Part shown: positions 1 to 64,000 of the stretch, in pieces
Position numbering within the stretch: the first letter of the stretch is position 1
How the letters are laid out: the number at the start of each line of letters is the position of its first letter
Assembly: GCA_025936825.1 (NCBI GenBank)
Contig: JAICSO010000001.1
Location: forward strand, 992,001-1,056,000
Source: Terriglobales bacterium
GTDB lineage: Bacteria > Acidobacteriota > Terriglobia > Terriglobales > Acidobacteriaceae
Length of the DNA stretch: 64,000 bases
Direction of reading: 5' to 3'
Notes under the pieces: generated by a model
The model's database searches: none
Seen by the model: only the letters and a program-made list of their open reading frames with translations
Told to the model about the DNA's origin: nothing
Translations under genes and position numbers: made by a program

Positions 1-219
1 GTCGGCGTCGGAGTTGGACAGGGCGGCAATCAGCCCGGAGCTAGCGAAAAAGATCGCTCGGTGATGGAAACCGAGCTCAGGGAGAAAGGCTTGCCAGAGG
101 GGGACGCCGCCAATCCTGTGGCAGGATACCTTTATTTCCAAATGCCTAAGAGCAAGAATGCAAAATACGAGCTCCAATACAAATTGAACGGCAATACGGT
201 GCAGATCAACTTCAAGTAG
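1..219 (+). CDS. C-terminal end of a hypothetical protein (5' end outside window)
   Basis: The frame starting at base 1 is open for 72 codons and ends with TAG at 217-219. The visible part begins with a Gly/Val-rich stretch (VGVGVGQGG), passes through a charged segment and ends in the motif AGYLYFQMPKSKNAKYEL followed by KLNGNTVQINFK. The alternating hydrophobic/polar ending looks like beta strands of a secreted or surface protein. I do not recognise the family and cannot assign a function; the start and any signal peptide lie upstream of the window. It converges on the ferredoxin gene, with 35 bases between the two stop codons. Confidence 0.6.
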   Translation, partial: VGVGVGQGGNQPGASEKDRSVMETELREKGLPEGDAANPVAGYLYFQMPKSKNAKYELQYKLNGNTVQINFK

Positions 220-254
220 TCACGCGCCTGTCGGCAAAAGGGAATTGTCGTACG

Positions 255-611
255 TCAGGATTTATGCCGGTGCTCGCAGGTCGGCGTATTGAGGCACGCG
301 TCCTTCAGCATTAATCGTTCTACTGGCTGCCCGGCGATGACGTGGGAAGTCACAATCTCATCTACGTCAGCTAGCGTCACCCCGCCATACCAGACGGCCT
401 CGGGATAGATCACCACATTCGGTCCGTGCTCGCATTGGTCGAGACATCCGGACTGGTTCGCACGGACTTTGCCCTTCAGTCCCAGTTCAGCGAGCTTCTG
501 CTTGAAGCGCTTCTGCAACTCTGCCTGGCCGCCTGGATCGCAACACCCGCGCGGATGCCCTGCTGGCCGCACGTTCCCACAAACAAAAATGTGGCGCTCA
601 AATTTCGCCAT
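255..611 (-). CDS. Thioredoxin-fold [2Fe-2S] ferredoxin
   Basis: A 118-residue protein of the thioredoxin-like [2Fe-2S] ferredoxin family, small soluble electron carriers or NuoE-like cluster proteins. Cluster-ligand candidates are C11, C23/C24, C56 and C60, spaced as in this family: C-x11/12-C in the N-terminal half and SGCLDQCEHGP in the second half. The segment NVVIYPEAVWYGGVT supplies the central strand and the turn before the C-terminal helix. The tail (CLNTPTCEHRHKS) adds two cysteines and histidines outside the fold, possibly a further metal site. Start chosen at the ATG preceded by AAGGT. The redox partner is not evident from the neighbours. Confidence 0.88.
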   Translation of the reverse strand: MAKFERHIFVCGNVRPAGHPRGCCDPGGQAELQKRFKQKLAELGLKGKVRANQSGCLDQCEHGPNVVIYPEAVWYGGVTLADVDEIVTSHVIAGQPVERLMLKDACLNTPTCEHRHKS

Positions 612-773
612 AGAAGTACCTTATCAAATCACATGCCGCCTGCGTTCTAAATGCCCAGCTGCTTCAAAATGAGACTCGGAATTACTTTGGTAATGTTCGT
701 CAATTCTGGACGAATCTTTTCCACTCTGCCGTCGACTACATTGCTCACGCAGCCAATACTGCATGGATGCTCG

Positions 774-920
774 ATGGCCGAGAAAAACGAGCCACGGCAG
801 AGGTCAGAGTACAAATGCCCGTACGGAAATCCCGGTTGTGGGGACAATGCAGGTTACTGCGAGCAGTGCAACAGAGATTATGAGAATTTCCTGGAACTGC
901 TTGGGATGGAGCCCCGTTGA
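774..920 (+). CDS. Possible small Cys-rich (zinc-ribbon-like) protein
   Basis: A 48-codon frame from the ATG at 774 encodes a small acidic protein with two cysteine pairs: C-PYGNPG-C and, after a short linker, C-EQ-C, followed by an amphipathic NRDYENFLELLG tail. This spacing could hold one zinc ion. The same frame extends upstream to 651, but that part looks non-coding. No good ribosome-binding site is visible. An overlapping minus-strand frame (647-847), ending in TKVIPSLILKQLGI, also looks protein-like, so which strand is coding is not settled; I slightly prefer the plus strand for the paired cysteines. Confidence 0.35.
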   Translation: MAEKNEPRQRSEYKCPYGNPGCGDNAGYCEQCNRDYENFLELLGMEPR

Positions 921-938
921 AGTTCTATCGCCCCAAGC

Positions 939-1634
939 TCACCCAGCCGCGATCGCCCTCTTTAACGACGATCGCGCCAGCAACCTGGTCGAATCCAGCG
1001 TCGGAAGCGGAGAATTGGCGTCGTTCATGATGAGCGGGATCTCGGTGCAGCCGAGCACCACGGCGTCGCAGCCGTTGGCTTTCAGGCGCGAGATGACCTG
1101 CTGGTGATAGGCAATCGCTGCCGGCTTGAATACGCCGCAAACCAGTTCATCGAAAATGATGCGATTGATTTCCTCGCGCTGCTCTGGTTCAGGACGCACA
1201 TACTTCAGCCCACGAGCCGTGAGCGCATCCGGATAAACTTCGCTTTCCACAAGATAACGCGTACCGAGCAAGCCGATGCAGCTAAACCCACGCCGGACGG
1301 CATCTTCGGTCACCACCTCGGCGATGTGCAGGAACGGTCGCGGCAACCTCGCCTGAATAAGCGAAAGTGCCTGGTGAATGGTGTTGTCAGGACAAATGAA
1401 AAAGTCCGCGCCGGCATTGGTCAACTTCTCCGTCGATGAGAGCATGAGTTCCCCGACCGCACGCCAGTCGTCCCGCTGGATCGCGCGCATATAGTCAGCG
1501 AAGGAGTGCGTGTGCATCGAGACCTGCGGATGACCATAGCGTCCCAGAAACTGCTCGCCTTCCTGGCAGATGGTCCGGTAGCACAGAGCCGCTCCCTCCG
1601 CAGAACAACCCACAATGCCGATGTGTTGAGGCAT
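939..1634 (-). CDS. Aspartate/glutamate racemase family protein
   Basis: A 231-residue member of the PLP-independent Asp/Glu racemase superfamily, which interconverts L- and D-amino acids by a two-base mechanism. The N-terminus IGIVGCSAEGAALCYRTI matches the phosphate/carboxylate-binding first loop. The second catalytic cysteine is present (C196 in VVLGCTEIPLI). The first catalytic position, normally Cys or Thr before NT, is aspartate here (CPDNTIH, D83, with C81 two residues earlier). That resembles the divergent RacX/YgeA branch more than MurI. The length is usual for the family. The gene stands alone, so the substrate cannot be inferred; a role in D-amino-acid supply or turnover is possible. 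Confidence 0.85.
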   Translation of the reverse strand: MPQHIGIVGCSAEGAALCYRTICQEGEQFLGRYGHPQVSMHTHSFADYMRAIQRDDWRAVGELMLSSTEKLTNAGADFFICPDNTIHQALSLIQARLPRPFLHIAEVVTEDAVRRGFSCIGLLGTRYLVESEVYPDALTARGLKYVRPEPEQREEINRIIFDELVCGVFKPAAIAYHQQVISRLKANGCDAVVLGCTEIPLIMNDANSPLPTLDSTRLLARSSLKRAIAAG

Positions 1635-1910
1635 GGGGAAATTCTATAAGGGGACGCAGTTGCTCGTACGCAGACCCTTTTCGCGGATTGCGGCAGGGTA
1701 GGGGGTATGCTCTATACCACGTCGAAAATTAAGTAGCGCTGCGCCGTTGCAATCAAATTCTCATTGGGCTTGGGCCGATTCCGCAGCGTTGGACGAGGAT
1801 GCGCCTCTCCTCTTCATCCAGGATTAGTTTCCGGTCACCGAGTGCGGTGTTTGCGGATCCATTTCCACTCGCAATTAATGAATTGTGCGGGATTTGATCT
1901 GCGTACGCCA

Positions 1911-2047
1911 GCCCCGAAGGGGCGCAATAGGAAAGCCCGGCACGGCAGTGTCGGGTAAAAAAAGGTGGCGACAAAGTCCGCTTCAGCGGACGGCACATCC
2001 TCCTGGGCACCCGACCAACCGAACGGTCCCTTTTCGGGACCGGCACC
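1911..2047. repeat. REP-like unit A, upstream of the RAYT gene
   Basis: The unit is a chain of short hairpins: GCCCCGAAGGGGC at 1911-1923, an imperfect GCCCGGCA stem at 1935-1955, GTCCGCTTCAGCGGAC at 1976-1991 and GGTCCCTTTTCGGGACC at 2025-2041. Units C and E lie in the same orientation; units B and D are inverted. The bases between the racemase gene and this unit (1635-1910) hold no gene that I can support, only a short inverted repeat GGTAT/ATACC at 1704-1718. Confidence 0.8.
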
Positions 2048-2078
2048 GCATTCAACGTGATATTCGGCACAGACACAT

Positions 2079-2552
2079 ATGCCCGACCTTGTGGATATTG
2101 GTCGCGTGTCCCACAAATATCCCAACATTCTCGTGCACGGCGTCTTCAGCACGAAAGAACGAAAAGACCTCATCCCGATGGAAATGCTGCCCACGCTTTG
2201 GAAGTATCTCGCGGGCATCGCACGCAACCACGGCATTGACCTCCTCGCCGCCGGCGGCACCCAAAACCACTGCCACTTGCTGATCGTGCTTCCTTCTGAC
2301 ATGACATTCGCAAAAGCCATTCAGGTTTTGAAGGCGAATTCATCACGATGGATTCGTGAAAATGGGGTCGCGTTTGCATGGCAGGAAGGATACGGAGCCT
2401 TCAGCGTAAGCAGTTCGAGCAAGGCAGCCGTCATCGATTACATCGAGCACCAGGCGGAACACCATCGCACGCGCACCTTCGAGCAGGAATTCGAGGTGAT
2501 GGTTCGCAACGCCGATATGCGATTCGATGCGGTGGAGGCGTTCGGGCCGTAG
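2079..2552 (+). CDS. REP-associated tyrosine transposase (RAYT, Y1/IS200-like)
   Basis: A 157-residue single-domain Y1 transposase of the IS200/IS605 superfamily, the RAYT group that is usually domesticated with REP palindromes. The HUH metal motif is H64-C-H66 (GGTQNHCHLLIVLP), the second conserved block is WQEGYGAFSVS (101-111), and the likely nucleophile is Y121 in VIDYIEHQAEHH. An N-terminal strand with HGVFSTKERKDLIP is typical. The ATG at 2079 is used here; a GTG at 2106 would start the protein at SHKYPN, nearer the usual RAYT start. It is bracketed by REP-like unit A and inverted unit B, the arrangement expected of a gene whose product nicks and moves such hairpins as single strands. 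It has no other cargo. Confidence 0.9.
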   Translation: MPDLVDIGRVSHKYPNILVHGVFSTKERKDLIPMEMLPTLWKYLAGIARNHGIDLLAAGGTQNHCHLLIVLPSDMTFAKAIQVLKANSSRWIRENGVAFAWQEGYGAFSVSSSSKAAVIDYIEHQAEHHRTRTFEQEFEVMVRNADMRFDAVEAFGP

Positions 2553-2564
2553 GTGTTGTTGTCG

Positions 2565-2645
2565 GTGCCGTCCCTTCGGGACTCAATCGCGAAGTCTACC
2601 CGGCATTGCGATGCCGGGCCTTCCTATCACGCCCCTTCGGGGCTG
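2565..2645. repeat. REP-like unit B (inverted relative to A)
   Basis: It begins 13 bases after the RAYT stop codon. It has hairpins GTCCCTTCGGGAC (2570-2582), CCCGGCATTGCGATGCCGGG (2599-2618) and GCCCCTTCGGGGC (2631-2643). Read on the minus strand it matches the order of stems in unit A, so A and B form an inverted pair around the transposase. Confidence 0.8.
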
Positions 2646-2732
2646 AGGTGTTGGAGATTTCGCGACCAGGGTAGCTCTTTATAGAACCTCGTGATCGGCG
2701 GGTAGGTAACAGCGAACCATCGGAAAAACCAC

Positions 2733-2824
2733 CAGTGCCGAAGGCACGAAATAGGAAAGCCCGGCACGGGAGTGCCGGGAGAGGAAATAGAAGCGACGCG
2801 AGTGCGCTTTAGCGGACGACACGC
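2733..2824. repeat. REP-like unit C
   Basis: Same orientation as unit A. The stems are GTGCCGAAGGCAC (2735-2747), CCCGGCACGGGAGTGCCGGG (2760-2779) and a GCGCTTTAGCGG stem near 2804-2815, ending in GACGACACG. About 86% identical by eye to unit E over the shared part. Confidence 0.75.
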
Positions 2825-2862
2825 CTCTTCGCGGTTGTCATCCAGGTTGGAATAGTCCCTGG

Positions 2863-2952
2863 GTGCCGTCCCTTCGGGACTCGGTCACATGTATCTCACG
2901 CCTACCCGGCATTGCCATGCCGGGCTTTCTTATCACGCCCCTTCGGGGCTGG
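2863..2952. repeat. REP-like unit D (inverted)
   Basis: Same orientation as unit B and nearly identical to it: GTCCCTTCGGGAC, then CCCGGCATTGCCATGCCGGG and GCCCCTTCGGGGC. The spacer between the first two stems differs from that of B, while the stems are conserved, which is how mobile hairpins diverge. Confidence 0.75.
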
Positions 2953-3062
2953 GGTTTCGTCAAACCCAAGCGTGAATGAATCCGTGAATTGTTACGTGAA
3001 AAACGGGCTACCGTTCACCAATGGGTCATCATGAGTAAAGAACCATTGGCGATCCGAGGCCG

Positions 3063-3152
3063 CAGTGCCAAAGGCACGGAGTATGAAAGCCCGGCACGGG
3101 AGTGCCGGGAGAGGAAATAAAAGTGACGCGAGTCCGCTTTAGCGGACGACAC
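3063..3152. repeat. REP-like unit E
   Basis: Same orientation as A and C. The stems are GTGCCAAAGGCAC (3066-3078), CCCGGCACGGGAGTGCCGGG (from 3090) and GTCCGCTTTAGCGGAC (from 3132), ending in GACACG. It lies just upstream of the small coiled-coil gene at 3188. Confidence 0.75.
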
Positions 3153-3187
3153 GTGCGCCGAGATCGATTAGGCTAGGTTGCACCGCG

Positions 3188-3415
3188 ATGCAAGAAAGCC
3201 GCACAGTCCGCCGAGTGAAGCTCGCCGAGACGATCGAGCGCCAGCGTCGCACGTTGGCGGCGATGAGACTCGTTGCGGAGAAGGGCCCCACCGAGGAAAT
3301 TAAGAAATATTCTGCTGAGCGGATTCGCGTGCTGGAACAGGAACTCGCGCGCATGGAGAGCGAGTATCACGAGCTCAACGTCCAGCAGATTCGGGACGAG
3401 CTTCGTGGCGGCTGA
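3188..3415 (+). CDS. Small charged coiled-coil protein, function unknown
   Basis: A 75-residue, highly charged, cysteine-free protein predicted to be nearly all helix. Heptad-like spacing of Leu/Ile/Met (LAETIERQRRTLAAM, then IRVLEQELARMESEY) suggests a two-segment coiled coil broken at KGPTEE. No family is recognised. Start taken at the first ATG; no strong ribosome-binding site is visible, and the promoter would have to lie in or near REP unit E. The amino-acid composition and the absence of any competing frame make it a likely real gene. Confidence 0.55.
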   Translation: MQESRTVRRVKLAETIERQRRTLAAMRLVAEKGPTEEIKKYSAERIRVLEQELARMESEYHELNVQQIRDELRGG

Positions 3416-3552
3416 TCCGCGGTCGTGGTACCCATGTCACGAAAACCGCGAGACATGGGGCACCCTCTTTAACATAGATCCTCAGACCTCGGGCACCCGG
3501 TCGTGGGTGAAGGCGTCGACGATCTAGTGAAGAACCTTCGTGATGCAACACA

Positions 3553-3577
3553 AAGGGCCGGGAAGTTATCCCGGCCC
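3553..3577 (-). terminator. Hairpin terminator downstream of ppdK
   Basis: A near-perfect stem AGGGCCGGGA / TCCCGGCCCT around a short loop. Read on the minus strand it is followed by TTTGTG, so it is a plausible end of the ppdK transcript, about 70 bases past its stop codon. Confidence 0.6.
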
Positions 3578-3590
3578 TCGCCATCTGATT

Positions 3591-3637
3591 GCCGTCGAGC
3601 TGCGCTCGACCGAACGGGCGGGCGCGCCCGTCCCCAC
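3591..3637 (-). repeat. 47-base 3'-flank repeat, copy 1
   Basis: It begins 11 bases after the ppdK stop codon on the minus strand. It starts GTGGGGAC, has a GC-rich variable middle and ends in the stem GTCGAGC-GCA-GCTCGAC plus GGC. A second copy of identical length sits just after the threonine aldolase gene (36092-36138), in the same orientation relative to its gene. Confidence 0.6.
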
Positions 3638-3647
3638 ACGCTCTAAC

Positions 3648-6443
3648 TTACTTCGTTCTTCCGCCTTCCACGCCCAGCTTCTCCGTAGCGGCGGCTTGGG
3701 CTGCGGCGAGGCGAGCGGTAAGCACGCGGAACGGTGAGCACGAAACGTAGTTGAGTCCCACCTTGTGGCAGAACTCGACTGACGACGGCTCTCCGCCGTG
3801 CTCGCCGCAAATTCCGACCTTCAGATTGCTGCGAGTCTTGCGGCCGCGTTCGGTGGCGATTTTGACCAACTGTCCAACGCCTTCCTGATCGAGCGCGTTG
3901 AACGGATCCTGCTTGATGATCCCCTCGGCGAGGTACGTGGGCAGAATCTTGTTGACGTCGTCGCGGGAGAAGCCCCACGTGGTCTGGGTGAGATCGTTGG
4001 TGCCGAAAGAGAAGAACTGCGCCTCTTTCGCGATCTCGTCCGCAACCAGCGCGGCGCGCGGCAACTCGATCATGGTGCCGACCATGTACTCCACCTTGCG
4101 CTCTTTCTCTTTGAAAACCTCGTTCGCCACCCGGTGCACGATGGCCGCCTGGTTCTCCAACTCTTTCAAGGTGGCAACCAGCGGAATCATGACCTCGGGG
4201 AACACCTTCACGCCATCCTTCGCCACCGCGACGGCAGCTTCGAAAATGGCGCGCGCCTGCATCTCGGTGATCTCCGGATAAGTGATGCCGAGACGGCAGC
4301 CGCGGTGTCCGAGCATGGGATTGAACTCATGCAACTGCTCGACGCGCGCGAGCAGCGTGGGCAGCAGTTTCTTCAGATCGCCCACAGCCTTGGCGCCATA
4401 GTCGCTGTACTTCGCGACCAGTGCCTTCTTTTCCTTGGCATCGCGGATGGGCAGCGTTTCGATGTCGACCATCAGCTCTTCGCGGCGCGGCAGGAACTCG
4501 TGCAGCGGCGGGTCGAGGGTGCGGATGGTGACCGCGAAGCCGTCCATGGCGCGGAACACGCCGATGAAGTCGTTGCGCTGCATGGGCAGCAGCTTCTTCA
4601 GGGCGGCGCGCCGGTCTTTCTCGTTGTCAGCGAGAATCATGGCGCGCATGTGCGGAATCTTGGCTTCGCCGAAGAACATGTGCTCGGTGCGGCACAGTCC
4701 GATGCCTTCTGCGCCGAATGCACGCGCCTGGATGGCATCGCGCGGAATGTCAGCATTGGCGCGCACTTTCAGCACGCGGAACGGATCGGCCCATCCCATG
4801 AACTTCTGCAACTCAGGATCATCCGGCGACGGGTCGAGCGTCTTCAGCTTGCCTTTAATGACGCGGCCTGTGGTGCCGTCAAGCGAAATCCAATCGCCCG
4901 CCTTGAACACCTGGCCCTTTACGCGCATCTCCTGGGCTTTTTCATCGACGTCGATGTCGCCTGCGCCCGCCACGCAGCATTTGCCCATGCCGCGCGTGAC
5001 CACAGCCGCGTGGCTGGTCATGCCGCCACGAGAAGTGAGAATGCCCTTCGCGACTTCCATGCCGTGAATATCTTCCGGGGTGGTTTCAGCGCGAACGAGG
5101 ATGACCGGAACTTTCGCTCCGTGTCCGGCGCGCTCAACCGCTGCATCCGCGGTGAACACGATCTCACCGACGGCTGCGCCCGGTGATGCCGGCAGGCCCT
5201 TCGCCAGCACTTCAATCTTCTGCCCCTTTTCGTCGAGGCGCGGAACCAGGAAGTCATAAAGCTGGTTGGGCTCAACGCGGAAGATAGCTTCTTCCTTGGT
5301 GATCAGGCCTTCTTCCACCATCTGCAGCGCCACGCGAACTGCGGCCAGTCCGGTGCGCTTGCCGTTACGCGTTTGCAGCATGTAGAGCTTGCGGTCCTGG
5401 ATGGTGAACTCGAAGTCCTGCATGTCGCGGTAATGTTTTTCCAGTCGCGTGGTGATTTCGCGCAGCTGGTTGTAGACATCCGGCATGATCTTTTCGAGTT
5501 CGAGAATTGGAACCGGCGTGCGCACGCCGGAAACGACATCTTCGCCCTGCGCGTTCATCAGGAACTCGCCGTAGAACTCTTTGGTGCCGATGGCGGGGTT
5601 GCGCGTGAAGCCGACGCCGGTGCCGCTGGTGTCGCCGAGGTTGCCGAAAACCATGGCCTGCACGTTGACCGCGGTGCCCAGCATGTCGTCGATGTTGTTG
5701 ATGCGGCGATAGTGCTTAGCGCGGTCGTTTTGCCAGGAGCGGAACACAGCGTCACGGGCCATCGCTAGCTGTTCGCGCGGGTCCTGCGGAAAGTCACGCT
5801 TGGCGTGCTTTTTCACGACCTTCTTGTACTCGGCGATGACTTCTTTCAGCGCCTTGGCATCGAGCTCAGTGTCGAGCTTCACCTTGCGTTGTTTCTTCTT
5901 GCCATCGAAAACTTCGTCAAATTCGGATTTCTCGATGTCGAGCACGACGTTGCCGAACATCTGAATCAGGCGCCGATAAGAGTCATAAGCAAAGCGCGGA
6001 TTGTTGCTCAGCTTGGCCAGCGCTTCGACACTCTCGTCATTGAGGCCGAGGTTGAGGATGGTGTCCATCATGCCGGGCATCGAGAACTTTGCTCCCGAGC
6101 GCACGCTGACCAGCAGTGGATTCGATCCTTTGCCCAGCTTCTGGCCTTGCAGAGACTCGAGCTTCGCAAGCGCTTCGTCCATCTGGCGGTCGACTTCTTC
6201 GGAGACTCCGCCTTTGCGCATGTACTCGCGACAGGCTTCGGTCTGAATGGTGAAGCCGGGAGGCACGGGGAGGCCGGCATTCGTCATTTCGGCGAGGCCT
6301 GCGCCCTTGCCGCCGAGGACGTCTTTCATCTTGCCGTTGCCATCGGCCTTGCCGCCGCCGAAGGAATAAACGTACTTGGTTGAGGTTTTGGAAGAGGGCT
6401 TACTGCTTTCCTGGACTTCCGGTTCTACCATTGTTGTAGCCAT
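3648..6443 (-). CDS. ppdK: Pyruvate, phosphate dikinase
   Basis: A 931-residue enzyme that interconverts pyruvate, ATP and phosphate with phosphoenolpyruvate, AMP and pyrophosphate. The N-terminal nucleotide-binding domain has GGKGAGLAEMTNAGLPVPPG (about 44-63). The central swivelling domain carries the phosphorylated histidine in GGMTSHAAVVTRGMGKCC. The C-terminal PEP/pyruvate TIM barrel has the catalytic cysteine in GICGEHGGEPSS. The family is usually 870-900 residues; the extra length is a low-complexity N-terminal extension of about 22 residues (VEPEVQESSKPSSKTSTK). It follows glyS by 108 bases on the same strand, with a heptad-repeat hairpin between them, and ends at a terminator. It probably serves gluconeogenesis or pyrophosphate-linked glycolysis. 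Confidence 0.98.
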   Translation of the reverse strand: MATTMVEPEVQESSKPSSKTSTKYVYSFGGGKADGNGKMKDVLGGKGAGLAEMTNAGLPVPPGFTIQTEACREYMRKGGVSEEVDRQMDEALAKLESLQGQKLGKGSNPLLVSVRSGAKFSMPGMMDTILNLGLNDESVEALAKLSNNPRFAYDSYRRLIQMFGNVVLDIEKSEFDEVFDGKKKQRKVKLDTELDAKALKEVIAEYKKVVKKHAKRDFPQDPREQLAMARDAVFRSWQNDRAKHYRRINNIDDMLGTAVNVQAMVFGNLGDTSGTGVGFTRNPAIGTKEFYGEFLMNAQGEDVVSGVRTPVPILELEKIMPDVYNQLREITTRLEKHYRDMQDFEFTIQDRKLYMLQTRNGKRTGLAAVRVALQMVEEGLITKEEAIFRVEPNQLYDFLVPRLDEKGQKIEVLAKGLPASPGAAVGEIVFTADAAVERAGHGAKVPVILVRAETTPEDIHGMEVAKGILTSRGGMTSHAAVVTRGMGKCCVAGAGDIDVDEKAQEMRVKGQVFKAGDWISLDGTTGRVIKGKLKTLDPSPDDPELQKFMGWADPFRVLKVRANADIPRDAIQARAFGAEGIGLCRTEHMFFGEAKIPHMRAMILADNEKDRRAALKKLLPMQRNDFIGVFRAMDGFAVTIRTLDPPLHEFLPRREELMVDIETLPIRDAKEKKALVAKYSDYGAKAVGDLKKLLPTLLARVEQLHEFNPMLGHRGCRLGITYPEITEMQARAIFEAAVAVAKDGVKVFPEVMIPLVATLKELENQAAIVHRVANEVFKEKERKVEYMVGTMIELPRAALVADEIAKEAQFFSFGTNDLTQTTWGFSRDDVNKILPTYLAEGIIKQDPFNALDQEGVGQLVKIATERGRKTRSNLKVGICGEHGGEPSSVEFCHKVGLNYVSCSPFRVLTARLAAAQAAATEKLGVEGGRTK

Positions 6444-6486
6444 GATTGCGTTTGTCCTTTTCTACAAAGTTTAGAAACTGGTAGGT

Positions 6487-6547
6487 GCGAGCTTCGAGCA
6501 GTGAGCTGCGAGCAAAACCGGCGTGGTTGCTCACAGCTCATCGCTCG
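6487..6547. repeat. Paired inverted heptanucleotide arrays between glyS and ppdK
   Basis: Bases 6487-6514 read as four degenerate 7-base units of the type GCGAGCT / GTGAGCT / TCGAGCA. Bases 6527-6547 read as three units of the inverted type (TTGCTCA, CAGCTCA). The arms can pair (6496-6515 with 6527-6546, about 16 of 20), giving a long imperfect hairpin in the leader of ppdK. Confidence 0.6.
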
Positions 6548-6551
6548 CCTC

Positions 6552-8702
6552 TCACGGCTTGGTTGCGCCTTCCGTCACGATCTCCGAAAAATCGGCAATC
6601 GTGGAAAACTCTTTCGACAATCGCTGCAGAATCGCCAGTCGATTGGCGCGCACCAGTTCGTTCTCGACCATCACCATGACTTTGTCGAAAAATGCGTCCA
6701 CCGGTTCGCGCGCGGTCGCGAGCAGATGCAGAGCGCCGCTGTAATCCTTCGCCTGCCGGAACTGCTCGATCCGCGCGGAGTTCCGCTCGACATATGCGGC
6801 AAGTAACTTTTCTTCGTGAGAAGACTCGGGCAGATCGCGGAAACCCGGAGCAACCGTGAATTTCTTCTCCGCAGCCTGCTTTAAGATGTTGCGAATGCGC
6901 TTCGATGCCGCGGCAACCGCGAGGAACTCCGGAAGCTCAAGGACGCTCTTCACGGCTTCGGCACGAGCGATCGCATCGACAACATCGTCACAGTCCACAG
7001 CGAGCACCGCATTCACGACGTCGTACCTGTACCCGAGTTGATCGCGGAGGTAGAATTCCAGCCGCTCACGGAAGAATGCGCGAACCGACTCACTGGACTC
7101 CGAGTCTTTGAACTTCTTCTCCGCGGCACATCCGCGATAAGTGTTGCGCGCAACCGCAAACAATTGCGAGATGCTCAGCGGCAGCTTGTGCTCGGCGATC
7201 GTCTTTACGATTCCGTTGGCCTGGCGTCGAAGCGCAAACGGGTCTTTCGATCCCGTGGGCTGCAGGCCCAGGGCGAACATTCCGGCAATCGTGTCGGCTT
7301 TGTCGCCGACCGAAAGCACCGCGCCTTCAATCGTGCTGGGGGAAGAATCCTCCGCCGACTCGGGCTTGTACTGGTCGTAAATCGTTTGCGCGATGAGTTG
7401 CCGCGTCGCATCCGGCATGACCTTATCGAGCACCTGCACGCGAGCATAGAGCCCGCCAACGATTCCCTGCAGTTCGGTAAACTCCTTTACCAACTCGGTG
7501 GTGAGATCCGTCTTCGCCAGGCACGCGGCTTTGTGCACCACGCCCGGACGAACCGTCAGCCCACCCTGCTTAATGGTCTCGCAGGCCCAACTGCACAGGC
7601 GCTGCACCCGCATCGTCTTCTCGTAATAGCTGCCGAGATCTTTCTGGAACGTGACATTTCTCAGCCAGGAGAGCCGGTCGCGCAACGGATGCTTCTGGTC
7701 GGTCTGCCAGAAGAATCGCGCATCGTTGAAGCGGGCGCGCAGCACGCGTTCATTGCCGTGACGAATCAAACCCTGAGGATCGCCGTCGGTGTTGAGCACG
7801 GCGAGGAAATGCGGCAGCAGTTTGCCATCTGGTCCTTCCAGCGCGAAATACTTCTGATGATCGCGCATGACAGTGACCAGCACCTCTTCGGGCAATTCGA
7901 GGAACTCCGGATCGAAGCTGCCTAGAATTGCCGAAGGCCATTCCGTGAGATTCACGACCGTATCGAGCAGAGCGTTGTCTTCGCGCCAGCGTGCGCCAGG
8001 GATGGTGCGTGCCGCGGCATCGAGCGCCTTGCGAATCTGGTGCTCGCGCTCGGCACGGCCGAGCACTTTTGCGGAGCGAAGCGCCTCAACGTAATCGGCT
8101 CCGGCACGTGGAATTTGCACGTCAGCCTTCGCCAAAATGCGATGTCCGCGTGATTCGTTTCCGGCACGAATGCCGTCGAACTCCAGCGGCACGATTTGGT
8201 CATCCAGCATCGCCACAAGCCAGCGCACCGGACGCACGAAACGCTCACTGGTCTTGCGCCAGTACATGTTCTTAGGCCAGTAAATCGAGCTGATCTCTTT
8301 GGGCAGAGACTCAACTAAGATTTCCGCGGCACCGCGCCCCTTCTTCGTAACCTTCGCGGAGAGGTATTCGCCCTTCGCAGTAGTTACCCGCTCCAGTTCG
8401 GAGACATCCACCCCAGCTTTCTTTGCGAAGGCTTGTGCCGCCGGGGTTGGCTGGCCGTCTTTGTAAGCGACGTTCACCGACGGCCCAGTCAGTTGCTCTG
8501 TGACATCGGGTTGAGCAGACGGAATTCCAGAGGCCAAAATCGCAAGCCGGCGGGGCGTATCCAGTTCCGAGACTTTTCCGCGTGGGGATAACCGTTCCCG
8601 TGCCAGCAGTTCTCCCACACGACGGCGCAGCTCGTCTTGGGCAGCTGCAATCATTCTGGCAGGGATTTCTTCAGTCCCTATCTCTAGGAGGAAATCAGGC
8701 AT
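6552..8702 (-). CDS. glyS: Glycine--tRNA ligase beta subunit
   Basis: A 716-residue beta subunit of the bacterial alpha2-beta2 glycyl-tRNA synthetase, which contributes tRNA recognition. The N-terminus MPDFLLEIGTEEIPARMI and the block LPKEISSIYWPKNMYW are diagnostic. The segment VTVMRDHQKYF belongs to the HD-like domain, and the C-terminal part resembles an anticodon-binding domain. Length is typical (about 690-720). The alpha subunit gene (9782-10837) is upstream on the same strand but separated from it by an opposing dioxygenase gene, so glyS must have its own promoter. A 14-bp palindrome lies 8 bases before the start codon. Confidence 0.97.
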   Translation of the reverse strand: MPDFLLEIGTEEIPARMIAAAQDELRRRVGELLARERLSPRGKVSELDTPRRLAILASGIPSAQPDVTEQLTGPSVNVAYKDGQPTPAAQAFAKKAGVDVSELERVTTAKGEYLSAKVTKKGRGAAEILVESLPKEISSIYWPKNMYWRKTSERFVRPVRWLVAMLDDQIVPLEFDGIRAGNESRGHRILAKADVQIPRAGADYVEALRSAKVLGRAEREHQIRKALDAAARTIPGARWREDNALLDTVVNLTEWPSAILGSFDPEFLELPEEVLVTVMRDHQKYFALEGPDGKLLPHFLAVLNTDGDPQGLIRHGNERVLRARFNDARFFWQTDQKHPLRDRLSWLRNVTFQKDLGSYYEKTMRVQRLCSWACETIKQGGLTVRPGVVHKAACLAKTDLTTELVKEFTELQGIVGGLYARVQVLDKVMPDATRQLIAQTIYDQYKPESAEDSSPSTIEGAVLSVGDKADTIAGMFALGLQPTGSKDPFALRRQANGIVKTIAEHKLPLSISQLFAVARNTYRGCAAEKKFKDSESSESVRAFFRERLEFYLRDQLGYRYDVVNAVLAVDCDDVVDAIARAEAVKSVLELPEFLAVAAASKRIRNILKQAAEKKFTVAPGFRDLPESSHEEKLLAAYVERNSARIEQFRQAKDYSGALHLLATAREPVDAFFDKVMVMVENELVRANRLAILQRLSKEFSTIADFSEIVTEGATKP

Positions 8703-8710
8703 TGCGGATA

Positions 8711-8724
8711 AGACAATATTGTCT
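8711..8724. promoter_or_regulatory. Perfect 14-bp palindrome before glyS
   Basis: AGACAATATTGTCT is its own reverse complement and ends 8 bases upstream of the glyS ATG. It contains a TATTGT hexamer that could be the -10 box, so a dimeric regulator bound here would block glyS transcription. No cognate regulator gene is in the window. Confidence 0.5.
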
Positions 8725-8744
8725 CAGATTTCCGCCCGGATTAG

Positions 8745-8760
8745 TGTGATGGCGATCACA
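8745..8760. promoter_or_regulatory. CRP-type binding site between glyS and the dioxygenase gene
   Basis: TGTGATGGCGATCACA fits the consensus TGTGA-N6-TCACA of CRP-like regulators at all ten defined positions. It lies 43 bases upstream of the glyS start and 140 bases upstream of the dioxygenase start. The match is seen in the sequence; regulation by a CRP/FNR-family protein is inferred. Confidence 0.5.
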
Positions 8761-8900
8761 AAAACTGGCGGCACCAAATCGCTCCCCAAACGTTTATTTT
8801 GCGGGGTTTATGACACCGTGGTTGTCCGAATTCCGGTCTCCGCCTGCATCGTGAGGATTAAAAGCACATCAAACTTTAGGTACACGTCAGAGGAGGAGTC

Positions 8901-9719
8901 GTGCCCAATTCGGTGAAGCCTGGGCGTCAGCCATCGCTCTTCATCCCGCACGGCGGAGGGCCATGTTTTTTCATGAAATGGACCATGGGTCCCCCGGACA
9001 CGTGGAACAAAACGCGCGCCTTTCTCGAAAGTATCCCCGCGTCGCTGCCGGAGAAGCCGCAAGCATTGCTCGTCATCAGCGGACATTGGGAAGAGAATGT
9101 CCCCACCGTCGGCGCCGCAAAGTCGCCGGAACTCATTTATGACTACTCCGGCTTTCCCTCGGAAACTTACCAGCTGACCTGGCCTGCGCCTGGTTCCCCC
9201 GAACTGGCCGGCAAGGTGCAATCTCTCCTTCAGGAAGCCGGCTTGGGGTCCGCATCGAACGATACGCGCGGTTATGACCACGGTGTATTCATCCCGCTGA
9301 AGGTAGCGTTTCCGGAAGCAGATATCCCTGTCGTGACCCTTTCGCTGGCCAGTTCACTCGATCCGGCCTTGCATTTATCAGTTGGCCGTGCGCTCACCCC
9401 TTTGCGCGAGCAAGGTGTACTGACAATTGGAAGCGGAATGAGCTTTCATAATTTGCGTGCCTTGTTCACAGGAGGTGCGCTAGACCGCTCACGAGAGTTC
9501 GATCGCTGGCTGACCGAAACCATTGAGAGCCCGGTCGCGCAGCGCGATGTCCGGCTCAAGGAATGGAAGACTGCTCCATTCGCAAGCTTCGCTCACCCGC
9601 GGGAGGAGCACTTGATTCCACTAATGGTGGCAGCTGGTGCAGGCGGCGACACCCAAGGCAAGCGGGTGTTTCAAGATGATCCGATGGACGCTGTGATCTC
9701 AGGTTACCGGTGGGATTGA
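8901..9719 (+). CDS. DODA-type extradiol aromatic ring-opening dioxygenase
   Basis: A 272-residue member of the 4,5-DOPA/LigB-like dioxygenase family (YgiD type), non-haem iron or zinc enzymes that cleave catecholic rings. Metal and active-site motifs are all present: LFIPHGGGPCFFM near the N-terminus, LLVISGHWEE, YDHGVFIPL, and SGMSFHN with the C-terminal AHPREEHLIPL. The start is the GTG at 8901, preceded by a strong AGGAGGAG site. It is inserted in opposite orientation between glyQ and glyS and has no catabolic partner nearby, so the true substrate is open. Confidence 0.93.
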   Translation: MPNSVKPGRQPSLFIPHGGGPCFFMKWTMGPPDTWNKTRAFLESIPASLPEKPQALLVISGHWEENVPTVGAAKSPELIYDYSGFPSETYQLTWPAPGSPELAGKVQSLLQEAGLGSASNDTRGYDHGVFIPLKVAFPEADIPVVTLSLASSLDPALHLSVGRALTPLREQGVLTIGSGMSFHNLRALFTGGALDRSREFDRWLTETIESPVAQRDVRLKEWKTAPFASFAHPREEHLIPLMVAAGAGGDTQGKRVFQDDPMDAVISGYRWD

Positions 9720-9781
9720 ACTGCATTGAACCGCAAACAGCGCAAAGGAGCCGTCGCGAGCTTCGATTTTGCACGTTTTGA

Positions 9782-10837
9782 TCAAGAACCTACGGGCGAT
9801 AATTGCGCAGCCTTCTTCTTGGGGGCAGGCTCAGGTTCCTTCTTGGTCGACTCAGATTCGGCGCTCTGTTGATCTACCCACGCCTTTGCGATGCCGACTG
9901 CCAGGGTTCGAACTCGTGCAATTACGCCCACTCGTTCGGTCACGGAGATGGCGCCGCGAGCATCGAGAATATTGAACAGGTGAGAGCATTTCAGGCAGAG
10001 CTCGTAGGCTCCCAGAAGAGGGAAGCGCGTCTTCTCTTTCAGGAGAGGTTGCCCCACCCTTGTCTCACCATTTGTTGGAGAGACAGGGTTTTGATCTTCT
10101 TCTCCTATTTCTGCATACTGCTCAATCAACCGCTTGCCCTCTGCCTCGCACAGCTCAAAGTGCTTCCAGGCGCTGGCTACGTCGGCCATCTCGAAGTTGT
10201 AGACAGACAACTGCAGTTCATCCGCGAGTCGAACCTCGCCGTACTTGGTCTCGCGACCGGTGTCCGGATCACGCGCCCATACGATGTCGTAGATCGACTC
10301 GACGTCTTGCAGGAATGCGGCAATCCGCTCCAGGCCGTAGGTTAGTTCGGCCGAGATCGGAAACAGATCGACTCCGCCGCATTGCTGGAAGTAAGTGAAT
10401 TGCGTGATTTCCAGGCCGTCGAGCATCACTTGCCAGCCGATGCCCCACGCGCCCAGCGTCGGAGATTCCCAGTTGTCCTCTTCAAACTTGATGTCGTGCT
10501 GGCGTAGGTCGATCCCCATTGCCTCGATGGACTCGAGATAAAGCTCCTGCACATTTTCCGGAGGAGGTTTCAGGATGACCTGCAGCTGCATGTGTTTGTA
10601 CAGCCGGTTCGGGTTCTCCCCGTACCGACCATCCGCTGGGCGGCGCGAGGGCTGAACATACGCCACTTTGTACGGCTGAGGCCCAAGCACGCGTAAAAAC
10701 GTCTCCGGCGCCATGGTTCCAGCGCCGACTTCGAGGTCATACGGCTGCTGCAGCACGCACCCGCGCTCCGCCCAAAAAGTTTGAAGGCGCAGGATCAATT
10801 CCTGAAAGGTGGGCGGCTTGGGGTTGACTGGAGTCAT
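9782..10837 (-). CDS. glyQ: Glycine--tRNA ligase alpha subunit, with an internal insert
   Basis: A 351-residue catalytic subunit of the two-subunit glycyl-tRNA synthetase. The class II core is complete: [45 protein letters not shown] and [15 protein letters not shown]. The usual length is about 290-300 residues. Two additions explain the excess: an insert at roughly residues 241-272, between the YEAEGKRL-type helix and the AYE(L)CLKCSHLFN helix, and a Lys/Glu/Pro/Ala-rich tail after residue 325. The insert is encoded by 10022-10117, which contains a palindrome (10056-10089). The family and reaction are certain; the effect of the insert is unknown. Confidence 0.97.
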
Positions 10838-10850
10838 GAGCGGAGGCTCT

Positions 10851-10871
10851 TAGCTCCTAGCTGCTAGCTCT
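10851..10871. repeat. Heptanucleotide array before glyQ
   Basis: Three consecutive 7-base units of the form TAGCTNN (TAGCTCC, TAGCTGC, TAGCTCT), beginning 14 bases upstream of the glyQ start codon. No clear inverted partner array. Confidence 0.5.
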
Positions 10872-10958
10872 AGCAACCAAACTAGAAGTTGGAAGACTGG
10901 CAAGCGGGAGGAACTAGTCCACTGATTGTAAACGGAAGGGACGCGATGCGTCAGCAGG

Positions 10959-11702
10959 TTAAGCCGATAGCTTCTCCAGCATTGCCCGCGTGACCAGCTT
11001 CTTCTCAATGTGGCGTTCTAGCGTCTGCAAAAGGAGCTTACGGAGGTCTGAAAGGGATTTCGCTACGGCATTGGCTGGCTGCATCGCGGAGAGCGGGACT
11101 CTGAGCATCTGACCGGCGAGCATGCGCGACTCCGGCGAAAGCTCGGAAGATGCCAGCCTCTTGTCGTCGGGGCACGTCAGCCCGTCAGCCAAAGCATGGA
11201 AAAAGGCCCGGCTACCGTTCAAGGACCGTCCGCACGAGATGCATTCAGACAAATCCGGCAGGTAGCCCATCAGGCGCGCCATCCACAGCTGAAAATAGGT
11301 GATCGGCAACCAAATGTCATCGCCGCGAAGTCGCTTGATTACGGTGACTGCCAGCCGAAATACGGCGTCACTGGCCTCGCGATCGGGAAGCAGTTCGTCG
11401 AGCAATTCCGCCACGTGTCCGAGTGCTACCACTCGCGGATAGCTGACTTCAGACGTAAGGGGCGAGTCGAGCACTTCGCAGGCATCCAGCCGCGACAGTT
11501 CTTGACGCTCGCGATCCTCCCATGTGAGTTTTACGTAGGTAAGTGGCTCAAGTGCTCCGCCGAAACGACGCCGCGATTTTTTCGCTGCCCGAGCAGCACC
11601 ACGAATTTTGCCCTCGGTACGTGTGAACAGCGTTACCAGCAGATCGGATTCGCGGAACGGGTACGTGCGCAACACGATCGCTTCCGATTCTTTGAGAGGC
11701 AT
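10959..11702 (-). CDS. recO: DNA repair protein RecO
   Basis: With the ATG at 11702 the product has 247 residues, the normal size for RecO, the single-strand-annealing and RecF-pathway mediator. The N-terminal OB fold is seen as ESEAIVLRTYPFRESDLLV and LFTRTEGKIRGAARAAKKS. The C-terminal helical domain contains a CISCG pair and a later Cys in LTCPDDKR, remnants of the zinc finger found in many RecO proteins. The frame stays open for 41 further codons upstream, but that segment (rich in Arg, Pro and Ser) does not resemble RecO, so I reject the longer start. It lies between pyrG and glyQ on the same strand. Confidence 0.93.
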   Translation of the reverse strand: MPLKESEAIVLRTYPFRESDLLVTLFTRTEGKIRGAARAAKKSRRRFGGALEPLTYVKLTWEDRERQELSRLDACEVLDSPLTSEVSYPRVVALGHVAELLDELLPDREASDAVFRLAVTVIKRLRGDDIWLPITYFQLWMARLMGYLPDLSECISCGRSLNGSRAFFHALADGLTCPDDKRLASSELSPESRMLAGQMLRVPLSAMQPANAVAKSLSDLRKLLLQTLERHIEKKLVTRAMLEKLSA

Positions 11703-11835
11703 GGGAGGTGCTGGAGGTGATTGTAGAAGAAAGCCTCGGCGGTCGTTGGCGGTTGGCTGTGCGCGTCTGCCGCTGTCTTGGAGGGACAGTGTCGGCGGCG
11801 CTCGCCGCGCTTGTTGACAGAGCATTAATAGCGAT

Positions 11836-11972
11836 GTGATTCCGAGAAGCGCAGCGACGAGGAACCGTTCGACTTTGCTCAGAGCAGGCCCTGCTGTTCG
11901 TCAGCAGCACCGGAGGAGCATGGGAGAAGCAGGTTCCTCGTCGTTCCGCTGCACTTCACTCCTCGGAATGAC
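11836..11972. repeat. Large imperfect inverted repeat between recO and pyrG
   Basis: The left arm (11836-11867, beginning GTGATTCCGAG and ending CGACGAGGAACC) and the right arm (11930-11972, containing GGTTCCTCGTCG and CCTCGGAATGACA) are inverted copies with a small internal indel, around a spacer of about 60 bases that itself folds. The 376 bases between the recO and pyrG genes hold this element and the heptad array below, and no gene. Confidence 0.65.
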
Positions 11973-12034
11973 ATTCGGATAATGCAGTTGGTGGTCGACA
12001 GTTGCTTGCGTGGCATTAGCCTCACAGGCAACAG

Positions 12035-12068
12035 CCTAAAGCCAAGACCTAAAGCCTGAAACGTGAAA
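12035..12068. repeat. Heptanucleotide array at the 3' end of pyrG
   Basis: Degenerate 7-base units of the CCTGAAA type (CCTAAAG, CCTGAAA, CGTGAAA) with one shortened spacer, ending 10 bases from the pyrG stop codon. The same unit is found at 28722-28756. Confidence 0.45.
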
Positions 12069-12078
12069 CTTTGAAACC

Positions 12079-13764
<1,686 letters not shown>

Positions 13765-13942
13765 CTAAATTGTTTTGGAGAATTGTGCAGGCTGGCGTGC
13801 ACGATCAATTATGGCAGAAAAGGGTGCCGAGGGGAACCGGAACTTTGAGGATAATATAGTTGCCAACGTCAATTCGGCAGGGGCGGAGTGCAGAACAGAG
13901 AACTAGGCGTTTCCTTCCGGCTCCGCTCGTCTGGAGAGCGTT

Positions 13943-14790
13943 TTGGAAACTCGGAAAGAACCTCCGCTATCTGCCCAAAGTTCTCTTTCCGTCCTGACTA
14001 TTTTAGGAACTCTGGCAGTTGGTTTCGCGCTAATCCACAAGATGACCAAGCGCCCGCATAAAAGACCAGAACAGCGGAATTCACCTACTGGACCTGCAGG
14101 GGTGGCAGACTCGATGCAATGCGAGCCTTCCTCGGTTCGCACCGTCAGCATTAGTCGTGATACTGAAGACTACAGCAGGTATGGTGAAGAGAGGAAATCC
14201 CGCAGCAGTCAACGGACTATTGGAATTGTTCTAAACGTGCTCACTACACTCGGTGTCGCGGGAACGCTCGCTTACGTCATTCTCACTTACAGTCTTTGGA
14301 AACAGGCTGGAGAAAATTTCCGAGCACAGCAGAAAGCATGGGTAAGCGTGATCGAGCAACCGCCGATTCGATTACATACCAAAACTCGACTCTCGGTGTT
14401 CATGGACACTTGTCAATAAAGAATTTCGGCCCGTCCCCGGCATTTAATGCCTATCCGGTTATCATCTTGGCACCAACTTTCAAGGAGTTGCACAACGCGA
14501 TGGACTCCGGTTGCGAAGCAGCTAAAGACAGGTTTCTTAAAGGAATGGACGTTCATCAGCCGGACGATCAGAGGCAAGGAAATAACGTGTTTCCAGGAGA
14601 CATCATAAGAAACGGTTTTGATGCTTACAATTACGCAGCCGCGGAGCCGCCCAATCCCTACTTAGGGGTCTGCATGTACTACCGTGACGTGTTCGGCTCT
14701 GTGAGGCGCACTCGACTCTGCCTAATGTCGCCATACGGCCAAACTCCGCACTCGCTGCTGAGTTGTCCTTGGTACAACGAAGCAAATTAA
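13943..14790 (+). pseudogene. Frameshifted membrane-anchored hypothetical protein
   Basis: Two overlapping plus-strand frames appear to be halves of one gene. The first (TTG at 13943, stop at 14419) has a transmembrane segment near the N-terminus, a polar linker, a second one (VLNVLTTLGVAGTLAYVIL) and the helix GENFRAQQKAWVSVIEQPP. The second frame is open to 14790 and continues naturally with LGVHGHLSIKNFGPSPAFN, the beta-rich extracytoplasmic part. The switch lies around 14385-14395, minus one base (or plus two). The local bases (CCAAAACTCG) are not a classical slippery heptamer, so a mutation or sequencing error is more likely than programmed frameshifting. Family unknown. Confidence 0.55.
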
Positions 14791-14830
14791 TCCGTCGTTG
14801 AGAGTGCGAATATCCTACGCAGGCGACAAA

Positions 14831-14889
14831 GTCCCGAGCTAGTCCGCGCAAGTTCCCTCGCTCGCCTGAACGACGGCTCGGCTCGGGAC
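14831..14889. terminator. Inverted repeat after the frameshifted gene
   Basis: GTCCCGAGC (14831-14839) and GCTCGGGAC (14881-14889) are perfectly complementary across a 41-base loop that has internal pairing. No T-run follows, so it is a weak terminator candidate or another intergenic palindrome. Confidence 0.35.
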
Positions 14890-14932
14890 GACGGATTCGT
14901 AGTTCAGGAGCATCAGAGTAGACTGAACGTGT

Positions 14933-15913
14933 ATGGTGCGCTGTTTCCATCTGACCGTCGCGCTCTTGATGCTCGCAGGACTCTCGATAGTCGTGCCGCC
15001 CGCTCACGCCGATGCCACCAAACGTCTCATCCTGAAAGACGGCTCCTACCAGATCGTCACCAAATGGGAGATTCAAGGCGACCGCGTCCACTACTACAGC
15101 GCGGAACGTGACGATTGGGAAGACGTTCCTAACTCGATGGTCGATTGGGATGCAACCAATCAGTTCGAAAAAGACCGCCAGACACAGAAGAATTCTCCTG
15201 AAGCTAAGGCGCTCGACAAGGAATTGGAAGAGGAGCGCAAGGAGGAGGAAGCGAAATCCCCAACGGTTGCGCCGGGCCCGCGCCTGCCGGCCGAGGGCGG
15301 AGTGTACGCCCTCGATACGTACCTCACCGAACCGCAATTGCTTCCTCTCGATCAAAGCACGGGACAGATCAACAAGAACACGAAGAAGAACATCCTGCGT
15401 GCCGCCGTGAATCCCGTCTCTGGCTCGAAGATGACCATCGAACTTTCCGGCGCTACATCCAAGATTCAGGTGCATGCGTCCTTGCCCACGTTTTATGTGA
15501 ATCTCGATCCTGTGGAAGAAGAGGAAGCGGCATCTGCTCCAACCAACCCGTCTGCGAAAACTACCGCTGAACTTCCCTGGGACCGCTTTCGCATAGTTCG
15601 CGTCCAGGTGAAGGGCGATAAGCGTATCGTTGGCGCGGTAAAAACGGCCGTCTACGGCAAGAGCAGTTCAGAGCAGGACATGATCGCGACCACTGCCGAA
15701 CAACTCGGCGAGGGCTGGATCAAGATCACACCCAAAGAGCCACTTGCTCCCGGCGAGTACGCCTTGGCAGAGATGCTGGGCAAACAAGGAATGAACAGCT
15801 ATGTTTGGGATTTCGGGGCTCACCCCGATGCCCCTGCCAATCTGTCCGTGGTCCGTCCCGAGCAGCAGAAACCTCTCACCGCGGTTCCCAAACCTGAGCT
15901 GCAGAAGCGGTGA
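14933..15913 (+). CDS. Secreted protein of unknown function
   Basis: A 326-residue protein with a signal peptide (LTVALLMLAGLSIVVPPAHA, cleavage after about residue 26). It begins after cleavage with KRLILKDGSYQIVTKWEIQGDRVHYYS, a short beta-sheet module that I have seen at the start of acidobacterial secreted proteins. A charged linker (residues about 85-110, rich in Glu/Lys) follows, then a larger beta-rich domain with FRIVRVQVKGDKRIVG and EPLAPGEYALAEMLG. No catalytic motif is recognisable. The next gene downstream also encodes an exported protein, but 117 bases and a separate ribosome-binding site separate them. Confidence 0.75.
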   Translation: MVRCFHLTVALLMLAGLSIVVPPAHADATKRLILKDGSYQIVTKWEIQGDRVHYYSAERDDWEDVPNSMVDWDATNQFEKDRQTQKNSPEAKALDKELEEERKEEEAKSPTVAPGPRLPAEGGVYALDTYLTEPQLLPLDQSTGQINKNTKKNILRAAVNPVSGSKMTIELSGATSKIQVHASLPTFYVNLDPVEEEEAASAPTNPSAKTTAELPWDRFRIVRVQVKGDKRIVGAVKTAVYGKSSSEQDMIATTAEQLGEGWIKITPKEPLAPGEYALAEMLGKQGMNSYVWDFGAHPDAPANLSVVRPEQQKPLTAVPKPELQKR

Positions 15914-16030
15914 CACTCACCTGGTCGCGCTGCGCCTGCCCTGCGCGAATGCCCGTGACTCTGCATCATTTCTGTAACGAACAACTGGCCTATCCTCCCC
16001 AGCATCTCGATTCTCCTGAGGAGGAAAATT

Positions 16031-16684
16031 ATGAAATCGCCTAAGTTGCTGCTGATCGTTCCCGGCCTGCTGCTCGCGATGGGCGCCTGGGCACAGACGT
16101 CCCAGAGTGGGTATGTAATCCCGCAGGGCACCGACATCAAAATTCGAACCGACACAACCGTGCCCGCCAAGCCCGCCGCTGATACGCGCTATACCGCTAC
16201 CGTGAGCAATGACGTGATGAACAATTCCGGCGGAGTTGCGATTCCACGCGGCTCGCGCGCCGACCTAGTAGCCGTTCCAACGGAGGACGGCAAAGATACT
16301 TACCTTGATCTCCGTTCTGTCACCGTCAACGGCCGTCCTTATGAGCTTGAGACGCGCAGTTCTGCGAAAACCAGTTCAACTCCGGGCGGCCTCGGCGCCA
16401 ACAAACGCACCGGCAAGTACGTGGGAGGTGGCGCGGCGATCGGCGCGGTTCTCGGTGCTTTACTCGGGGGCGGCAAGGGTGCTGCAATCGGTGCGATCGT
16501 CGGCGGCGCAGGTGGCGCAGGAGCTCAGGTCTATACCGGCAAGAACAAGGAACTCCCGGCCGAGACGCAGCTCAGCTTCAAGCTTGCGCAGGATCTCGAA
16601 ATGCGTTCTGTCGACAGCCGCTCTTCGGACGAACTTCGCAACCGTCCGCCTGAAGACCAGCAGCAATATAACCAACAACATTGA
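16031..16684 (+). CDS. Exported glycine-zipper protein
   Basis: A 217-residue protein with a signal peptide (LLLIVPGLLLAMGAWAQ). Residues about 25-110 form a beta domain (VIPQGTDIKIRTDTTV, RYTATVSNDV, RGSRADLVAV). Residues about 128-165 are a glycine-zipper segment (AAIGAVLGALLGGGKGAA, then IGAIVGGAGGAGAQV), suited to insert in or pass a membrane. The tail is polar and Gln-rich. A strong GAGGAGGA site precedes the ATG and a terminator follows the stop codon, so it is a single-gene unit. It is probably an outer-membrane or envelope component; function unknown. Confidence 0.75.
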   Translation: MKSPKLLLIVPGLLLAMGAWAQTSQSGYVIPQGTDIKIRTDTTVPAKPAADTRYTATVSNDVMNNSGGVAIPRGSRADLVAVPTEDGKDTYLDLRSVTVNGRPYELETRSSAKTSSTPGGLGANKRTGKYVGGGAAIGAVLGALLGGGKGAAIGAIVGGAGGAGAQVYTGKNKELPAETQLSFKLAQDLEMRSVDSRSSDELRNRPPEDQQQYNQQH

Positions 16685-16691
16685 TGCCGAC

Positions 16692-16714
16692 GGGGAGCTC
16701 ACTGCTCCCCTTTT
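16692..16714 (+). terminator. Rho-independent terminator of the glycine-zipper gene
   Basis: The perfect stem GGGGAGC / GCTCCCC with loop TCACT is followed directly by TTTT, 8 bases after the stop codon. Confidence 0.8.
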
Positions 16715-16761
16715 ACGTATATGTAAGGATCGCGACTTTACGTATATGTAAGGATCGCGAC
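16712..16761. repeat. Perfect 25-bp tandem duplication before the acyltransferase gene
   Basis: Bases 16712-16736 and 16737-16761 are identical. Each copy contains the inverted repeat TTAC-GTATAT-GTAA and ends with GGATCGCGAC. The pair lies directly upstream of a TATACT hexamer (16768-16773) and the GTG start at 16779, so it occupies the -35 and upstream region of that promoter. Confidence 0.7.
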
Positions 16762-16778
16762 CACGGCTATACTGCCGT

Positions 16779-18005
16779 GTGCCCGCTTCAAATTCATCGC
16801 GTCTTGGCTACATCGACTGGCTGAGAGGACTCGCCTGCGTCCTGATGTTCCAGACACATTGCTACGACGCATGGCTGGGCGGCAGCGCCCGCGATTCCCA
16901 TTTCGCCATGTGGTCTCATCTCGGCGGGACCTTCCCCGCGCCCTTGTTTCTGTTTCTCGCCGGCATTTCCGTTGCGCTCATCACGGACAGGTTACTGCAG
17001 AAAGGTGCGACCGCTTCGCAAATAGGAAAGAAGGTCATTTTCCGCGGGGCTGAAATCCTGGGACTTGGGCTGCTCTTTCGACTTCAGGAGTACGTCATTG
17101 CTTGGGGTTGGGCTCCGTGGGCCGACCTCCTCCGCGTCGATGTGCTGAACGTGATCGGAATTTCGATCATGCTGATGGGCGCAATGTGCTGGACGGTCTT
17201 GGCTTTCGCGCAACCTCGCGGGATCAGAGATCCGTGGGGGCTGCCCACCTTAGCCCAGGACGGCAGTCCTGGGAACGCTGCAAACAGACCGGGAAGTCCC
17301 GGAAGGACGACCGAATCACGTTACACGGCTTTGGCAGGGATGGCAATCGTCACGGCAGCTGTTATCTCCGCCCTTACTCCTCTCCTCTGGACTACTTTGC
17401 GCCCCCGCTTTCTTCCCTGGGAACTCGAGAGCTACATCAACGGTGTTCACGACCTCGGCACGCCACAACCGTGGCTGTTTCCGATCTTTCCCTGGACAGG
17501 ATTCGCCTTCGCCGGACTGGCGCTCGGCTTTGTACTAACCAGCGGCTTTAGCAAAAGAAAGGGCGGCTGGCTATTTTTGCTGACTGGACTCTTGGGAATC
17601 GTCCTCGTCTATGCCGCAAAGTTCGTCGATTCACTGCACTGGCAACTCTATCCCGTGTACGACTACTGGCACACCAGCCCGGCCTTCTTTGCAACCAGAG
17701 TGGGATTGCTTTTGGTCTTGGTTCTTGCCGCTTACACTTGGTGCCGCTGGGGACTTGGCCAGATCGGTTTCAGCCCGCTCATGCAATGGGGTAAGACATC
17801 ACTGCTGGTGTATTGGGTGCACATCGAACTGGTCTATGGACGCTTCCACATTCTGCCGCCACACAGCCAGACTGTCCTGGGCGCATCCAAAGGACTGTTG
17901 ACGATCTTCCTGTTGATGCTGGCGCTGTCACTCGCGCGGACGACTTGGAAGAATCGTATGGCGGGAATCTCTTCAGGGCGCAGGCTTTCGCGAGCTACGA
18001 GCTAG
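16779..18005 (+). CDS. Heparan-alpha-glucosaminide N-acetyltransferase-like (DUF1624) membrane protein
   Basis: A 408-residue multi-pass membrane protein (about 9-10 hydrophobic segments). The N-terminus RLGYIDWLRGLACVLMFQTHCYDAW is the signature of the HGSNAT/DUF1624 acyltransferase group, with the conserved histidine in TH(C)YDAW; PLFLFLAGISVAL and VDVLNVIGISIMLMG are also typical. It probably acetylates a periplasmic or surface sugar using cytoplasmic acetyl-CoA. Residues about 148-181 form a polar insert (LAQDGSPGNAANRPGSPG) encoded by palindromic DNA. The GTG start has no Shine-Dalgarno sequence but a TATACT box 5 bases upstream, which suggests a leaderless mRNA. Confidence 0.82.
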   Translation: MPASNSSRLGYIDWLRGLACVLMFQTHCYDAWLGGSARDSHFAMWSHLGGTFPAPLFLFLAGISVALITDRLLQKGATASQIGKKVIFRGAEILGLGLLFRLQEYVIAWGWAPWADLLRVDVLNVIGISIMLMGAMCWTVLAFAQPRGIRDPWGLPTLAQDGSPGNAANRPGSPGRTTESRYTALAGMAIVTAAVISALTPLLWTTLRPRFLPWELESYINGVHDLGTPQPWLFPIFPWTGFAFAGLALGFVLTSGFSKRKGGWLFLLTGLLGIVLVYAAKFVDSLHWQLYPVYDYWHTSPAFFATRVGLLLVLVLAAYTWCRWGLGQIGFSPLMQWGKTSLLVYWVHIELVYGRFHILPPHSQTVLGASKGLLTIFLLMLALSLARTTWKNRMAGISSGRRLSRATS

Positions 18006-18024
18006 CCTAGCGGTCAACGGAGCG

Positions 18025-18507
18025 TTATTGAACCTTGTCGAGCCGGTGCACGCCAGTTCGACGGAGCGCAAACAGAACTCCCCAGGCGGCAGCCGCGGCG
18101 ACGTAAACAATGATGAATGTGAGAATGAGGGGCGCTGCGGTCTCGGTTCGCAGTTGTGCACCGTTATGATCCGCCTGTATGTCTTGCGCCTTCTCAATGG
18201 CAAACGCAACCCCGGCCAAAATCACGCACATCAAGAAAACTGTTGAGCGTGGAAAACGAAATTGACGATGCATGTTAAACCTCCGAAATGGTGTCCAGCC
18301 ATTGCCGGGCACATAACCTAAATGGGACCGCGCTGCCCCCGACACTAGCCCGCCTGCCTCGCGTGCGTAGAAGAAACTGCGCTTCAGGAGGGACTGCTCG
18401 CGCATGTCTTGCCTGGCCTGAGCGAAAACCGACGTCATCTCCGGCCCGAACTCGTTCCGATACGCCGCCGGATAGAGACACAACAGGCTTCGATAGAGAG
18501 GCAGCAT
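18025..18507 (-). CDS. PadR-linked membrane protein, function unknown
   Basis: A 160-residue protein whose first 60 residues (LYRSLLCLYPAAYRNEFGPEM) resemble the cytoplasmic N-terminal segment found on acidobacterial MacB-like ABC permeases and on small PadR-linked membrane proteins. Two transmembrane helices follow: STVFLMCVILAGVAFAIEK and LILTFIIVYVAAAAAWGVLF. No catalytic residues can be recognised. Its ATG abuts the stop codon of the PadR gene (TAAATG), so the two genes are translated as a unit. It could be a regulated envelope-stress component; that role is inference only. Confidence 0.75.
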   Translation of the reverse strand: MLPLYRSLLCLYPAAYRNEFGPEMTSVFAQARQDMREQSLLKRSFFYAREAGGLVSGAARSHLGYVPGNGWTPFRRFNMHRQFRFPRSTVFLMCVILAGVAFAIEKAQDIQADHNGAQLRTETAAPLILTFIIVYVAAAAAWGVLFALRRTGVHRLDKVQ

Positions 18508-18831
18508 TTACGCCTCCTTCCGCGCGATCCGTAGGCCAGCCAGTCGCGTCAGATGGCGCATGCGATCGATTTCCGCCTGCAGGTTGTGGCGACCCTTTGC
18601 CGTAAGCCTGTAGCTCCGTTTGTCCCGAGATGTGTCATCGTCCTCAAAGCGCTCAATCCATGCCTGTGCCAGCAGGCGCTGCAGTGCGCCATAGAGCGTT
18701 CCGGTACTGAGCACAACCCGGCCACCGCTTATGTGCTCGACATCTTTGAGGATCGAGTACCCATGCCGGGGTTGCTGCGCAAGGCTGAGCAGGACGAGAA
18801 GAACGGGTTCGGTTAGAGGAAGCGATTCCAT
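18508..18831 (-). CDS. PadR family transcriptional regulator
   Basis: A 107-residue winged-helix repressor. The PadR domain is complete: PVLLVLLSLAQQPRHGYSIL (helices 1-2), STGTLYGALQRLLAQAWIE (recognition helix and the preceding turn) and the wing KRSYRLTAKGRHNLQ. A short C-terminal helix for dimerisation follows. It is cotranscribed with the membrane protein directly downstream. A 12-bp perfect palindrome 10 bases upstream of the start is the obvious candidate operator, consistent with the self-repression common in the family. Confidence 0.93.
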   Translation of the reverse strand: MESLPLTEPVLLVLLSLAQQPRHGYSILKDVEHISGGRVVLSTGTLYGALQRLLAQAWIERFEDDDTSRDKRSYRLTAKGRHNLQAEIDRMRHLTRLAGLRIARKEA

Positions 18832-18841
18832 ATAGCATCCA

Positions 18842-18853
18842 ACGACATGTCGT
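18842..18853. promoter_or_regulatory. Candidate PadR operator
   Basis: ACGACATGTCGT is a perfect 12-bp palindrome with an ACATGT core like many PadR sites. It lies 10 bases before the start of the PadR gene, where a bound dimer would block transcription. Confidence 0.5.
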
Positions 18854-19021
18854 ATGACGCCATATTGCTCGCGAAAGTTGTTCCTGTCAAGAGGAAACTG
18901 CGCATCCTTGATTCACAGCGAACGCAAGCAACTCAGTGCCCTTTAGGGCAGGGAAGGTTCTTGCAAGCCGCCTTCATCCATGGAACTCGGTATCGAACGC
19001 AGCGTGTCTGAGTAGCTGGAT

Positions 19022-19073
19022 CCAGCCTGCAAGGCGGGCTGGCATTTAACTAGCCCAGCGCGTAAGCGCTGGG
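19022..19073. repeat. Paired REP-like hairpins
   Basis: Two adjacent stems: CCAGCC-x9-GGCTGG (19022-19042) and CCCAGCG-CGTAAG-CGCTGGG (19054-19073). They fill the interval between the lemA stop codon and the PadR promoter (18854-19175), in which I see no gene. Confidence 0.65.
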
Positions 19074-19175
19074 TGAGCCTTTTACAGGCTAGTTTGCAGC
19101 CACCATACGCGTTGGAAGCGCTCTGCCTCGATCGTTGCGCGCGCCGTTCCTGGCGCCATGACCATCCACGGTAGC

Positions 19176-19778
19176 TTAGTGCGCAGGTTCGGGTTGTGGC
19201 TGGCTCTGCTGCGTTCCGAAATCCACCTTGGGCACCGCTCTCGATCCCTCACTGGCCGCGAAATACGCATTGTTCACCTTGAATCCCATGCTGGAGGCGA
19301 ACAGGCTGCCGGGAAACTGCTGCACGTAGGTGTTGTAATCCTGCAGGGTGTCGTTGTAGCGCTTGCGTTCGACTGCAATGCGGTTTTCCGTGCCGGCAAG
19401 TTCGTCCTGCAACCGGAGGAAGTTCTCGCTCGATCGCAATTGGGGGTAGTTCTCGGCCAGAGCAAGCAAACGGCCCAGTGCGCCATCCAATTGGCCGTTC
19501 GCGGCGATCTTACCCTCGGGAGTCCCCGCCGACAGCAATTTCGATCTTGCATCCGCAATCTCGCCGAACACGGCCTGCTCCTGCTTGGTGATCCCTTTCA
19601 CCGTGTTAACCAGGTTTGGAATGAGGTCGGCGCGCCGCTGCAGCACGACATCCACCTGCGACCAGGTCGACTTCACCGCTTCGTTCTTCTGCACGAGCGT
19701 GTTCTTGATGCTCACGTACATCCCTACACCGATCAGCAGTATAAGAATGATCACGATTGCCACAACGCCAAGCTTCAT
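19176..19778 (-). CDS. lemA: LemA family protein
   Basis: A 200-residue protein with one N-terminal transmembrane anchor (VVAIVIILILLIGVGMYV) followed by the all-helical LemA domain: VQKNEAVKSTWSQVDVVLQR, RADLIPNLVNTVKGI, SENFLRLQDELAGTENRIA and RYNDTLQDYNTYVQQFP. The last 15 residues are Gln/Pro-rich. The ATG at 19778 with AAGGAGA seven bases upstream is preferred over the longer frame. It is the last gene of an operon with a TPM-domain protein, a common pairing in bacteria. LemA proteins act at the envelope; their biochemical role is unsettled. Confidence 0.92.
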   Translation of the reverse strand: MKLGVVAIVIILILLIGVGMYVSIKNTLVQKNEAVKSTWSQVDVVLQRRADLIPNLVNTVKGITKQEQAVFGEIADARSKLLSAGTPEGKIAANGQLDGALGRLLALAENYPQLRSSENFLRLQDELAGTENRIAVERKRYNDTLQDYNTYVQQFPGSLFASSMGFKVNNAYFAASEGSRAVPKVDFGTQQSQPQPEPAH

Positions 19779-19818
19779 AAGTTTCTCCTTTATGACCTGA
19801 ACACATGAAATCCCAATT

Positions 19819-20544
19819 TTAAGCGTGAGCTCCCGGCATCGCATCAACGGCCGCGGCTACCGTCGTAATCGCTTCCAGATACTTTGCCGCCACTTCGGTG
19901 GCCCGCAGGCGGCCGCGATCGCTCTGCCTGGAACGCACGTCCATCAACTGCAGAAAAGGCAAGTCATCAAAGCTCAGCTTTTTCGAAAGCACCGCCACTG
20001 CCTCCCGAGAATGCTTGCGCTGCTGCTCGCCCATTTCGACCAGCACATGCCGGAAGAGGGTAGTGAATGAGCTTAGCGAATGCAGCATGATTTCCCACAA
20101 CTGCTTCTCATCACTCCCCGCCAGCATCAGGTGCTGCCTGAGCAAGAACAGCTTCTCGCGCAGCTCGTATTCCAGTTGCTCGCGATGGTGCGTCATTGGG
20201 ACGCGCAAATCGCGAAGCGGGTCCGGGCCAAACAGCACACGATAGCGCTGCTTCATGTCGCTGAACTCTATGGAGAATACGTCGGCCGAAGTAATTAGTT
20301 CCTGGGAAGTGAGCACCAGCGGTGGATGGTGGCGCTTTCCCCGCCACCACGAGACAACGCCGGCAATCTTGTTCAGCGCGGGGAAAGAGGCATCCCGCAG
20401 CAGGCACAGCAGGTTCAGATCGGAGTATTCAGGATGAAAGTCGCCATCCGCCGCCGAGCCATACAACACGACGCTGACAAGATTGTCCGCTGCCGCCGCC
20501 CTGATCTTCTCCACGAAATCCGACGTTAGTTTCTCGTGAGTCAT
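19819..20544 (-). CDS. Nucleotidyltransferase-fold protein with altered active site
   Basis: A 241-residue protein. The first 50 residues match the nucleotidyltransferase (Pol beta/MNT) fold: VVLYGSAADGDFHPEYSDLN, with G29-S30 and the metal-binding pair expected as D-x-D. The second acidic residue is asparagine here (D42-L-N44), which may abolish or change catalysis. The remaining 190 residues are mainly helical (EYELREKLFLLRQHLML, LWEIMLHSLSSFTTLFRHVL), like the HEPN-type or substrate domains that accompany MNTs. It lies between the TPM/small membrane protein genes and lemA in one operon, which suggests a role linked to that envelope system. No toxin-antitoxin partner is evident. Confidence 0.75.
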   Translation of the reverse strand: MTHEKLTSDFVEKIRAAAADNLVSVVLYGSAADGDFHPEYSDLNLLCLLRDASFPALNKIAGVVSWWRGKRHHPPLVLTSQELITSADVFSIEFSDMKQRYRVLFGPDPLRDLRVPMTHHREQLEYELREKLFLLRQHLMLAGSDEKQLWEIMLHSLSSFTTLFRHVLVEMGEQQRKHSREAVAVLSKKLSFDDLPFLQLMDVRSRQSDRGRLRATEVAAKYLEAITTVAAAVDAMPGAHA

Positions 20545-20553
20545 ACCTTGTCC

Positions 20554-20793
20554 TCAGAAATTCGTAAATCCACCGAAAGGTCCGTAACTGGGATATTGCA
20601 GATATTGCTGTCGCGTTGGATCTCCATACCAGTAATCTTTATCGCCGCCCCCGACGCTGTTGGCGAAATAGAGTATTAAAGCGAGCACCGCTACCACAGC
20701 CCCGAGCAGGACAAACACCCACACAGGCGCGTGGTTTGCGCCGAAAACAAACGCCGGAATCGATTGTGCGCGATCAGCTGCGAGTGATGTCAC
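20554..20793 (-). CDS. Small single-pass membrane protein in the lemA operon
   Basis: A 79-residue protein with one transmembrane helix (VWVFVLLGAVVAVLALILYF) after a short N-terminal segment, and a Tyr/Gly/Pro-rich tail (YWYGDPTRQQYLQYPSYG). It lies 12 bases after the TPM gene and 9 bases before the nucleotidyltransferase-like gene, so it is cotranscribed with both. No family recognised. Confidence 0.7.
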   Translation of the reverse strand: MTSLAADRAQSIPAFVFGANHAPVWVFVLLGAVVAVLALILYFANSVGGGDKDYWYGDPTRQQYLQYPSYGPFGGFTNF

Positions 20794-20805
20794 CGTTCAG
20801 TTCTC

Positions 20806-21609
20806 CTACCAGCCGCCGCTAGCCCCGCCACCGCCGGAAGACCCGCCCCCAAAGCCGCCAAAGCCACCTCCACCTCCCCCGAAGCCGCCGCCACCCCAAC
20901 CGCCACCGCTCCAGCCTCCTCCTCCGAATCCGCCGCCCCAACCGCTCCAGCCACCTCGGTTGCGACGTCCACGTCCTCCTACTCGCGAAATTGCCCAAAG
21001 AATTGCGAGCAGCGGCCCTCCAATGACTAATAAGAGAATGAATCCTACGATGGTTGAGATCGGCGACGACTCGGGTTCTCGCTGCACCGGTTCTGGCGTG
21101 CTGGCGCCCGTAAGTTGAACGCCGGCATCGGAGGCGATGACTTCTGCCACTCGCGTCGTCATCAGCCGCACACCACCGTCATAGTTGTTCTGTCTGAAAA
21201 ACGGGACTGCCTCGCGTCCGAAGCCTCCGACTTTACCGTCCGGAAGGATGGGTTCGAGCCCATAGCCGACTTCGGTGCGATATTTGTGGTCTTGGATCGC
21301 CACGAGGATGAGAACGCCACGATTCGTAGCTTTGCTGCCAATACCCCATTGTTTGAACAGATTGACAGCGTAGCTGTCGATGTCGCCGCCATCCAGGCTA
21401 CGGATCGTTACCACCGCAATCTGTGCATGTGCTTTGTCCTCGATCTGCTTGCAAAGATCGTTAAGTGAGTCCTCTGAGCTTGCACTCAGAACATGGGCAA
21501 AATCATTGACGTAATTTGTGGGATGCAGCTGCGAAACCGGTTCGGCGCCGGTCGGCGCAGCGAAGCAGAGCAGAAGAATTCCAACGACGATCAGCCCCAA
21601 ACGCCGCAT
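20806..21609 (-). CDS. TPM-domain (YgcG-type) membrane protein
   Basis: A 267-residue exported protein. After a signal peptide (LGLIVVGILLLCFAAPTGA) comes the TPM domain: VNDFAHVLSASSEDSLNDLC, HAQIAVVTIRSLDGGDID, LFKQWGIGSKATNRGVLIL and RTEVGYGLEPILPDGKVG. A transmembrane helix (STIVGFILLLVIGGPLLAIL) and a very glycine-rich tail ending SSGGGGASGGW follow, as in YgcG proteins. The start at 21609 gives a clean signal peptide; the frame is open 26 codons upstream. TPM and LemA proteins are regularly encoded together. Confidence 0.9.
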   Translation of the reverse strand: MRRLGLIVVGILLLCFAAPTGAEPVSQLHPTNYVNDFAHVLSASSEDSLNDLCKQIEDKAHAQIAVVTIRSLDGGDIDSYAVNLFKQWGIGSKATNRGVLILVAIQDHKYRTEVGYGLEPILPDGKVGGFGREAVPFFRQNNYDGGVRLMTTRVAEVIASDAGVQLTGASTPEPVQREPESSPISTIVGFILLLVIGGPLLAILWAISRVGGRGRRNRGGWSGWGGGFGGGGWSGGGWGGGGFGGGGGGFGGFGGGSSGGGGASGGW

Positions 21610-21648
21610 CGGGCTGATTGTACAGGATGGTGAATGGTCCCAGTTTTT

Positions 21649-21812
21649 GGGTGGAGCAGGCCTTACAGGCCTCCATAGAGAGCCCATAAAAGGAATTCGG
21701 GCTTCAGCCCCTTAGGTGGGCTGCCGATTGCGCTGAGAGATCCCTCAGTGGCTAAAGCCCCATGCTCCCTTTTGATAGCGCTTATGCAGGGCTGAGAAGC
21801 CCTGCTCCACCC
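21649..21812. repeat. Intergenic element bounded by 12-bp perfect inverted repeats
   Basis: GGGTGGAGCAGG (21649-21660) and CCTGCTCCACCC (21801-21812) are exact inverted copies. Inside them are smaller palindromes: AGGCC-TTACA-GGCCT (21658-21672) and GCAGGGCT-GAGA-AGCCCTGC (21786-21805), plus a GGGCTTCAGCCCC core. No open frame lies inside. The whole 288-base interval between the TPM gene and the hydrolase gene holds nothing else. Confidence 0.65.
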
Positions 21813-21897
21813 AAGTCAGGTCTCCGTCGTGAAGAAATTTGGTTACCGGACTCTCTCTGGCATCTGCATTGACCGTCGAGACGACTGGGCCTTAACA

Positions 21898-22956
21898 CTA
21901 GGTCCCGGGACGGCGATCCAGCGTCTGCACAAACTCCACCACCGCCCGCTCGGCAAAGTTGCCATCATAACCATCGCGCTCGCCGATGTAGGAGCAATGC
22001 CCGCCATCTTCGGTTTCTATAAATCGAATATTCGGGTTCGCCGCAATCTTCGCGCGTGTCTCCGGCAGAATGCGAATAAAGGGATCATTCTTCGCGTACA
22101 AAATGAATGCGGGAACTGCAATTCGATCCAGCACATTGGCAGCCGCGGACTTCGTGTAATAATCCGCTGCTCCTGAAAACCCACAATAGAATGCCGTCAC
22201 CTTGTCATCGAAATCGCGTAGACTCTTGATCCCCTGCAGTCGCGTCAGGTCGTATTTCCCAGGGAAACACCGCGCCTTTGCTCGCATGCGCGTTTTCAAC
22301 TTCAGGACGAAGTACTGCTCATAAAGCCGGTTTGCGGGCATGTGCAACGCATCCGCCGATGCTGCGAGGTCGACGGCTGGGCATACAGCTGCGACTGCAG
22401 CAAATTCCTTTGGCCCGGTACTGCCCCATTCTCCTGCGGTCTTAAGCACGAGATTGCCGCCCATTGAGTATCCGCAGAGCGCGAACCTCTGGATTCCGTC
22501 CTGCTGCACAATGTGCTGAGCAACGGCCATCACATCCGCCGATCGTCCCGAATGATAGAGAGTAGGCGCGAGCGAGTCCGTACCGCCGCAGGTGCGCTGG
22601 TTCATCAGGACAACATTCATGCCTGCCGCCGCGCCCTTTTCGGCAATTCCCAGCATGTACTGCGATTCGCTGGAGCCTTCCAATCCGTGCACCACAATGA
22701 TGGTCATCGCGGCGGCTCGATGTGGCTGCCAATAGCATTGGCACAGAACCGGTACCCCAGGCTCAACCTCAACCAGACGCCGTTCCGCCGTCCCCAGTTG
22801 GAATTTTCGCCGGTGACAAAAGGCAGCGAGGGTCTGCACGTGTCCGCCACGCAAGAACCGTCGCGGCCGGAACTCTAGCTTCTCACATTGAATGTGCTTG
22901 TCAGTCTGCTCCACTATGGCGATTTTAAATCGATGATTCACTACAGCTTTGTCCAA
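21898..22956 (-). CDS. YheT-type alpha/beta hydrolase
   Basis: A 352-residue hydrolase of the YheT/ABHD1 group. FRPRRFLRGGHVQTL is the diagnostic N-terminal block. TIIVVHGLEGSSESQYM holds the oxyanion-hole region, the nucleophile elbow is GYSMGGN, the acid is in YAKNDPFI and the histidine in EDGGHCSY. These proteins are probably esterases or lipases; the natural substrate is not known. It stands alone, divergent from a small exported protein gene. Confidence 0.9.
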   Translation of the reverse strand: MDKAVVNHRFKIAIVEQTDKHIQCEKLEFRPRRFLRGGHVQTLAAFCHRRKFQLGTAERRLVEVEPGVPVLCQCYWQPHRAAAMTIIVVHGLEGSSESQYMLGIAEKGAAAGMNVVLMNQRTCGGTDSLAPTLYHSGRSADVMAVAQHIVQQDGIQRFALCGYSMGGNLVLKTAGEWGSTGPKEFAAVAAVCPAVDLAASADALHMPANRLYEQYFVLKLKTRMRAKARCFPGKYDLTRLQGIKSLRDFDDKVTAFYCGFSGAADYYTKSAAANVLDRIAVPAFILYAKNDPFIRILPETRAKIAANPNIRFIETEDGGHCSYIGERDGYDGNFAERAVVEFVQTLDRRPGT

Positions 22957-23029
22957 GGCACCTTAAGAGCAACCCTGTACCGCAAACTTTCTATCTGATG
23001 TGCTCGGATACTACGTGAGGAGGATCGTG

Positions 23030-23353
23030 ATGAGCATAAAGGTTCCGAGTGTACTGACCGTGGCCGCGCTTGCGGCCGCATGTGCTGTGGCCGTTCCTTC
23101 AAAGGCGGCGGCCGACAACCGCACGGATTGCCAGAGGAAAGTCGAAAAGGCGCAGGACCACTATCGCCACGAGGCCCACGAGCACGGGAAGCATAGCCGG
23201 CAGGCGCAGAACGCCCGCGCCAAACTGAACGAAACCTGGGATCGTTGCTGGAGCGCTACCCACTCCTGGTACGATCCGCATCGGCACGAGTGGCGCACCG
23301 ACCGCGACTGGGATCGCAACTACGATTGGGACCACGACGGCGACGACCGATAG
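23030..23353 (+). CDS. Small exported protein rich in His, Asp and Trp
   Basis: A 107-residue protein with a signal peptide (PSVLTVAALAAACAVAVPSKAAA). The mature part has a helix rich in His, Lys and Glu (KVEKAQDHYRHEAHEHGKH), two cysteines that could form a disulfide, and a tail of Trp/Asp/Arg repeats (WRTDRDWDRNYDWDHDGDD). The start at 23030 is preceded by GAGGAGG. Many His and Asp residues suggest metal binding, but the family is not recognised. A strong terminator follows. Confidence 0.7.
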   Translation: MSIKVPSVLTVAALAAACAVAVPSKAAADNRTDCQRKVEKAQDHYRHEAHEHGKHSRQAQNARAKLNETWDRCWSATHSWYDPHRHEWRTDRDWDRNYDWDHDGDDR

Positions 23354-23368
23354 CTCTCTTCGAACACT

Positions 23369-23400
23369 AAAAACGCGGCCTTGCGCCGCGTTTTTTGTTT
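23369..23400. terminator. Bidirectional rho-independent terminator
   Basis: Stem AACGCGGC / GCCGCGTT with loop CTTGC is flanked by an A-run on the left and a T-run on the right, so it can end both the small exported protein gene (plus) and the metallophosphoesterase gene (minus). Confidence 0.9.
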
Positions 23401-23412
23401 GCCCCCGAAATC

Positions 23413-24516
23413 TCAGCGAATCGCTTCCGTCCTGCGGTTTCCAGCAAAGCACTGATGGACAAACTTCGGCGTGAAGTGCTGCTTCACATCGCCGGGTATG
23501 TCACCTTCTTTGATCTCTTGGAATTTGAACTTGATGGTGCCGGGAGGTTCCCCCTCTGGGTTTACTGTCCCCAGAAGGTATCCGTATACGTTGGTTTTCG
23601 CGGCCTTCGCATCGTGCGCATTCTCTGGCAACGGGTACCGTTCCGCACCCGCTGTTCCGATAATCCATCCCGGCAACACTCCGCCGTTCGATTTCCAGTA
23701 ATCGGTGTTGAAGGTGCCATCCATGAAGAAGTGCGAGTGGCTGGCAAGGACGTACACGTTCTTGTGGCTGTCGTTCTGCAGCTTGAGTAACATGGCATAG
23801 GCTTGCCGTCCGCTCTCGGTGCCAGCCGGCGATTCATTCATGCTGTGGGTGATCGAAATGCTCTCCGGCAGGGCCTTGTGCATTCCAACCACGACGGATC
23901 GGAGCGAATCGTCCTTCGCATCGCGTTCCAGAACGCCTGTAAGCCACTTCATCTGATCGGCATCGAATTGGTCCTCAGTGGCGTTGTCCAGGGTGATGAA
24001 ATCAATTCCGTCTCTTATCCAGTGGTAGTAAGTCTTGGGCGCGTTTGCAGCAGGATCATCTTTCAAACGTTGGTCGCGCAGATCGGCCTGGTTCAAATAA
24101 TCGTGAAACTTTGACAAGAACAAAGCGCGCGTCTTCGGAGATGCTGTCTCGTGGTTCCCGATCCCTAGATAGAAGGGAACATCGCCCCAGGGTTTGATCT
24201 GGTTCTCAATGAAGTCATCCCACTCATTTTTTTCGTAAATGGCGAGATCTGTCGCCTTGCCCTCCCTGACACGCTCTTCGATGAAATCCTGATCGGGCCC
24301 GGAGGTCAGGCGCAAGTCGCCCAAGTGCCAGTAAAAGGACGCGTTGTGCTTCGTGGCGTCTGCTGCGATTGCCGGCATGACGACATCGCCACAGTTCCGA
24401 GAATCGCCAGAGACGGCAAACGACCACGTACCTGAGGCTTGCTTCGGCCCGGCTGCGAAAGCTGCCCCGCCGAGAACGTAAACGGTGAGGGCGACGAGTA
24501 CTTCACTGATTCGGTT
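23413..24516 (-). CDS. Secreted metallophosphoesterase
   Basis: A 367-residue calcineurin-like phosphoesterase with a signal peptide (VLVALTVYVLGGAAFAA). Metal-binding motifs in order: FAVSGDSRNCGD, WHLGDLRL, GIGNHETAS, a histidine in VVGMHKAL and the closing SHSHFFMDG. The first motif has Ser-Arg where the canonical D-x-H stands, as in several extracellular members. Start at 24516, preceded by GGAGG; the longer frame adds 11 residues ahead of the signal peptide. It is likely to act on a phosphoester in the periplasm or outside; substrate unknown. Confidence 0.88.
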   Translation of the reverse strand, partial: NRISEVLVALTVYVLGGAAFAAGPKQASGTWSFAVSGDSRNCGDVVMPAIAADATKHNASFYWHLGDLRLTSGPDQDFIEERVREGKATDLAIYEKNEWDDFIENQIKPWGDVPFYLGIGNHETASPKTRALFLSKFHDYLNQADLRDQRLKDDPAANAPKTYYHWIRDGIDFITLDNATEDQFDADQMKWLTGVLERDAKDDSLRSVVVGMHKALPESISITHSMNESPAGTESGRQAYAMLLKLQNDSHKNVYVLASHSHFFMDGTFNTDYWKSNGGVLPGWIIGTAGAERYPLPENAHDAKAAKTNVYGYLLGTVNPEGEPPGTIKFKFQEIKEGDIPGDVKQHFTPKFVHQCFAGNRRTEAIR

Positions 24517-24722
24517 CATCGATCCTCCGAATAGTTCTAATTGTGACACGGCTGGTCCCGTCCTGGCAGCAGGCGGGCGCTATTTTGGATGCAGAAGGTC
24601 TGCAATGCCGCAAACACTCGAAAGTACCTGTACGCGCCCCGCAAAAAGTGGGTTAGCGGATTCTTCATAAGTGGCCATTGAAAAGCGCCGGGGCAGTTGC
24701 ATATGCTTCGAATGCCGCTTGT

Positions 24723-25475
24723 ATGACCCGAAATCCTCTCTTTGCGTCGCTAGCCATTGGATTCCTGCTCGCCGCCGTCCCAGCAGGTTCAGCTGCCCCG
24801 AACGCTGCCATTCCGGTCTTGGTAGAGCTTTTCACGTCGGAAGGTTGTTCCAGTTGTCCTCCGGCGGATGCTTTTCTTCGCAATCTCGACAGCAAGCAAC
24901 CCGTGCCCGGCATACAGTTCATTGTGCTGGAGGAGCATGTCGACTATTGGGACGGCGATGGCTGGAAAGACCCCTTCTCGTCGCATGAACTTACTTTGCG
25001 CCAGACCGAGTACGCGCAACGTTTGCACGTAGCAGAGCCCTACACTCCAGAAATGGTGGTGAATGGTGCTTTTGAGTTCGTGGGGAACGACGGTAATCGC
25101 GCGGCACAGGCGTTTGAAAAGGCAGTTACCACCCCTGCAATGCCAATTCGAATTTCATCCGCCGCGGTTTCAGGTGGTACTCTGCATGCCCACATCGACG
25201 TCGATCCGGCAGATGTGAAGGCTGAAATCTGGATCGCGCTCGCGATCGACCATGCGGAATCGCAAGTGCTAAGAGGAGAAAACGGAGGCCACTACCTCGA
25301 GCATGTGGCGGTGCTAAAGAAGCTTTCTCAGATTGGCAAACTCGACAAACAGCGTGGCTTTTCGAAAGACATCACGTTGAAGACGATTGCACAACCATCT
25401 CGCTTGATTGCTTTTTTGCAGGAACCAGGGCAGGGGAAAATAATTGGCGCCACGATGGTTGCCATCCAGCCCTAA
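24723..25475 (+). CDS. DUF1223 thioredoxin-like exported protein
   Basis: A 250-residue DUF1223 protein. A signal peptide (LFASLAIGFLLAAVPAGSAA) is followed by VLVELFTSEGCSSCPPADAF, the thioredoxin-like strand and a C-SS-C pair, then VDYWDGDGWKDPFS and YTPEMVVNGAFEFVG. The C-terminal third is a beta domain. Family members are periplasmic; a disulfide or redox role is inferred from the CxxC motif only. Start at the ATG 24723, since the frame upstream adds residues in front of a complete signal peptide. It converges on the RND permease gene, 3 bases apart. Confidence 0.88.
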   Translation: MTRNPLFASLAIGFLLAAVPAGSAAPNAAIPVLVELFTSEGCSSCPPADAFLRNLDSKQPVPGIQFIVLEEHVDYWDGDGWKDPFSSHELTLRQTEYAQRLHVAEPYTPEMVVNGAFEFVGNDGNRAAQAFEKAVTTPAMPIRISSAAVSGGTLHAHIDVDPADVKAEIWIALAIDHAESQVLRGENGGHYLEHVAVLKKLSQIGKLDKQRGFSKDITLKTIAQPSRLIAFLQEPGQGKIIGATMVAIQP

Positions 25476-25478
25476 CCG

Positions 25479-28400
25479 TCAGCGGTGCTCAATTTTGACG
25501 CCGCTCTTCTCTCGCCATCCCTCGATGATGAGGTAGAGCACGGGGATAAAAAACAGGTTCAGCACGGTCGACATCAGCATTCCGCCGAAAACGGTCGTAC
25601 CCACAGAGTGGCGTCCAGCAGAACCTGCGCCGCTGGCCAGCATGAGAGGAACGACTCCGAGAATAAAGGCAAACGACGTCATCAGGATGGGCCGCAGCCG
25701 GATGCGCGCCGCTTCCAGTGTGGCTTCGAGCAGTGGTAACCCGCGCTCACGCAGTTGCTCAGCGAATTCGACAATCAGAATCGCGTTCTTGCTGGCCAGT
25801 CCAATGAGCATGACCAGTCCGACTTGGCAGTAGACGTCGTTCTGGCTGGTGATGGGCTCATGCCAGACAAAGCCTTGAAGTGCGCCTCGCAGCCAGACCG
25901 CCCCCAACGCGCCCAGGATAGCCATGGGTACCGCCAACAATACGATGAATGGCAGCACGAAGCTCTCGTACTGCGCCGAGAGCGTCAGATACACTACCAG
26001 AATCCCGAGGCCGAACAGCAACGCGGTCGTGCGACCCGAGGTCAGTTCTTCCAGCGATAGCCCGGTCCATTCATAGCTGAATCCCTGTGGCAGGACTTTT
26101 TTGCTGATATCTTCCATCGCGACCATCCCCTGGCCGGAACTGAACCCGGGCGCCGCCGAACCATCCAGTTCCGCCGAACGGAACAGGTTGTAGTGGCTGA
26201 TGGTTTGTGGCGTGGTCGTCTGCGTCAGTGTGACCAAGTTGTCCAGAGGAATCATCGCTCCGGTATTGGAGCGGACGTAATATTCGCGGATGTCGCGCGC
26301 AGACGCTCGGAACTTCCCCTCCGCTTGGATATACACGCGATACGCACGGTTGTTGAAGTCGAAGTCATTGACGTACGCCGAGCCCATATAGACGCCGAGC
26401 GCATCGGTAATTTGCTGCAGCGGAACCTGTAAGCTTTTTGCCTTCTCGCGGTCAATGGTGACGAGGAACTGCGGATCGTTGGCTGTGAAGCTGCTGAACA
26501 CGCCGGTCAGATCGTTGCGGCCGTTCGTCTTGTGTTGCGCAGCGGCGCCCATCATCTGCATGGTCACACCTGCAAGTTGGTCGGGTGTGTGGCCGCCAAG
26601 GTCCTGCAGAATGTATTGAAATCCCCCGAACCGGCCGACGCCCTGCACCGCGGGTGGTTCGAACGGCAGCACGACGGCCCCATTGATCGCGAATAGCCGT
26701 CCTCGAAGCCGGTTCACTACCGAAGTTGCACCGTGTTCTATTCCTTGGCGCTGTGCATAAGGTTTGAGCGTCACAAAAATGATTCCGAGATTGGACGCGC
26801 TTCCAGTGAAGCTGAAACCACTGATGGCGAAGTCGCTGCGAACTTCGGGGACTCCAATGACCAGCTTGTGTATTTGATCCAAGATCGAGGTGGTGTACTC
26901 CACGGAAGCCCCCGGCGGCCCCTGCACCACGATAAAGAAATAGCCTTGATCTTCAGTGGGTACGAACGCGGTCGGAACGGAACGATAGACGAAGTAGGTC
27001 GCTCCCAGGCCGGCGAAAAACAAAATCACCGCGGCGATCTTGTAATTCAGAATGCCGCGCAAGGCCACTCGATAACCATGCGTGACGCCACCGATAACTT
27101 TGTCAATTTGCCGGAAAACCCAGTTTTTCTCACCGTGCACCTTTCCGAGCAGGATTGCCGATAGCGCAGGGGAAAGAGTTAGTGCGTTGAACGCGGAAAT
27201 CGAGATCGAAAACGCAATTGTCAGCGCAAATTGGCGGAACAGAATCCCAGTCGTGCCAGGGAAGAACGCCACTGGCACGAACACCGCCACCAGCACGAGA
27301 GAGGTCGCAATGACTGCGCCGGCGACTTCCGCCATCGCGATCGAAGCGGCTTTGTGCGAATCGTGTTCACCTTCCTGAATGTGGCGCTCGATGTTTTCGA
27401 TGACAACAATCGCGTCATCGACGACCAAGCCTGTGGCGAGCGTGATTCCGAAGAGGGTCAGTGTGTTGATCGAAAACCCAAGGATTTTGATGAAGAGGAA
27501 TGTTCCGATCAGCGAAACCGGGATCGTAACCGCTGGAATGATGGTGCTGCGCCAGTCCTCGAGGAAGATGAAGATGACAAGAATGACCAGCGCGATCGCC
27601 TCGGCAAGCGTCGTGAGAACGTCGCGGATCGACTCACTCACAGCTTCGGTCGTATCGAACGCGTTCTCGTATACCATCCCGGGAGGGAATCGCTTGCTGA
27701 GTCGATCCAATTCGGCAAGGGCTAGCCGACGCACTTCCAACGCGTTTGCATTCGAAAGTTGGGTGATGCCGATGCCGACCGAAGGAATCCCCTTGTACTT
27801 CAACTCAGAACTGTAGTCCTCGGCGCCGAGCTCGGCCCGCCCAACGTCGCGTAGTCGTACCAAGGTGCCATCGGGACTGGTTTTCAAAATAATGTTGTCA
27901 AACTCTTCGGGTTGCACCAGGCGGCCAATGGCGCGCACACTGATCTGATATTGCTGTCCTGGAATTGTCGGTGGTTGCCCCACCGAACCGGCGGCGATTT
28001 CGACGTTTTGTTCCTGCAAAGCATTGACGGCATCTGTCGCGGTCAACCCTCGGCTGGCGAGTCGCTGAGGATCGAGCCACAGGCGCATCGAGTAACGCCG
28101 TTCGCCAAATACGAAAACGTCGGCAACTCCGGGCACACGCTTCAACGCATCTCTCGCATACAGATCGAGGTAGTTGCTCATGAAAAGCGTGTCGTAGCGC
28201 TGGTCCGGCGAATAGACAGCAGCGCCAAACACGAAGTTGCGCGAAGCCTTGGTGACGATAACGCCGGTGGTCTTTACGGCCGCCGGCAGTCTGCCTAACG
28301 CAATGTTGACGCGGTTCTGCACATCAACGGCTGCGAGGTCAGGGTCGCGGTTCAGTTCGAAGGTGGCAACAATCGAACTCGATCCGTCATTGCCGCTGTC

Positions 28401-28643
28401 GGAACTGATGTAGCGCATGCCTTCAGCGCCATTGATCTGCTGCTCCAGCGGGACCGTGACCGCGCTTTCAACCGTCTGCGCACTGGCGCCGATATAGAAA
28501 CTGTTGACTGAAACCTGGGGCGGTGTGAGGTTGGGAAACTGGGCAATAGGAAGGGTGGGAATGACCACTGCGCCGCCCAAGATGATCATCAGCGCGCAAA
28601 CCGTGGCAAAAACCGGACGATGAATGAAGAAGTTAACGAACAT
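25479..28643 (-). CDS. RND efflux permease (HAE1 family), pump 2
   Basis: A 1054-residue AcrB-type inner-membrane proton/drug antiporter. The N-terminus FFIHRPVFATVCALMIILGG, the proton-relay helix TGLVVDDAIVVIENIERH (paired Asp) and PVALF-type loop region are typical, with two large periplasmic loops and about 12 transmembrane helices. It pairs with the adaptor gene immediately upstream (28771-29895). The gap between the two genes carries an inverted pair of heptad arrays that ends 4 bases before the permease start codon. No outer-membrane TolC-type gene is present, so it must use one encoded elsewhere. Confidence 0.96.
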   Translation of the reverse strand: MFVNFFIHRPVFATVCALMIILGGAVVIPTLPIAQFPNLTPPQVSVNSFYIGASAQTVESAVTVPLEQQINGAEGMRYISSDSGNDGSSSIVATFELNRDPDLAAVDVQNRVNIALGRLPAAVKTTGVIVTKASRNFVFGAAVYSPDQRYDTLFMSNYLDLYARDALKRVPGVADVFVFGERRYSMRLWLDPQRLASRGLTATDAVNALQEQNVEIAAGSVGQPPTIPGQQYQISVRAIGRLVQPEEFDNIILKTSPDGTLVRLRDVGRAELGAEDYSSELKYKGIPSVGIGITQLSNANALEVRRLALAELDRLSKRFPPGMVYENAFDTTEAVSESIRDVLTTLAEAIALVILVIFIFLEDWRSTIIPAVTIPVSLIGTFLFIKILGFSINTLTLFGITLATGLVVDDAIVVIENIERHIQEGEHDSHKAASIAMAEVAGAVIATSLVLVAVFVPVAFFPGTTGILFRQFALTIAFSISISAFNALTLSPALSAILLGKVHGEKNWVFRQIDKVIGGVTHGYRVALRGILNYKIAAVILFFAGLGATYFVYRSVPTAFVPTEDQGYFFIVVQGPPGASVEYTTSILDQIHKLVIGVPEVRSDFAISGFSFTGSASNLGIIFVTLKPYAQRQGIEHGATSVVNRLRGRLFAINGAVVLPFEPPAVQGVGRFGGFQYILQDLGGHTPDQLAGVTMQMMGAAAQHKTNGRNDLTGVFSSFTANDPQFLVTIDREKAKSLQVPLQQITDALGVYMGSAYVNDFDFNNRAYRVYIQAEGKFRASARDIREYYVRSNTGAMIPLDNLVTLTQTTTPQTISHYNLFRSAELDGSAAPGFSSGQGMVAMEDISKKVLPQGFSYEWTGLSLEELTSGRTTALLFGLGILVVYLTLSAQYESFVLPFIVLLAVPMAILGALGAVWLRGALQGFVWHEPITSQNDVYCQVGLVMLIGLASKNAILIVEFAEQLRERGLPLLEATLEAARIRLRPILMTSFAFILGVVPLMLASGAGSAGRHSVGTTVFGGMLMSTVLNLFFIPVLYLIIEGWREKSGVKIEHR

Positions 28644-28647
28644 GAAA

Positions 28648-28756
28648 TCAGGCTTCAGGCGTCAGGTGCCAGGCATCAGGCTTCTGGGCCACGTTGCAGG
28701 CCTCAAGTCTCAGCCTTTGATCCTGAAACCTGAAGCCTGAAACCTGCAACCTGAAA
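28648..28756. repeat. Inverted pair of heptanucleotide arrays between adaptor and permease genes
   Basis: Bases 28648-28689 read as six consecutive 7-base units of consensus TCAGGCN, and 28722-28756 as five consecutive units of consensus CCTGAAR. The two arrays are inverted: 28648-28666 pairs with 28722-28740 at about 17 of 19 positions. The resulting hairpin would lie in the mRNA leader of the permease gene. Confidence 0.75.
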
Positions 28757-28770
28757 CCTAGAGCCGTTCC

Positions 28771-29895
28771 TCACGCCTGCGGCATCACCGGCGCGCCGTC
28801 GGTCAAAAACTGTGTTCCCGAAACAATTACCTTGTCGCCAGCATTGATGCCGTCCAGCACAACATAATCGTTGCCGATCATCTCGCCGACGCGCAGCATC
28901 TTTTGTCGCGCCACGATCTTTCCGTTCTCGGTCTGCGCGACAAACACGAAGTGCTGCCCGCCAAGCGTAATCACCGACAACACCGGAACCAGTGGTGCCT
29001 GCCGCTGTCCCCAGACAACGCGAGCGCGAATGAACTGCGACGTACGTAGACGATCGCGGCTGTTGGCGATGGTTGCTTTTACCAGGATGCTTTGCGTACT
29101 GTTATCCACCTGCGGCGAGATGAACGTGATTCGGCTCTGCGCCATGACCTTGCCGGTCGCATCCACAATGTCAACTGGCATGCCCATCTTCAGTTGCGTC
29201 GAACGCTCAACGGGGACGTAGACGTATGCTTCCAGAGCGCCAGGTTGATCCACAGTGGTCAGGAGCGTTGACGTGACTACGCGATCTCCGACCCTAACCG
29301 GAATGTCACCAACGATCCCCTCGCGCGGCGCGACGACTTTGAAGTAATGCAGTTGCACCTGCTGTTGCTTTACTTGCGCGTCGAGCGACTGCAATTGTGC
29401 CTTCGCGGTATCGAGCGCAGCTTGCGCCTGATCCAGGTCCTGCTTGCTGACGACCCCCGCCTTGTACAACCCGCTGGTGCGCTCGAACGTCTGCTGCGCC
29501 AGCGCGACATTGGCTTGCTGCGCTTCGCGCATTTGCTCCTGGCTGCTGACGGTGGCCTCTTGCTTGCGGGGATCGATTTGCATCAGCGGCGCGCCAGCCG
29601 CGACGTGGTCACCCGAGTGGACGTAAATCTGCGTGATCTGCCCCTCAACTTCGGGCATCACCACTGCGGAATCGCGCGACTTCAACGTTGCGACGTACTC
29701 GGTGGTTTCGTTGATGGGAGAAGCTTGCGCGACCTGAACCTTGACGGGAATTCCTGGAGGGGCGCCTCCTCCACCGGGAGCGGTTTGGCCCTGTCCGCCG
29801 CCACTGCAAGCGGCACCCACAAGCAATAGGACGAGCGCGGCAGCGAGCGAGGCTCTCTGGCCTGCGGATAACGGCATGGTTTCGTGCAGGCTCAT
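28771..29895 (-). CDS. RND efflux periplasmic adaptor (MFP) lipoprotein, pump 2
   Basis: A 374-residue membrane-fusion protein. The N-terminal hydrophobic stretch LAAALVLLLVGAACSGGG ends in a lipobox-like VGAAC, so a lipid anchor is likely. Next come the barrel-sandwich half VVMPEVEGQITQIYVHSGDH, a long helical hairpin (MREAQQANVALAQQTFERT and LDQAQAALDTAKAQLQSLDAQ), the second lipoyl half and the beta-barrel and membrane-proximal domains. Starts at 29895 or 29877 are both possible; the track upstream of them lacks homology. It forms a unit with the permease downstream. Confidence 0.93.
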   Translation of the reverse strand: MSLHETMPLSAGQRASLAAALVLLLVGAACSGGGQGQTAPGGGGAPPGIPVKVQVAQASPINETTEYVATLKSRDSAVVMPEVEGQITQIYVHSGDHVAAGAPLMQIDPRKQEATVSSQEQMREAQQANVALAQQTFERTSGLYKAGVVSKQDLDQAQAALDTAKAQLQSLDAQVKQQQVQLHYFKVVAPREGIVGDIPVRVGDRVVTSTLLTTVDQPGALEAYVYVPVERSTQLKMGMPVDIVDATGKVMAQSRITFISPQVDNSTQSILVKATIANSRDRLRTSQFIRARVVWGQRQAPLVPVLSVITLGGQHFVFVAQTENGKIVARQKMLRVGEMIGNDYVVLDGINAGDKVIVSGTQFLTDGAPVMPQA

Positions 29896-30062
29896 GCAAG
29901 AAGACGATGAGCAGAAATCCCTAGGAGAGTCCGAAGCAGCAGCCCCGAGCGGATTTTCTGAGCCGATAAGAGTACTGCTAAGTAGGCCGGATTGCAATGA
30001 GGGGGATCACAGGTTTGCGTGGCAAGCGCTTTTTACCGTCTGCCGCAAAAATCAAAAACCTT

Positions 30063-30200
30063 CACCACAGAGGACACAGAGTTACACGGAGGAACGCCAC
30101 AGAGGACTGACGCAGCAGGAATCGGGTGTGCTCGGCGGCGGTTTGTGATTTTCTTTCCCTCTGTGGTTTTCCTCTGTGTAACTCTGCGTCCTCTGTGGTG
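30063..30200. repeat. Imperfect inverted repeat between the two pump units
   Basis: The left arm (30063-30093, CACCACAGAGGACACAGAG...) and the right arm (30171-30200, ending CCTCTGTGGTG) are inverted with few mismatches. The interval from 29896 to 30217 between the two pump units contains this element and no gene that I can support. Confidence 0.6.
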
Positions 30201-30217
30201 GATTTTGGTTTTCTCGC

Positions 30218-33200
30218 TCACACTGCAGCGGCTTCCAACTCGGGGACTTCCTCGATCGGTTCGCCGCCAACTTCTTCCAACTTGGTGTGACGCTTCGCAA
30301 CCAGCATGTAGATCGACGGCACCACAAACAGCGTGAACGCTGTACCGATGATCATGCCGCTGACCAGCATGATGCCGATGCTGTTTCGTGCTCCCGCACC
30401 AGGACCGGTTGCAAACACCAGCGGGAAGTGGCCAAAGACCGTAGCTGCAGTCGTCATTAGAATCGGACGCAGGCGTGTGCTGGCCGCTTCAATGACGGCG
30501 TGCAGTTTGTCTCTGCCCTGCTCCTGCAAGTGGTTTGCGAACTCGACGATCAGAATGCCGTTCTTGGCAATTAGACCGACGAGTGTGATCAGACCCACCT
30601 GGCTATATATGTTCAGCGTGGTGAATCCCAGGAACGAGAACATCAGCGCGCCGGCGATGGCCAGCGGCACCGATCCCGCCAGAATGATGAAGGGATCGCG
30701 GAAGCTCTCGAACTGCGCCGCAAGTACCAGGTAGATGAGAACCCCCGACAGGGCGAACGTCCCCAGGAACTTGCTGCCTTCCACGCGCAGCTGCCGCGAT
30801 TCACCCGCGTAGTCCACGGTGAATCCTTGCGGCAGGATCTGCTTCGACTGGTCTTCCAGGAACGTGAGCGCCTGGTCCAGCGTCACGTTCGGGGGGATCA
30901 GCGCCTGAATGCGCACCGCGTTGAGTTGCTGGAACTTGCTTAGCGAACGTGGCTGGCTCGTCGTGTTCAGGCTGGCAAATGTGGAGAGCGGAACGAGCTT
31001 GTCGTTCGAGCCTTTCACGTAGATGTGCTCAAGTTGATCCGGGGTGAGGCGATCCACTCGCTTCACCTGCGGAATGACTTTGTAGCTCCGACCTTGAATG
31101 CTGAAGCGATTGACGTAGTTCCCGCCCAGCAGCGTCGAGAGATCGGCGCCCGCCTGGCTCAGGTCCACACCTTGCGACCGAAGCTTGTCGCGGTCGAAGA
31201 TCACTTCCGTCTGCGGCTGGTCGAACTTTACGTCCGTGTCAGCGTAGATAAACATGCCGCTGGCCATAGCACGCTTCACCAACTCATTCGCGAGATCGGA
31301 AATCTGTTGGGGTTCCGAGGCAGACTGAATCACGAAGTCGACCGGGAAGTTGCCGCCGCCGGGGAGCGGCGGAGGCGTCAGCGGAAGCACCCGGATCCCG
31401 GGGATCGCATTGAGCTGCGGAGTTACCTCGGCCAGAAGTTGCTTCGTGTCCTTCGTTCGCTGGCTCCAGGGCTTGGTCACCATGCCGCCGAAGCCGCCAG
31501 CCGGAGTCGTGATCTGGAAAATGCTGTCATGCTCCGGCTTAGAGTTGAAAACGTTGAAAACCTGCTGCGAAAACAATTTGTTCTGATCGAGGGTGGCGTT
31601 TGGTGCCGCCTGAATAACGGAGAACACCACGCCCTGGTCCTCGGACGGCGCCAGTTCACGCATGGACAGCATGTAGAACGGCACGACCAGCAGGACAACG
31701 ATCACCCACAGCGTGAGCACCACTGGGCGATAGTTGAGCGTACCCGCAAGCGTACGTCCGTACAGATTGCGCACTTTTTCGAAGTGCCGGTTGATCATGC
31801 CCGCGAAGCCGCGCTCGGTGTCGCCTTCGCGCAGCAGTTTCGAGCCCATCATCGGCGAGAGAGTTAGCGCGACAATGCCGGAGACGACGACTGCGCCGGC
31901 GAGGGTGAGTGCGAATTCACGGAAGAGCGCGCCGGTTAGTCCGCCTTGGATCGCGACTGGGGTGTACACCGCCGCCAGGGTAATGGTCATCGCGATGATT
32001 GGGCCAACCAGTTCGCGTGCTGCATCAAGCGCCGCACGCATCGGATGTTTGCCCATGTGCAGGTGGCGCTCGACGTTTTCCACCATGACGATGGCGTCGT
32101 CAACCACCAATCCGACGGACAGCACGATGGCGAGCAGCGTCAGCAAGTTGATGGTGAATCCCGCCACCAACATGAGGAACACCGCGCCAATCAGCGAAAT
32201 CGGAATCGCAACGATCGGAATTAAGACCGAGCGGAACGATCCCAGGAACAGGAAAATGACAATGACGACGATGAGCAGCGTCTCGCCCAACGTGTGCAGC
32301 ACTTCGTTGATCGCGTCCTGAATGTAGGCGGTCGAGTCGTACGGAATGCCTACCTTCATACCTTGGGGAAGCTGCGCACGGATACCCGGAATCTCGGCGC
32401 GAACTGCTTTAATCACGTCGAGCGAGTTCGCGGTGGGCAACACCCAGATGCCCATGAAGGTTGCTTGCTGCCCGTTGAAGCGAACGTCGGAGTCGTAGCT
32501 CTCGGCGCCCAGGTTCACGTCAGCAATCTCGCCCAATCGCACCACAACCCCGTTGGACTCCTTCACCACCATCTGCTTGAAGTCTTCCGTGCTCTTCATG
32601 TCGGTGTTGGCCACGAGGTTGACCGACACCATGGAACCCTTGGTGCTTCCCAGCGCTGATAAGTAGTTGTTCTTAGCCAGCGAATCACGAACATCGGACG
32701 GCGAAACACCGCGGGCCGCCATCTGCTCCGGCTTCAACCAAATGCGCATGGCGAAGGTGCGGTTCCCGAGCACCTCAGCGCGTTGCACACCGCTGATGGC
32801 GCTCAACTTCGGCTGCACCACGCGGACGAGGTAGTCGCTGATCTGATTTTGATCGAGATCCGGCGACGCGAAGCCCAGGTACATCGCGGCAAACTGGTTA
32901 TCGGCCGTCTGCAGTTCGATGGTCGGCGCTTCCGCTTCAGGCGGGAGGTCGTTACGGACCTGCGCCACCTTCGCCTGGATCTGCGTCAGCGCCGCATTGG
33001 TGTCGTAATTGAGCTTCAGGTGAACATCGATGGTGCTGATGCCCTGGGCGCTCTGCGACTCCATGTAGTCGATGCCGTCGGCGGCAGCGATCACGCGTTC
33101 CAGAGGCGTGGTGATGTATCCGCGCACCAGGTCGGCATTCGCACCCACGTAAACGGTCGAAACCTCAACCACGGCGATATCGCTTCGCGGATACTGGCGG

Positions 33201-33301
33201 ACACTGAGCGAACGTATTGCCTGAATTCCGGCGATCAGAATCACGAGATTGACGCAGATCGCGAGAACCGGGCGCTTGATGAAGAGATCTGTGATCTTCA
33301 T
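30218..33301 (-). CDS. RND efflux permease (HAE1 family), pump 1
   Basis: A 1027-residue AcrB/MexB-like antiporter. FIKRPVLAICVNLVILIAG opens the protein, and SVGLVVDDAIVMVENVERHL carries the proton-relay aspartates of helix 4. Two periplasmic loops and the repeated LVGLIAKNGILIVEFANHL helix in the second half complete the usual 12-helix layout. The protein differs strongly from pump 2, so the two are not a recent duplication. Its ATG overlaps the TAA stop codon of the adaptor gene (TAATG), indicating translational coupling. Confidence 0.96.
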   Translation of the reverse strand: MKITDLFIKRPVLAICVNLVILIAGIQAIRSLSVRQYPRSDIAVVEVSTVYVGANADLVRGYITTPLERVIAAADGIDYMESQSAQGISTIDVHLKLNYDTNAALTQIQAKVAQVRNDLPPEAEAPTIELQTADNQFAAMYLGFASPDLDQNQISDYLVRVVQPKLSAISGVQRAEVLGNRTFAMRIWLKPEQMAARGVSPSDVRDSLAKNNYLSALGSTKGSMVSVNLVANTDMKSTEDFKQMVVKESNGVVVRLGEIADVNLGAESYDSDVRFNGQQATFMGIWVLPTANSLDVIKAVRAEIPGIRAQLPQGMKVGIPYDSTAYIQDAINEVLHTLGETLLIVVIVIFLFLGSFRSVLIPIVAIPISLIGAVFLMLVAGFTINLLTLLAIVLSVGLVVDDAIVMVENVERHLHMGKHPMRAALDAARELVGPIIAMTITLAAVYTPVAIQGGLTGALFREFALTLAGAVVVSGIVALTLSPMMGSKLLREGDTERGFAGMINRHFEKVRNLYGRTLAGTLNYRPVVLTLWVIVVLLVVPFYMLSMRELAPSEDQGVVFSVIQAAPNATLDQNKLFSQQVFNVFNSKPEHDSIFQITTPAGGFGGMVTKPWSQRTKDTKQLLAEVTPQLNAIPGIRVLPLTPPPLPGGGNFPVDFVIQSASEPQQISDLANELVKRAMASGMFIYADTDVKFDQPQTEVIFDRDKLRSQGVDLSQAGADLSTLLGGNYVNRFSIQGRSYKVIPQVKRVDRLTPDQLEHIYVKGSNDKLVPLSTFASLNTTSQPRSLSKFQQLNAVRIQALIPPNVTLDQALTFLEDQSKQILPQGFTVDYAGESRQLRVEGSKFLGTFALSGVLIYLVLAAQFESFRDPFIILAGSVPLAIAGALMFSFLGFTTLNIYSQVGLITLVGLIAKNGILIVEFANHLQEQGRDKLHAVIEAASTRLRPILMTTAATVFGHFPLVFATGPGAGARNSIGIMLVSGMIIGTAFTLFVVPSIYMLVAKRHTKLEEVGGEPIEEVPELEAAAV

Positions 33302-34431
33302 TAGCTATCCTCGGGCTTTGGCTTCGGGTTATTGGATGGGGTTACCTGATTGTTGACCTCGACTTGTGCGCCATTGCGCAACTTGAATACGCCCGAGGAC
33401 ACCACTTCGTCGCCTGGGTTGACCCCCGACACCACCGCCACCTGGTCGCCGCGCGAGCCGTTCACGGTGACGAACTGTTGGCGAACGCCTTGGTAATTCT
33501 TCCCCGTCTTCGGATCTTGCATCTGGGACACGACGTAGACGGAATCCCCGTAAGGCGCGTAGTTGATAGCAGAGGCCGGAAGGGAAATGACGTCGCGCGA
33601 TTGTCCCAACGACACCTGCACCTGAACGAACATTCCCGGACGCAGCCGATTGCCGGGATTGGTTAGCGTAGCCTGCACCTGAATGTTGCGGGTGGTCTGG
33701 TCCACGACCGAGTCAACCGCGGTCACGCGGCCGCTAAACTCCACACCCGGCGGATCGTCGCTGGTGATGTGAAGCGTCCTGCCGACCTTCAGCTGTGGCG
33801 TCGTCTGCTGCGGAACACCAAAATTGACGTAGATCGGATTCATCGATTGCAAAGAGACGATGGCCTGTCCGGCAGCCATGTACTGCCCCAGGTTCACCTG
33901 ACGCAAGCCGAGAATCCCGCTAAACGGCGCGCGGATGGTCTTGCGCGCGATCGTTGCCTTTATTTCGCCGACGTTTGCTTCGGTTGATTTCTGTTGTGCC
34001 AGCGCGTTGTCGTATTCAGTGCGCGCCACCACGCCTTCCTTTACTAATTGCTGCTGGCGCGCATATGTGATTTTGGCTAACTCGTAGGCCGCCTCTGCAG
34101 CCGCAAGCTGAGCGCGCTCCTGGCGTGTGTCGAGCTCGACCAGAACATCGCCGGCTTTCACCTGCTGCCCGGACTCAAAATTGATCTTGTCCACTGTGCC
34201 CGGGAGATCGGCGCTGACGGTCACTCCTTGGATCGCTTCGGCGGTGCCAATTACATTCAGCGTCGAAGGCCAAATCTCGCGTTTTGCAACAAGCGTGGTA
34301 ACAGCAGTCGGTGGTGGCGCGTAACTTTTACCCTGCGCGATGGCTGCGGAAATCTGGCGGTACTTGAAGAACCCGAGACCTCCCAAAAGTGCCAGTACCA
34401 CAACCAGCATTAGAATCAGTCGCTTCAGCAT
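33301..34431 (-). CDS. RND efflux periplasmic adaptor (MFP), pump 1
   Basis: A 376-residue membrane-fusion protein with an N-terminal anchor (LILMLVVVLALLGGLGFF). The barrel-sandwich blocks TVSADLPGTVDKINFESGQQV and RAPFSGILGLRQVNLGQYM flank a short helical hairpin (LAAAEAAYELAKITYARQQQL). Beta-barrel and membrane-proximal domains follow; the C-terminus is Asn/Pro/Lys-rich. AGAGGAAA precedes the ATG. First gene of the pump-1 pair; no regulator gene lies directly upstream. Confidence 0.94.
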   Translation of the reverse strand: MLKRLILMLVVVLALLGGLGFFKYRQISAAIAQGKSYAPPPTAVTTLVAKREIWPSTLNVIGTAEAIQGVTVSADLPGTVDKINFESGQQVKAGDVLVELDTRQERAQLAAAEAAYELAKITYARQQQLVKEGVVARTEYDNALAQQKSTEANVGEIKATIARKTIRAPFSGILGLRQVNLGQYMAAGQAIVSLQSMNPIYVNFGVPQQTTPQLKVGRTLHITSDDPPGVEFSGRVTAVDSVVDQTTRNIQVQATLTNPGNRLRPGMFVQVQVSLGQSRDVISLPASAINYAPYGDSVYVVSQMQDPKTGKNYQGVRQQFVTVNGSRGDQVAVVSGVNPGDEVVSSGVFKLRNGAQVEVNNQVTPSNNPKPKPEDS

Positions 34432-34791
34432 GATTTCCTCTTAAGAACGGTTAAGCTTGCCCTGGTGGAGAAGTTCGCAATACCCACGAAACATCAATAC
34501 GGCCCAGCAGTAAGGGTTTGTTCCAATTGGATGTTTCGATTTTTGCGCTGGCTACAAAAATTCAGCGGATTCGCCAGTCGCAAAATCGCTTCCTACCTGA
34601 TGTGTTGTGGCGAGGCAGGCCACACAAGTTATGCGTGAGTCGGCTGTTTCATGCTTGCGGAAAAGCCCAGCCCACGAGATTCATCAGATTGCGAGGAAGT
34701 ACGTTTGTACAGATTAACGGCAAGGTGGGTGGGATTCAAGGCAAACCAGTGGCTTGACGGGGTATTCAGGCAGAATGCGGGAAAACTGAAA

Positions 34792-34899
34792 CTACCGTTT
34801 GGTGCGGCGGACAGCTTTCTGCATGTGCTGTTCTTCGCTGGAGACTGCCAGGTACAGCACCACAAACCCACTCAACACGACGGCAATGGCTAACAACAT
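34792..34899 (-). CDS. Possible 35-residue single-pass membrane protein
   Basis: An ATG-initiated minus-strand frame of 35 codons plus stop encodes a hydrophobic helix (LLAIAVVLSGFVVLYLAV) followed by a strongly basic tail (QKAVRRTKR), an N-out or positive-inside pattern typical of small membrane proteins. The ribosome-binding site is weak (TAGG). It is the only protein-like stretch in the 627-base gap between the pump and the aldolase gene; the rest of that gap shows only a hairpin AACTCTAG / CTAGAGTT at 34920-34942. Confidence 0.35.
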   Translation of the reverse strand: MLLAIAVVLSGFVVLYLAVSSEEQHMQKAVRRTKR

Positions 34900-35058
34900 A
34901 GAGTACCTACAATGAATTGAACTCTAGTCTCGTCCTAGAGTTGCTTCAACGTAACGAAAGTGTTCAGTACCCAAGAAGGTAACTAATGCGTCGGCTCGTG
35001 GAATGTCCGCGGCATCATCTCGGCTGCGCGGCCTTCGGTTCTGCTAAATTGTTGAGCC

Positions 35059-36090
35059 ATGAAGCCTTCCCGCAGCTTCGCCAGCGACAACAATGCCGGG
35101 GTGCATCCCGAGGTTCTGAAATCCCTCGCCGCCGTCAACGAAGGCCACGTGGTCGGCTACGGCGACGACCCCTACACCGCATCCGCCGAAAGCCTCTTCA
35201 GACGCCACTTTGGCGCGGATATCGCCGTTTTCTTCGTGTTTAACGGAACCGCGGCCAACTGCCTCAGCCTGAAGGCGCTTACCAAGACCTACGAAGCCGT
35301 GATTTGCGCCGAGGCAGCCCATATCTATGTGGATGAATGCGGCGCCCCGGAAAAAATGACGGGCTGCAAGCTGATTCCGCTCCCCACGCGCGACGGCAAG
35401 TTGACGGTCGACGCTGTTCGCAAGGCTTATCACGGCATCGGCGACCAGCACCATGTGCAACCGCGCGTTATTTCAATTACGCAGGCGACAGAAGTGGGCA
35501 CTGTCTATCGGCCGAATGAGATCAAGGCGCTTGCCGAGTTCGCCCACGAGCGCCAAATGTTCCTTCACGTCGATGGCGCTCGGATTGGTAACGCAGCGGC
35601 CTCTTTGGGCAAAGGTCTTCGTGAATGCACGCGGGATGTCGGTGTCGACGTTCTGTCGTTCGGCGCGACCAAGAACGGCGGCATGGGTGCCGAGGCAGTG
35701 ATCTTCTTCAATCCGGATCTCGCCAAGGAGTTCAAGTTTTACCGCAAGCAGGGCATGCAACTCGCCTCCAAGATGCGCTACCTTGCTGCCCAGTTCGAGG
35801 CACTGTTCAAGGATGACCTGTGGCTCAAAAACGCACGGCACTCCAATCGCATGGCGCAATTGCTGAAGCGCGAATTGAGCGATGTGCCGGATGTGAGGAT
35901 CGTCTATCCCGTCGAGGCGAACGGTGTTTTTGCGCGTATTCCGTCTCGCTCCATCCCCAAACTGCTGAAACGCTACTTCTTCTACCCGTGGGACATTGAG
36001 CAGTCGGTGGTCCGTTGGATGTGCTCCTGGGACACTACCGAAGATGATGTGAAGAAGTTCGTCGATTTTGTGCGCCGCACCCTGGCTTAG
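35059..36090 (+). CDS. ltaE: L-threonine aldolase family PLP enzyme
   Basis: A 343-residue fold-type I PLP enzyme of the threonine aldolase/beta-eliminating lyase family, cleaving L-threonine or allo-threonine to glycine and acetaldehyde. Motifs: SDNNAGVHPEVL at the N-terminus, FVFNGTAANCLSLKAL (PLP phosphate loop), LHVDGARIGNAAA (Asp pairing with the pyridine nitrogen) and SFGATKNGGMGAEAV (Schiff-base lysine). A TAAATT hexamer lies 8 bases before the ATG and there is no Shine-Dalgarno, so the mRNA may be leaderless. Glycine formed here would meet serine hydroxymethyltransferase encoded at 41.3 kb. Confidence 0.92.
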   Translation: MKPSRSFASDNNAGVHPEVLKSLAAVNEGHVVGYGDDPYTASAESLFRRHFGADIAVFFVFNGTAANCLSLKALTKTYEAVICAEAAHIYVDECGAPEKMTGCKLIPLPTRDGKLTVDAVRKAYHGIGDQHHVQPRVISITQATEVGTVYRPNEIKALAEFAHERQMFLHVDGARIGNAAASLGKGLRECTRDVGVDVLSFGATKNGGMGAEAVIFFNPDLAKEFKFYRKQGMQLASKMRYLAAQFEALFKDDLWLKNARHSNRMAQLLKRELSDVPDVRIVYPVEANGVFARIPSRSIPKLLKRYFFYPWDIEQSVVRWMCSWDTTEDDVKKFVDFVRRTLA

Positions 36091-36091
36091 T

Positions 36092-36138
36092 GTGGGGACA
36101 GCCGCCCTCGGTGTCCTGGTCGAGCGAAGCTCGACGGC
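36092..36138 (+). repeat. 47-base 3'-flank repeat, copy 2
   Basis: It begins 2 bases after the aldolase stop codon: GTGGGGAC, a variable 17-base middle, then the stem GTCGAGC-GAA-GCTCGAC plus GGC. It has the same length and gene-relative orientation as the copy after ppdK (3591-3637). Confidence 0.6.
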
Positions 36139-36139
36139 C

Positions 36140-36523
36140 TTAGCTTACCGCCGACGCAGGCTGTTCCGCGACGAGGTATTCCAAGGCTTCCTCGCGGGTA
36201 TTGAATGTCGGCAGCGTCCGCCGTGAGAAATTCTTGATGTTGTCGTAGAACACCTTCGGCAGCGCTTCCACTCCGACCCACGCCGAACGCTTTAAGTGCG
36301 GCTGATCATAGGCTGTCGCCTCTTTCAGCGCCGTGAGTGCATTCTTGTCGACCTTGGCGCCGCTGAAGTCGCCCAGCAGAAGTAAAGAACCCTTCGGCTC
36401 TGGAGCAGTGTACGACGGCACCAGCCGTGCCGCGTTCGCAACTTCCTCGGCGGAGCAGTTTGACAGATCTACCAGCAGGATTCGCTGTCCTTTATGAGTG
36501 ATGAACCGGATTCGCTCTTCCAT
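36140..36523 (-). CDS. STAS/SpoIIAA-like domain protein
   Basis: A 127-residue protein with the alternating strand-helix pattern of the SpoIIAA-like (STAS-like) group: RIRFITHKGQRILLVDLSNC, a helix with EEVANAARLVPSY, then SLLLLGDFSGAKVDKNALTALK and a final KNFSRRTLPTFNTREEALEYL. No phosphorylatable Ser of the SpoIIAA type can be placed with confidence. The start has GGGAGAA upstream. It converges on the aldolase gene and has no partner kinase or phosphatase nearby, so its role is open. Confidence 0.7.
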   Translation of the reverse strand: MEERIRFITHKGQRILLVDLSNCSAEEVANAARLVPSYTAPEPKGSLLLLGDFSGAKVDKNALTALKEATAYDQPHLKRSAWVGVEALPKVFYDNIKNFSRRTLPTFNTREEALEYLVAEQPASAVS

Positions 36524-36768
36524 AGGAGTTCTCCCGCGAATGGACTCGAGCGAGGATGGTCTGGAACGAAATCTGGTCTCGTCCCCGCACTATGGAGGAA
36601 CAAAATACTGCTATATAGGCGGAAAAGCAACAGGGTTATGGGTTTGTCCACTGCCGGCATGAAGGTCTTCGGCATAACGAGAATCTTCTAATTACCGTCG
36701 TTGTAATAATTTCGTAAGCTGTGCGCGTGATCACCGCGACTCGTCCTCATCCTCCCTAGGGTGATGAC

Positions 36769-38418
36769 ATGAACCTCCTCCATCCGAAGAAAAGTAGTGC
36801 ACGTGTTCTGTTGTCTTCCGTGTTCGGCCCCTACGCGCAAGACGATGAGTTCGGCAGCCGCAAGATTAACCCCATGGAGTTGTTCCACAACCAGGTGACG
36901 CGCGCGCAAGGCAGCTTCTCGCTGCGCATGTTCCACCGCTCCTGGGGAATCATGATGATTCAAGCCAACATCGCCGCACCGTGTACCGTCCTTGATTTCC
37001 CCACTCGCGAGGCGTTCGCAAGAGAGCTGGCCGAGTATCAGTACGACGTAGTCGGAATTTCGTCCATCATCATCAACGTTCGGAAGGTTCGCGAGATGTG
37101 CCGCATGGTCCGAGAGCTGTCGCCGCAATCGGTGATCGTGGTCGGTGGCCACGTTGCGGCTATCCCCGGCCTGGAAAAGATGATCGACGCTGACCACATT
37201 GTGCGCGGCGAGGGCATCTCGTGGATGCGGCGTTATCTTGGCGAAGACGAACATGCGCCAATCAAGCATCCTGCCATCGTTTCTGGCCTGCACACGCGTG
37301 TCATGGGTTTGAGGCTGCCGGAACGCAAAGGCGAGACCGCCGCCACGCTGATCCCTTCCGTCGGCTGCCCTATGGGTTGCAACTTCTGCACAACCTCGGC
37401 CTTTTTTGGCGGCAAGGGCAAGTTCGTGAATTTCTATGACACCGGCGACGAACTGTTCGACGTAATGTGCCAGATCGAAGCCGAACTCGGCGTGCACTCC
37501 TTCTTCATCATGGACGAGAATTTTCTTTTGCACCGCGAACGTGCACTGCGCCTGCTGGCGCGCATGAACGAAGCAGGGAAGAGCTGGGAGTTTTCAGTTT
37601 TTTCTTCCGCCAACGCGATTCGAAAGTACACCATGCAGGAATTGGTGGAACTCGGCGTCTCCTGGATATGGATGGGACTGGAGTCCCCGAAATCGGGGTA
37701 CAGCAAGCTGAAGGGTGCAGATATTGCCACGCTGACACACGAATTGCGCGCCCACGGCATCCGCGTGCAGGGTTCGACAATCATCGGCCTGGAACATCAC
37801 ACGCCGGCCAACATCTCGGAGGAGATTGAACATGCGGTCGGCTACGACACCGATTTTCATCAATTCATGCTCTATACTCCCGTGCCGGGGACGCCGTTGT
37901 ATCAACAGATGAGCGAAGAGGGCCGCATGTTAAGCGGCGTCGACCTGGCCGACATTCACGGCCAGTACAAATTCAATTTCAAACATGCCGCGATCTCGCG
38001 CGATGATTCCAAGCGTTTCCTCGATTTCGCCTTCTGGCGCGATTTCGAGCGCAATGGGCCAAGCCTCTACCGCATGTGCCAGACCATGCTGCAGGGCTGG
38101 AAGCGGTACAAGGATCATCCCGACGCCCGCGTTCGCGAACGCTTCGAGCGTCACCGAAAAGCGCTGGGCAGCGCCTACAACGCGGCACTTTGGGCGATGG
38201 AGCGCGATTTTAGGAAGATCAACGAAACCGTGAGCGAGAACATCCACGTCTTGCGGGAGCAGATTAAGAAGGAGTTTCCAGTTGTTTCGAGACTCTCGAC
38301 CGCGGCACTCGGTCCGATCCTTCTCTGGTCCGCCCGCCGCGAAGAGAAGCGGTTGGCCAAGGGGAAGACCTACGAGCCACCCACATTCATCGAGAGAACG
38401 AACTGGGTTTTTGAGTAA
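36769..38418 (+). CDS. B12-binding domain radical SAM protein
   Basis: A 549-residue enzyme. An N-terminal cobalamin-binding-like Rossmann domain (VVGISSIIINVRKVREM, VIVVGGHVAAIPGLEKMID, HIVRGEG; no canonical DxHxxG) is followed by a radical SAM TIM barrel with the cluster motif C-x3-C-x2-C in SVGCPMGCNFCTTSAFFGG. Later blocks are FFIMDENFLLHRERALRL, WIWMGLESPKSGYSKLKG and VQGSTIIGLEHHTP. A long C-terminal helical region (about 400-549) is extra. Such proteins are often methylases or lipid/natural-product modifying enzymes; the substrate is not identified. The next gene downstream is an ABHD18-like hydrolase, 130 bases away. Confidence 0.88.
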   Translation: MNLLHPKKSSARVLLSSVFGPYAQDDEFGSRKINPMELFHNQVTRAQGSFSLRMFHRSWGIMMIQANIAAPCTVLDFPTREAFARELAEYQYDVVGISSIIINVRKVREMCRMVRELSPQSVIVVGGHVAAIPGLEKMIDADHIVRGEGISWMRRYLGEDEHAPIKHPAIVSGLHTRVMGLRLPERKGETAATLIPSVGCPMGCNFCTTSAFFGGKGKFVNFYDTGDELFDVMCQIEAELGVHSFFIMDENFLLHRERALRLLARMNEAGKSWEFSVFSSANAIRKYTMQELVELGVSWIWMGLESPKSGYSKLKGADIATLTHELRAHGIRVQGSTIIGLEHHTPANISEEIEHAVGYDTDFHQFMLYTPVPGTPLYQQMSEEGRMLSGVDLADIHGQYKFNFKHAAISRDDSKRFLDFAFWRDFERNGPSLYRMCQTMLQGWKRYKDHPDARVRERFERHRKALGSAYNAALWAMERDFRKINETVSENIHVLREQIKKEFPVVSRLSTAALGPILLWSARREEKRLAKGKTYEPPTFIERTNWVFE

Positions 38419-38452
38419 CTCCCGTCGCCGAAATGGACTCAGTTCGCCCTCA

Positions 38453-38509
38453 CATTCAGCCCCTTCTCGTCGCCTTTTGGGGCTGAATGCTGACGGCTGA
38501 GTGCTGAAT
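38453..38509. repeat. Inverted repeat with heptanucleotide array
   Basis: CATTCAGCCCC (38453-38463) and GGGGCTGAATG (38479-38489) are exact inverted copies. The right arm merges into four degenerate 7-base units of the GCTGAAT type (38482-38509), ending 40 bases before the hydrolase start codon. It may end the radical SAM transcript or lie in the next leader. Confidence 0.6.
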
Positions 38510-38548
38510 GCTCTAGCCGTCGAGTCTTCCGCTGCTATCCTAGAGACA

Positions 38549-39700
38549 ATGCGTACCCTCTACTCGCGTTGGATGTACAACTGGGAAACCCGTCTTACTA
38601 AGGTAGACAACAATCGTGTGGTCCGCCCATTGGAGTGGGGAATTGAGTTCACGCGTGAGTGGCCGTGCCGCAACGGGTTCATGTTACCCCAGACCGCGTC
38701 CGAGTGTGAGCACTATCTTAGCGAGTACAATTCGCGCGCTGTTGCCAACAGCGATGAATTCTTTTCATACAAGAAACCGGGTGATTTCCGCCTGGAGCGC
38801 CGTGAAATCCAGGTTTTCAGCACACGCGAGGTTCCGGAACCAAAGCTGGAGGAGAAGGTGCGCGGGACTTACGGCGAGTTTCTCCGGTTCACCTCACCCG
38901 CACGAACGCCCTATCCCGAGAACAACCTGGCAAACGCGCGCTGGTTTCCCGCGAAAAAAGGGAAGAGCGCGATCGTGCTTCTGCCGCAGTGGAACTCCGA
39001 CGCGCTGAGTCACAATGCCCTTTGCCCCACGTTGAACCGGCTTGGGATCTCGGTTCTGCGGCTGAGCATGCCTTACCACGACATCCGCCGCCCTGCAGAA
39101 ATTCAGCGTGCCGATTATGCGGTCTCCGCGAACATCGGCCGCACGCTCGATGCGACACGCCAGGGAGTGCTCGACATCCGCTGTTGCCTCGACTGGCTGC
39201 AGGACCAGGGCTACACGAAACTGGGGATTCTAGGCACGAGCCTTGGATCTTGCTATGCCTTCCTCGCGGCGGCCCATGACCCGCGAATCGAAGTCGCTGC
39301 ATTTAATCACGCGTCAACCTATTTCGCGGATGTCGTTTGGCATGGGCAGTCAACGCGCCACATCCGCGAGGGACTCGAACCGGAGATCACGCTGGAGCGC
39401 CTGCGGGGCATGTGGACGGCGATTAGCCCAATGTCGTACTTCAACCAATTTGCGCGCTTCAAACGGAAATCGCTGCTCATATATGCAACTTACGATCTGA
39501 CGTTCTTGCCGGAGTTTTCGCGACAAGTTGTCGAGCAATTTGAGGCGCATGGGATTGATCACAAAGTTGCCGTGCTTCCGTGTGGCCATTACTCAACCGG
39601 AGAAACGCCTTACAAGTACATGGACGCATACTATCTGTGCTCCTTTTTGGGGAAGACGTTCAAGAGCATTCACACGCGAGCGACGAGCCGTCAGCGGTGA
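38549..39700 (+). CDS. ABHD18-like alpha/beta hydrolase
   Basis: A 383-residue hydrolase of the ABHD18/DUF2048-type family. The core has IVLLPQWNSDALSHNALCP (oxyanion region), the nucleophile elbow GILGTSLGSCYAFLAAA, a possible acid in YATYDLTFLPEFS and the histidine in LPCGHYSTGETPY. Residues 1-120 are an N-terminal extension with no recognised motif. The start at 38549 is preceded by a TATCCT hexamer at 38536-38541 and no Shine-Dalgarno, so the mRNA may be leaderless; the longer frame from 38501 is not supported. It lies between a radical SAM gene and a GNAT gene on the same strand. Confidence 0.82.
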   Translation: MRTLYSRWMYNWETRLTKVDNNRVVRPLEWGIEFTREWPCRNGFMLPQTASECEHYLSEYNSRAVANSDEFFSYKKPGDFRLERREIQVFSTREVPEPKLEEKVRGTYGEFLRFTSPARTPYPENNLANARWFPAKKGKSAIVLLPQWNSDALSHNALCPTLNRLGISVLRLSMPYHDIRRPAEIQRADYAVSANIGRTLDATRQGVLDIRCCLDWLQDQGYTKLGILGTSLGSCYAFLAAAHDPRIEVAAFNHASTYFADVVWHGQSTRHIREGLEPEITLERLRGMWTAISPMSYFNQFARFKRKSLLIYATYDLTFLPEFSRQVVEQFEAHGIDHKVAVLPCGHYSTGETPYKYMDAYYLCSFLGKTFKSIHTRATSRQR

Positions 39701-39794
39701 GCAGTGACCTGCGAAAGACAGCCGCTTCGCAATCCAAAGCCTTAGCAACATGCAGCTTTGCACACAGCTCATTGCTTGTTGCTCATGCTCAACT
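39690..39794. repeat. Inverted pair of heptanucleotide arrays before the GNAT gene
   Basis: Bases 39690-39717 read as four 7-base units of the GTGAGCA type, starting inside the last codons of the hydrolase gene. Bases 39767-39794 read as four units of the inverted GCTCATN type, which run up to the ATG of the acetyltransferase gene at 39796. Confidence 0.55.
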
Positions 39795-39795
39795 C

Positions 39796-40245
39796 ATGAC
39801 TCACCCTAACCATCGCCGCGGCGATTTCCTTGTTACCACCGATCCCGCTCGTCTGAATATTCAGTTCATCCACGGATATCTCACGCGCTCTTATTGGTCT
39901 GAGGGCGTTTCGCGTGAAATCGTCGAGCGAGGAATCGCGAACTCGCTGTGCTTCGGCGTATATGAAGGTGTCCAGCAGGTCGGTTTTGCGCGCGTGATCA
40001 CCGATTACGCTACCTTCGCCTATCTAGCCGACGTCTTCATCATCGAATCACATCGCGGCAAGGGTCTCTCCAAATTCCTCATGGAATGCATCGTCAATGA
40101 TTCACGGCTGCAGGGACTCCGCCGATGGATTCTTGGTACCCGCGACGCGCACGGCCTGTACGCCAAATACGGTTTTGAGCCGCTTGCCAAGGCCGACCGG
40201 TTCATGGAGATCCATGATCCGGATGTGTATAAGCGTTCCCGATGA
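39796..40245 (+). CDS. GNAT family N-acetyltransferase
   Basis: A 149-residue acyl-CoA acetyltransferase. The GNAT fold is seen as FGVYEGVQQVGFARVITDYATFAYLADVFI, then the CoA-binding turn HRGKGLSKFLMECIV, and the C-terminal block RRWILGTRDAHGLYAKYGFEPL. The length and motif order fit the small AttT-like GNATs acting on amino acids or small amines. The ATG at 39796 gives the normal length; the frame upstream runs into the repeat array. Its stop codon overlaps the next start by four bases (ATGA). Confidence 0.9.
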   Translation: MTHPNHRRGDFLVTTDPARLNIQFIHGYLTRSYWSEGVSREIVERGIANSLCFGVYEGVQQVGFARVITDYATFAYLADVFIIESHRGKGLSKFLMECIVNDSRLQGLRRWILGTRDAHGLYAKYGFEPLAKADRFMEIHDPDVYKRSR

Positions 40246-40712
40246 AACACGCCCTGCTCATCCTTTCCTTGTGTGCCGTAGTCGCGGCGCAAGACCCAAA
40301 CGCCAAACGCGACGCCAAGCTCATCGCTGCCGCAAAGGAAGCCTCCGCTCATGAGCTAGACAATGCGCTCCCAAAGCTCTCATTTGAGAAGTGGATCGAG
40401 AAGCAGTCCGGCCCTGATGCGAAATATCATTGGGAGGTCAACGATTGCGGTGAGCAGTCCGGCAACCTCAACGACACTGGGCCCGTCCCTCTTTGCGTTG
40501 AAGTTGATTCAACCCTGAAAGACGGCCGCGAAGTCGTCGTCTTCGTTGCTGACGATAGCCCTGAAGACGCCAAGAAGGGCAATCCTCCCGGCTGGAAAAT
40601 CTTCTTTGCACAGCTGACAACTTCACATGAGAAAATCACCCTACGGCGTCTCAGCGACTTGCCAGCCGCGCTGATCAAGACGCATCAACTCCATCCAGAA
40701 GTCGCGAATTAG
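40242..40712 (+). CDS. Exported protein of unknown function, coupled to the GNAT gene
   Basis: A 156-residue protein with a short signal peptide (ALLILSLCAVVAAQ). The mature part contains a helix (AKLIAAAKEASAHELDNAL), a beta region with two cysteines (NDCGEQSGNL and VPLCVEVDS) likely to form a disulfide, and KIFFAQLTTSHEKITLRRL. No family recognised. It overlaps the GNAT gene by ATGA, so it is translated from the same mRNA. Confidence 0.7.
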   Translation: MKHALLILSLCAVVAAQDPNAKRDAKLIAAAKEASAHELDNALPKLSFEKWIEKQSGPDAKYHWEVNDCGEQSGNLNDTGPVPLCVEVDSTLKDGREVVVFVADDSPEDAKKGNPPGWKIFFAQLTTSHEKITLRRLSDLPAALIKTHQLHPEVAN

Positions 40713-40724
40713 CGCGATGGATGG

Positions 40725-41210
40725 GTGGAAAACTCGGCAACAAGGTTGCGAACTTACACGCGTATGAGATTCCAGCGTTCGAAACGCATCGGCTCCCTAC
40801 TACGTCCTGGTCTGCAGGCCGGACTCTATGGCGTAATCGTTTTCGCCTTGCTCTTGATCGCCGATGAGATCTCGGTTCACTACGGATTGCGTGAATCCCA
40901 ACGCATCATCGACGATTTTATCGGTGCTGCAATCGCCGGCTTCTTGATTTATAGGCACGAGCGCCATCGTTCTCGAGTATTGCGGGAAAAGCTGCAAACG
41001 ATTGAGCTGATGAACCATCATGTACGCAATGCTCTACAGCCGATCGTGGATTCCGCCTATTTGCACGGCCACTCACAGCACATTGCGGTTATACGCCAGT
41101 CGGTCAAGAGGATTGATTGGGCATTACGCGAGATTCTGCCCGGTCACGTCATCGATGACTATGACGAACCCACGGACAGCCACAGCTCCAATGTGGATTC
41201 GGCCGCATAA
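40725..41210 (+). CDS. Membrane protein with a histidine-kinase-like H-box helix, no ATPase domain
   Basis: A 161-residue protein (147 from the alternative ATG at 40764). A transmembrane helix (GLYGVIVFALLLIADEI) and probably a second short one (DFIGAAIAGFLIY) precede a coiled-coil helix ending in ELMNHHVRNALQPIVDSAY, close to the HxxxN dimerisation/phosphoacceptor helix of sensor kinases. The protein ends after that helix and one more; no N, G1 or G2 box is present. It could be a decoy or truncated kinase, or an unrelated helical protein. It follows the exported protein gene by 12 bases. Confidence 0.65.
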   Translation: MENSATRLRTYTRMRFQRSKRIGSLLRPGLQAGLYGVIVFALLLIADEISVHYGLRESQRIIDDFIGAAIAGFLIYRHERHRSRVLREKLQTIELMNHHVRNALQPIVDSAYLHGHSQHIAVIRQSVKRIDWALREILPGHVIDDYDEPTDSHSSNVDSAA

Positions 41211-41258
41211 ATCGCCACTTCAGCAACTTAGGAAGCTACGGTAAACTTGGAAACTGCC

Positions 41259-42542
41259 ATGAATAACTCCAACATGCTCCGTCCCCTCTTCGAAGTTGAC
41301 GCCGACGTTGCTGCCGCCATAGACAACGAAACCCGCCGCCAGCATGAGGGCCTGGAGTTAATCGCGTCAGAAAACTTTGTCAGCGAAGCCGTGCTGGAAG
41401 CCATGGGCTCCGTGTTCACAAACAAATACGCGGAGGGCTACCCAGGGAAGCGCTATTACGGAGGTTGCGAGTTCGCCGACGTGGTTGAAAACCTCGCGCG
41501 CGATCGCGCGAAACAGCTTTTTGGCGCCGAACACGCCAACGTGCAGCCGCATGCTGGATCGCAAGCGAACATGGCGGCATACGCGGCCGTGATTCAGCCC
41601 GGTGACACGGTCCTTGGCTTGAATCTTGCACACGGCGGACATCTCACGCATGGACATCATCTGAATTTCTCCGGCAAGATGTACAAGATCGTTCCTTATG
41701 GCGTGACGAAGGAAACGGAGACCATCGACTACGACGATCTCGAGAAGATTGCCGAGCGCGAGCGTCCGAAACTGATCATTGGTGGCGGCAGTGCTTATCC
41801 GCGGATCATTGACTTTGCCCGCATGCGCCAGATTGCGGACAAAGTTGGCGCGCTCTACATCGTGGACATGGCCCACTTCGCCGGACTAGTCGCCGGTGGC
41901 GCACATCCCTCGCCGGTGCCGCACGCGCACATTGTTACCTCGACCACGCACAAGACCCTGCGCGGCCCGCGCGCCGGTATGATTCTCTCCAAGCAGGAGT
42001 TCGCCGCCGCTATCGACAAGGTTGTTTTTCCGGGCATGCAGGGCGGCCCGCTCGTCCACATCATCGCTGCCAAAGCCGTTTGCTTCCACGAGGCGCTGCA
42101 GCCGAGCTTCCGCGATTACGCCCGCCAGGTCGTGGCGAATGCCAAAGTGTTGGCTGAAACCTTGGCCGCCGAAGGCTTCCGCATCATCTCCGGAGGCACC
42201 GACACGCACCTCATGCTGGTCGATGTCTTCTCGAAGGGGATGCTGGGCAGCGAGGCGGAGAAGGCGCTGGGCGAAGCAGGAATCACGGTCAATAAGAACG
42301 CGATTCCGTTCGACACCAATCCTCCGCTGAAGCCGAGCGGTATCCGCATCGGATCTCCGGCCCTCACCACGCGCGGGATGAAAGAGAACGAAATGCGTCA
42401 GGTTGGCCGCTGGATCGCCGAAGCTCTGAACAACTGTACTGATGCCGCAGTCCTCAGCCGGATCCGTCGCCAAGTCGTAGAACTGGCGGATGCGTTCCCG
42501 CTGTACGCCGAGCGCCGGGAAAAAGCGCACGCAGAGGTGTAA
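41259..42542 (+). CDS. glyA: Serine hydroxymethyltransferase
   Basis: A 427-residue PLP enzyme converting serine and tetrahydrofolate to glycine and 5,10-methylene-tetrahydrofolate. Diagnostic blocks: [48 protein letters not shown] (PLP-pairing Asp) and [18 protein letters not shown] (Schiff-base lysine). Length is standard. The ATG at 41259 follows TAAACT at 41242-41247, a good -10 box, so the leader is very short. Threonine aldolase at 35 kb also feeds glycine, but the genes are not adjacent. Confidence 0.98.
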
Positions 42543-42573
42543 ACCGGCGCGCACACGAGGCGCTGGTTTCGAC
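42542..42573 (+). terminator. Hairpin after glyA
   Basis: AAACCGGCGC pairs with GCGCTGGTTT with one weak position and a 9-base loop, followed by TTTC. It overlaps the glyA stop codon by one base. Confidence 0.45.
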
Positions 42574-42628
42574 ATACGGTCCCGGATTTGTGTTGTGGCG
42601 ACCAGGTCCGCGCCGATCTTGAAAACAC

Positions 42629-43462
42629 ATGAAGCTCTATCGCAGAAGTGAAGGCGCGTTCGTCGAAGATGCGGGCAAGTTCTGTTTCCTTGCGCCGTTG
42701 CAATCAGCCGATGACTGGGACGCTCTACTCGGGGATCCGAACCTGCCCGACCGCGCGCGCTCTGCAATCGATGATGGTGCTCAATCCCACTTTGATCCCG
42801 CGACCATATTGGCTCCTGTCGGCAATCAGGAAATCTGGGCCGCGGGTGTCACCTATTACCGCAGCCGCACCGCCCGCATGGAAGAAAGCAAGGACGCCGG
42901 TGGGGGCAGCTTTTACGATCGCGTGTATGCCGCAGAACGTCCCGAGCTGTTTTTCAAAGCGACAGGCCGCCGCGTAGTCGATCCCGGCAAGCCGGTGCGC
43001 ATTCGCTCTGATGCGAAGTGGTCGGTACCGGAGCCCGAGCTGACCCTCGTCGTCAATCCTGCCGGCGCGATCATTGGCTGCACCATCGGCAACGACATGA
43101 GCTCTCGCGATATTGAGGGCGAAAATCCGCTCTATTTGCCGCAAGCCAAGGTTTACAACGGGAGTTGTGCGCTCGGCCCGTGCATCCTTCTCACATCCGA
43201 ACCATCGCGCGATACAGCTATCCGTCTGGAGATTCTGCGTAGCGGGAAGCAGACATTTTCGGCAGCAACAACTCTCAGGGAACTCAAACGCGAGCCCAAA
43301 GAATTGGTGAGCTTCCTCTATCGCGACAACAGCTTTCCGCAAGGCGCGTTCCTCATGACCGGCACCGGCATCGTTCCGGGAGATGACTTCACACTCCAGC
43401 ATGGAGATCTCATACGCATCTCCATCGATGGCATTGGCGTGCTGGAGAACCCTGTAGCCTGA
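42629..43462 (+). CDS. Fumarylacetoacetate hydrolase family protein, possibly a 2-dehydro-3-deoxy-arabinonate dehydratase
   Basis: A 277-residue FAH-family enzyme. The metal-binding acidic residues lie in [10 protein letters not shown] and [15 protein letters not shown], and the family core [12 protein letters not shown] is present near residue 70. The block [21 protein letters not shown] is characteristic of the 2-keto-3-deoxy-arabinonate (or xylonate) dehydratase branch rather than of true fumarylacetoacetases. It would then act in non-phosphorylative pentose breakdown. The assignment of substrate is inference; family membership is clear. No pentose genes adjoin it. Confidence 0.85.
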
Positions 43463-43543
43463 ACATTTGAGCTCAACGTGGTTCGGTGTCCCTTTCAATC
43501 ACGCGTATGTTCGCGTGCGCCATAACTCTGTAAAATCTCCTCA

Positions 43544-44674
43544 GTGAAGATCGCTATCGATATTCGCCGGATCACGGAGTTCGGCGTGGGCACCTACACG
43601 CGCAACATCATTCGCGCGCTTGCACGTCTCGATCATGAGAACGAATACTTTTTGCTGGGTTCGCCGCAGAAGGCCAGTGAGATTGGGGTCCTGCCCGAAA
43701 ATTTCTCCTGCGTAGAAGTGGCGTCGCCGGATACAACCAAGGGTTTTTTTCAGTGTCACTCGGTGCTGGCCCGCCTTGGATGCGATCTGGTTCACGTGCC
43801 GCATTTGTTCTGGTTACCACATCACTTCCCGTGTCCGTATGTGGTGACCGTGCATGACCTGCTTGATCACATGTATCGGGCAAGGAACGGCTCTGGCTTG
43901 AAACGCTCGATGCATTTCCAGTTGACGCGTCGTGTATTGCGGCACGCCGCGCGAATCTTCGCCGTGTCGGCATTCACCAAGAACGAACTTCAAAAACTGT
44001 TCGGGATTGAGCCACGACGCATCGAGGTCATCTACAACGCGATTGACGCACGTTTCCTGACCGGTCACGCCAGCGATGCTGATCGCCAGATGCTGGCGGA
44101 ACGTTATCAGATTGCGTATCCCTTCATTCTTTATGCCGGCCGAATCAGCCCGCATAAGAACCTGGTGCGGATCATCGAAGCCTTTGCCGCTCTCAAAGCG
44201 GAGTTGGCCAAACAAGACCAGTTCCCCGATCTCAAACTTATCATCATCGGCGACGAACTGTCGAAGCATCCCGATCTGCGCCGTACGGTCGTCCGCGCCG
44301 GAATGCAGAACGACGTGCGTTTCCTGGGCTTCGTTCCCATCGACGTGCTTCGAGTGTTCTACGACGTCGCCAAGGTATTTGTGTTTCCATCACTCTACGA
44401 GGGCTTCGGCCTGCCGCCGCTCGAGGCCATGGCTCACGGGACCCCGGTGCTCACGTCAAACACATCGTCGATCCCGGAAGTGGTCGGCAACGCGGCAGTG
44501 CTGGTGAACCCGGAAAACCTGTTCGAGATGATGCGTGCCCTGCAGCGAGTACTGTGTGACCAGACACTGCGCGAAAAACTGCGCCACGCCGGCTATGAGC
44601 AGGTGAAGAAGTTTTCCTGGGACCACTCGGTTTCCGATATCCTTACCAGCTATCGGGAAGTTCTTGTGCGCTAG
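43544..44674 (+). CDS. Family 4 glycosyltransferase
   Basis: A 376-residue GT-B glycosyltransferase. KIAIDIRRITEFGVGTYTRN is the glycine-rich N-terminal loop, HVPHLFWLPHHFPCPYVVTVHDLLDH the acceptor-side strand, and the donor-binding domain has ILYAGRISPHKNL and the E-x7-E motif YEGFGLPPLEAM. Retaining mechanism expected for GT4. The start is GTG at 43544, seven bases after a TAAAAT hexamer and without Shine-Dalgarno. It follows the FAH gene by 81 bases. Probably acts in exopolysaccharide or glycan synthesis; donor and acceptor unknown. Confidence 0.93.
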   Translation: MKIAIDIRRITEFGVGTYTRNIIRALARLDHENEYFLLGSPQKASEIGVLPENFSCVEVASPDTTKGFFQCHSVLARLGCDLVHVPHLFWLPHHFPCPYVVTVHDLLDHMYRARNGSGLKRSMHFQLTRRVLRHAARIFAVSAFTKNELQKLFGIEPRRIEVIYNAIDARFLTGHASDADRQMLAERYQIAYPFILYAGRISPHKNLVRIIEAFAALKAELAKQDQFPDLKLIIIGDELSKHPDLRRTVVRAGMQNDVRFLGFVPIDVLRVFYDVAKVFVFPSLYEGFGLPPLEAMAHGTPVLTSNTSSIPEVVGNAAVLVNPENLFEMMRALQRVLCDQTLREKLRHAGYEQVKKFSWDHSVSDILTSYREVLVR

Positions 44675-44725
44675 AATGTCGAATGCGAGGTAAACAGGCG
44701 CGAGCCGTTTTCTGCGCCGGTACTC

Positions 44726-45463
44726 ATGTCTCAAGCGATCCAGGCAATCACACGACAGCCCGCGGACGTAATTCGCGAGGCGCCGGTTTCGCAGGGCGCG
44801 AACGGTGTCTGCTACGCGGTATCCGGCGAGATGAGCCTCTCGTCGGCTGACCTGGAGCGCATGATTTCGGCCGTGCCGAAACCGGTCGCTGCCGCTCTCG
44901 ATCGGAAGGCTTACTACTTCGTACCGCTCACGGTAAACCAGGGCGATCAGACCGTCATCGCCGACCGTTATGACGTCGCCCTTAGCGACAACGCTGTTTG
45001 CCATCGCAATCTCGATCTGGGCGGATCGCAGTGCGTGTTCATCTCTACGAGATTGATGGACGACAAGTTCTCCATTGCCTTCGAGTTCTATATCAACGTG
45101 GGGCACGCGTTTGTAGATCGTGCCGGCGTTTCGCAGGAGTTTGCCGAACTGGTATGGAAACAAGCTGAGGCGAATGTTCGCGGCGAGACTTCGATGGATG
45201 CCTGGGAGTCTCGAAAGATTGCCGCCGGCCGCAGTCCCGACGCCGAGAAGCACAAGAACGACTACTTCGCCGCGACATTCTCCGACGCCATTTCGATCTA
45301 CCTCCTCTCGCTTTTTCTAGACGTGGATTACCACGACTTGCGAGAGCGCGATTATCCGCTACTCGCTCCCGCGGCAATGGCTGAGCGCCTCCGCAGGATT
45401 GCCGAGCTTTTCCCGCCTCAACCGGGATACGACTTCAACATCTATTACCGCCGTCGAAGCTAG
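44726..45463 (+). CDS. Conserved-looking hypothetical protein
   Basis: A 245-residue soluble protein without signal peptide or membrane segment. It has alternating strands and helices: KAYYFVPLTVNQGDQTVIADRYDVAL, CVFISTRLMDDKFSIAFEFYINVGHAF, and a long helical C-terminal half with HKNDYFAATFSDAISIYLLSLFLDVDYHDL. I do not recognise the family and see no catalytic motif; there is no HExxH. It follows the glycosyltransferase gene by 51 bases, and the next small gene begins 11 bases later, so the three may be cotranscribed. Confidence 0.7.
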   Translation: MSQAIQAITRQPADVIREAPVSQGANGVCYAVSGEMSLSSADLERMISAVPKPVAAALDRKAYYFVPLTVNQGDQTVIADRYDVALSDNAVCHRNLDLGGSQCVFISTRLMDDKFSIAFEFYINVGHAFVDRAGVSQEFAELVWKQAEANVRGETSMDAWESRKIAAGRSPDAEKHKNDYFAATFSDAISIYLLSLFLDVDYHDLRERDYPLLAPAAMAERLRRIAELFPPQPGYDFNIYYRRRS

Positions 45464-45474
45464 GAGCAACATCT

Positions 45475-45738
45475 TTGACTGAAGGAATTCATCTTCAGTG
45501 CCGGGTTGAGAAAATTAATAGAGAACTTGTCGTGAGGATTGCGCTCGAGGACGGGTGTGTCGAGTTCATCGAGTGCTCGAAAGGAGCATCGCGGCTAGAA
45601 GGTGACGACCTGATCAGCATCATTATTCCTGAGTTCATATCAGAAACGCTGCACATCGAGGAAGGCAGCATTGTGAGTGTAAGCAATGCGTATGGATGTA
45701 TAGGCCTTCAACCGCTCACTCCGGTTCGGTTGCAATAA
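45475..45738 (+). CDS. Small hypothetical protein
   Basis: An 87-residue protein beginning with TTG preceded by AGGAGCAAC. It is a compact beta-rich domain: IHLQCRVEKINRELVVRIALEDGCVEF and IIIPEFISETLHIEEGSIVSVSN, with four cysteines. The segment HIEEGSIVSVSNAYGCIGLQP resembles the small beta-barrel (AbrB-like or Hfq-like) type only vaguely. Probably cotranscribed with the preceding gene. Confidence 0.65.
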   Translation: MTEGIHLQCRVEKINRELVVRIALEDGCVEFIECSKGASRLEGDDLISIIIPEFISETLHIEEGSIVSVSNAYGCIGLQPLTPVRLQ

Positions 45739-45740
45739 TC

Positions 45741-46364
45741 CTATCTCTGCGTTATCACCAGCTCGCCGTTCTCCACCCGCAAGCTGGCGATCCCGGCAGG
45801 CAGCTTGAGTTGCTCGCGCTGCTCGGCCAGTTTCTTCTGTAGGGCTGAGTTCACGAGAGAGATGGGAATATTGAACTCTCCGACCTTGAACTCTGTCGGC
45901 TCAAATGTGACATAGCCATCCTGCGAGGCAAGATGTCCCGCGAGCGTCACCCAAACGTCCTTGCCGGCAATATTCGCCACAAATTGCCCTCGCGCCACAT
46001 CGCCTTCCAGCTTCACCTGATAATCCTTAACCTGTACGTCTCCCTGCGCGACGACCGCATCCGGAGAATTGGGCTGCCTGCTCGCGGTGTTCCCAGCCTG
46101 AGCCGACGGGGACGGCGCCATGTTTTCCGCCACCTCGGCGCTAACCTCATCGGAGGTGAACCGCACCTCTGCAGGAGCGCTGTTCTGGTCACGGGAGGTT
46201 TCTAGGACCTGAATCTTCTGATCGAACGACTGTGCGTTTGCGCGGGCTTCTTCACGATCCTGGCGAATAGCCACCGGTTGCGGCTTGCTCAGGATCTGAT
46301 AACCGGTGATAAATCCGCTGACCAGCGTCACCGTTGTAATCACGCGCTTAACCGTGATCTTCAT
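45741..46364 (-). CDS. Membrane-anchored hypothetical protein
   Basis: A 207-residue protein with an N-terminal anchor (RVITTVTLVSGFITGYQIL), a polar low-complexity linker (about 40-95, rich in Gln, Ala, Pro) and a beta-rich C-terminal domain (DVQVKDYQVKLEGDVARGQFVANI, FEPTEFKVGEFNIPISLVN, LPAGIASLRVENGELVITQR). The C-terminal domain would face the periplasm. The start at 46364 is preferred since the frame upstream adds only MGRPEDF. It converges on the small gene before it. Family not recognised. Confidence 0.7.
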   Translation of the reverse strand: MKITVKRVITTVTLVSGFITGYQILSKPQPVAIRQDREEARANAQSFDQKIQVLETSRDQNSAPAEVRFTSDEVSAEVAENMAPSPSAQAGNTASRQPNSPDAVVAQGDVQVKDYQVKLEGDVARGQFVANIAGKDVWVTLAGHLASQDGYVTFEPTEFKVGEFNIPISLVNSALQKKLAEQREQLKLPAGIASLRVENGELVITQR

Positions 46365-46533
46365 AAAGTCTTCGGGGCGGCCCACTGCAAGAACCGTGCG
46401 ACGTTTGGTATCGAGATTCTAGGCGAGAGAATATGCCGCCCAGAGATGACGGAAGTCGCTGGACATCCGGCGTCGAACCTGCTCTGAGCGCCTGAAATCG
46501 CGGTTTAAAAGCTCCTTACGCTAAAATGACTTC

Positions 46534-47742
46534 ATGCCCCTTGCACACACCCGTGAAATCACCCCGGCAAAACGCCTCGACAACTTGCGATATGCGATCC
46601 GTGATCTCGCGGTAACCGCCGACGGCGTAGTGAAACAGGGACATAAAGTCCTGTTCCTGAATGTGGGCGATCCCAATATCTACGACTTTGTCACGCCTCC
46701 CCACGTGGTCCAAGCGGCGTGCAAGGCCATGCGCGATAACAAGAATGGCTATGCGCCCTCCACCGCCATCCCGGAGGCGCTTGAGGCCATTCGAGCGGAG
46801 GCGGCCCGCAAGGGGATGACTTCCGTTCAAGATGTCTTCGTCACCAACGGTGCTGGTGAAGCGGTGGATGTCTGTTTAACGGCACTGCTGAACGAGGGGG
46901 ACAACGTCCTCACCCCGTGCCCGGATTATCCGTTGTACTCAGCGATCATCTGCAAAACCGGTGCGGTGTTGAACACCTATTACTTGAACGAGGACGACGG
47001 CTGGCAGCCCGATCTCAACGACATGCGCCGGAAGATCAACTCGCGCACGCGCGGCATCGTTCTTATCAATCCCAATAACCCCACCGGCGCGATTTGCACC
47101 CGCCGCATGCTCGAGCAGATTGCCGAGATCGCACGCGAGCACAACCTGCTGATCATCGCTGACGAAATTTATGACAAGCTGATTCTCGATGGCGGCGAGC
47201 AGATTTCAATTGCTTCGGTCGCGCCAGATGTTCCGATCGTGACGCTTGGCGGCTTGTCCAAAAACTATCTAGCGCCAGGCTGGCGAATTGGTTGGTCGAT
47301 CGTGAGCGGTGACGGTGCGGCGGTGAAGCCGTTTGTCGAAGGTATGCACAAGCTTTTGCGGGCGCGTTTGTCGGCCAATCATCCGGAGCAGTATGCAATT
47401 AAGCCGGCGCTGGAAGGACCACAGGATCATCTGGTGGAGGTCATTCGCAAGCTGAGCGCCCGCCGAGATCTTACGGTGAGTTCCTGCAATGCAACACCGC
47501 ACACGAGCTGCGTCCCGCCGCGTGGCGCATTCTACGCGTTCCCTCGCATCGACATTCCAGAAGGCGACGATGTCTTTGTAAGGGAATTGCTGCTGGACAA
47601 GCACATTCTCGTTGTCCACGGCTCTGGCTTTGGTCAGCGCCCCGGCAGCAAGCATTTTCGCATTGTTTTTCTGCCGCAAGAGGAATTGCTGAAGAAGGCC
47701 TACTCCGAAATTCGAGACTTCGTAGCTAAACGCTACTCGTAG
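46534..47742 (+). CDS. alaA: Alanine-type aminotransferase (class I/II)
   Basis: A 402-residue PLP aminotransferase of subgroup I gamma (AlaA-like). FLNVGDPNIYDFVTPPHV opens the fold, VFVTNGAGEAVDVCLTAL is the cofactor loop, LINPNNPTGAICTRRML and IADEIYDKLIL hold PLP-contact residues, and LGGLSKNYLAPGWRIGW carries the Schiff-base lysine. The extended N-terminus with RLDNLRYAIRDL matches alanine aminotransferases. A TAAAAT hexamer ends seven bases before the ATG and no Shine-Dalgarno is seen, so the mRNA may be leaderless. Pyruvate-alanine exchange is the likely role. Confidence 0.92.
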   Translation: MPLAHTREITPAKRLDNLRYAIRDLAVTADGVVKQGHKVLFLNVGDPNIYDFVTPPHVVQAACKAMRDNKNGYAPSTAIPEALEAIRAEAARKGMTSVQDVFVTNGAGEAVDVCLTALLNEGDNVLTPCPDYPLYSAIICKTGAVLNTYYLNEDDGWQPDLNDMRRKINSRTRGIVLINPNNPTGAICTRRMLEQIAEIAREHNLLIIADEIYDKLILDGGEQISIASVAPDVPIVTLGGLSKNYLAPGWRIGWSIVSGDGAAVKPFVEGMHKLLRARLSANHPEQYAIKPALEGPQDHLVEVIRKLSARRDLTVSSCNATPHTSCVPPRGAFYAFPRIDIPEGDDVFVRELLLDKHILVVHGSGFGQRPGSKHFRIVFLPQEELLKKAYSEIRDFVAKRYS

Positions 47743-47801
47743 TAATCATACGACGACGCAGGTGTTTGCTGGCGCGCCCGCGATTTGTGAGCCGGTTCCG
47801 C

Positions 47802-48854
47802 CTACTCATGCGGGTGCGGTTGGACTTCCAGCGGCTGGCGCCAGTCCTGGGCCGAAGCGATTCCCGCGCGCAACCATGCAATTCTAGTCAGCAACGATCC
47901 GGCCACTGCCGAAGCCCCCGCCCAGCGCCGCAGTGATGACCCACGTTCCCGTCCAGCGAACATACTTGCGAGACGCAGTGCGGTCGGAATTGGACCTGAG
48001 AGCGCACCTCCGACTCGCGTTATCGCACCGCTGGTTCCATGCTTCAGAGGATCCAGATGCGTGTGAGTTCGCCCCTCGATCCGAATTCCTTCCCAAACTT
48101 CAAACAGCGCGGCCCCGAGCCCCAGTGTCTGAAGGGCTCGGTTTTTCGAATGCCCCATCAGTTCGAGCATCCCGACTGCGGCGCTGAGTCCTGAGGCTGC
48201 AAAGTGCAACGGAAGATCGCCGACGTTCTGGTTCCACACCGGAATTGCGGTTGCGCCAATCAGCACGCCTGTATAGGTTGCAAGTCCCAGGCCCAAAGGG
48301 ATGGCAGCAGCTTCTGCGGCGTTTTCAACGACCGCCATTGGAAAAGACGGACCGTAGCGCTCGAGCATCAGGCCAGCAAACGTGGCTGCGGAAACCGCGC
48401 TGCCAAATCCAAGTAACGTCCACGCTCCAATCGACATGGGGCTTTGCGGCTTGAACACGCGCATCATTCCCAGAAATCGTTGCGGTTTCCCGAGATCCGC
48501 GATCAGCAACGCGGGCGAAATCACTGCGCCAGCAGCGGCGATGTATCGGGCGTCGCGGACGAGCTTGCGATCAGCGCCGACATAATGTCCAATCGCACTG
48601 ACCACCGCTGCCGCACCCGCAGCGCCTCCCACGAAGAAATAGAGAGGGATCTGGTGTGTCCATTGCGGCGGCTTCAGCAGCGGAATCCCGTAGTACCCGG
48701 TTTCCGGTGATGCCTTTGGAAACGGTGCGCCTTCCGGACGGATGCCGCGAACCTTCACTTTTCCGCGCGACTCAGCTTCGCGCCGGAGAGCCACCAACCG
48801 CAGTTCCCGCTCTTGAGCTGGTTCTTCGGGTAGATGCATGGGTTCGTTGCTCAT
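47802..48854 (-). CDS. NrfD-type membrane subunit of formate dehydrogenase
   Basis: A 350-residue integral membrane protein of the NrfD/PsrC family, the quinone-interacting subunit of several molybdopterin complexes. TGYYGIPLLKPPQWTHQIPLYFFVGGAAGAAA is the family start, followed by about nine helices, including LIADLGKPQRFLGMMRVFKPQSPMS, a conserved NrfD loop. The first 50 residues are a charged cytoplasmic extension. The ATG at 48854 overlaps the stop codon of the iron-sulfur subunit (ATGA). It replaces the cytochrome b (FdnI) subunit of the E. coli Fdh-N complex. Confidence 0.93.
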   Translation of the reverse strand: MSNEPMHLPEEPAQERELRLVALRREAESRGKVKVRGIRPEGAPFPKASPETGYYGIPLLKPPQWTHQIPLYFFVGGAAGAAAVVSAIGHYVGADRKLVRDARYIAAAGAVISPALLIADLGKPQRFLGMMRVFKPQSPMSIGAWTLLGFGSAVSAATFAGLMLERYGPSFPMAVVENAAEAAAIPLGLGLATYTGVLIGATAIPVWNQNVGDLPLHFAASGLSAAVGMLELMGHSKNRALQTLGLGAALFEVWEGIRIEGRTHTHLDPLKHGTSGAITRVGGALSGPIPTALRLASMFAGRERGSSLRRWAGASAVAGSLLTRIAWLRAGIASAQDWRQPLEVQPHPHE

Positions 48855-49642
48855 CGCCCATCCCTCGTGCCGTCGGTTAAGAATGCCAGCAGGGTTCCGC
48901 CAAGAAGAAGGCCCGCCGCTACGGCTGCCGATGCCCAACCTTTCTTCAGGTAGATCGTGGGCACTTCAGGGTTTGGCGGCAAATTATAAGTCCGCGGGTC
49001 ACCTCGGAGAATGAACATCGCGTGCGTACCCTGCACGCTGGTGTGGGCCGGATCATAAAACGCCACATCGTTCATGCCGCGTTCCTGCAACACCTGCAGG
49101 CGTTCCTGCGCCTCAGCCCTGAGCTGATTGATCTCCCCAAACTTGATTGACTCGGTCGGACATGCCTTCGCACACGCCGGCTCCAGGCCGATCTTCTGAC
49201 GGTCGTAGCAGAAGGTGCACTTGAAAGCGCGCCCATCCTCTTTATTCTTCGCCACTACTCCGAAAGGGCATGCGACCACGCAATAGGCGCAGCCGTTACA
49301 GACATCCGGCTGAACAAAAACGCCGCCGAACTCAGTGCGCACGATCGCGCCCGTGGGACAGGCCTTAAGACATCCTGCGACCTCGCAGTGTTTGCAGACG
49401 TCGGACGAGAACACCCAGGATGCCTGCTCGCCTGCGTTGCCGCCAATGCCAGGAGTGGGTGGCTCCTCAACGAATTTCACGTGACGCCAGGTGGACGCGC
49501 CCACGGCGCCGGTATTGTCGTACGAATACCCGCTCCATTCGAAACCGTCTTCTTCGACGTGGTTCCACTCTTTGCACGCGACTTCGCAGGCTTTACAGCC
49601 GATGCATAACGTCGAATCTGTGAGAAATGCAGTGGTGCTCAT
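48851..49642 (-). CDS. Four-cluster ferredoxin subunit of formate dehydrogenase
   Basis: A 263-residue HybA/FdnH-type electron-transfer subunit. Cysteine blocks for four [4Fe-4S] clusters are visible: CIGCKACEVACKEWN, CKHCEVAGCLKACPTG, CNGCAYCVVACPFG and CTFCYDRQ...CAKACPTES. A C-terminal transmembrane helix (AAVAAGLLLGGTLLAFL) anchors it to the membrane. It links the catalytic subunit to the NrfD-type protein. Its ATG overlaps the stop codon of the catalytic subunit gene (ATGA), and its own stop overlaps the next start, so the three form one operon. Confidence 0.95.
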   Translation of the reverse strand: MSTTAFLTDSTLCIGCKACEVACKEWNHVEEDGFEWSGYSYDNTGAVGASTWRHVKFVEEPPTPGIGGNAGEQASWVFSSDVCKHCEVAGCLKACPTGAIVRTEFGGVFVQPDVCNGCAYCVVACPFGVVAKNKEDGRAFKCTFCYDRQKIGLEPACAKACPTESIKFGEINQLRAEAQERLQVLQERGMNDVAFYDPAHTSVQGTHAMFILRGDPRTYNLPPNPEVPTIYLKKGWASAAVAAGLLLGGTLLAFLTDGTRDGR

Positions 49643-52600
49643 GCCAGACGCTCCGCGACAAGTGGACTCTCAATCGCTTTTTTCCCTCGTGGCCTGCGGC
49701 CCGGCTTTATGTCACACACCAAAGCCTTGGTTTCCATGATCCGCACGTTCGGCTCCTCGCTGATGACTAACAGATCATTGACCACATCACCAGTGACTTG
49801 ACCTTTGTAACCCCAGTGATACGGCAGTCCGACCTGATGAACGGTTCGGCCATCGATCATCAGCGGTCTTATGCGCGGTGTGACCATGACGCGGGCCTCA
49901 ACGATCCCGCGCGGTGTGGTAATGGTCGCATAATCGCCGTGCTTCAAACCGAGTTCAGCGGCGAGTTCCGGGGAAACTTCCGTGAACAGCTCCGGTTGCA
50001 GTTCCGCGAGGTGGGACAACGTCCGCGTCATTCCGCCTGCTGTGTGGTGTTCGGTCAAGCGATACGTGGAAAGTACATATGGGTACCGTGGATCGCCCGG
50101 CGAATTCGCGTAAGGATTGTCGGGACGCGCTTTTTTCTGAGCCGCAGGATTGTCCTGCTGGTCGTAAAGTGGATTCTTGATCAGCGATTCCAGCGGTTCG
50201 TAATGGGTCGGCAGCGGGCCATCTTTCAGTCCGCTTGCGACCCAGATCCAGCCCACGCCGTCGGGATGCAAGGTGAACGGCCGTGCACCGCCGAGAGCTT
50301 TCGTGCCATGGCCTTCGTGGACATCCGCGGGCTTATCCGGCGGAATTGTCTTCTCATAATCGGCGTTATCAAGTCCCGTCCATTCCTTTTTTTCTTTATC
50401 CCACCAGACGAGTTTCTTGCGTTCACTCCAAGGGGTTCCGTCCGGCTTCGCCGAAGCACGGTTGTAAATGATGCGGCAGTCGTTGGGCCAGGCAAATCCC
50501 CAGCCGTGGCCAAGCAGATCTTTTGGATTGCGTTCATTCGCGCGGTTGTATCCCTCTTCGGGGTAAACGCCGCAATAAATCCACGCTCCACAGGCCGTGG
50601 AACCATCCGCCTTCAGGTCCTTTATATGGGCAAGTTGCTTTCGATCCGCGGCCGTGTACCCGTTGATCTCCTTGAGAACCTCCTCGACCTTTGGCTCTGC
50701 CGTCGGACCTTGCGCTGTGTAATTCCACGTCAGCGCGCGAAGGCCGTCATTTCGCGGTTGTGAATCCTGCTCGGCTTTTTCTTTTACCCTGCGGCCAAGG
50801 TGATACATGAACCAGGTCTCGCTGCGCGCATCGCCCGGAGGTTCGACCGCTTTGTTGCGGTACTGCAGCAAGCGCTGCGTATTAGTGAAGGTCCCTTCCT
50901 TTTCCGCTGTACCTGCAGCGGGGAAGAGGAAAACTTCCGTCCCAATCGTGTCAGGCGAGAGTTCGCCGCGCTGCACTTCTGGGGATGCGTACCAGAACGA
51001 TGCCGTCTCGGTCTCGACCATGTCTCGTACGACGAGCCATTTCAGTTTCGATAATGCCTTGCGCTCTAGTCGCCCATTCGACGCGCCCACCGCCGGATTC
51101 TGCCCCATGACGAACAGGCCTTCGAGCTTGCCGTCCGCCATGTCGAGCCAATAACCGAAATGGGAGTGATCACCAGTCACGCGTGGAAGCCAATCGAATC
51201 CCCAGTTGTTGGACTTCGTCGCGGCCTCGCCGTAGTACGCCTTCATCAGGCTGACGAAATACTTCTCAAACCCCGACCACAGGCCCGTGCGAGCGCTGTG
51301 CTTTTTGACGTAGTCTTTGAATTTCTTGGAGTCTGCCTCAAAGAACGGCATCGGCAGATAACCGGGCAGAATGTCGTAGAGCGTAGGAATGTCGGTCGAG
51401 CCCTGAATGGATGCGTGTCCGCGCAAAGCCAGAATGCCACCACCGGGACGTCCTATGTTTCCGAGCAGCAGCTGCAGAATGGCCGCGGATCGAATGATCT
51501 GCACGCCTTTCGAATGCTGCGTCCAGCCAACGGCATAGCAAATGGCACCAGTTTTTTCCGGACCCGACGCTGAGGTGAACGCATCGGCCGCCTTGTAGAA
51601 CACGTCTTGCGGAACGCCGCAGAAACGCTCGACCATCTCCGGCGTGTAGCGCGAGAAGTGACGCTTCAAAACCTGGAACACGCACCGAGGATGCTGCAAC
51701 GTTCGGTCCTCTTCATATTTGCCGGCATCCTGTGCTTCGCCGCCGCGATCTTTGCCGTGACCGCCCCCAGCCGCCGCATGCCCAGGCTTGCTCTTCCCGG
51801 CATCTGCCTTGACGGGGGCGCCTTCGTACAGCCAGCTCTCCGGGTCATACTTCTTCTTTTCTGTGTCCCATCCCGAGAACAACCCGTCGAGATCCTCTGT
51901 ATCTCGAAAGTCTTCGCGCAAGATCATGGGCGCGTTGGTGTAGTTCACTACGTAGTCGCGAAATTCTTTGTTGTTCTCGAGAACGTAGTGAATGAGCGCG
52001 CCAACAAAGAGGATGTCGCTTCCCGCACGCAGGGGCACCCAGATATCTGCCATTGCGGACGTGCGAGTGAACCGGGGATCGACGTGGATGACCTTTGCGC
52101 CTTTTTCGCGAGCCTCCACCACCCACTGGAATCCAACCGGATGATTCTCCGCCATCGACGATCCCATGATCAGGATCGCGTCTGAGTTGCTCAGGTCCTG
52201 CTGCGCGGTGGTGGCACCGCCGCGTCCGAACGAGGTGCCCAGACCGGGCACCGTAGAGCTATGTCATATACGGGCCTGGTTGGAGATGCACACCATGCCC
52301 AGGCCAGCGGCGAACAGCTTTTTAATAAGGTAGTTCTCTTCGTTGTCGAGGGTGGCGCCGCCGAGGTGCGCGATCGCGGTGGTCTGCATGACCACATCGC
52401 CGTCCTTCTTCTCCTGGAAAGTCCGGTCGCGGGTTTCCCAAAGCCGGTCGGCGACCATATCCATCGCGGTCTCAAGTTCGATCTCCTCCCATTCGCGCGA
52501 ATAAGGACGGCGGTACTTCACCTTCTTCAGCCGCCCTGGATGCGTATGCAACTCGAAAGTGTCCGCGCCTTTGGGGCAGAGATGGCCGCGTGAGATCGGC

Positions 52601-52824
52601 GACTGCGGGTCTCCCTCGATGGAAATCAGCTTGCCCTTCTTGTGATAGACAAGCTGCCCGCAACCCACCCCGCAATAAGGGCAGATGGAACGCGCAACTT
52701 CAGCGCCGTGAGTCTTGGGAACCAGCCCGCGGGTTCGCTCGCTCATCGCTTCTGGGCCAGTGCCATCGGAGCCGGTCTGGATTTGACGGATGACCGGCCA
52801 TCGGGAGAGAAGATCTTTGATCAC
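49639..52824 (-). CDS. fdhA: Selenocysteine-containing formate dehydrogenase catalytic subunit
   Basis: One 1061-residue protein if the in-frame TGA at 52264-52266 is read as selenocysteine (residue 187). The context SNQARI-U-HSSTVPGLGTSFGRG aligns with the E. coli FdnG/FdoG site. Before it are the [4Fe-4S] ligands C48, C51, C55 and C83; after it come GSSMAENHPVGFQWVVEA and other molybdopterin-binding blocks, through RLTEHHTAGGMTRTL and VGLPYHWGYKG. A SECIS hairpin directly follows the TGA. The GTG at 52824 gives an N-terminus without the twin-arginine signal of FdnG. A Gly/Ala/Lys-rich insert of about 35 residues lies before HPRCVFQVL. The subunit oxidises formate or reduces CO2, with electrons passing to the Fe-S and NrfD subunits. 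Confidence 0.94.
52234..52252 (-). promoter_or_regulatory. Bacterial SECIS hairpin for UGA-187
   Basis: Read on the minus strand the bases are GGTGCCC-GGTCT-GGGCACC: a perfect 7-bp stem with the SelB-binding apical loop GGUCU. It begins 11 bases after the TGA, the same spacing I recall for E. coli fdhF. Loop sequence and distance are what selenocysteine insertion requires. Confidence 0.93.
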
Positions 52825-53418
52825 AGCTTACACTCCGTGCGGTAAGTGCAACTCAAAGCTTGGAGGTGATTGTAGCAACGGAGGTTGCACAACAAAAAGG
52901 AAATCCGAAATAGCGTGCGGGCAGCAATTCCGGATTGCGGGGGACTCGTCCGCAACAATCGGATGATGAGCGGTGATGCAATTCAGCAGCGCGTTCCAAA
53001 TTTTGAGACAATCTCTCCTCATTACTTGATAACTCAAGGTTCCTCGTAATGGGGGCGGAGAAAGACGAGTTGAAGGTCTTGGCTTCCTTTAGTAAGCTGC
53101 CCGCTTTCATGGGTCGACTGGAACGTAAAAGGCGGGGAAGGAGACGAAGGAGAAAAATGCTCGATTCTGAGGAGAAGCGCGCCGATAAGTTCCGCCGTAC
53201 ATTTATTAAGGAAATCAGCGCATTTCAGTTCATGGCTTCCACGTCGGGCCGAAGCTTAGGAATTCCGTCTACTGCAGTACCAGTTGTCTCTACCGTGGCT
53301 CAGTCGGCGGGCAACTGCTCGAAAGCATCGAGCAACAAGAAATTTCTAGCCATTCAGATTGGCGCTCGTTCCTTTGTGATGGGCTGAATAAATTCAATGT
53401 GTGGTTTTGAGGAGTCTA
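52825..53418. other. Intergenic stretch with no supported gene
   Basis: Between the divergent formate dehydrogenase and permease genes. An inverted repeat GTGCAAC (52846-52852) / GTTGCAC (52884-52890) lies just upstream of the dehydrogenase GTG and could be a regulatory site. A plus-strand frame from 53049 to 53387 is Arg/Lys- and Ser-rich and shows no protein-like pattern, so I do not call it. Confidence 0.4.
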
Positions 53419-55017
53419 TTGCACACCTGGTCCCAGCCGATTGATCCGCTGCACGGTATTGCAGTTTCCGCCGCGGTCGCGGCTTTGCCTTTGGCGGTAG
53501 TTCTAGTCGTAATGGGTGTGCTGCGCAAGCCGGGCTATCTAGCCGCGTTGTCCGGATTGATTTGTTCTTTGCTGCTGGCATGCTTCATATGGCAGATGCC
53601 GGTAAACCTGGCGCTCGTAAGCGTCAGCTACGGATTTGTCTATGCACTTTGGCCGATCATGTGGATTGTCTTTACCGCGCTTTGGCTCTACAACCTCACC
53701 GTAGAAACCGGGAAGTTCAATCTCCTGCGCTGTTGGATGGAACACCACGCGTCGGGCGATATGAGAGTTCAGGCAGTCATGGTGGCATTCTGCTTCGGGG
53801 CGCTGCTGGAAGGAACGGCAGGTTTCGGAGCGCCGGTTGCAGTTACTTCATTTTTGCTACTGGCGCTAGGATTTACCGCGACCCGCGCAGTGACGCTTTC
53901 TCTTATTGCCAACACAACCCCAGTTGCATTCGGTGCGTTGGGTATTCCTATCGTCGCTCTCGCCGCGGTAACCGGACTCGATCAGATGAAACTGTCCGCC
54001 ATGGTCGGACGACAGCTGCCGTTCATGTCCCTGCTACTTCCAGCGTATCTCGTCATTTTCCTGTCCGGCCGCAAGGGCCTGAGGGATGTCTGGCCAGCGG
54101 CGCTCGTCGCGGGTGGGAGTTTTGCCTCGGTCCAGTTTCTGGTGGCGAACTATTGGGGTCCGTACGCTGTGGATGTGCTGGCGTCTTTGATTTCGATTGT
54201 CGCCTTAACGTGCTTTCTGCGTGTCTGGAGGCCTAAAGAGAGTGTCCACTTGCATACGAATGCTTCTCGATCCGTTCGAGGGCTCACACTCCGCGACTCG
54301 GTCCACGCGTGGACACCATGGGTGCTGCTTGCGCTGGTTATGATCTTGTGGTCGTACTTCAAAATCTTTCAGAAATTCCAGGCTTCATTTCCAGTACCCT
54401 GGCTTCACAACGCAATCTATATCTCTCTTTATCGCAAGCCTTACGCCGCCGTCTACAATTTCCAGCCCCTGGCCGCGGGAACTGCGGCACTGACAGCGAC
54501 ATTTATTGCGGCTCTACTCGTACGTGCTTCACGGCGAACTTTGATTAGGTCCGGACTGACAACATTACGACAACTTCTCCTGCCTGGTCTAACCGTAGTG
54601 CTGATCGTCGGTTTGTCTTATCTCTACAACTATTCCGGAATGGCGTATACGCTTGGCGCGGCTCTGGCCAGCCTAGGGAAGTGGTTCCCATTGGCCAGTG
54701 GTTTCTTAGGCTGGACCGCTTGCTTTTTAAGCGGCAGTGACACTTCCAGCAACTTGCTGTTCGGCAATCTGCAAGTTGCCGCTGGCCATCAATTGGGAAT
54801 CAGTCCAGTTTTGCTGGCGGCCACGAACTCCTCTGGTGCGGTCACTGGAAAAATGATTTCGCCGCAGAATATCGCAGTGGGTGTAACAACGGTGGGTTTG
54901 GCAGGAAAGGAAGGTGGAATTCTTCGGCAGATTTTCTGGCATAGCCTGGTGTTTGCGGCGGTCCTGAGTCTTTTGGCGTTCGCACAAGCTTATATCCTGC
55001 GGTGGATGGTGCCTTAG
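53419..55017 (+). CDS. lldP: L-lactate permease family transporter
   Basis: A 532-residue LldP-family permease, which imports lactate or glycolate with protons. The N-terminus HTWSQPIDPLHGIAVSAAVAAL aligns with the start of E. coli LldP when the TTG at 53419 is used; that codon is preceded by GAGGAG. The frame can also start at GTG 53401. The signature AFCFGALLEGTAGFGAPVAVTSF is present, as are LTLSLIANTTPVAFGALG-type and SGSDTSSNLLFGNLQ blocks, with about 12-14 membrane helices. No lactate dehydrogenase gene adjoins it, so the substrate could be another 2-hydroxy acid. Confidence 0.92.
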   Translation: MHTWSQPIDPLHGIAVSAAVAALPLAVVLVVMGVLRKPGYLAALSGLICSLLLACFIWQMPVNLALVSVSYGFVYALWPIMWIVFTALWLYNLTVETGKFNLLRCWMEHHASGDMRVQAVMVAFCFGALLEGTAGFGAPVAVTSFLLLALGFTATRAVTLSLIANTTPVAFGALGIPIVALAAVTGLDQMKLSAMVGRQLPFMSLLLPAYLVIFLSGRKGLRDVWPAALVAGGSFASVQFLVANYWGPYAVDVLASLISIVALTCFLRVWRPKESVHLHTNASRSVRGLTLRDSVHAWTPWVLLALVMILWSYFKIFQKFQASFPVPWLHNAIYISLYRKPYAAVYNFQPLAAGTAALTATFIAALLVRASRRTLIRSGLTTLRQLLLPGLTVVLIVGLSYLYNYSGMAYTLGAALASLGKWFPLASGFLGWTACFLSGSDTSSNLLFGNLQVAAGHQLGISPVLLAATNSSGAVTGKMISPQNIAVGVTTVGLAGKEGGILRQIFWHSLVFAAVLSLLAFAQAYILRWMVP

Positions 55018-55164
55018 TCACTGAGCTGGCGCTTTTTTCCCCAACTCAAACGTGTATGCCGCCCGAGAGTGTACTCTGCTCAATGTTCGTTCAGGCTCTT
55101 TCTAATACTATCGTTTGCTTTCTAATGGAAATCATTCGACGGTTTTGATAAATTCACTCCCGTC

Positions 55165-56904
55165 GTGCTATTTGCTGAAGCAAATGCGTACCTAAGCTTG
55201 ATCTCAGTCCTGTTCGGCCTCTTGGCTGTGGCAATCCAAGCTGTTGCTGTGTCCCCATCACCGGTCTTCTTTCACACGCAGAATTCTGACGAGTGGGTAA
55301 ATCACTCGTTTCACATTCAGCGGCACTACCGTCGCGTTCTGGCTGTGGATGCATCAGGCAATTCGCCGCTGCGCATTCGCGTCAGCGAACTGAACCTGAA
55401 TTTGCGCGGTAACGTCAATGGCCCGGAACATGAGTATCGAGTTTTCAGGTCGTTCAAGACTCTTCAAGATGCAGCCGATGCAGCCGAAGGCGGCGACCTT
55501 GTTGTGGTAATGCCCGGCGAATACGCCGGCTTCGTTCTCGAAGAAAAGCCCAGTGCCGGCGACAATCGCTACATTCATTTCAAAGCCATGGGGGAACCTG
55601 GCGACGTCGTCATCGACGAGCCCTCACGCATGGCTGACTGGATGATCCTGCTGCGCGCGACTCATCACGTGATTATTCAGGGTTTTAACATCGCGGGAAG
55701 CAACCGGGCTCGCAGTGAGCCATCCGGGCCCCGCGCCGGCATCATGCTTGATGGTGATTTCAGCAAAACCGGCAAGCAGACACACCATGTCGTGATTGTA
55801 GGAAATTTTTCTCATAATCACCGGAAGTGGGGACTGCACAGTCGCGACACTCATACCGTCCTAATGCAGGACAATCTCTTCGCGCTTTCCGCGGTCGAGC
55901 ATTCCGCGTACGTTAGCGATGGGTCAGATAATTACGTGATTCGTCGCAATGTGTTCTTCGGTAGCGCCAGTGGAGGTCTGCAGTGCAACCTCGACTCGGT
56001 TAGCTCGTTTCATGACCTGATCAAAAACCCCGAGCTGAAATCCTATCCCGCGGAACAGCCAACCCGTGAATGGGCAGTCGGCCTGATGAAACTCGCTGCC
56101 GAGAAATTCGGGCCCGATAATTTTCCCGATGGACGCGGCAGCAATTTCATAATCGAAGACAACGTGATGAACGAGAACGGCCGGGTAGGCGGTGGTTCGC
56201 TGAATCTCGCTGGCCTGCAGAACTCGCTCATCCAGAACAATTTGATTTATGACAATCTCAACCACGGCATTGCGCAGTGGAACGATGCTAATCCGTACGA
56301 CGAGGCGTACGTTGATCCCGGCCCTTTGTCGGCGGAACAGGTGAAGGGGCCCGACGATCTGCCGCTTTGGGGGTGTCACGGCAACGTGATTCGCAACAAT
56401 ACCGTTTTGATGGACAATCGCGGACGCTCCGCGATGCAGGCGCGCAACGGAAGCTGGGGAACGAAGGTGCGCAACAACATCTTCATCAACGATCAGCCAA
56501 CTTCGATCCAGATTTACAACACCAGCATTTACCGCCTCGATGCGGGATCGGATGTGGCCAATACGGTCGCGTACGTGAACAGCGCCGGCGGCGATGACAC
56601 CAAAGCCATGCCAGACAGCTTGAAGTCACTCGCTGTTCATCTTGCCGATGGCGCCGATACGATAACCGGAATCACGCGCGAAGAGGCAGCGAAAGAATTT
56701 GTGCGTTACAGCAATCAACCATGGGTGATCATCGAGGGCAAATGGTGGCGGCTCAACCCCAATCGCCCAGATTTCCACCCCCGTCCGGATTCCAGGCTGT
56801 TCGCCAATCGTGGCGATGGCCAGAATCTTCCGGAACATGATCTTGACGGCACCAAGCGCACTTCTCCATCCATTGGTGCATTCGTCACCGCAGAAACGCG
56901 ATGA
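55165..56904 (+). CDS. Exported right-handed beta-helix protein (possible polysaccharide lyase or hydrolase)
   Basis: A 579-residue protein beginning at GTG, with a signal peptide-like start (LISVLFGLLAVAIQAVAV). From about residue 75 the coil repeats of a parallel beta-helix are clear: FKTLQDAADAAEGGDLVVVMPGEY, RATHHVIIQGFNIAGSN, THHVVIVGNFSHNH, NYVIRRNVFFGSASGG, NFIIEDNVMNENGRVGGG and SLIQNNLIYDNLNHGI. The fold is common in pectate/alginate lyases, polygalacturonases and C5-epimerases. The catalytic residues cannot be identified by eye. Its stop codon overlaps the start of the esterase gene by ATGA, so the two act together. Confidence 0.85.
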   Translation: MLFAEANAYLSLISVLFGLLAVAIQAVAVSPSPVFFHTQNSDEWVNHSFHIQRHYRRVLAVDASGNSPLRIRVSELNLNLRGNVNGPEHEYRVFRSFKTLQDAADAAEGGDLVVVMPGEYAGFVLEEKPSAGDNRYIHFKAMGEPGDVVIDEPSRMADWMILLRATHHVIIQGFNIAGSNRARSEPSGPRAGIMLDGDFSKTGKQTHHVVIVGNFSHNHRKWGLHSRDTHTVLMQDNLFALSAVEHSAYVSDGSDNYVIRRNVFFGSASGGLQCNLDSVSSFHDLIKNPELKSYPAEQPTREWAVGLMKLAAEKFGPDNFPDGRGSNFIIEDNVMNENGRVGGGSLNLAGLQNSLIQNNLIYDNLNHGIAQWNDANPYDEAYVDPGPLSAEQVKGPDDLPLWGCHGNVIRNNTVLMDNRGRSAMQARNGSWGTKVRNNIFINDQPTSIQIYNTSIYRLDAGSDVANTVAYVNSAGGDDTKAMPDSLKSLAVHLADGADTITGITREEAAKEFVRYSNQPWVIIEGKWWRLNPNRPDFHPRPDSRLFANRGDGQNLPEHDLDGTKRTSPSIGAFVTAETR

Positions 56905-58922
56905 AGCTACTACTGACCGCTCTTCTATTCTCCACGGCGGTGGCTGCTAACGCGCAGGAAGCTCCGCCTGCCAATGCCTTTCGCGTGCTGTCAACGCGCT
57001 CTGGAGAGCATCCAGAGATTACACCTTACCTGAAGTATCAAACCGAAATGGCATGGCGCGAGGATGACGATCGCCGCAAAGCATGGGAACAGATTCACAC
57101 CAACGCCGATCTGATTCGTATTCAGAAAAAATTGCGCGCGAACCTGTTGGCCATGCTCGGTGGCCTTCCCCAAAAGAAAACACCACTCAACCCGCACATC
57201 AGTGGCCGCATTCAAATGAGCGGCTTTCACATTGAGAAGCTCGTTTTCGAAAGCCTGCCGGGAATCTACGTTACGGCCTTGCTGTATGTGCCAGACGGCC
57301 AGACAAAAAAGGGTCCCGCCGTCCTCGTGCCCGCTGGACATTCACCTGATGGGAAGGGTTACTATCAGGCGCTTTGCCAACGGTTAGTCCAGCGAGGGTA
57401 TTTCGTGATCTCGTGGGATCCTGTGGGCCAAGGAGAGCGCAGCCAGTTTTGGGATGCAAAGAATCACAAGAGCCGGTACAACCTTATCTGCGCTGAACAC
57501 GCCGTGCTCGGGAATCTCGCCTATCTCGCCGGCACAAATCTTGCTCGCTGGGAAGTCTGGGACGGCATTCGCGCCGTGGATTACCTGCTCACTCGACCCG
57601 AAGTCGATCCCAATCGCATCAATATTACGGGCTCGAGCGGCGGAGGATTTCAGGCAGCGCTCATCGCCGCGCTTGATCCTCGTATCAAAGTGGTAGCACC
57701 GTCCTGCTACATCAGCGCACTGCCCATGCGGGTTTACAACCGTATTTTCAAAGATCCAGACAGCGATCCGGAGCAGGACCTGGACGGAATGATAGCCAGA
57801 GGCCTCGACCACCCCGGTCTGCTGCTCCTCATGTACCCGCGACCCGTTTTCGTCGCTGCAGCCGTGCTGGATTTCTTTCCCATTGAAGGCACGCACCAAA
57901 CGTTTCGTGACGTCGCCAAACTCTACTCGCGCTTCGGTTATGCCGACCGCATCTCCATGCACGAGAGCTATAACGGGCATCAGTATTCACTTGAGAATCA
58001 AGAAGCGGCGATTGAGTTTCTCGACCACTTCAACGGATTACAGCAGCGTAATGAACTTGCAACTGTCCAGGACCTCGATGGGAAACAACTTCTGTGCACC
58101 CGCACAGGGCAGGTCATGCTGGATTTCGAAAATGCACGCTCAATAATGGATGTAATTCGCGACTACTTCGTCGAGCACAAAATGGAGGCGCATGCCGGAC
58201 TAAAGCAGCTTTACTATTCCTCTGATTATCCGAAAATTAATTTGTGGTCGGTAAATGAATACCGGGGTACCATGCCTGGCGATCAAGAGGCGCGGTGGAA
58301 AAAAATCGGCGACTCGGAGTGGAATGGCGTAACGATTGACCGCTACTTCCTCCACCACAGCCACTATCTCGAAATGCCATTGCTACATATTTATAAACGC
58401 GGCGCAAGTCACCAGAAAGTTCTGTTCTGGCTCGGTTCAAGTGGAAAGGCTACACAGGAAAACTGGCCGGAAATAAGCGGCTTTCTTGATACTGGCTATG
58501 ACATCATCTCCTTTGATCCGCGCGGACTCGGGGAAACTCGCATGTCCTACAAAGCTGTTTCCGAGGACGACCCTTCACTTGCGCAAAAAAGCTTTGACGA
58601 GGCTTATGTGAATCCGCTGTCCAGCGTGCTCGCCGATTATGTTTATAACTCGCTACTCACTGGCCGGCCATATTTTCTGCAGATGATCGAAGACGTGGAA
58701 ATCGCTGAACGTTTTGCACAGGTGAAGTTCGGCGCGCGCGAATTCGTCATCGTTGGCGAAGGTGACGCCTCCACTGTAGCCGCCGGGGCAGCCGAAACTC
58801 TTCCTTCTTTGAAGGTTTTAAGCCAGTCAAAACGCAGCGTCAGTTGGTCAGAACTTGTGAACGAGAAGCGTGAACTGTGGCCCATCCAAGACCTCCTGCC
58901 CGGCGCGGCTTACATTCATTGA
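56901..58922 (+). CDS. Exported esterase with two alpha/beta-hydrolase folds
   Basis: A 673-residue protein with a signal peptide (LLLTALLFSTAVAANAQ). The first domain (about 60-350) is an acetyl xylan esterase-like hydrolase: VPAGHSPDGKGYYQALCQRL, WDPVGQGERSQF and nucleophile S246 in INITGSSGGGFQA; a histidine is in ESYNGHQYS. The second part (about 420-673) repeats the fold (FWLGSSGKATQENWPEISGF, IISFDPRGLGETRM) but lacks a clear nucleophile elbow. Coupled translationally to the beta-helix gene. Deacetylation of the glycan cut by that enzyme is a reasonable role; it is not shown by the sequence. Confidence 0.82.
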   Translation: MKLLLTALLFSTAVAANAQEAPPANAFRVLSTRSGEHPEITPYLKYQTEMAWREDDDRRKAWEQIHTNADLIRIQKKLRANLLAMLGGLPQKKTPLNPHISGRIQMSGFHIEKLVFESLPGIYVTALLYVPDGQTKKGPAVLVPAGHSPDGKGYYQALCQRLVQRGYFVISWDPVGQGERSQFWDAKNHKSRYNLICAEHAVLGNLAYLAGTNLARWEVWDGIRAVDYLLTRPEVDPNRINITGSSGGGFQAALIAALDPRIKVVAPSCYISALPMRVYNRIFKDPDSDPEQDLDGMIARGLDHPGLLLLMYPRPVFVAAAVLDFFPIEGTHQTFRDVAKLYSRFGYADRISMHESYNGHQYSLENQEAAIEFLDHFNGLQQRNELATVQDLDGKQLLCTRTGQVMLDFENARSIMDVIRDYFVEHKMEAHAGLKQLYYSSDYPKINLWSVNEYRGTMPGDQEARWKKIGDSEWNGVTIDRYFLHHSHYLEMPLLHIYKRGASHQKVLFWLGSSGKATQENWPEISGFLDTGYDIISFDPRGLGETRMSYKAVSEDDPSLAQKSFDEAYVNPLSSVLADYVYNSLLTGRPYFLQMIEDVEIAERFAQVKFGAREFVIVGEGDASTVAAGAAETLPSLKVLSQSKRSVSWSELVNEKRELWPIQDLLPGAAYIH

Positions 58923-59009
58923 CACGTGACGTCGATCGCATCTTCAGAAACGAGGAAAGATAAACTCACATTTTGAGGGATCTTGCAGCTCAGCTCTGCG
59001 AGCTAAGAC

Positions 59010-59711
59010 TTACTTGCCAGCGAGTTTAAGCAATCCGAAACGCTCAGGGGTATGAAAGGTCTTGGTCCGGACGGCCTGCCACATAATCTCCTTGGAATCC
59101 GGCCCTCCCCCCTCGGTTCGATAGAAATTCACACGGAATTTCATCCCCGGTGCAGGGGCGTGTACATTTAGCGACGCAAATGGAATCTTCATCGCCACAT
59201 ACCAGGCATGCCTGGTCTCATCAATCTGCGCTGCATGCTCAAATGCCGAATTCCACTTCCAGCCGTCTTCGTGATGTTCGCTGTGCAGGTTTATGTCCAG
59301 ATCAATCCACTCGTTCTGTGGTGAAACTTCGAATTCCTTGTATCGCTTTATATCTCTGAAATCCGTCCCGATAAACACTTCCGCCACGTTCCAGTTCCAC
59401 AGTTCGTAGGTTTCATTGTGCCCATCGGGATTCGGTTTGACGTAGAGATGCTCATACGGGCAGATAAAAAGGAAGTAGATGTTGTCCTTCGTCCAGCGCG
59501 AGCGAATTTCGCTACGGAGACCAGCCACGTCGTGCCCCTCTTCATCGACGCGGGCATAAATCCGGCTCGCGCCTTGCCAGAATGATGAAGTCGGGTCAGT
59601 GCTTAGACTCACATCGCGAGAAGCACGGGTACTCTCGACTGTAGCGGGATTCTCGGCAGCCACGGCACAGCCAAAGAAAAACAGTGTAATGATTCCGGCA
59701 AGAACTCTCAT
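59010..59711 (-). CDS. Exported CBM9-like (DOMON-type) carbohydrate-binding protein
   Basis: A 233-residue protein with a signal peptide (VLAGIITLFFFGCAVAA). The mature part matches the family 9-like carbohydrate-binding module: SSFWQGASRIYARVDEEG, RSRWTKDNIYFLFICPYEHL, WNWNVAEVFIGTDFRD, KRYKEFEVSPQNEWIDLDIN and WYVAMKIPFASLN. Such modules bind reducing sugar ends or glycans on the cell surface. The ATG at 59711 overlaps the stop codon of the isomerase gene by ATGA, which decides the start. Confidence 0.88.
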   Translation of the reverse strand: MRVLAGIITLFFFGCAVAAENPATVESTRASRDVSLSTDPTSSFWQGASRIYARVDEEGHDVAGLRSEIRSRWTKDNIYFLFICPYEHLYVKPNPDGHNETYELWNWNVAEVFIGTDFRDIKRYKEFEVSPQNEWIDLDINLHSEHHEDGWKWNSAFEHAAQIDETRHAWYVAMKIPFASLNVHAPAPGMKFRVNFYRTEGGGPDSKEIMWQAVRTKTFHTPERFGLLKLAGK

Positions 59712-60571
59712 TCGTGCACTCCTGAAGCCGACGCAGCATCCGAATTCTGCCAGCGCTCGCGAAACCACTTTGTAAAATGCGGAAGGGCAATCTCCGGAGA
59801 CTCGATTCCCGGATGCCACTTCTTCTCCCACTCGAAAGAAAGAAACCCAACATAATCAATCGCCTTCATGGTGACGCGCACTTCCGCCAGGGGAAACTCA
59901 CCCTCGCCCGTCAGCACTGGGATGAACTTGGATCCATCCCTTCGAAAGTCTTTGATATGAACATGCCGGATCAGCGCTGCCAGAGGCTTGCCATTCTGCA
60001 GAGGTCGCTCGCCATACTCAACGAATGCGGACACTGCGTCCCACACCACTCCCACTCCGTCTCGCTGCGGCACGGTCGCGCGTACTTCTTCGGCGCCTGA
60101 AAAATCTCCATGTGTTTCAAGCCAGACTCCTACCCCGAGAGCCGTTATTTTTTCTGACAGCAGGATGATCGCTTCGCGAATCCATCCTCTCGTCGCCTCT
60201 CTCCCGACGCCGGGCTGAATTCTATCTCCAAAAACTCGAATGCCTGGCGCCGCCAATTGCGCTGCGAGTTCTGCCATTCGAACGCCTTCGTCGATCCAGC
60301 GATCGCGGTCAGCGGCATCGGAAGAATCGAAGCGGCAACTCGTATCCACGCAACTGATGGCTAGTTCCGCGTCCTCGAGCCTCGCACATGTCTCCCGCAA
60401 CCCTTGACCTTGAAAAGCGGCCAGCTTCCACAGCGAGGCTTCTCCTTCGACGAAACGCAACTCGATGCCGTCGTATCCGGCTTGAACTGCCATCGCCGCG
60501 ATCTGCGGTAGCTTCCAGTCGGGACATCCAAGAGTTGAGAAGCTAATTTTGGATTCCGGCACGTTTGTCAC
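59708..60571 (-). CDS. Sugar phosphate isomerase/epimerase (AP endonuclease 2-type TIM barrel)
   Basis: A 287-residue TIM barrel of the xylose-isomerase-like family. KISFSTLGCPDWKLPQIAAM starts the barrel, and the four metal ligands are seen as Glu in VWLETHGDF, Asp in VVWDAVSAF, His in RHVHIKDF and Glu in FLSFEWEKKW. It could isomerise or epimerise a keto-sugar, or a sugar acid. It overlaps the dehydrogenase gene upstream and the CBM9-like gene downstream, each by ATGA, so the three are one operon. Confidence 0.92.
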   Translation of the reverse strand: MTNVPESKISFSTLGCPDWKLPQIAAMAVQAGYDGIELRFVEGEASLWKLAAFQGQGLRETCARLEDAELAISCVDTSCRFDSSDAADRDRWIDEGVRMAELAAQLAAPGIRVFGDRIQPGVGREATRGWIREAIILLSEKITALGVGVWLETHGDFSGAEEVRATVPQRDGVGVVWDAVSAFVEYGERPLQNGKPLAALIRHVHIKDFRRDGSKFIPVLTGEGEFPLAEVRVTMKAIDYVGFLSFEWEKKWHPGIESPEIALPHFTKWFRERWQNSDAASASGVHE

Positions 60572-61584
60572 GTCATTCGAGCAAGCATCGCCGTCGTAAC
60601 CCGGTGTTTTACGGGAGCACCTCGCAAAAAGCGTTCCAAATCATCGATGAGATCGTCCGCCATTTCTTGCCGGGCGTTGGCTGCGCCGCCCCCAATATGT
60701 GGAGTCACGATCGCCCCCGGCATCCGCCGTAAGGGGTGACTCGGTCGCAGCGGTTCGGTCGGGTCGGTGACGTCGATAGCGCATCGCAATCGGCCAATTC
60801 GGACCTCTCGCGTCAGCGCATCCAGATCAAGCAATCCGCCGCGCGCGACGTTTATGACGCAGGCGCCATCCGGCAACTGCGCGAGGTTCGCCCGGCTCAG
60901 CATGCCCCGCGTTTCGTCGGTCAAGGCCGCGGTCAGTACGAGCAGGCCGGTGTTTTTCAACAACGATTGCAGAGTGACGAATTTCACCGGGTACTTTTTT
61001 GCCAACTCTCTTGACGCATAAGGGTCGTAAACTCGCCACCCGAGATCAAAGCCCCGCATTAGGTCCACGACTGTCCGCCCGATTCTGCCGAAACCGATCA
61101 TCCCCACTTGACCGCCGATGAGCGACTCCGGCGTGCCATTCGCATGCACTTCCTCGTAGATCTCGTTCGAACGTTCCCGCAGTTTGCCGCGATACAAGTC
61201 CACGTTGCGCCCGCAATAAAGGAGGAGCGTTGCTGCGAGTTCTGCCGTCGCTCGGGCCATCGGCTCCGGCGCGGTTGTGATCGTAAGCGTGTCGAGCAGA
61301 GAATCTTGAAATCGGCTCTTGACCTCTCCGCCGCAGTGAGCAATCACGCGCAACTTCGGCGCAATGGTTAATAACTCGTCGCCAAATTGAGGGCTGTCCC
61401 ACGTCGTGATCATGGCTTGGGCATCCGTCAACCCGCGTCTGAGCGCCGGAGTCAACGCCGCCCCTGAAATCCTTCTCCACTGGAAGTTCCGGGCGAGGCG
61501 TCGCTGGTGTGAAGACGTAAAAAATGAGCGGAACAAGGCATCCGGAGCCGAGATCAGGAGATCTGGTTTCGCCACAGTCAGCAT
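60568..61584 (-). CDS. D-isomer-specific 2-hydroxyacid dehydrogenase
   Basis: A 338-residue NAD-dependent dehydrogenase. The Rossmann motif is VGMIGFGRIGRTVVDLM; the substrate-side Arg is in VINVARGGLLD, the acid in DVTDPTEPL and the catalytic His in IVTPHIGGG. The first 90 residues are the variable substrate lid. It may reduce a sugar-derived 2-keto acid or oxidise a 2-hydroxy acid such as glycerate. It is the first gene of a three-gene operon, divergent from the symporter gene. Confidence 0.93.
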   Translation of the reverse strand: MLTVAKPDLLISAPDALFRSFFTSSHQRRLARNFQWRRISGAALTPALRRGLTDAQAMITTWDSPQFGDELLTIAPKLRVIAHCGGEVKSRFQDSLLDTLTITTAPEPMARATAELAATLLLYCGRNVDLYRGKLRERSNEIYEEVHANGTPESLIGGQVGMIGFGRIGRTVVDLMRGFDLGWRVYDPYASRELAKKYPVKFVTLQSLLKNTGLLVLTAALTDETRGMLSRANLAQLPDGACVINVARGGLLDLDALTREVRIGRLRCAIDVTDPTEPLRPSHPLRRMPGAIVTPHIGGGAANARQEMADDLIDDLERFLRGAPVKHRVTTAMLARMT

Positions 61585-61662
61585 TCTACTATGGATTGTC
61601 GTTTCCTATCGTTTGGTTGTTTTTACCTTCCCTTTTCAGCGCTGAAGAAGTATAAAACTGAG

Positions 61663-63375
61663 ATGCAGACCGCCAACTCTGTTGATTACGCCGTTATCGG
61701 CTGCTATGCCGTGCTGATGATCATCGCAGGCGTTTACGTGATGAAGTTCAATCGAGGGGCGGCGGAATACTTTCGCGGAGGAAATCGCATACCGTGGCTG
61801 GTGGCCGGGCTCAGTTCCTTCATGGCTGGCTTTAGTGCATGGACATTCACCGGCGCCGCCGGTGTCGCCTACCGGGCGGGAATCGCAGTTATCGGCCTAT
61901 ACGTGGGCAACGCACTCAGCTTCCTGCTCGGATACTTCCTCTTTGCGACTCGTTGGCGCCGCAGCCGCATTAGCACCGTCATGGAGTATCTCTCAGCTCG
62001 TTTTAACGAAGCTACGCGCCAGACTTTTTCCTGGAGTACGGTCGTGATTCAGCTGTTCATGAGCGCTAGCGTGCTCTATGGGTTGAGCCTGTTCGTGTCC
62101 TCCGCGTGCGGCTTCCCGGTTCTGTGGACGGTGATCGGCGCGGGCGCCATCATCATGTTCTATTGCGTTGTCGGAGGCCTCTGGGCGGTGGTCGTAACCG
62201 ATTTTCTGCAAGCGTCTATTCTCATACCCTTCTGTCTTGTCCTGGTGATCGCCTCGCTGATGCGGGTGGGCGGCATTACTGGCTTGATCCATTCGCTCCC
62301 GCCGGAGCTCAAGACGATCCATGTCAACGGCGAGTTCGGTTGGATTTACATCCTTAGTTGGACCATCATGGTGTCCTTCGGGTACAACACCAGCGCCATG
62401 GCGCAGCGCTACTTCAGCGTGGACAACGAGCGCTCGGCGCGCAAAGTCGCGCTGCTCTGTTCGGGACTGTTCGTCGTGGGCGCCTTTATATGGTTCATCC
62501 CGCCCATGGCAATGCGGGTCGTCTATCCCGACCTGCACTCGGTTTGGCCGCACGTTACCAATGTGAGCGAGGCCTCTTATGCTGTTGCCAGTCTCACGCT
62601 GATGCCGCATGGTCTAATCGGGATCATGCTTGCGGCCATGTTCAGTTCCACGATGGCCAACGTCGGCGCGAACTTCAATGTGAAGTCGGCAATTCTCACG
62701 AAAGATATTTATCAGGCCTTGATTCGCAAGAACGCGAACGAAAGAGAACTGCTCATTGTCGGCTGGGTTATGACCTTTCTCGTCAGCGGCTTCACCATTG
62801 CGATTGCCGCGGCGATGGCGTCAACTGGCCAGAGTGTTTTCGCCGTGATGCTAACCTTCAACACTCTGATCTCCCTCGCGTACGGCCCACCCGCGCTGCT
62901 CGGCCTGGTGATTCGCCGCACGCCGTGGTGGTCCGGGATCGCTTCGTTCGCTATCGGTCTGTTCCTCGGCATTCTCGGCGCGTTTGTTTACCACTGGGGA
63001 CTGATCGAGCAAGTCGCCATCATTATCCCGGCTTCGTTCGGCGTCTTCTTTCTGAGCATGTTGCTCGATCGCGGGGACACGCCGGCTCGCGCTCTGCTCT
63101 TCAAAGACCTGAACACGCCGGTCGACGTAGCAACCGAACTAAAAGACTCCCCCGATTTCACCTCGCAAGTCTTCCGCTTTCTGAGCCGGACCATCGCGTG
63201 CATCGCGGTGCTCAGTCTCCTCCTGCTCCTCGCAACTGCGGGCCGTGACCGCCTGACTATTTTGTGCTTTTCGGGAATTACGCTGCTGGCCAGCCTGCTA
63301 CTGAGTTCGATTCACGGCCGAAAGAATGCGCGGGAAACCGCGGGGAACGCTCTCAAAGCAGAAACTACGATTTAG
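61663..63375 (+). CDS. Sodium:solute symporter (SSS/SLC5 family)
   Basis: A 570-residue secondary transporter with about 13 membrane helices. The family signature is recognisable as AAEYFRGGNRIPWLVAGLSS, FSAWTFTGAAGVAYRAG and SFGYNTSAMAQRYFSVDNER, with the sodium-site region LIGIMLAAMFSSTMANVGANFN. The ATG at 61663 is chosen since the frame upstream (to 61591) adds 24 residues that overlap the dehydrogenase promoter. It is divergent from the isomerase/dehydrogenase operon, so it probably imports the sugar or sugar acid used by it. Confidence 0.93.
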   Translation: MQTANSVDYAVIGCYAVLMIIAGVYVMKFNRGAAEYFRGGNRIPWLVAGLSSFMAGFSAWTFTGAAGVAYRAGIAVIGLYVGNALSFLLGYFLFATRWRRSRISTVMEYLSARFNEATRQTFSWSTVVIQLFMSASVLYGLSLFVSSACGFPVLWTVIGAGAIIMFYCVVGGLWAVVVTDFLQASILIPFCLVLVIASLMRVGGITGLIHSLPPELKTIHVNGEFGWIYILSWTIMVSFGYNTSAMAQRYFSVDNERSARKVALLCSGLFVVGAFIWFIPPMAMRVVYPDLHSVWPHVTNVSEASYAVASLTLMPHGLIGIMLAAMFSSTMANVGANFNVKSAILTKDIYQALIRKNANERELLIVGWVMTFLVSGFTIAIAAAMASTGQSVFAVMLTFNTLISLAYGPPALLGLVIRRTPWWSGIASFAIGLFLGILGAFVYHWGLIEQVAIIIPASFGVFFLSMLLDRGDTPARALLFKDLNTPVDVATELKDSPDFTSQVFRFLSRTIACIAVLSLLLLLATAGRDRLTILCFSGITLLASLLLSSIHGRKNARETAGNALKAETTI

Positions 63376-63400
63376 GATTTCGCGAGAAGAGAGGTAAGAA

Positions 63401-63426
63401 GGCCCGCTTCTTTGCGGGAAGCAGGC
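63401..63426. terminator. Hairpin between convergent genes
   Basis: CCCGC-TTCTTT-GCGGG (63403-63418) inside a longer GGCC...GGCC frame. It lies between the symporter gene and the convergent Ig-domain gene, without a clear T-run. Confidence 0.5.
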
Positions 63427-63434
63427 CCCACAAT

Positions 63435-64000
63435 CTACTGCACGGTGACAGTCACTGTCGCGGTCGTCCTTCCATACTGGTTCGTTGAATTCAGAGTGTA
63501 TGTTGTCGTCGCGGATGGGTTCACCACCAGGCTTGTCCCACGGACCGGTCCGACGGGAGTGATGATGTTGTAGATGCTGTTCGAAGCACTCCAACTGAGC
63601 GTCACTGGCTGTCCTGCGCTAACCGTCATCGGGTTCGCGGTGAAACTCGATATCGTCGGCGATGGCCCGCTCGGAACATTTGCCGGTGTGTAGATTGTTC
63701 CCTGCTGCACGACTTCAAAGCTCGAAGCCGTGATGGATTTCAGCAGATTCAGGTCGTTATTGTTCCAGCGGGAGTCGGGCGCACCACTGATGAAAATCGC
63801 GCTCCCGTTATCCGCCAGGATCATTCCGTATTTCTTTAGCGCTGTGAGTATCACTTGGTCATCGGCAGGAAATCCCGATATGTCGAAGCTCGCCTTCAGA
63901 CGCAGACGAGTGCCCATTGGAGGCGCGCTGGTGCTTGTGGTGGTCGAAGCCCAGTGGGTTGCCGGCAATACAAACGCGCGTTGGGAGGTCGGAACGGTAA
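63435..64000 (-). CDS. C-terminal part of an exported Ig-like domain protein (5' end outside window)
   Basis: The frame is open from the window edge to its stop codon at 63435; no start is needed inside. It begins TVPTSQRAFVLPATHW, followed by PPMGTRLRLKASFDISGF and LTALKKYGMILADNGSAIFISGAPDSRWN, a module I associate with large secreted proteins of acidobacteria. The last 75 residues are an Ig-like fold (PTISSFTANPMTVSAGQPVTLSWSASN to TTATVTVTVQ). Function of the whole protein cannot be told from this part. Confidence 0.75.
   Translation of the reverse strand, partial: TVPTSQRAFVLPATHWASTTTSTSAPPMGTRLRLKASFDISGFPADDQVILTALKKYGMILADNGSAIFISGAPDSRWNNNDLNLLKSITASSFEVVQQGTIYTPANVPSGPSPTISSFTANPMTVSAGQPVTLSWSASNSIYNIITPVGPVRGTSLVVNPSATTTYTLNSTNQYGRTTATVTVTVQ

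Follow-up and report, generated by a model that had tools for sequence, protein, structure and literature searches.

An in-frame TGA codon followed by a covarying SECIS-like hairpin very probably encodes selenocysteine in an acidobacterial formate dehydrogenase

Does the TGA codon that divides an apparent formate dehydrogenase gene at this locus end one protein, or does it encode selenocysteine (Sec) within a longer one? The gene lies on the minus strand of the window, by which we mean the whole stretch of 64,000 nucleotides that was analysed, and coordinates are those of the window unless a contig (C) or a fetched locus (L) is named. As an earlier note on this DNA had stated, simple gene calling yields two open reading frames (ORFs), 52264-52824 and 49639-52251, between which a TGA (52266-52264) stands in frame. 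The frame 52824-49639 is otherwise intact, with a GTG start at 52824 and a stop codon ending at 49639, and the coding sequence is open on both sides of the TGA. When this codon (52264..52266, minus strand) is read as Sec, the fdhG-like gene (49639..52824, minus strand) encodes a continuous alpha subunit of 1061 aa, estimated at about 117 kDa, in which Sec is residue 187 (U187), and a gene-calling error is corrected, giving one enzyme instead of two fragments. The note had also described, at 52234-52266, an in-frame TGA, an 11-nt spacer and a perfect 7-bp stem with the loop GGTCT, and its positions proved exact. From the sequence comparisons described below, we conclude that the TGA very probably encodes Sec.

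The identity of the enzyme was established by profile and structure searches. The best model for the fdhG-like protein was NF041513 (formate dehydrogenase; 1606 bits, cut-off 1400), and the protein also exceeded the cut-off of TIGR01553 (formate dehydrogenase-N alpha; 969.2 bits, cut-off 814.2), a curated family. The 'Act' in the name of the best model, formate_DH_Act, presumably refers to Actinobacteria, whereas the window is acidobacterial, judging from its one named relative (L091). Molybdopterin, Fe4S4 and dinucleotide-binding domains were found in the protein, which belongs to the same catalytic subunit family as E. coli FdnG (PDB 1kqf) and as the Sec-containing formate dehydrogenase alpha chains 8cm4, 6sdr and others in the PDB. 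In the match to E. coli FDH-N (1kqf_A, E 6e-213), residue 187 is aligned with X, a non-standard residue, in the context '...NQAR?H...'. The codon thus occupies the Sec position of FdnG/FdoG, as had been claimed.

Two genes for putative partner subunits lie downstream on the minus strand. A formate dehydrogenase beta-like 4Fe-4S subunit (48851..49642) overlaps the end of fdhG; it matched PF13247 with 86.7 bits and TIGR01582 with 199.9 bits, the latter below the cut-off of 334.7. An NrfD/PsrC-type membrane subunit (47802..48860; PF03916, 63.4 bits, cut-off 25.8) is the probable quinone side of the complex. In being NrfD-like, this membrane partner differs from that of E. coli, which is the cytochrome b FdnI. 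The enzyme and these two subunits would probably transfer electrons from formate to quinones of the pool. E. coli FdnG carries a twin-arginine (Tat) export signal, which we took as defining only the exported form and not the catalytic subunit family. Residues 1-46 of the window protein contain no twin arginine, which suggests that this formate dehydrogenase is likely to be a non-exported enzyme. A more distant homologue, L149, has SRRDLF near the protein start; a narrow Tat motif matched none of 30 rows but would miss even this sequence, and two of the rows, L070 (broken frame) and L091 (a run of N), were uninformative.

To determine whether relatives have TGA or a cysteine codon at this position, a check that the note had proposed, we surveyed the family in 150 genomes, the window's own among them, scoring the best five or fewer candidates per genome at E 1e-50. 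A match to FdhG at this threshold or better was found in 67 of the 150 genomes, and 83 matches from 63 of these genomes span the codon (counted by eye). All 83 have TGA, read letter by letter. A TGA-containing formate dehydrogenase is therefore common in the family (83 matches, 63/150 genomes). The same codon was found in L091 ('Acidobacteria bacterium isolate gp1 AA146'), which is 78% identical, bringing the count to 84 of 84 rows; this set left out L089, which begins after the codon. Seven loci were fetched as possible Cys forms, their survey matches having begun after the codon. Four of them (L149-L152) reach the codon, and all four have TGA, while the stretches L153-L155 do not hold it. 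In seven genomes (G010, G022, G024, G053, G099, G113 and G146) a match starts after the codon, and each of these genomes has another, codon-spanning match listed. Overall, TGA was present in 88 of the 88 gene copies read at the codon, the window's own among them, and no Cys form was seen in these copies, as drawn from the best five or fewer candidates per genome.

A second survey covered 396 genomes of the phylum, overlapping the family set, at E 1e-60 and with the best two or fewer candidates per genome. Matches were found in 42 of these genomes, and 42 matches from 40 genomes span the codon (counted by eye); each of the 42 contains at least one TGA, most of them not read letter by letter. 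Because only the best five or two candidates per genome were scored, both surveys may have missed weaker, lower-ranking homologues with Cys.

The sequence that follows the TGA was then considered as a possible SECIS element. The hairpin (52252-52234, minus strand) begins 11 nt after the TGA and consists of GGTGCCC, the loop GGTCT (GGUCU in the RNA) and GGGCACC, a perfect 7-bp stem. We searched both strands of the window for a TGA followed after 8-14 nt by a perfect 7-bp stem that closes a loop of 4-7 nt containing RGTYT, and found two such patterns, compared with a mean of 0.017 in 60 simulated Markov-1 windows. When the loop rule was dropped, there were 16 in the window and 4.7 in the simulations. 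Real DNA exceeds the Markov-1 model anyway, so this rarity is not proof. The second match, a TGA at 9595 (minus strand) followed after 11 nt by a 7-bp stem whose loop contains AGTCT, is antisense to an ordinary ORF (8901-9719); it looks like chance and was rejected as a Sec site. The 55-nt local fold at the fdhG hairpin was not unusually stable relative to shuffles of its composition (z -0.12), and its match to Rfam SECIS_3 was weak (E 0.0077), at 28.1 bits against a gathering cut-off of 63. The SECIS element of E. coli has a bulged U, in contrast to the hairpin of the window, which has none. Since neither rarity nor stability suffices, the proof lies in the conservation of the codon together with the covariation of the stem.

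Covariation was tested in the 46 rows that have the V-P-[GS]-L-G-[TA] context. The bases at the third codon positions of Val and Gly pair with each other in 46 of 46 rows, as compared to a mean of 25.4 in column shuffles, and 0 of 5000 shuffles did as well. The pairs are of several types (GC 29, CG 10, TA 3, AT 2, GT 2), and the pair state changes 13 times on the protein tree. This number is approximate, the tree being a quick one with many weakly supported forks, and the column shuffles ignore relatedness. Because the third positions of Val and Gly are silent in the protein, their pairing points to selection on the RNA, and we regard the hairpin stem as being under such selection, judging from the alignment. 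The outer, seventh pair is optional (paired in 23/46 rows, shuffle mean 13.8), and the innermost C-G pair is broken in a single row of the 46. The 38 rows outside the pairing test were inspected by eye, and 34 of them have a Ser codon at the Val-Gly test site; in these, the third bases of Ser and Gly also co-vary, with TCA/GGA in 28 and TCC/GGG in 6. The loop RGTYT is present in all 84 rows. Thus, the hairpin that the note had called a SECIS is supported as a SECIS-like element with a covarying stem. Its silent compensatory changes provide a clean natural set from a bacterial SECIS stem, useful for calibrating SECIS models.

Bacteria insert Sec by an established pathway that involves SerRS, SelA, SelD and SelB, and the note had reasoned that the organism must have selA, selB, selC and selD. 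Three of the four are in the assembly. The gene for tRNA-Sec (selC), with anticodon UCA, is located at C91:142300-142393 (69 bits, gathering 47), and ARAGORN calls the same tRNA SeC(tca); the Rfam tRNA-Sec model also responds in each of 14 control genomes, with scores above the cut-off in five of them. Two further matches to this model in the own genome, just over the cut-off, are a tRNA-Ser and a tRNA-Leu. The selA gene is at C140:281064-282545 (551.9 bits, cut-off 267.9) and selD at C14:169994-171010 (346.7 bits, cut-off 125). One in-frame TGA is present in selD, in the context AAGUASKLSP (L026, minus strand, start about 10000), at what we take to be the catalytic Cys/Sec position. The frames of selA and selD are open apart from TGA codons.

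The fourth gene, selB, is not in the assembly, as neither TIGR00475 nor a profile built from the SelBs of four congeners detected it. None of the seven matches to TIGR00475 in this genome is selB: two are EF-Tu (one complete, the other truncated at the end of a contig), two are EF-G, and the others are IF-2, LepA and TypA. The congeneric profile likewise brought up only proteins of these five kinds. In the congeners G027 and G126, selB adjoins purL, which is followed by purF (identities checked by model). For purL and purF, too, no match in the window's assembly exceeded the cut-off, and when the selB regions of the two congeners were compared with this assembly by blastn, the matches within the selB-purL-purF block were all short. 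For L094, the stretch beyond the dnaG-like match of the own genome, the search for a selB relict consisted of these same profile and blastn searches. SelB is over the cut-off in 4 of 4 congeners searched and in 86 of the 150 family genomes. It accompanies FdhG, being over the cut-off in 61 of 67 FdhG-bearing genomes vs 25 of the 83 others (by eye; Fisher p 8e-15, taking genomes as independent, without correction for relatedness). The six FdhG genomes without SelB over the cut-off are the own genome (G000), G029, which is 96% complete, and G024, G036, G071 and G073, which are at most 84% complete. Because purL and purF are also missing and all four congeners have selB, it is most likely that the stretch with selB, purL and purF was left unassembled in the own genome, a draft of 141 contigs rated 99.67% complete. 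The gap is invisible to this completeness score. The note had held that absence of the sel genes from a complete genome would refute its reading; it is selB alone that is missing, and from a draft.

We are highly confident of the explanation as a whole, in which Sec, inserted by SelB-dependent decoding, is the catalytic residue (187) of an alpha subunit of a molybdopterin formate dehydrogenase. In the cell, SerRS would charge tRNA-Sec(UCA), SelA with selenophosphate from SelD would form Sec-tRNA-Sec, and this tRNA would be brought to the ribosome by SelB, which would bind the hairpin that lies 11 nt past the UGA in the mRNA. The main point of doubt is the missing selB. If it had been truly lost along with purL and purF, all three of which are absent from the assembly, the full-length enzyme would no longer be made, and fdhG, selA, selC and selD would be relics in early decay. 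However, the frames of fdhG, selA and selD are open apart from TGA, the SECIS stem is perfect and selB is present in each of the congeners searched, and the joint disappearance of two purine-synthesis genes and selB is explained most simply by an assembly gap. A true loss is thus very unlikely. That SelB is truly absent and Sec is nevertheless decoded through tRNA-Sec, SelA, SelD and another delivery factor we consider highly improbable; in that case the hairpin, which lacks the bulged U of the E. coli type, would be read differently.

The failure to find selB would also suit a UGA that is read without SelB-dependent Sec insertion, for instance as Trp or Cys by near-cognate reading. Such a reading leaves unaccounted for the presence of tRNA-Sec, selA and selD, a hairpin that appears to be under selection, and the occurrence of SelB over the cut-off in 61 of the 67 genomes with FdhG, and we give it hardly any credence. 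The two ORFs that come from simple gene calling are what would be expected if the TGA were a true stop, dividing two separate genes or breaking one. But the stop would then coincide with the active-site residue, and relatives, which the note had named as a possible source of evidence for a true stop, keep the TGA in all 88 copies read, in which the protein goes on beyond the codon and a covarying hairpin follows. The probability of a true stop is close to nil.

The note's remark that a Sec system is not widely noted in this phylum was overstated, as selenoproteins of Acidobacteria have been in print since 2006 (PMC1794560). In that survey, three selenoprotein families with four selenoproteins are given for Acidobacteria, and changes from Sec to Cys are reported for the formate dehydrogenase family (PMC1794560). 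A table of 2025 credits Occallatibacter riparius DSM 25168, of the Acidobacteriota, with three selenoprotein genes of known kinds (PMC12013277). What these printed cases (PMC1794560, PMC12013277) share with the present gene is the phylum. Our literature search, incomplete in coverage, found no paper on the FdhG SECIS of this family. The finding of a formate dehydrogenase gene whose Sec codon is followed by a covarying SECIS is correct and well supported, and it is ordinary in kind.

Two other features were observed near the Sec genes. On the locus that holds selD, a long near-perfect hairpin (L026 12602-12685) lies between a PmbA-like ORF (11105-12598) and the next ORF; its Rfam match as a microRNA is below gathering and surely spurious. 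A 94-bp repeat, 82% identical between its copies, is present in frame inside both selA (L027 5489-5582; C140:281490..) and recG (L027 3182-3272; C140:279183..) of the own genome. Folds of the two copies are barely more stable than shuffles (z -1.37 for selA and -1.06 for recG). The Rickettsia palindromic elements are an example of in-frame palindromic repeats, and the selA/recG repeat resembles a repeat of this type. The repeat also occurs at 36092-36133 of the window, and its core of about 44 bp is found at no fewer than 11 further places in the own genome, as well as between purL and purF of the congener G027.
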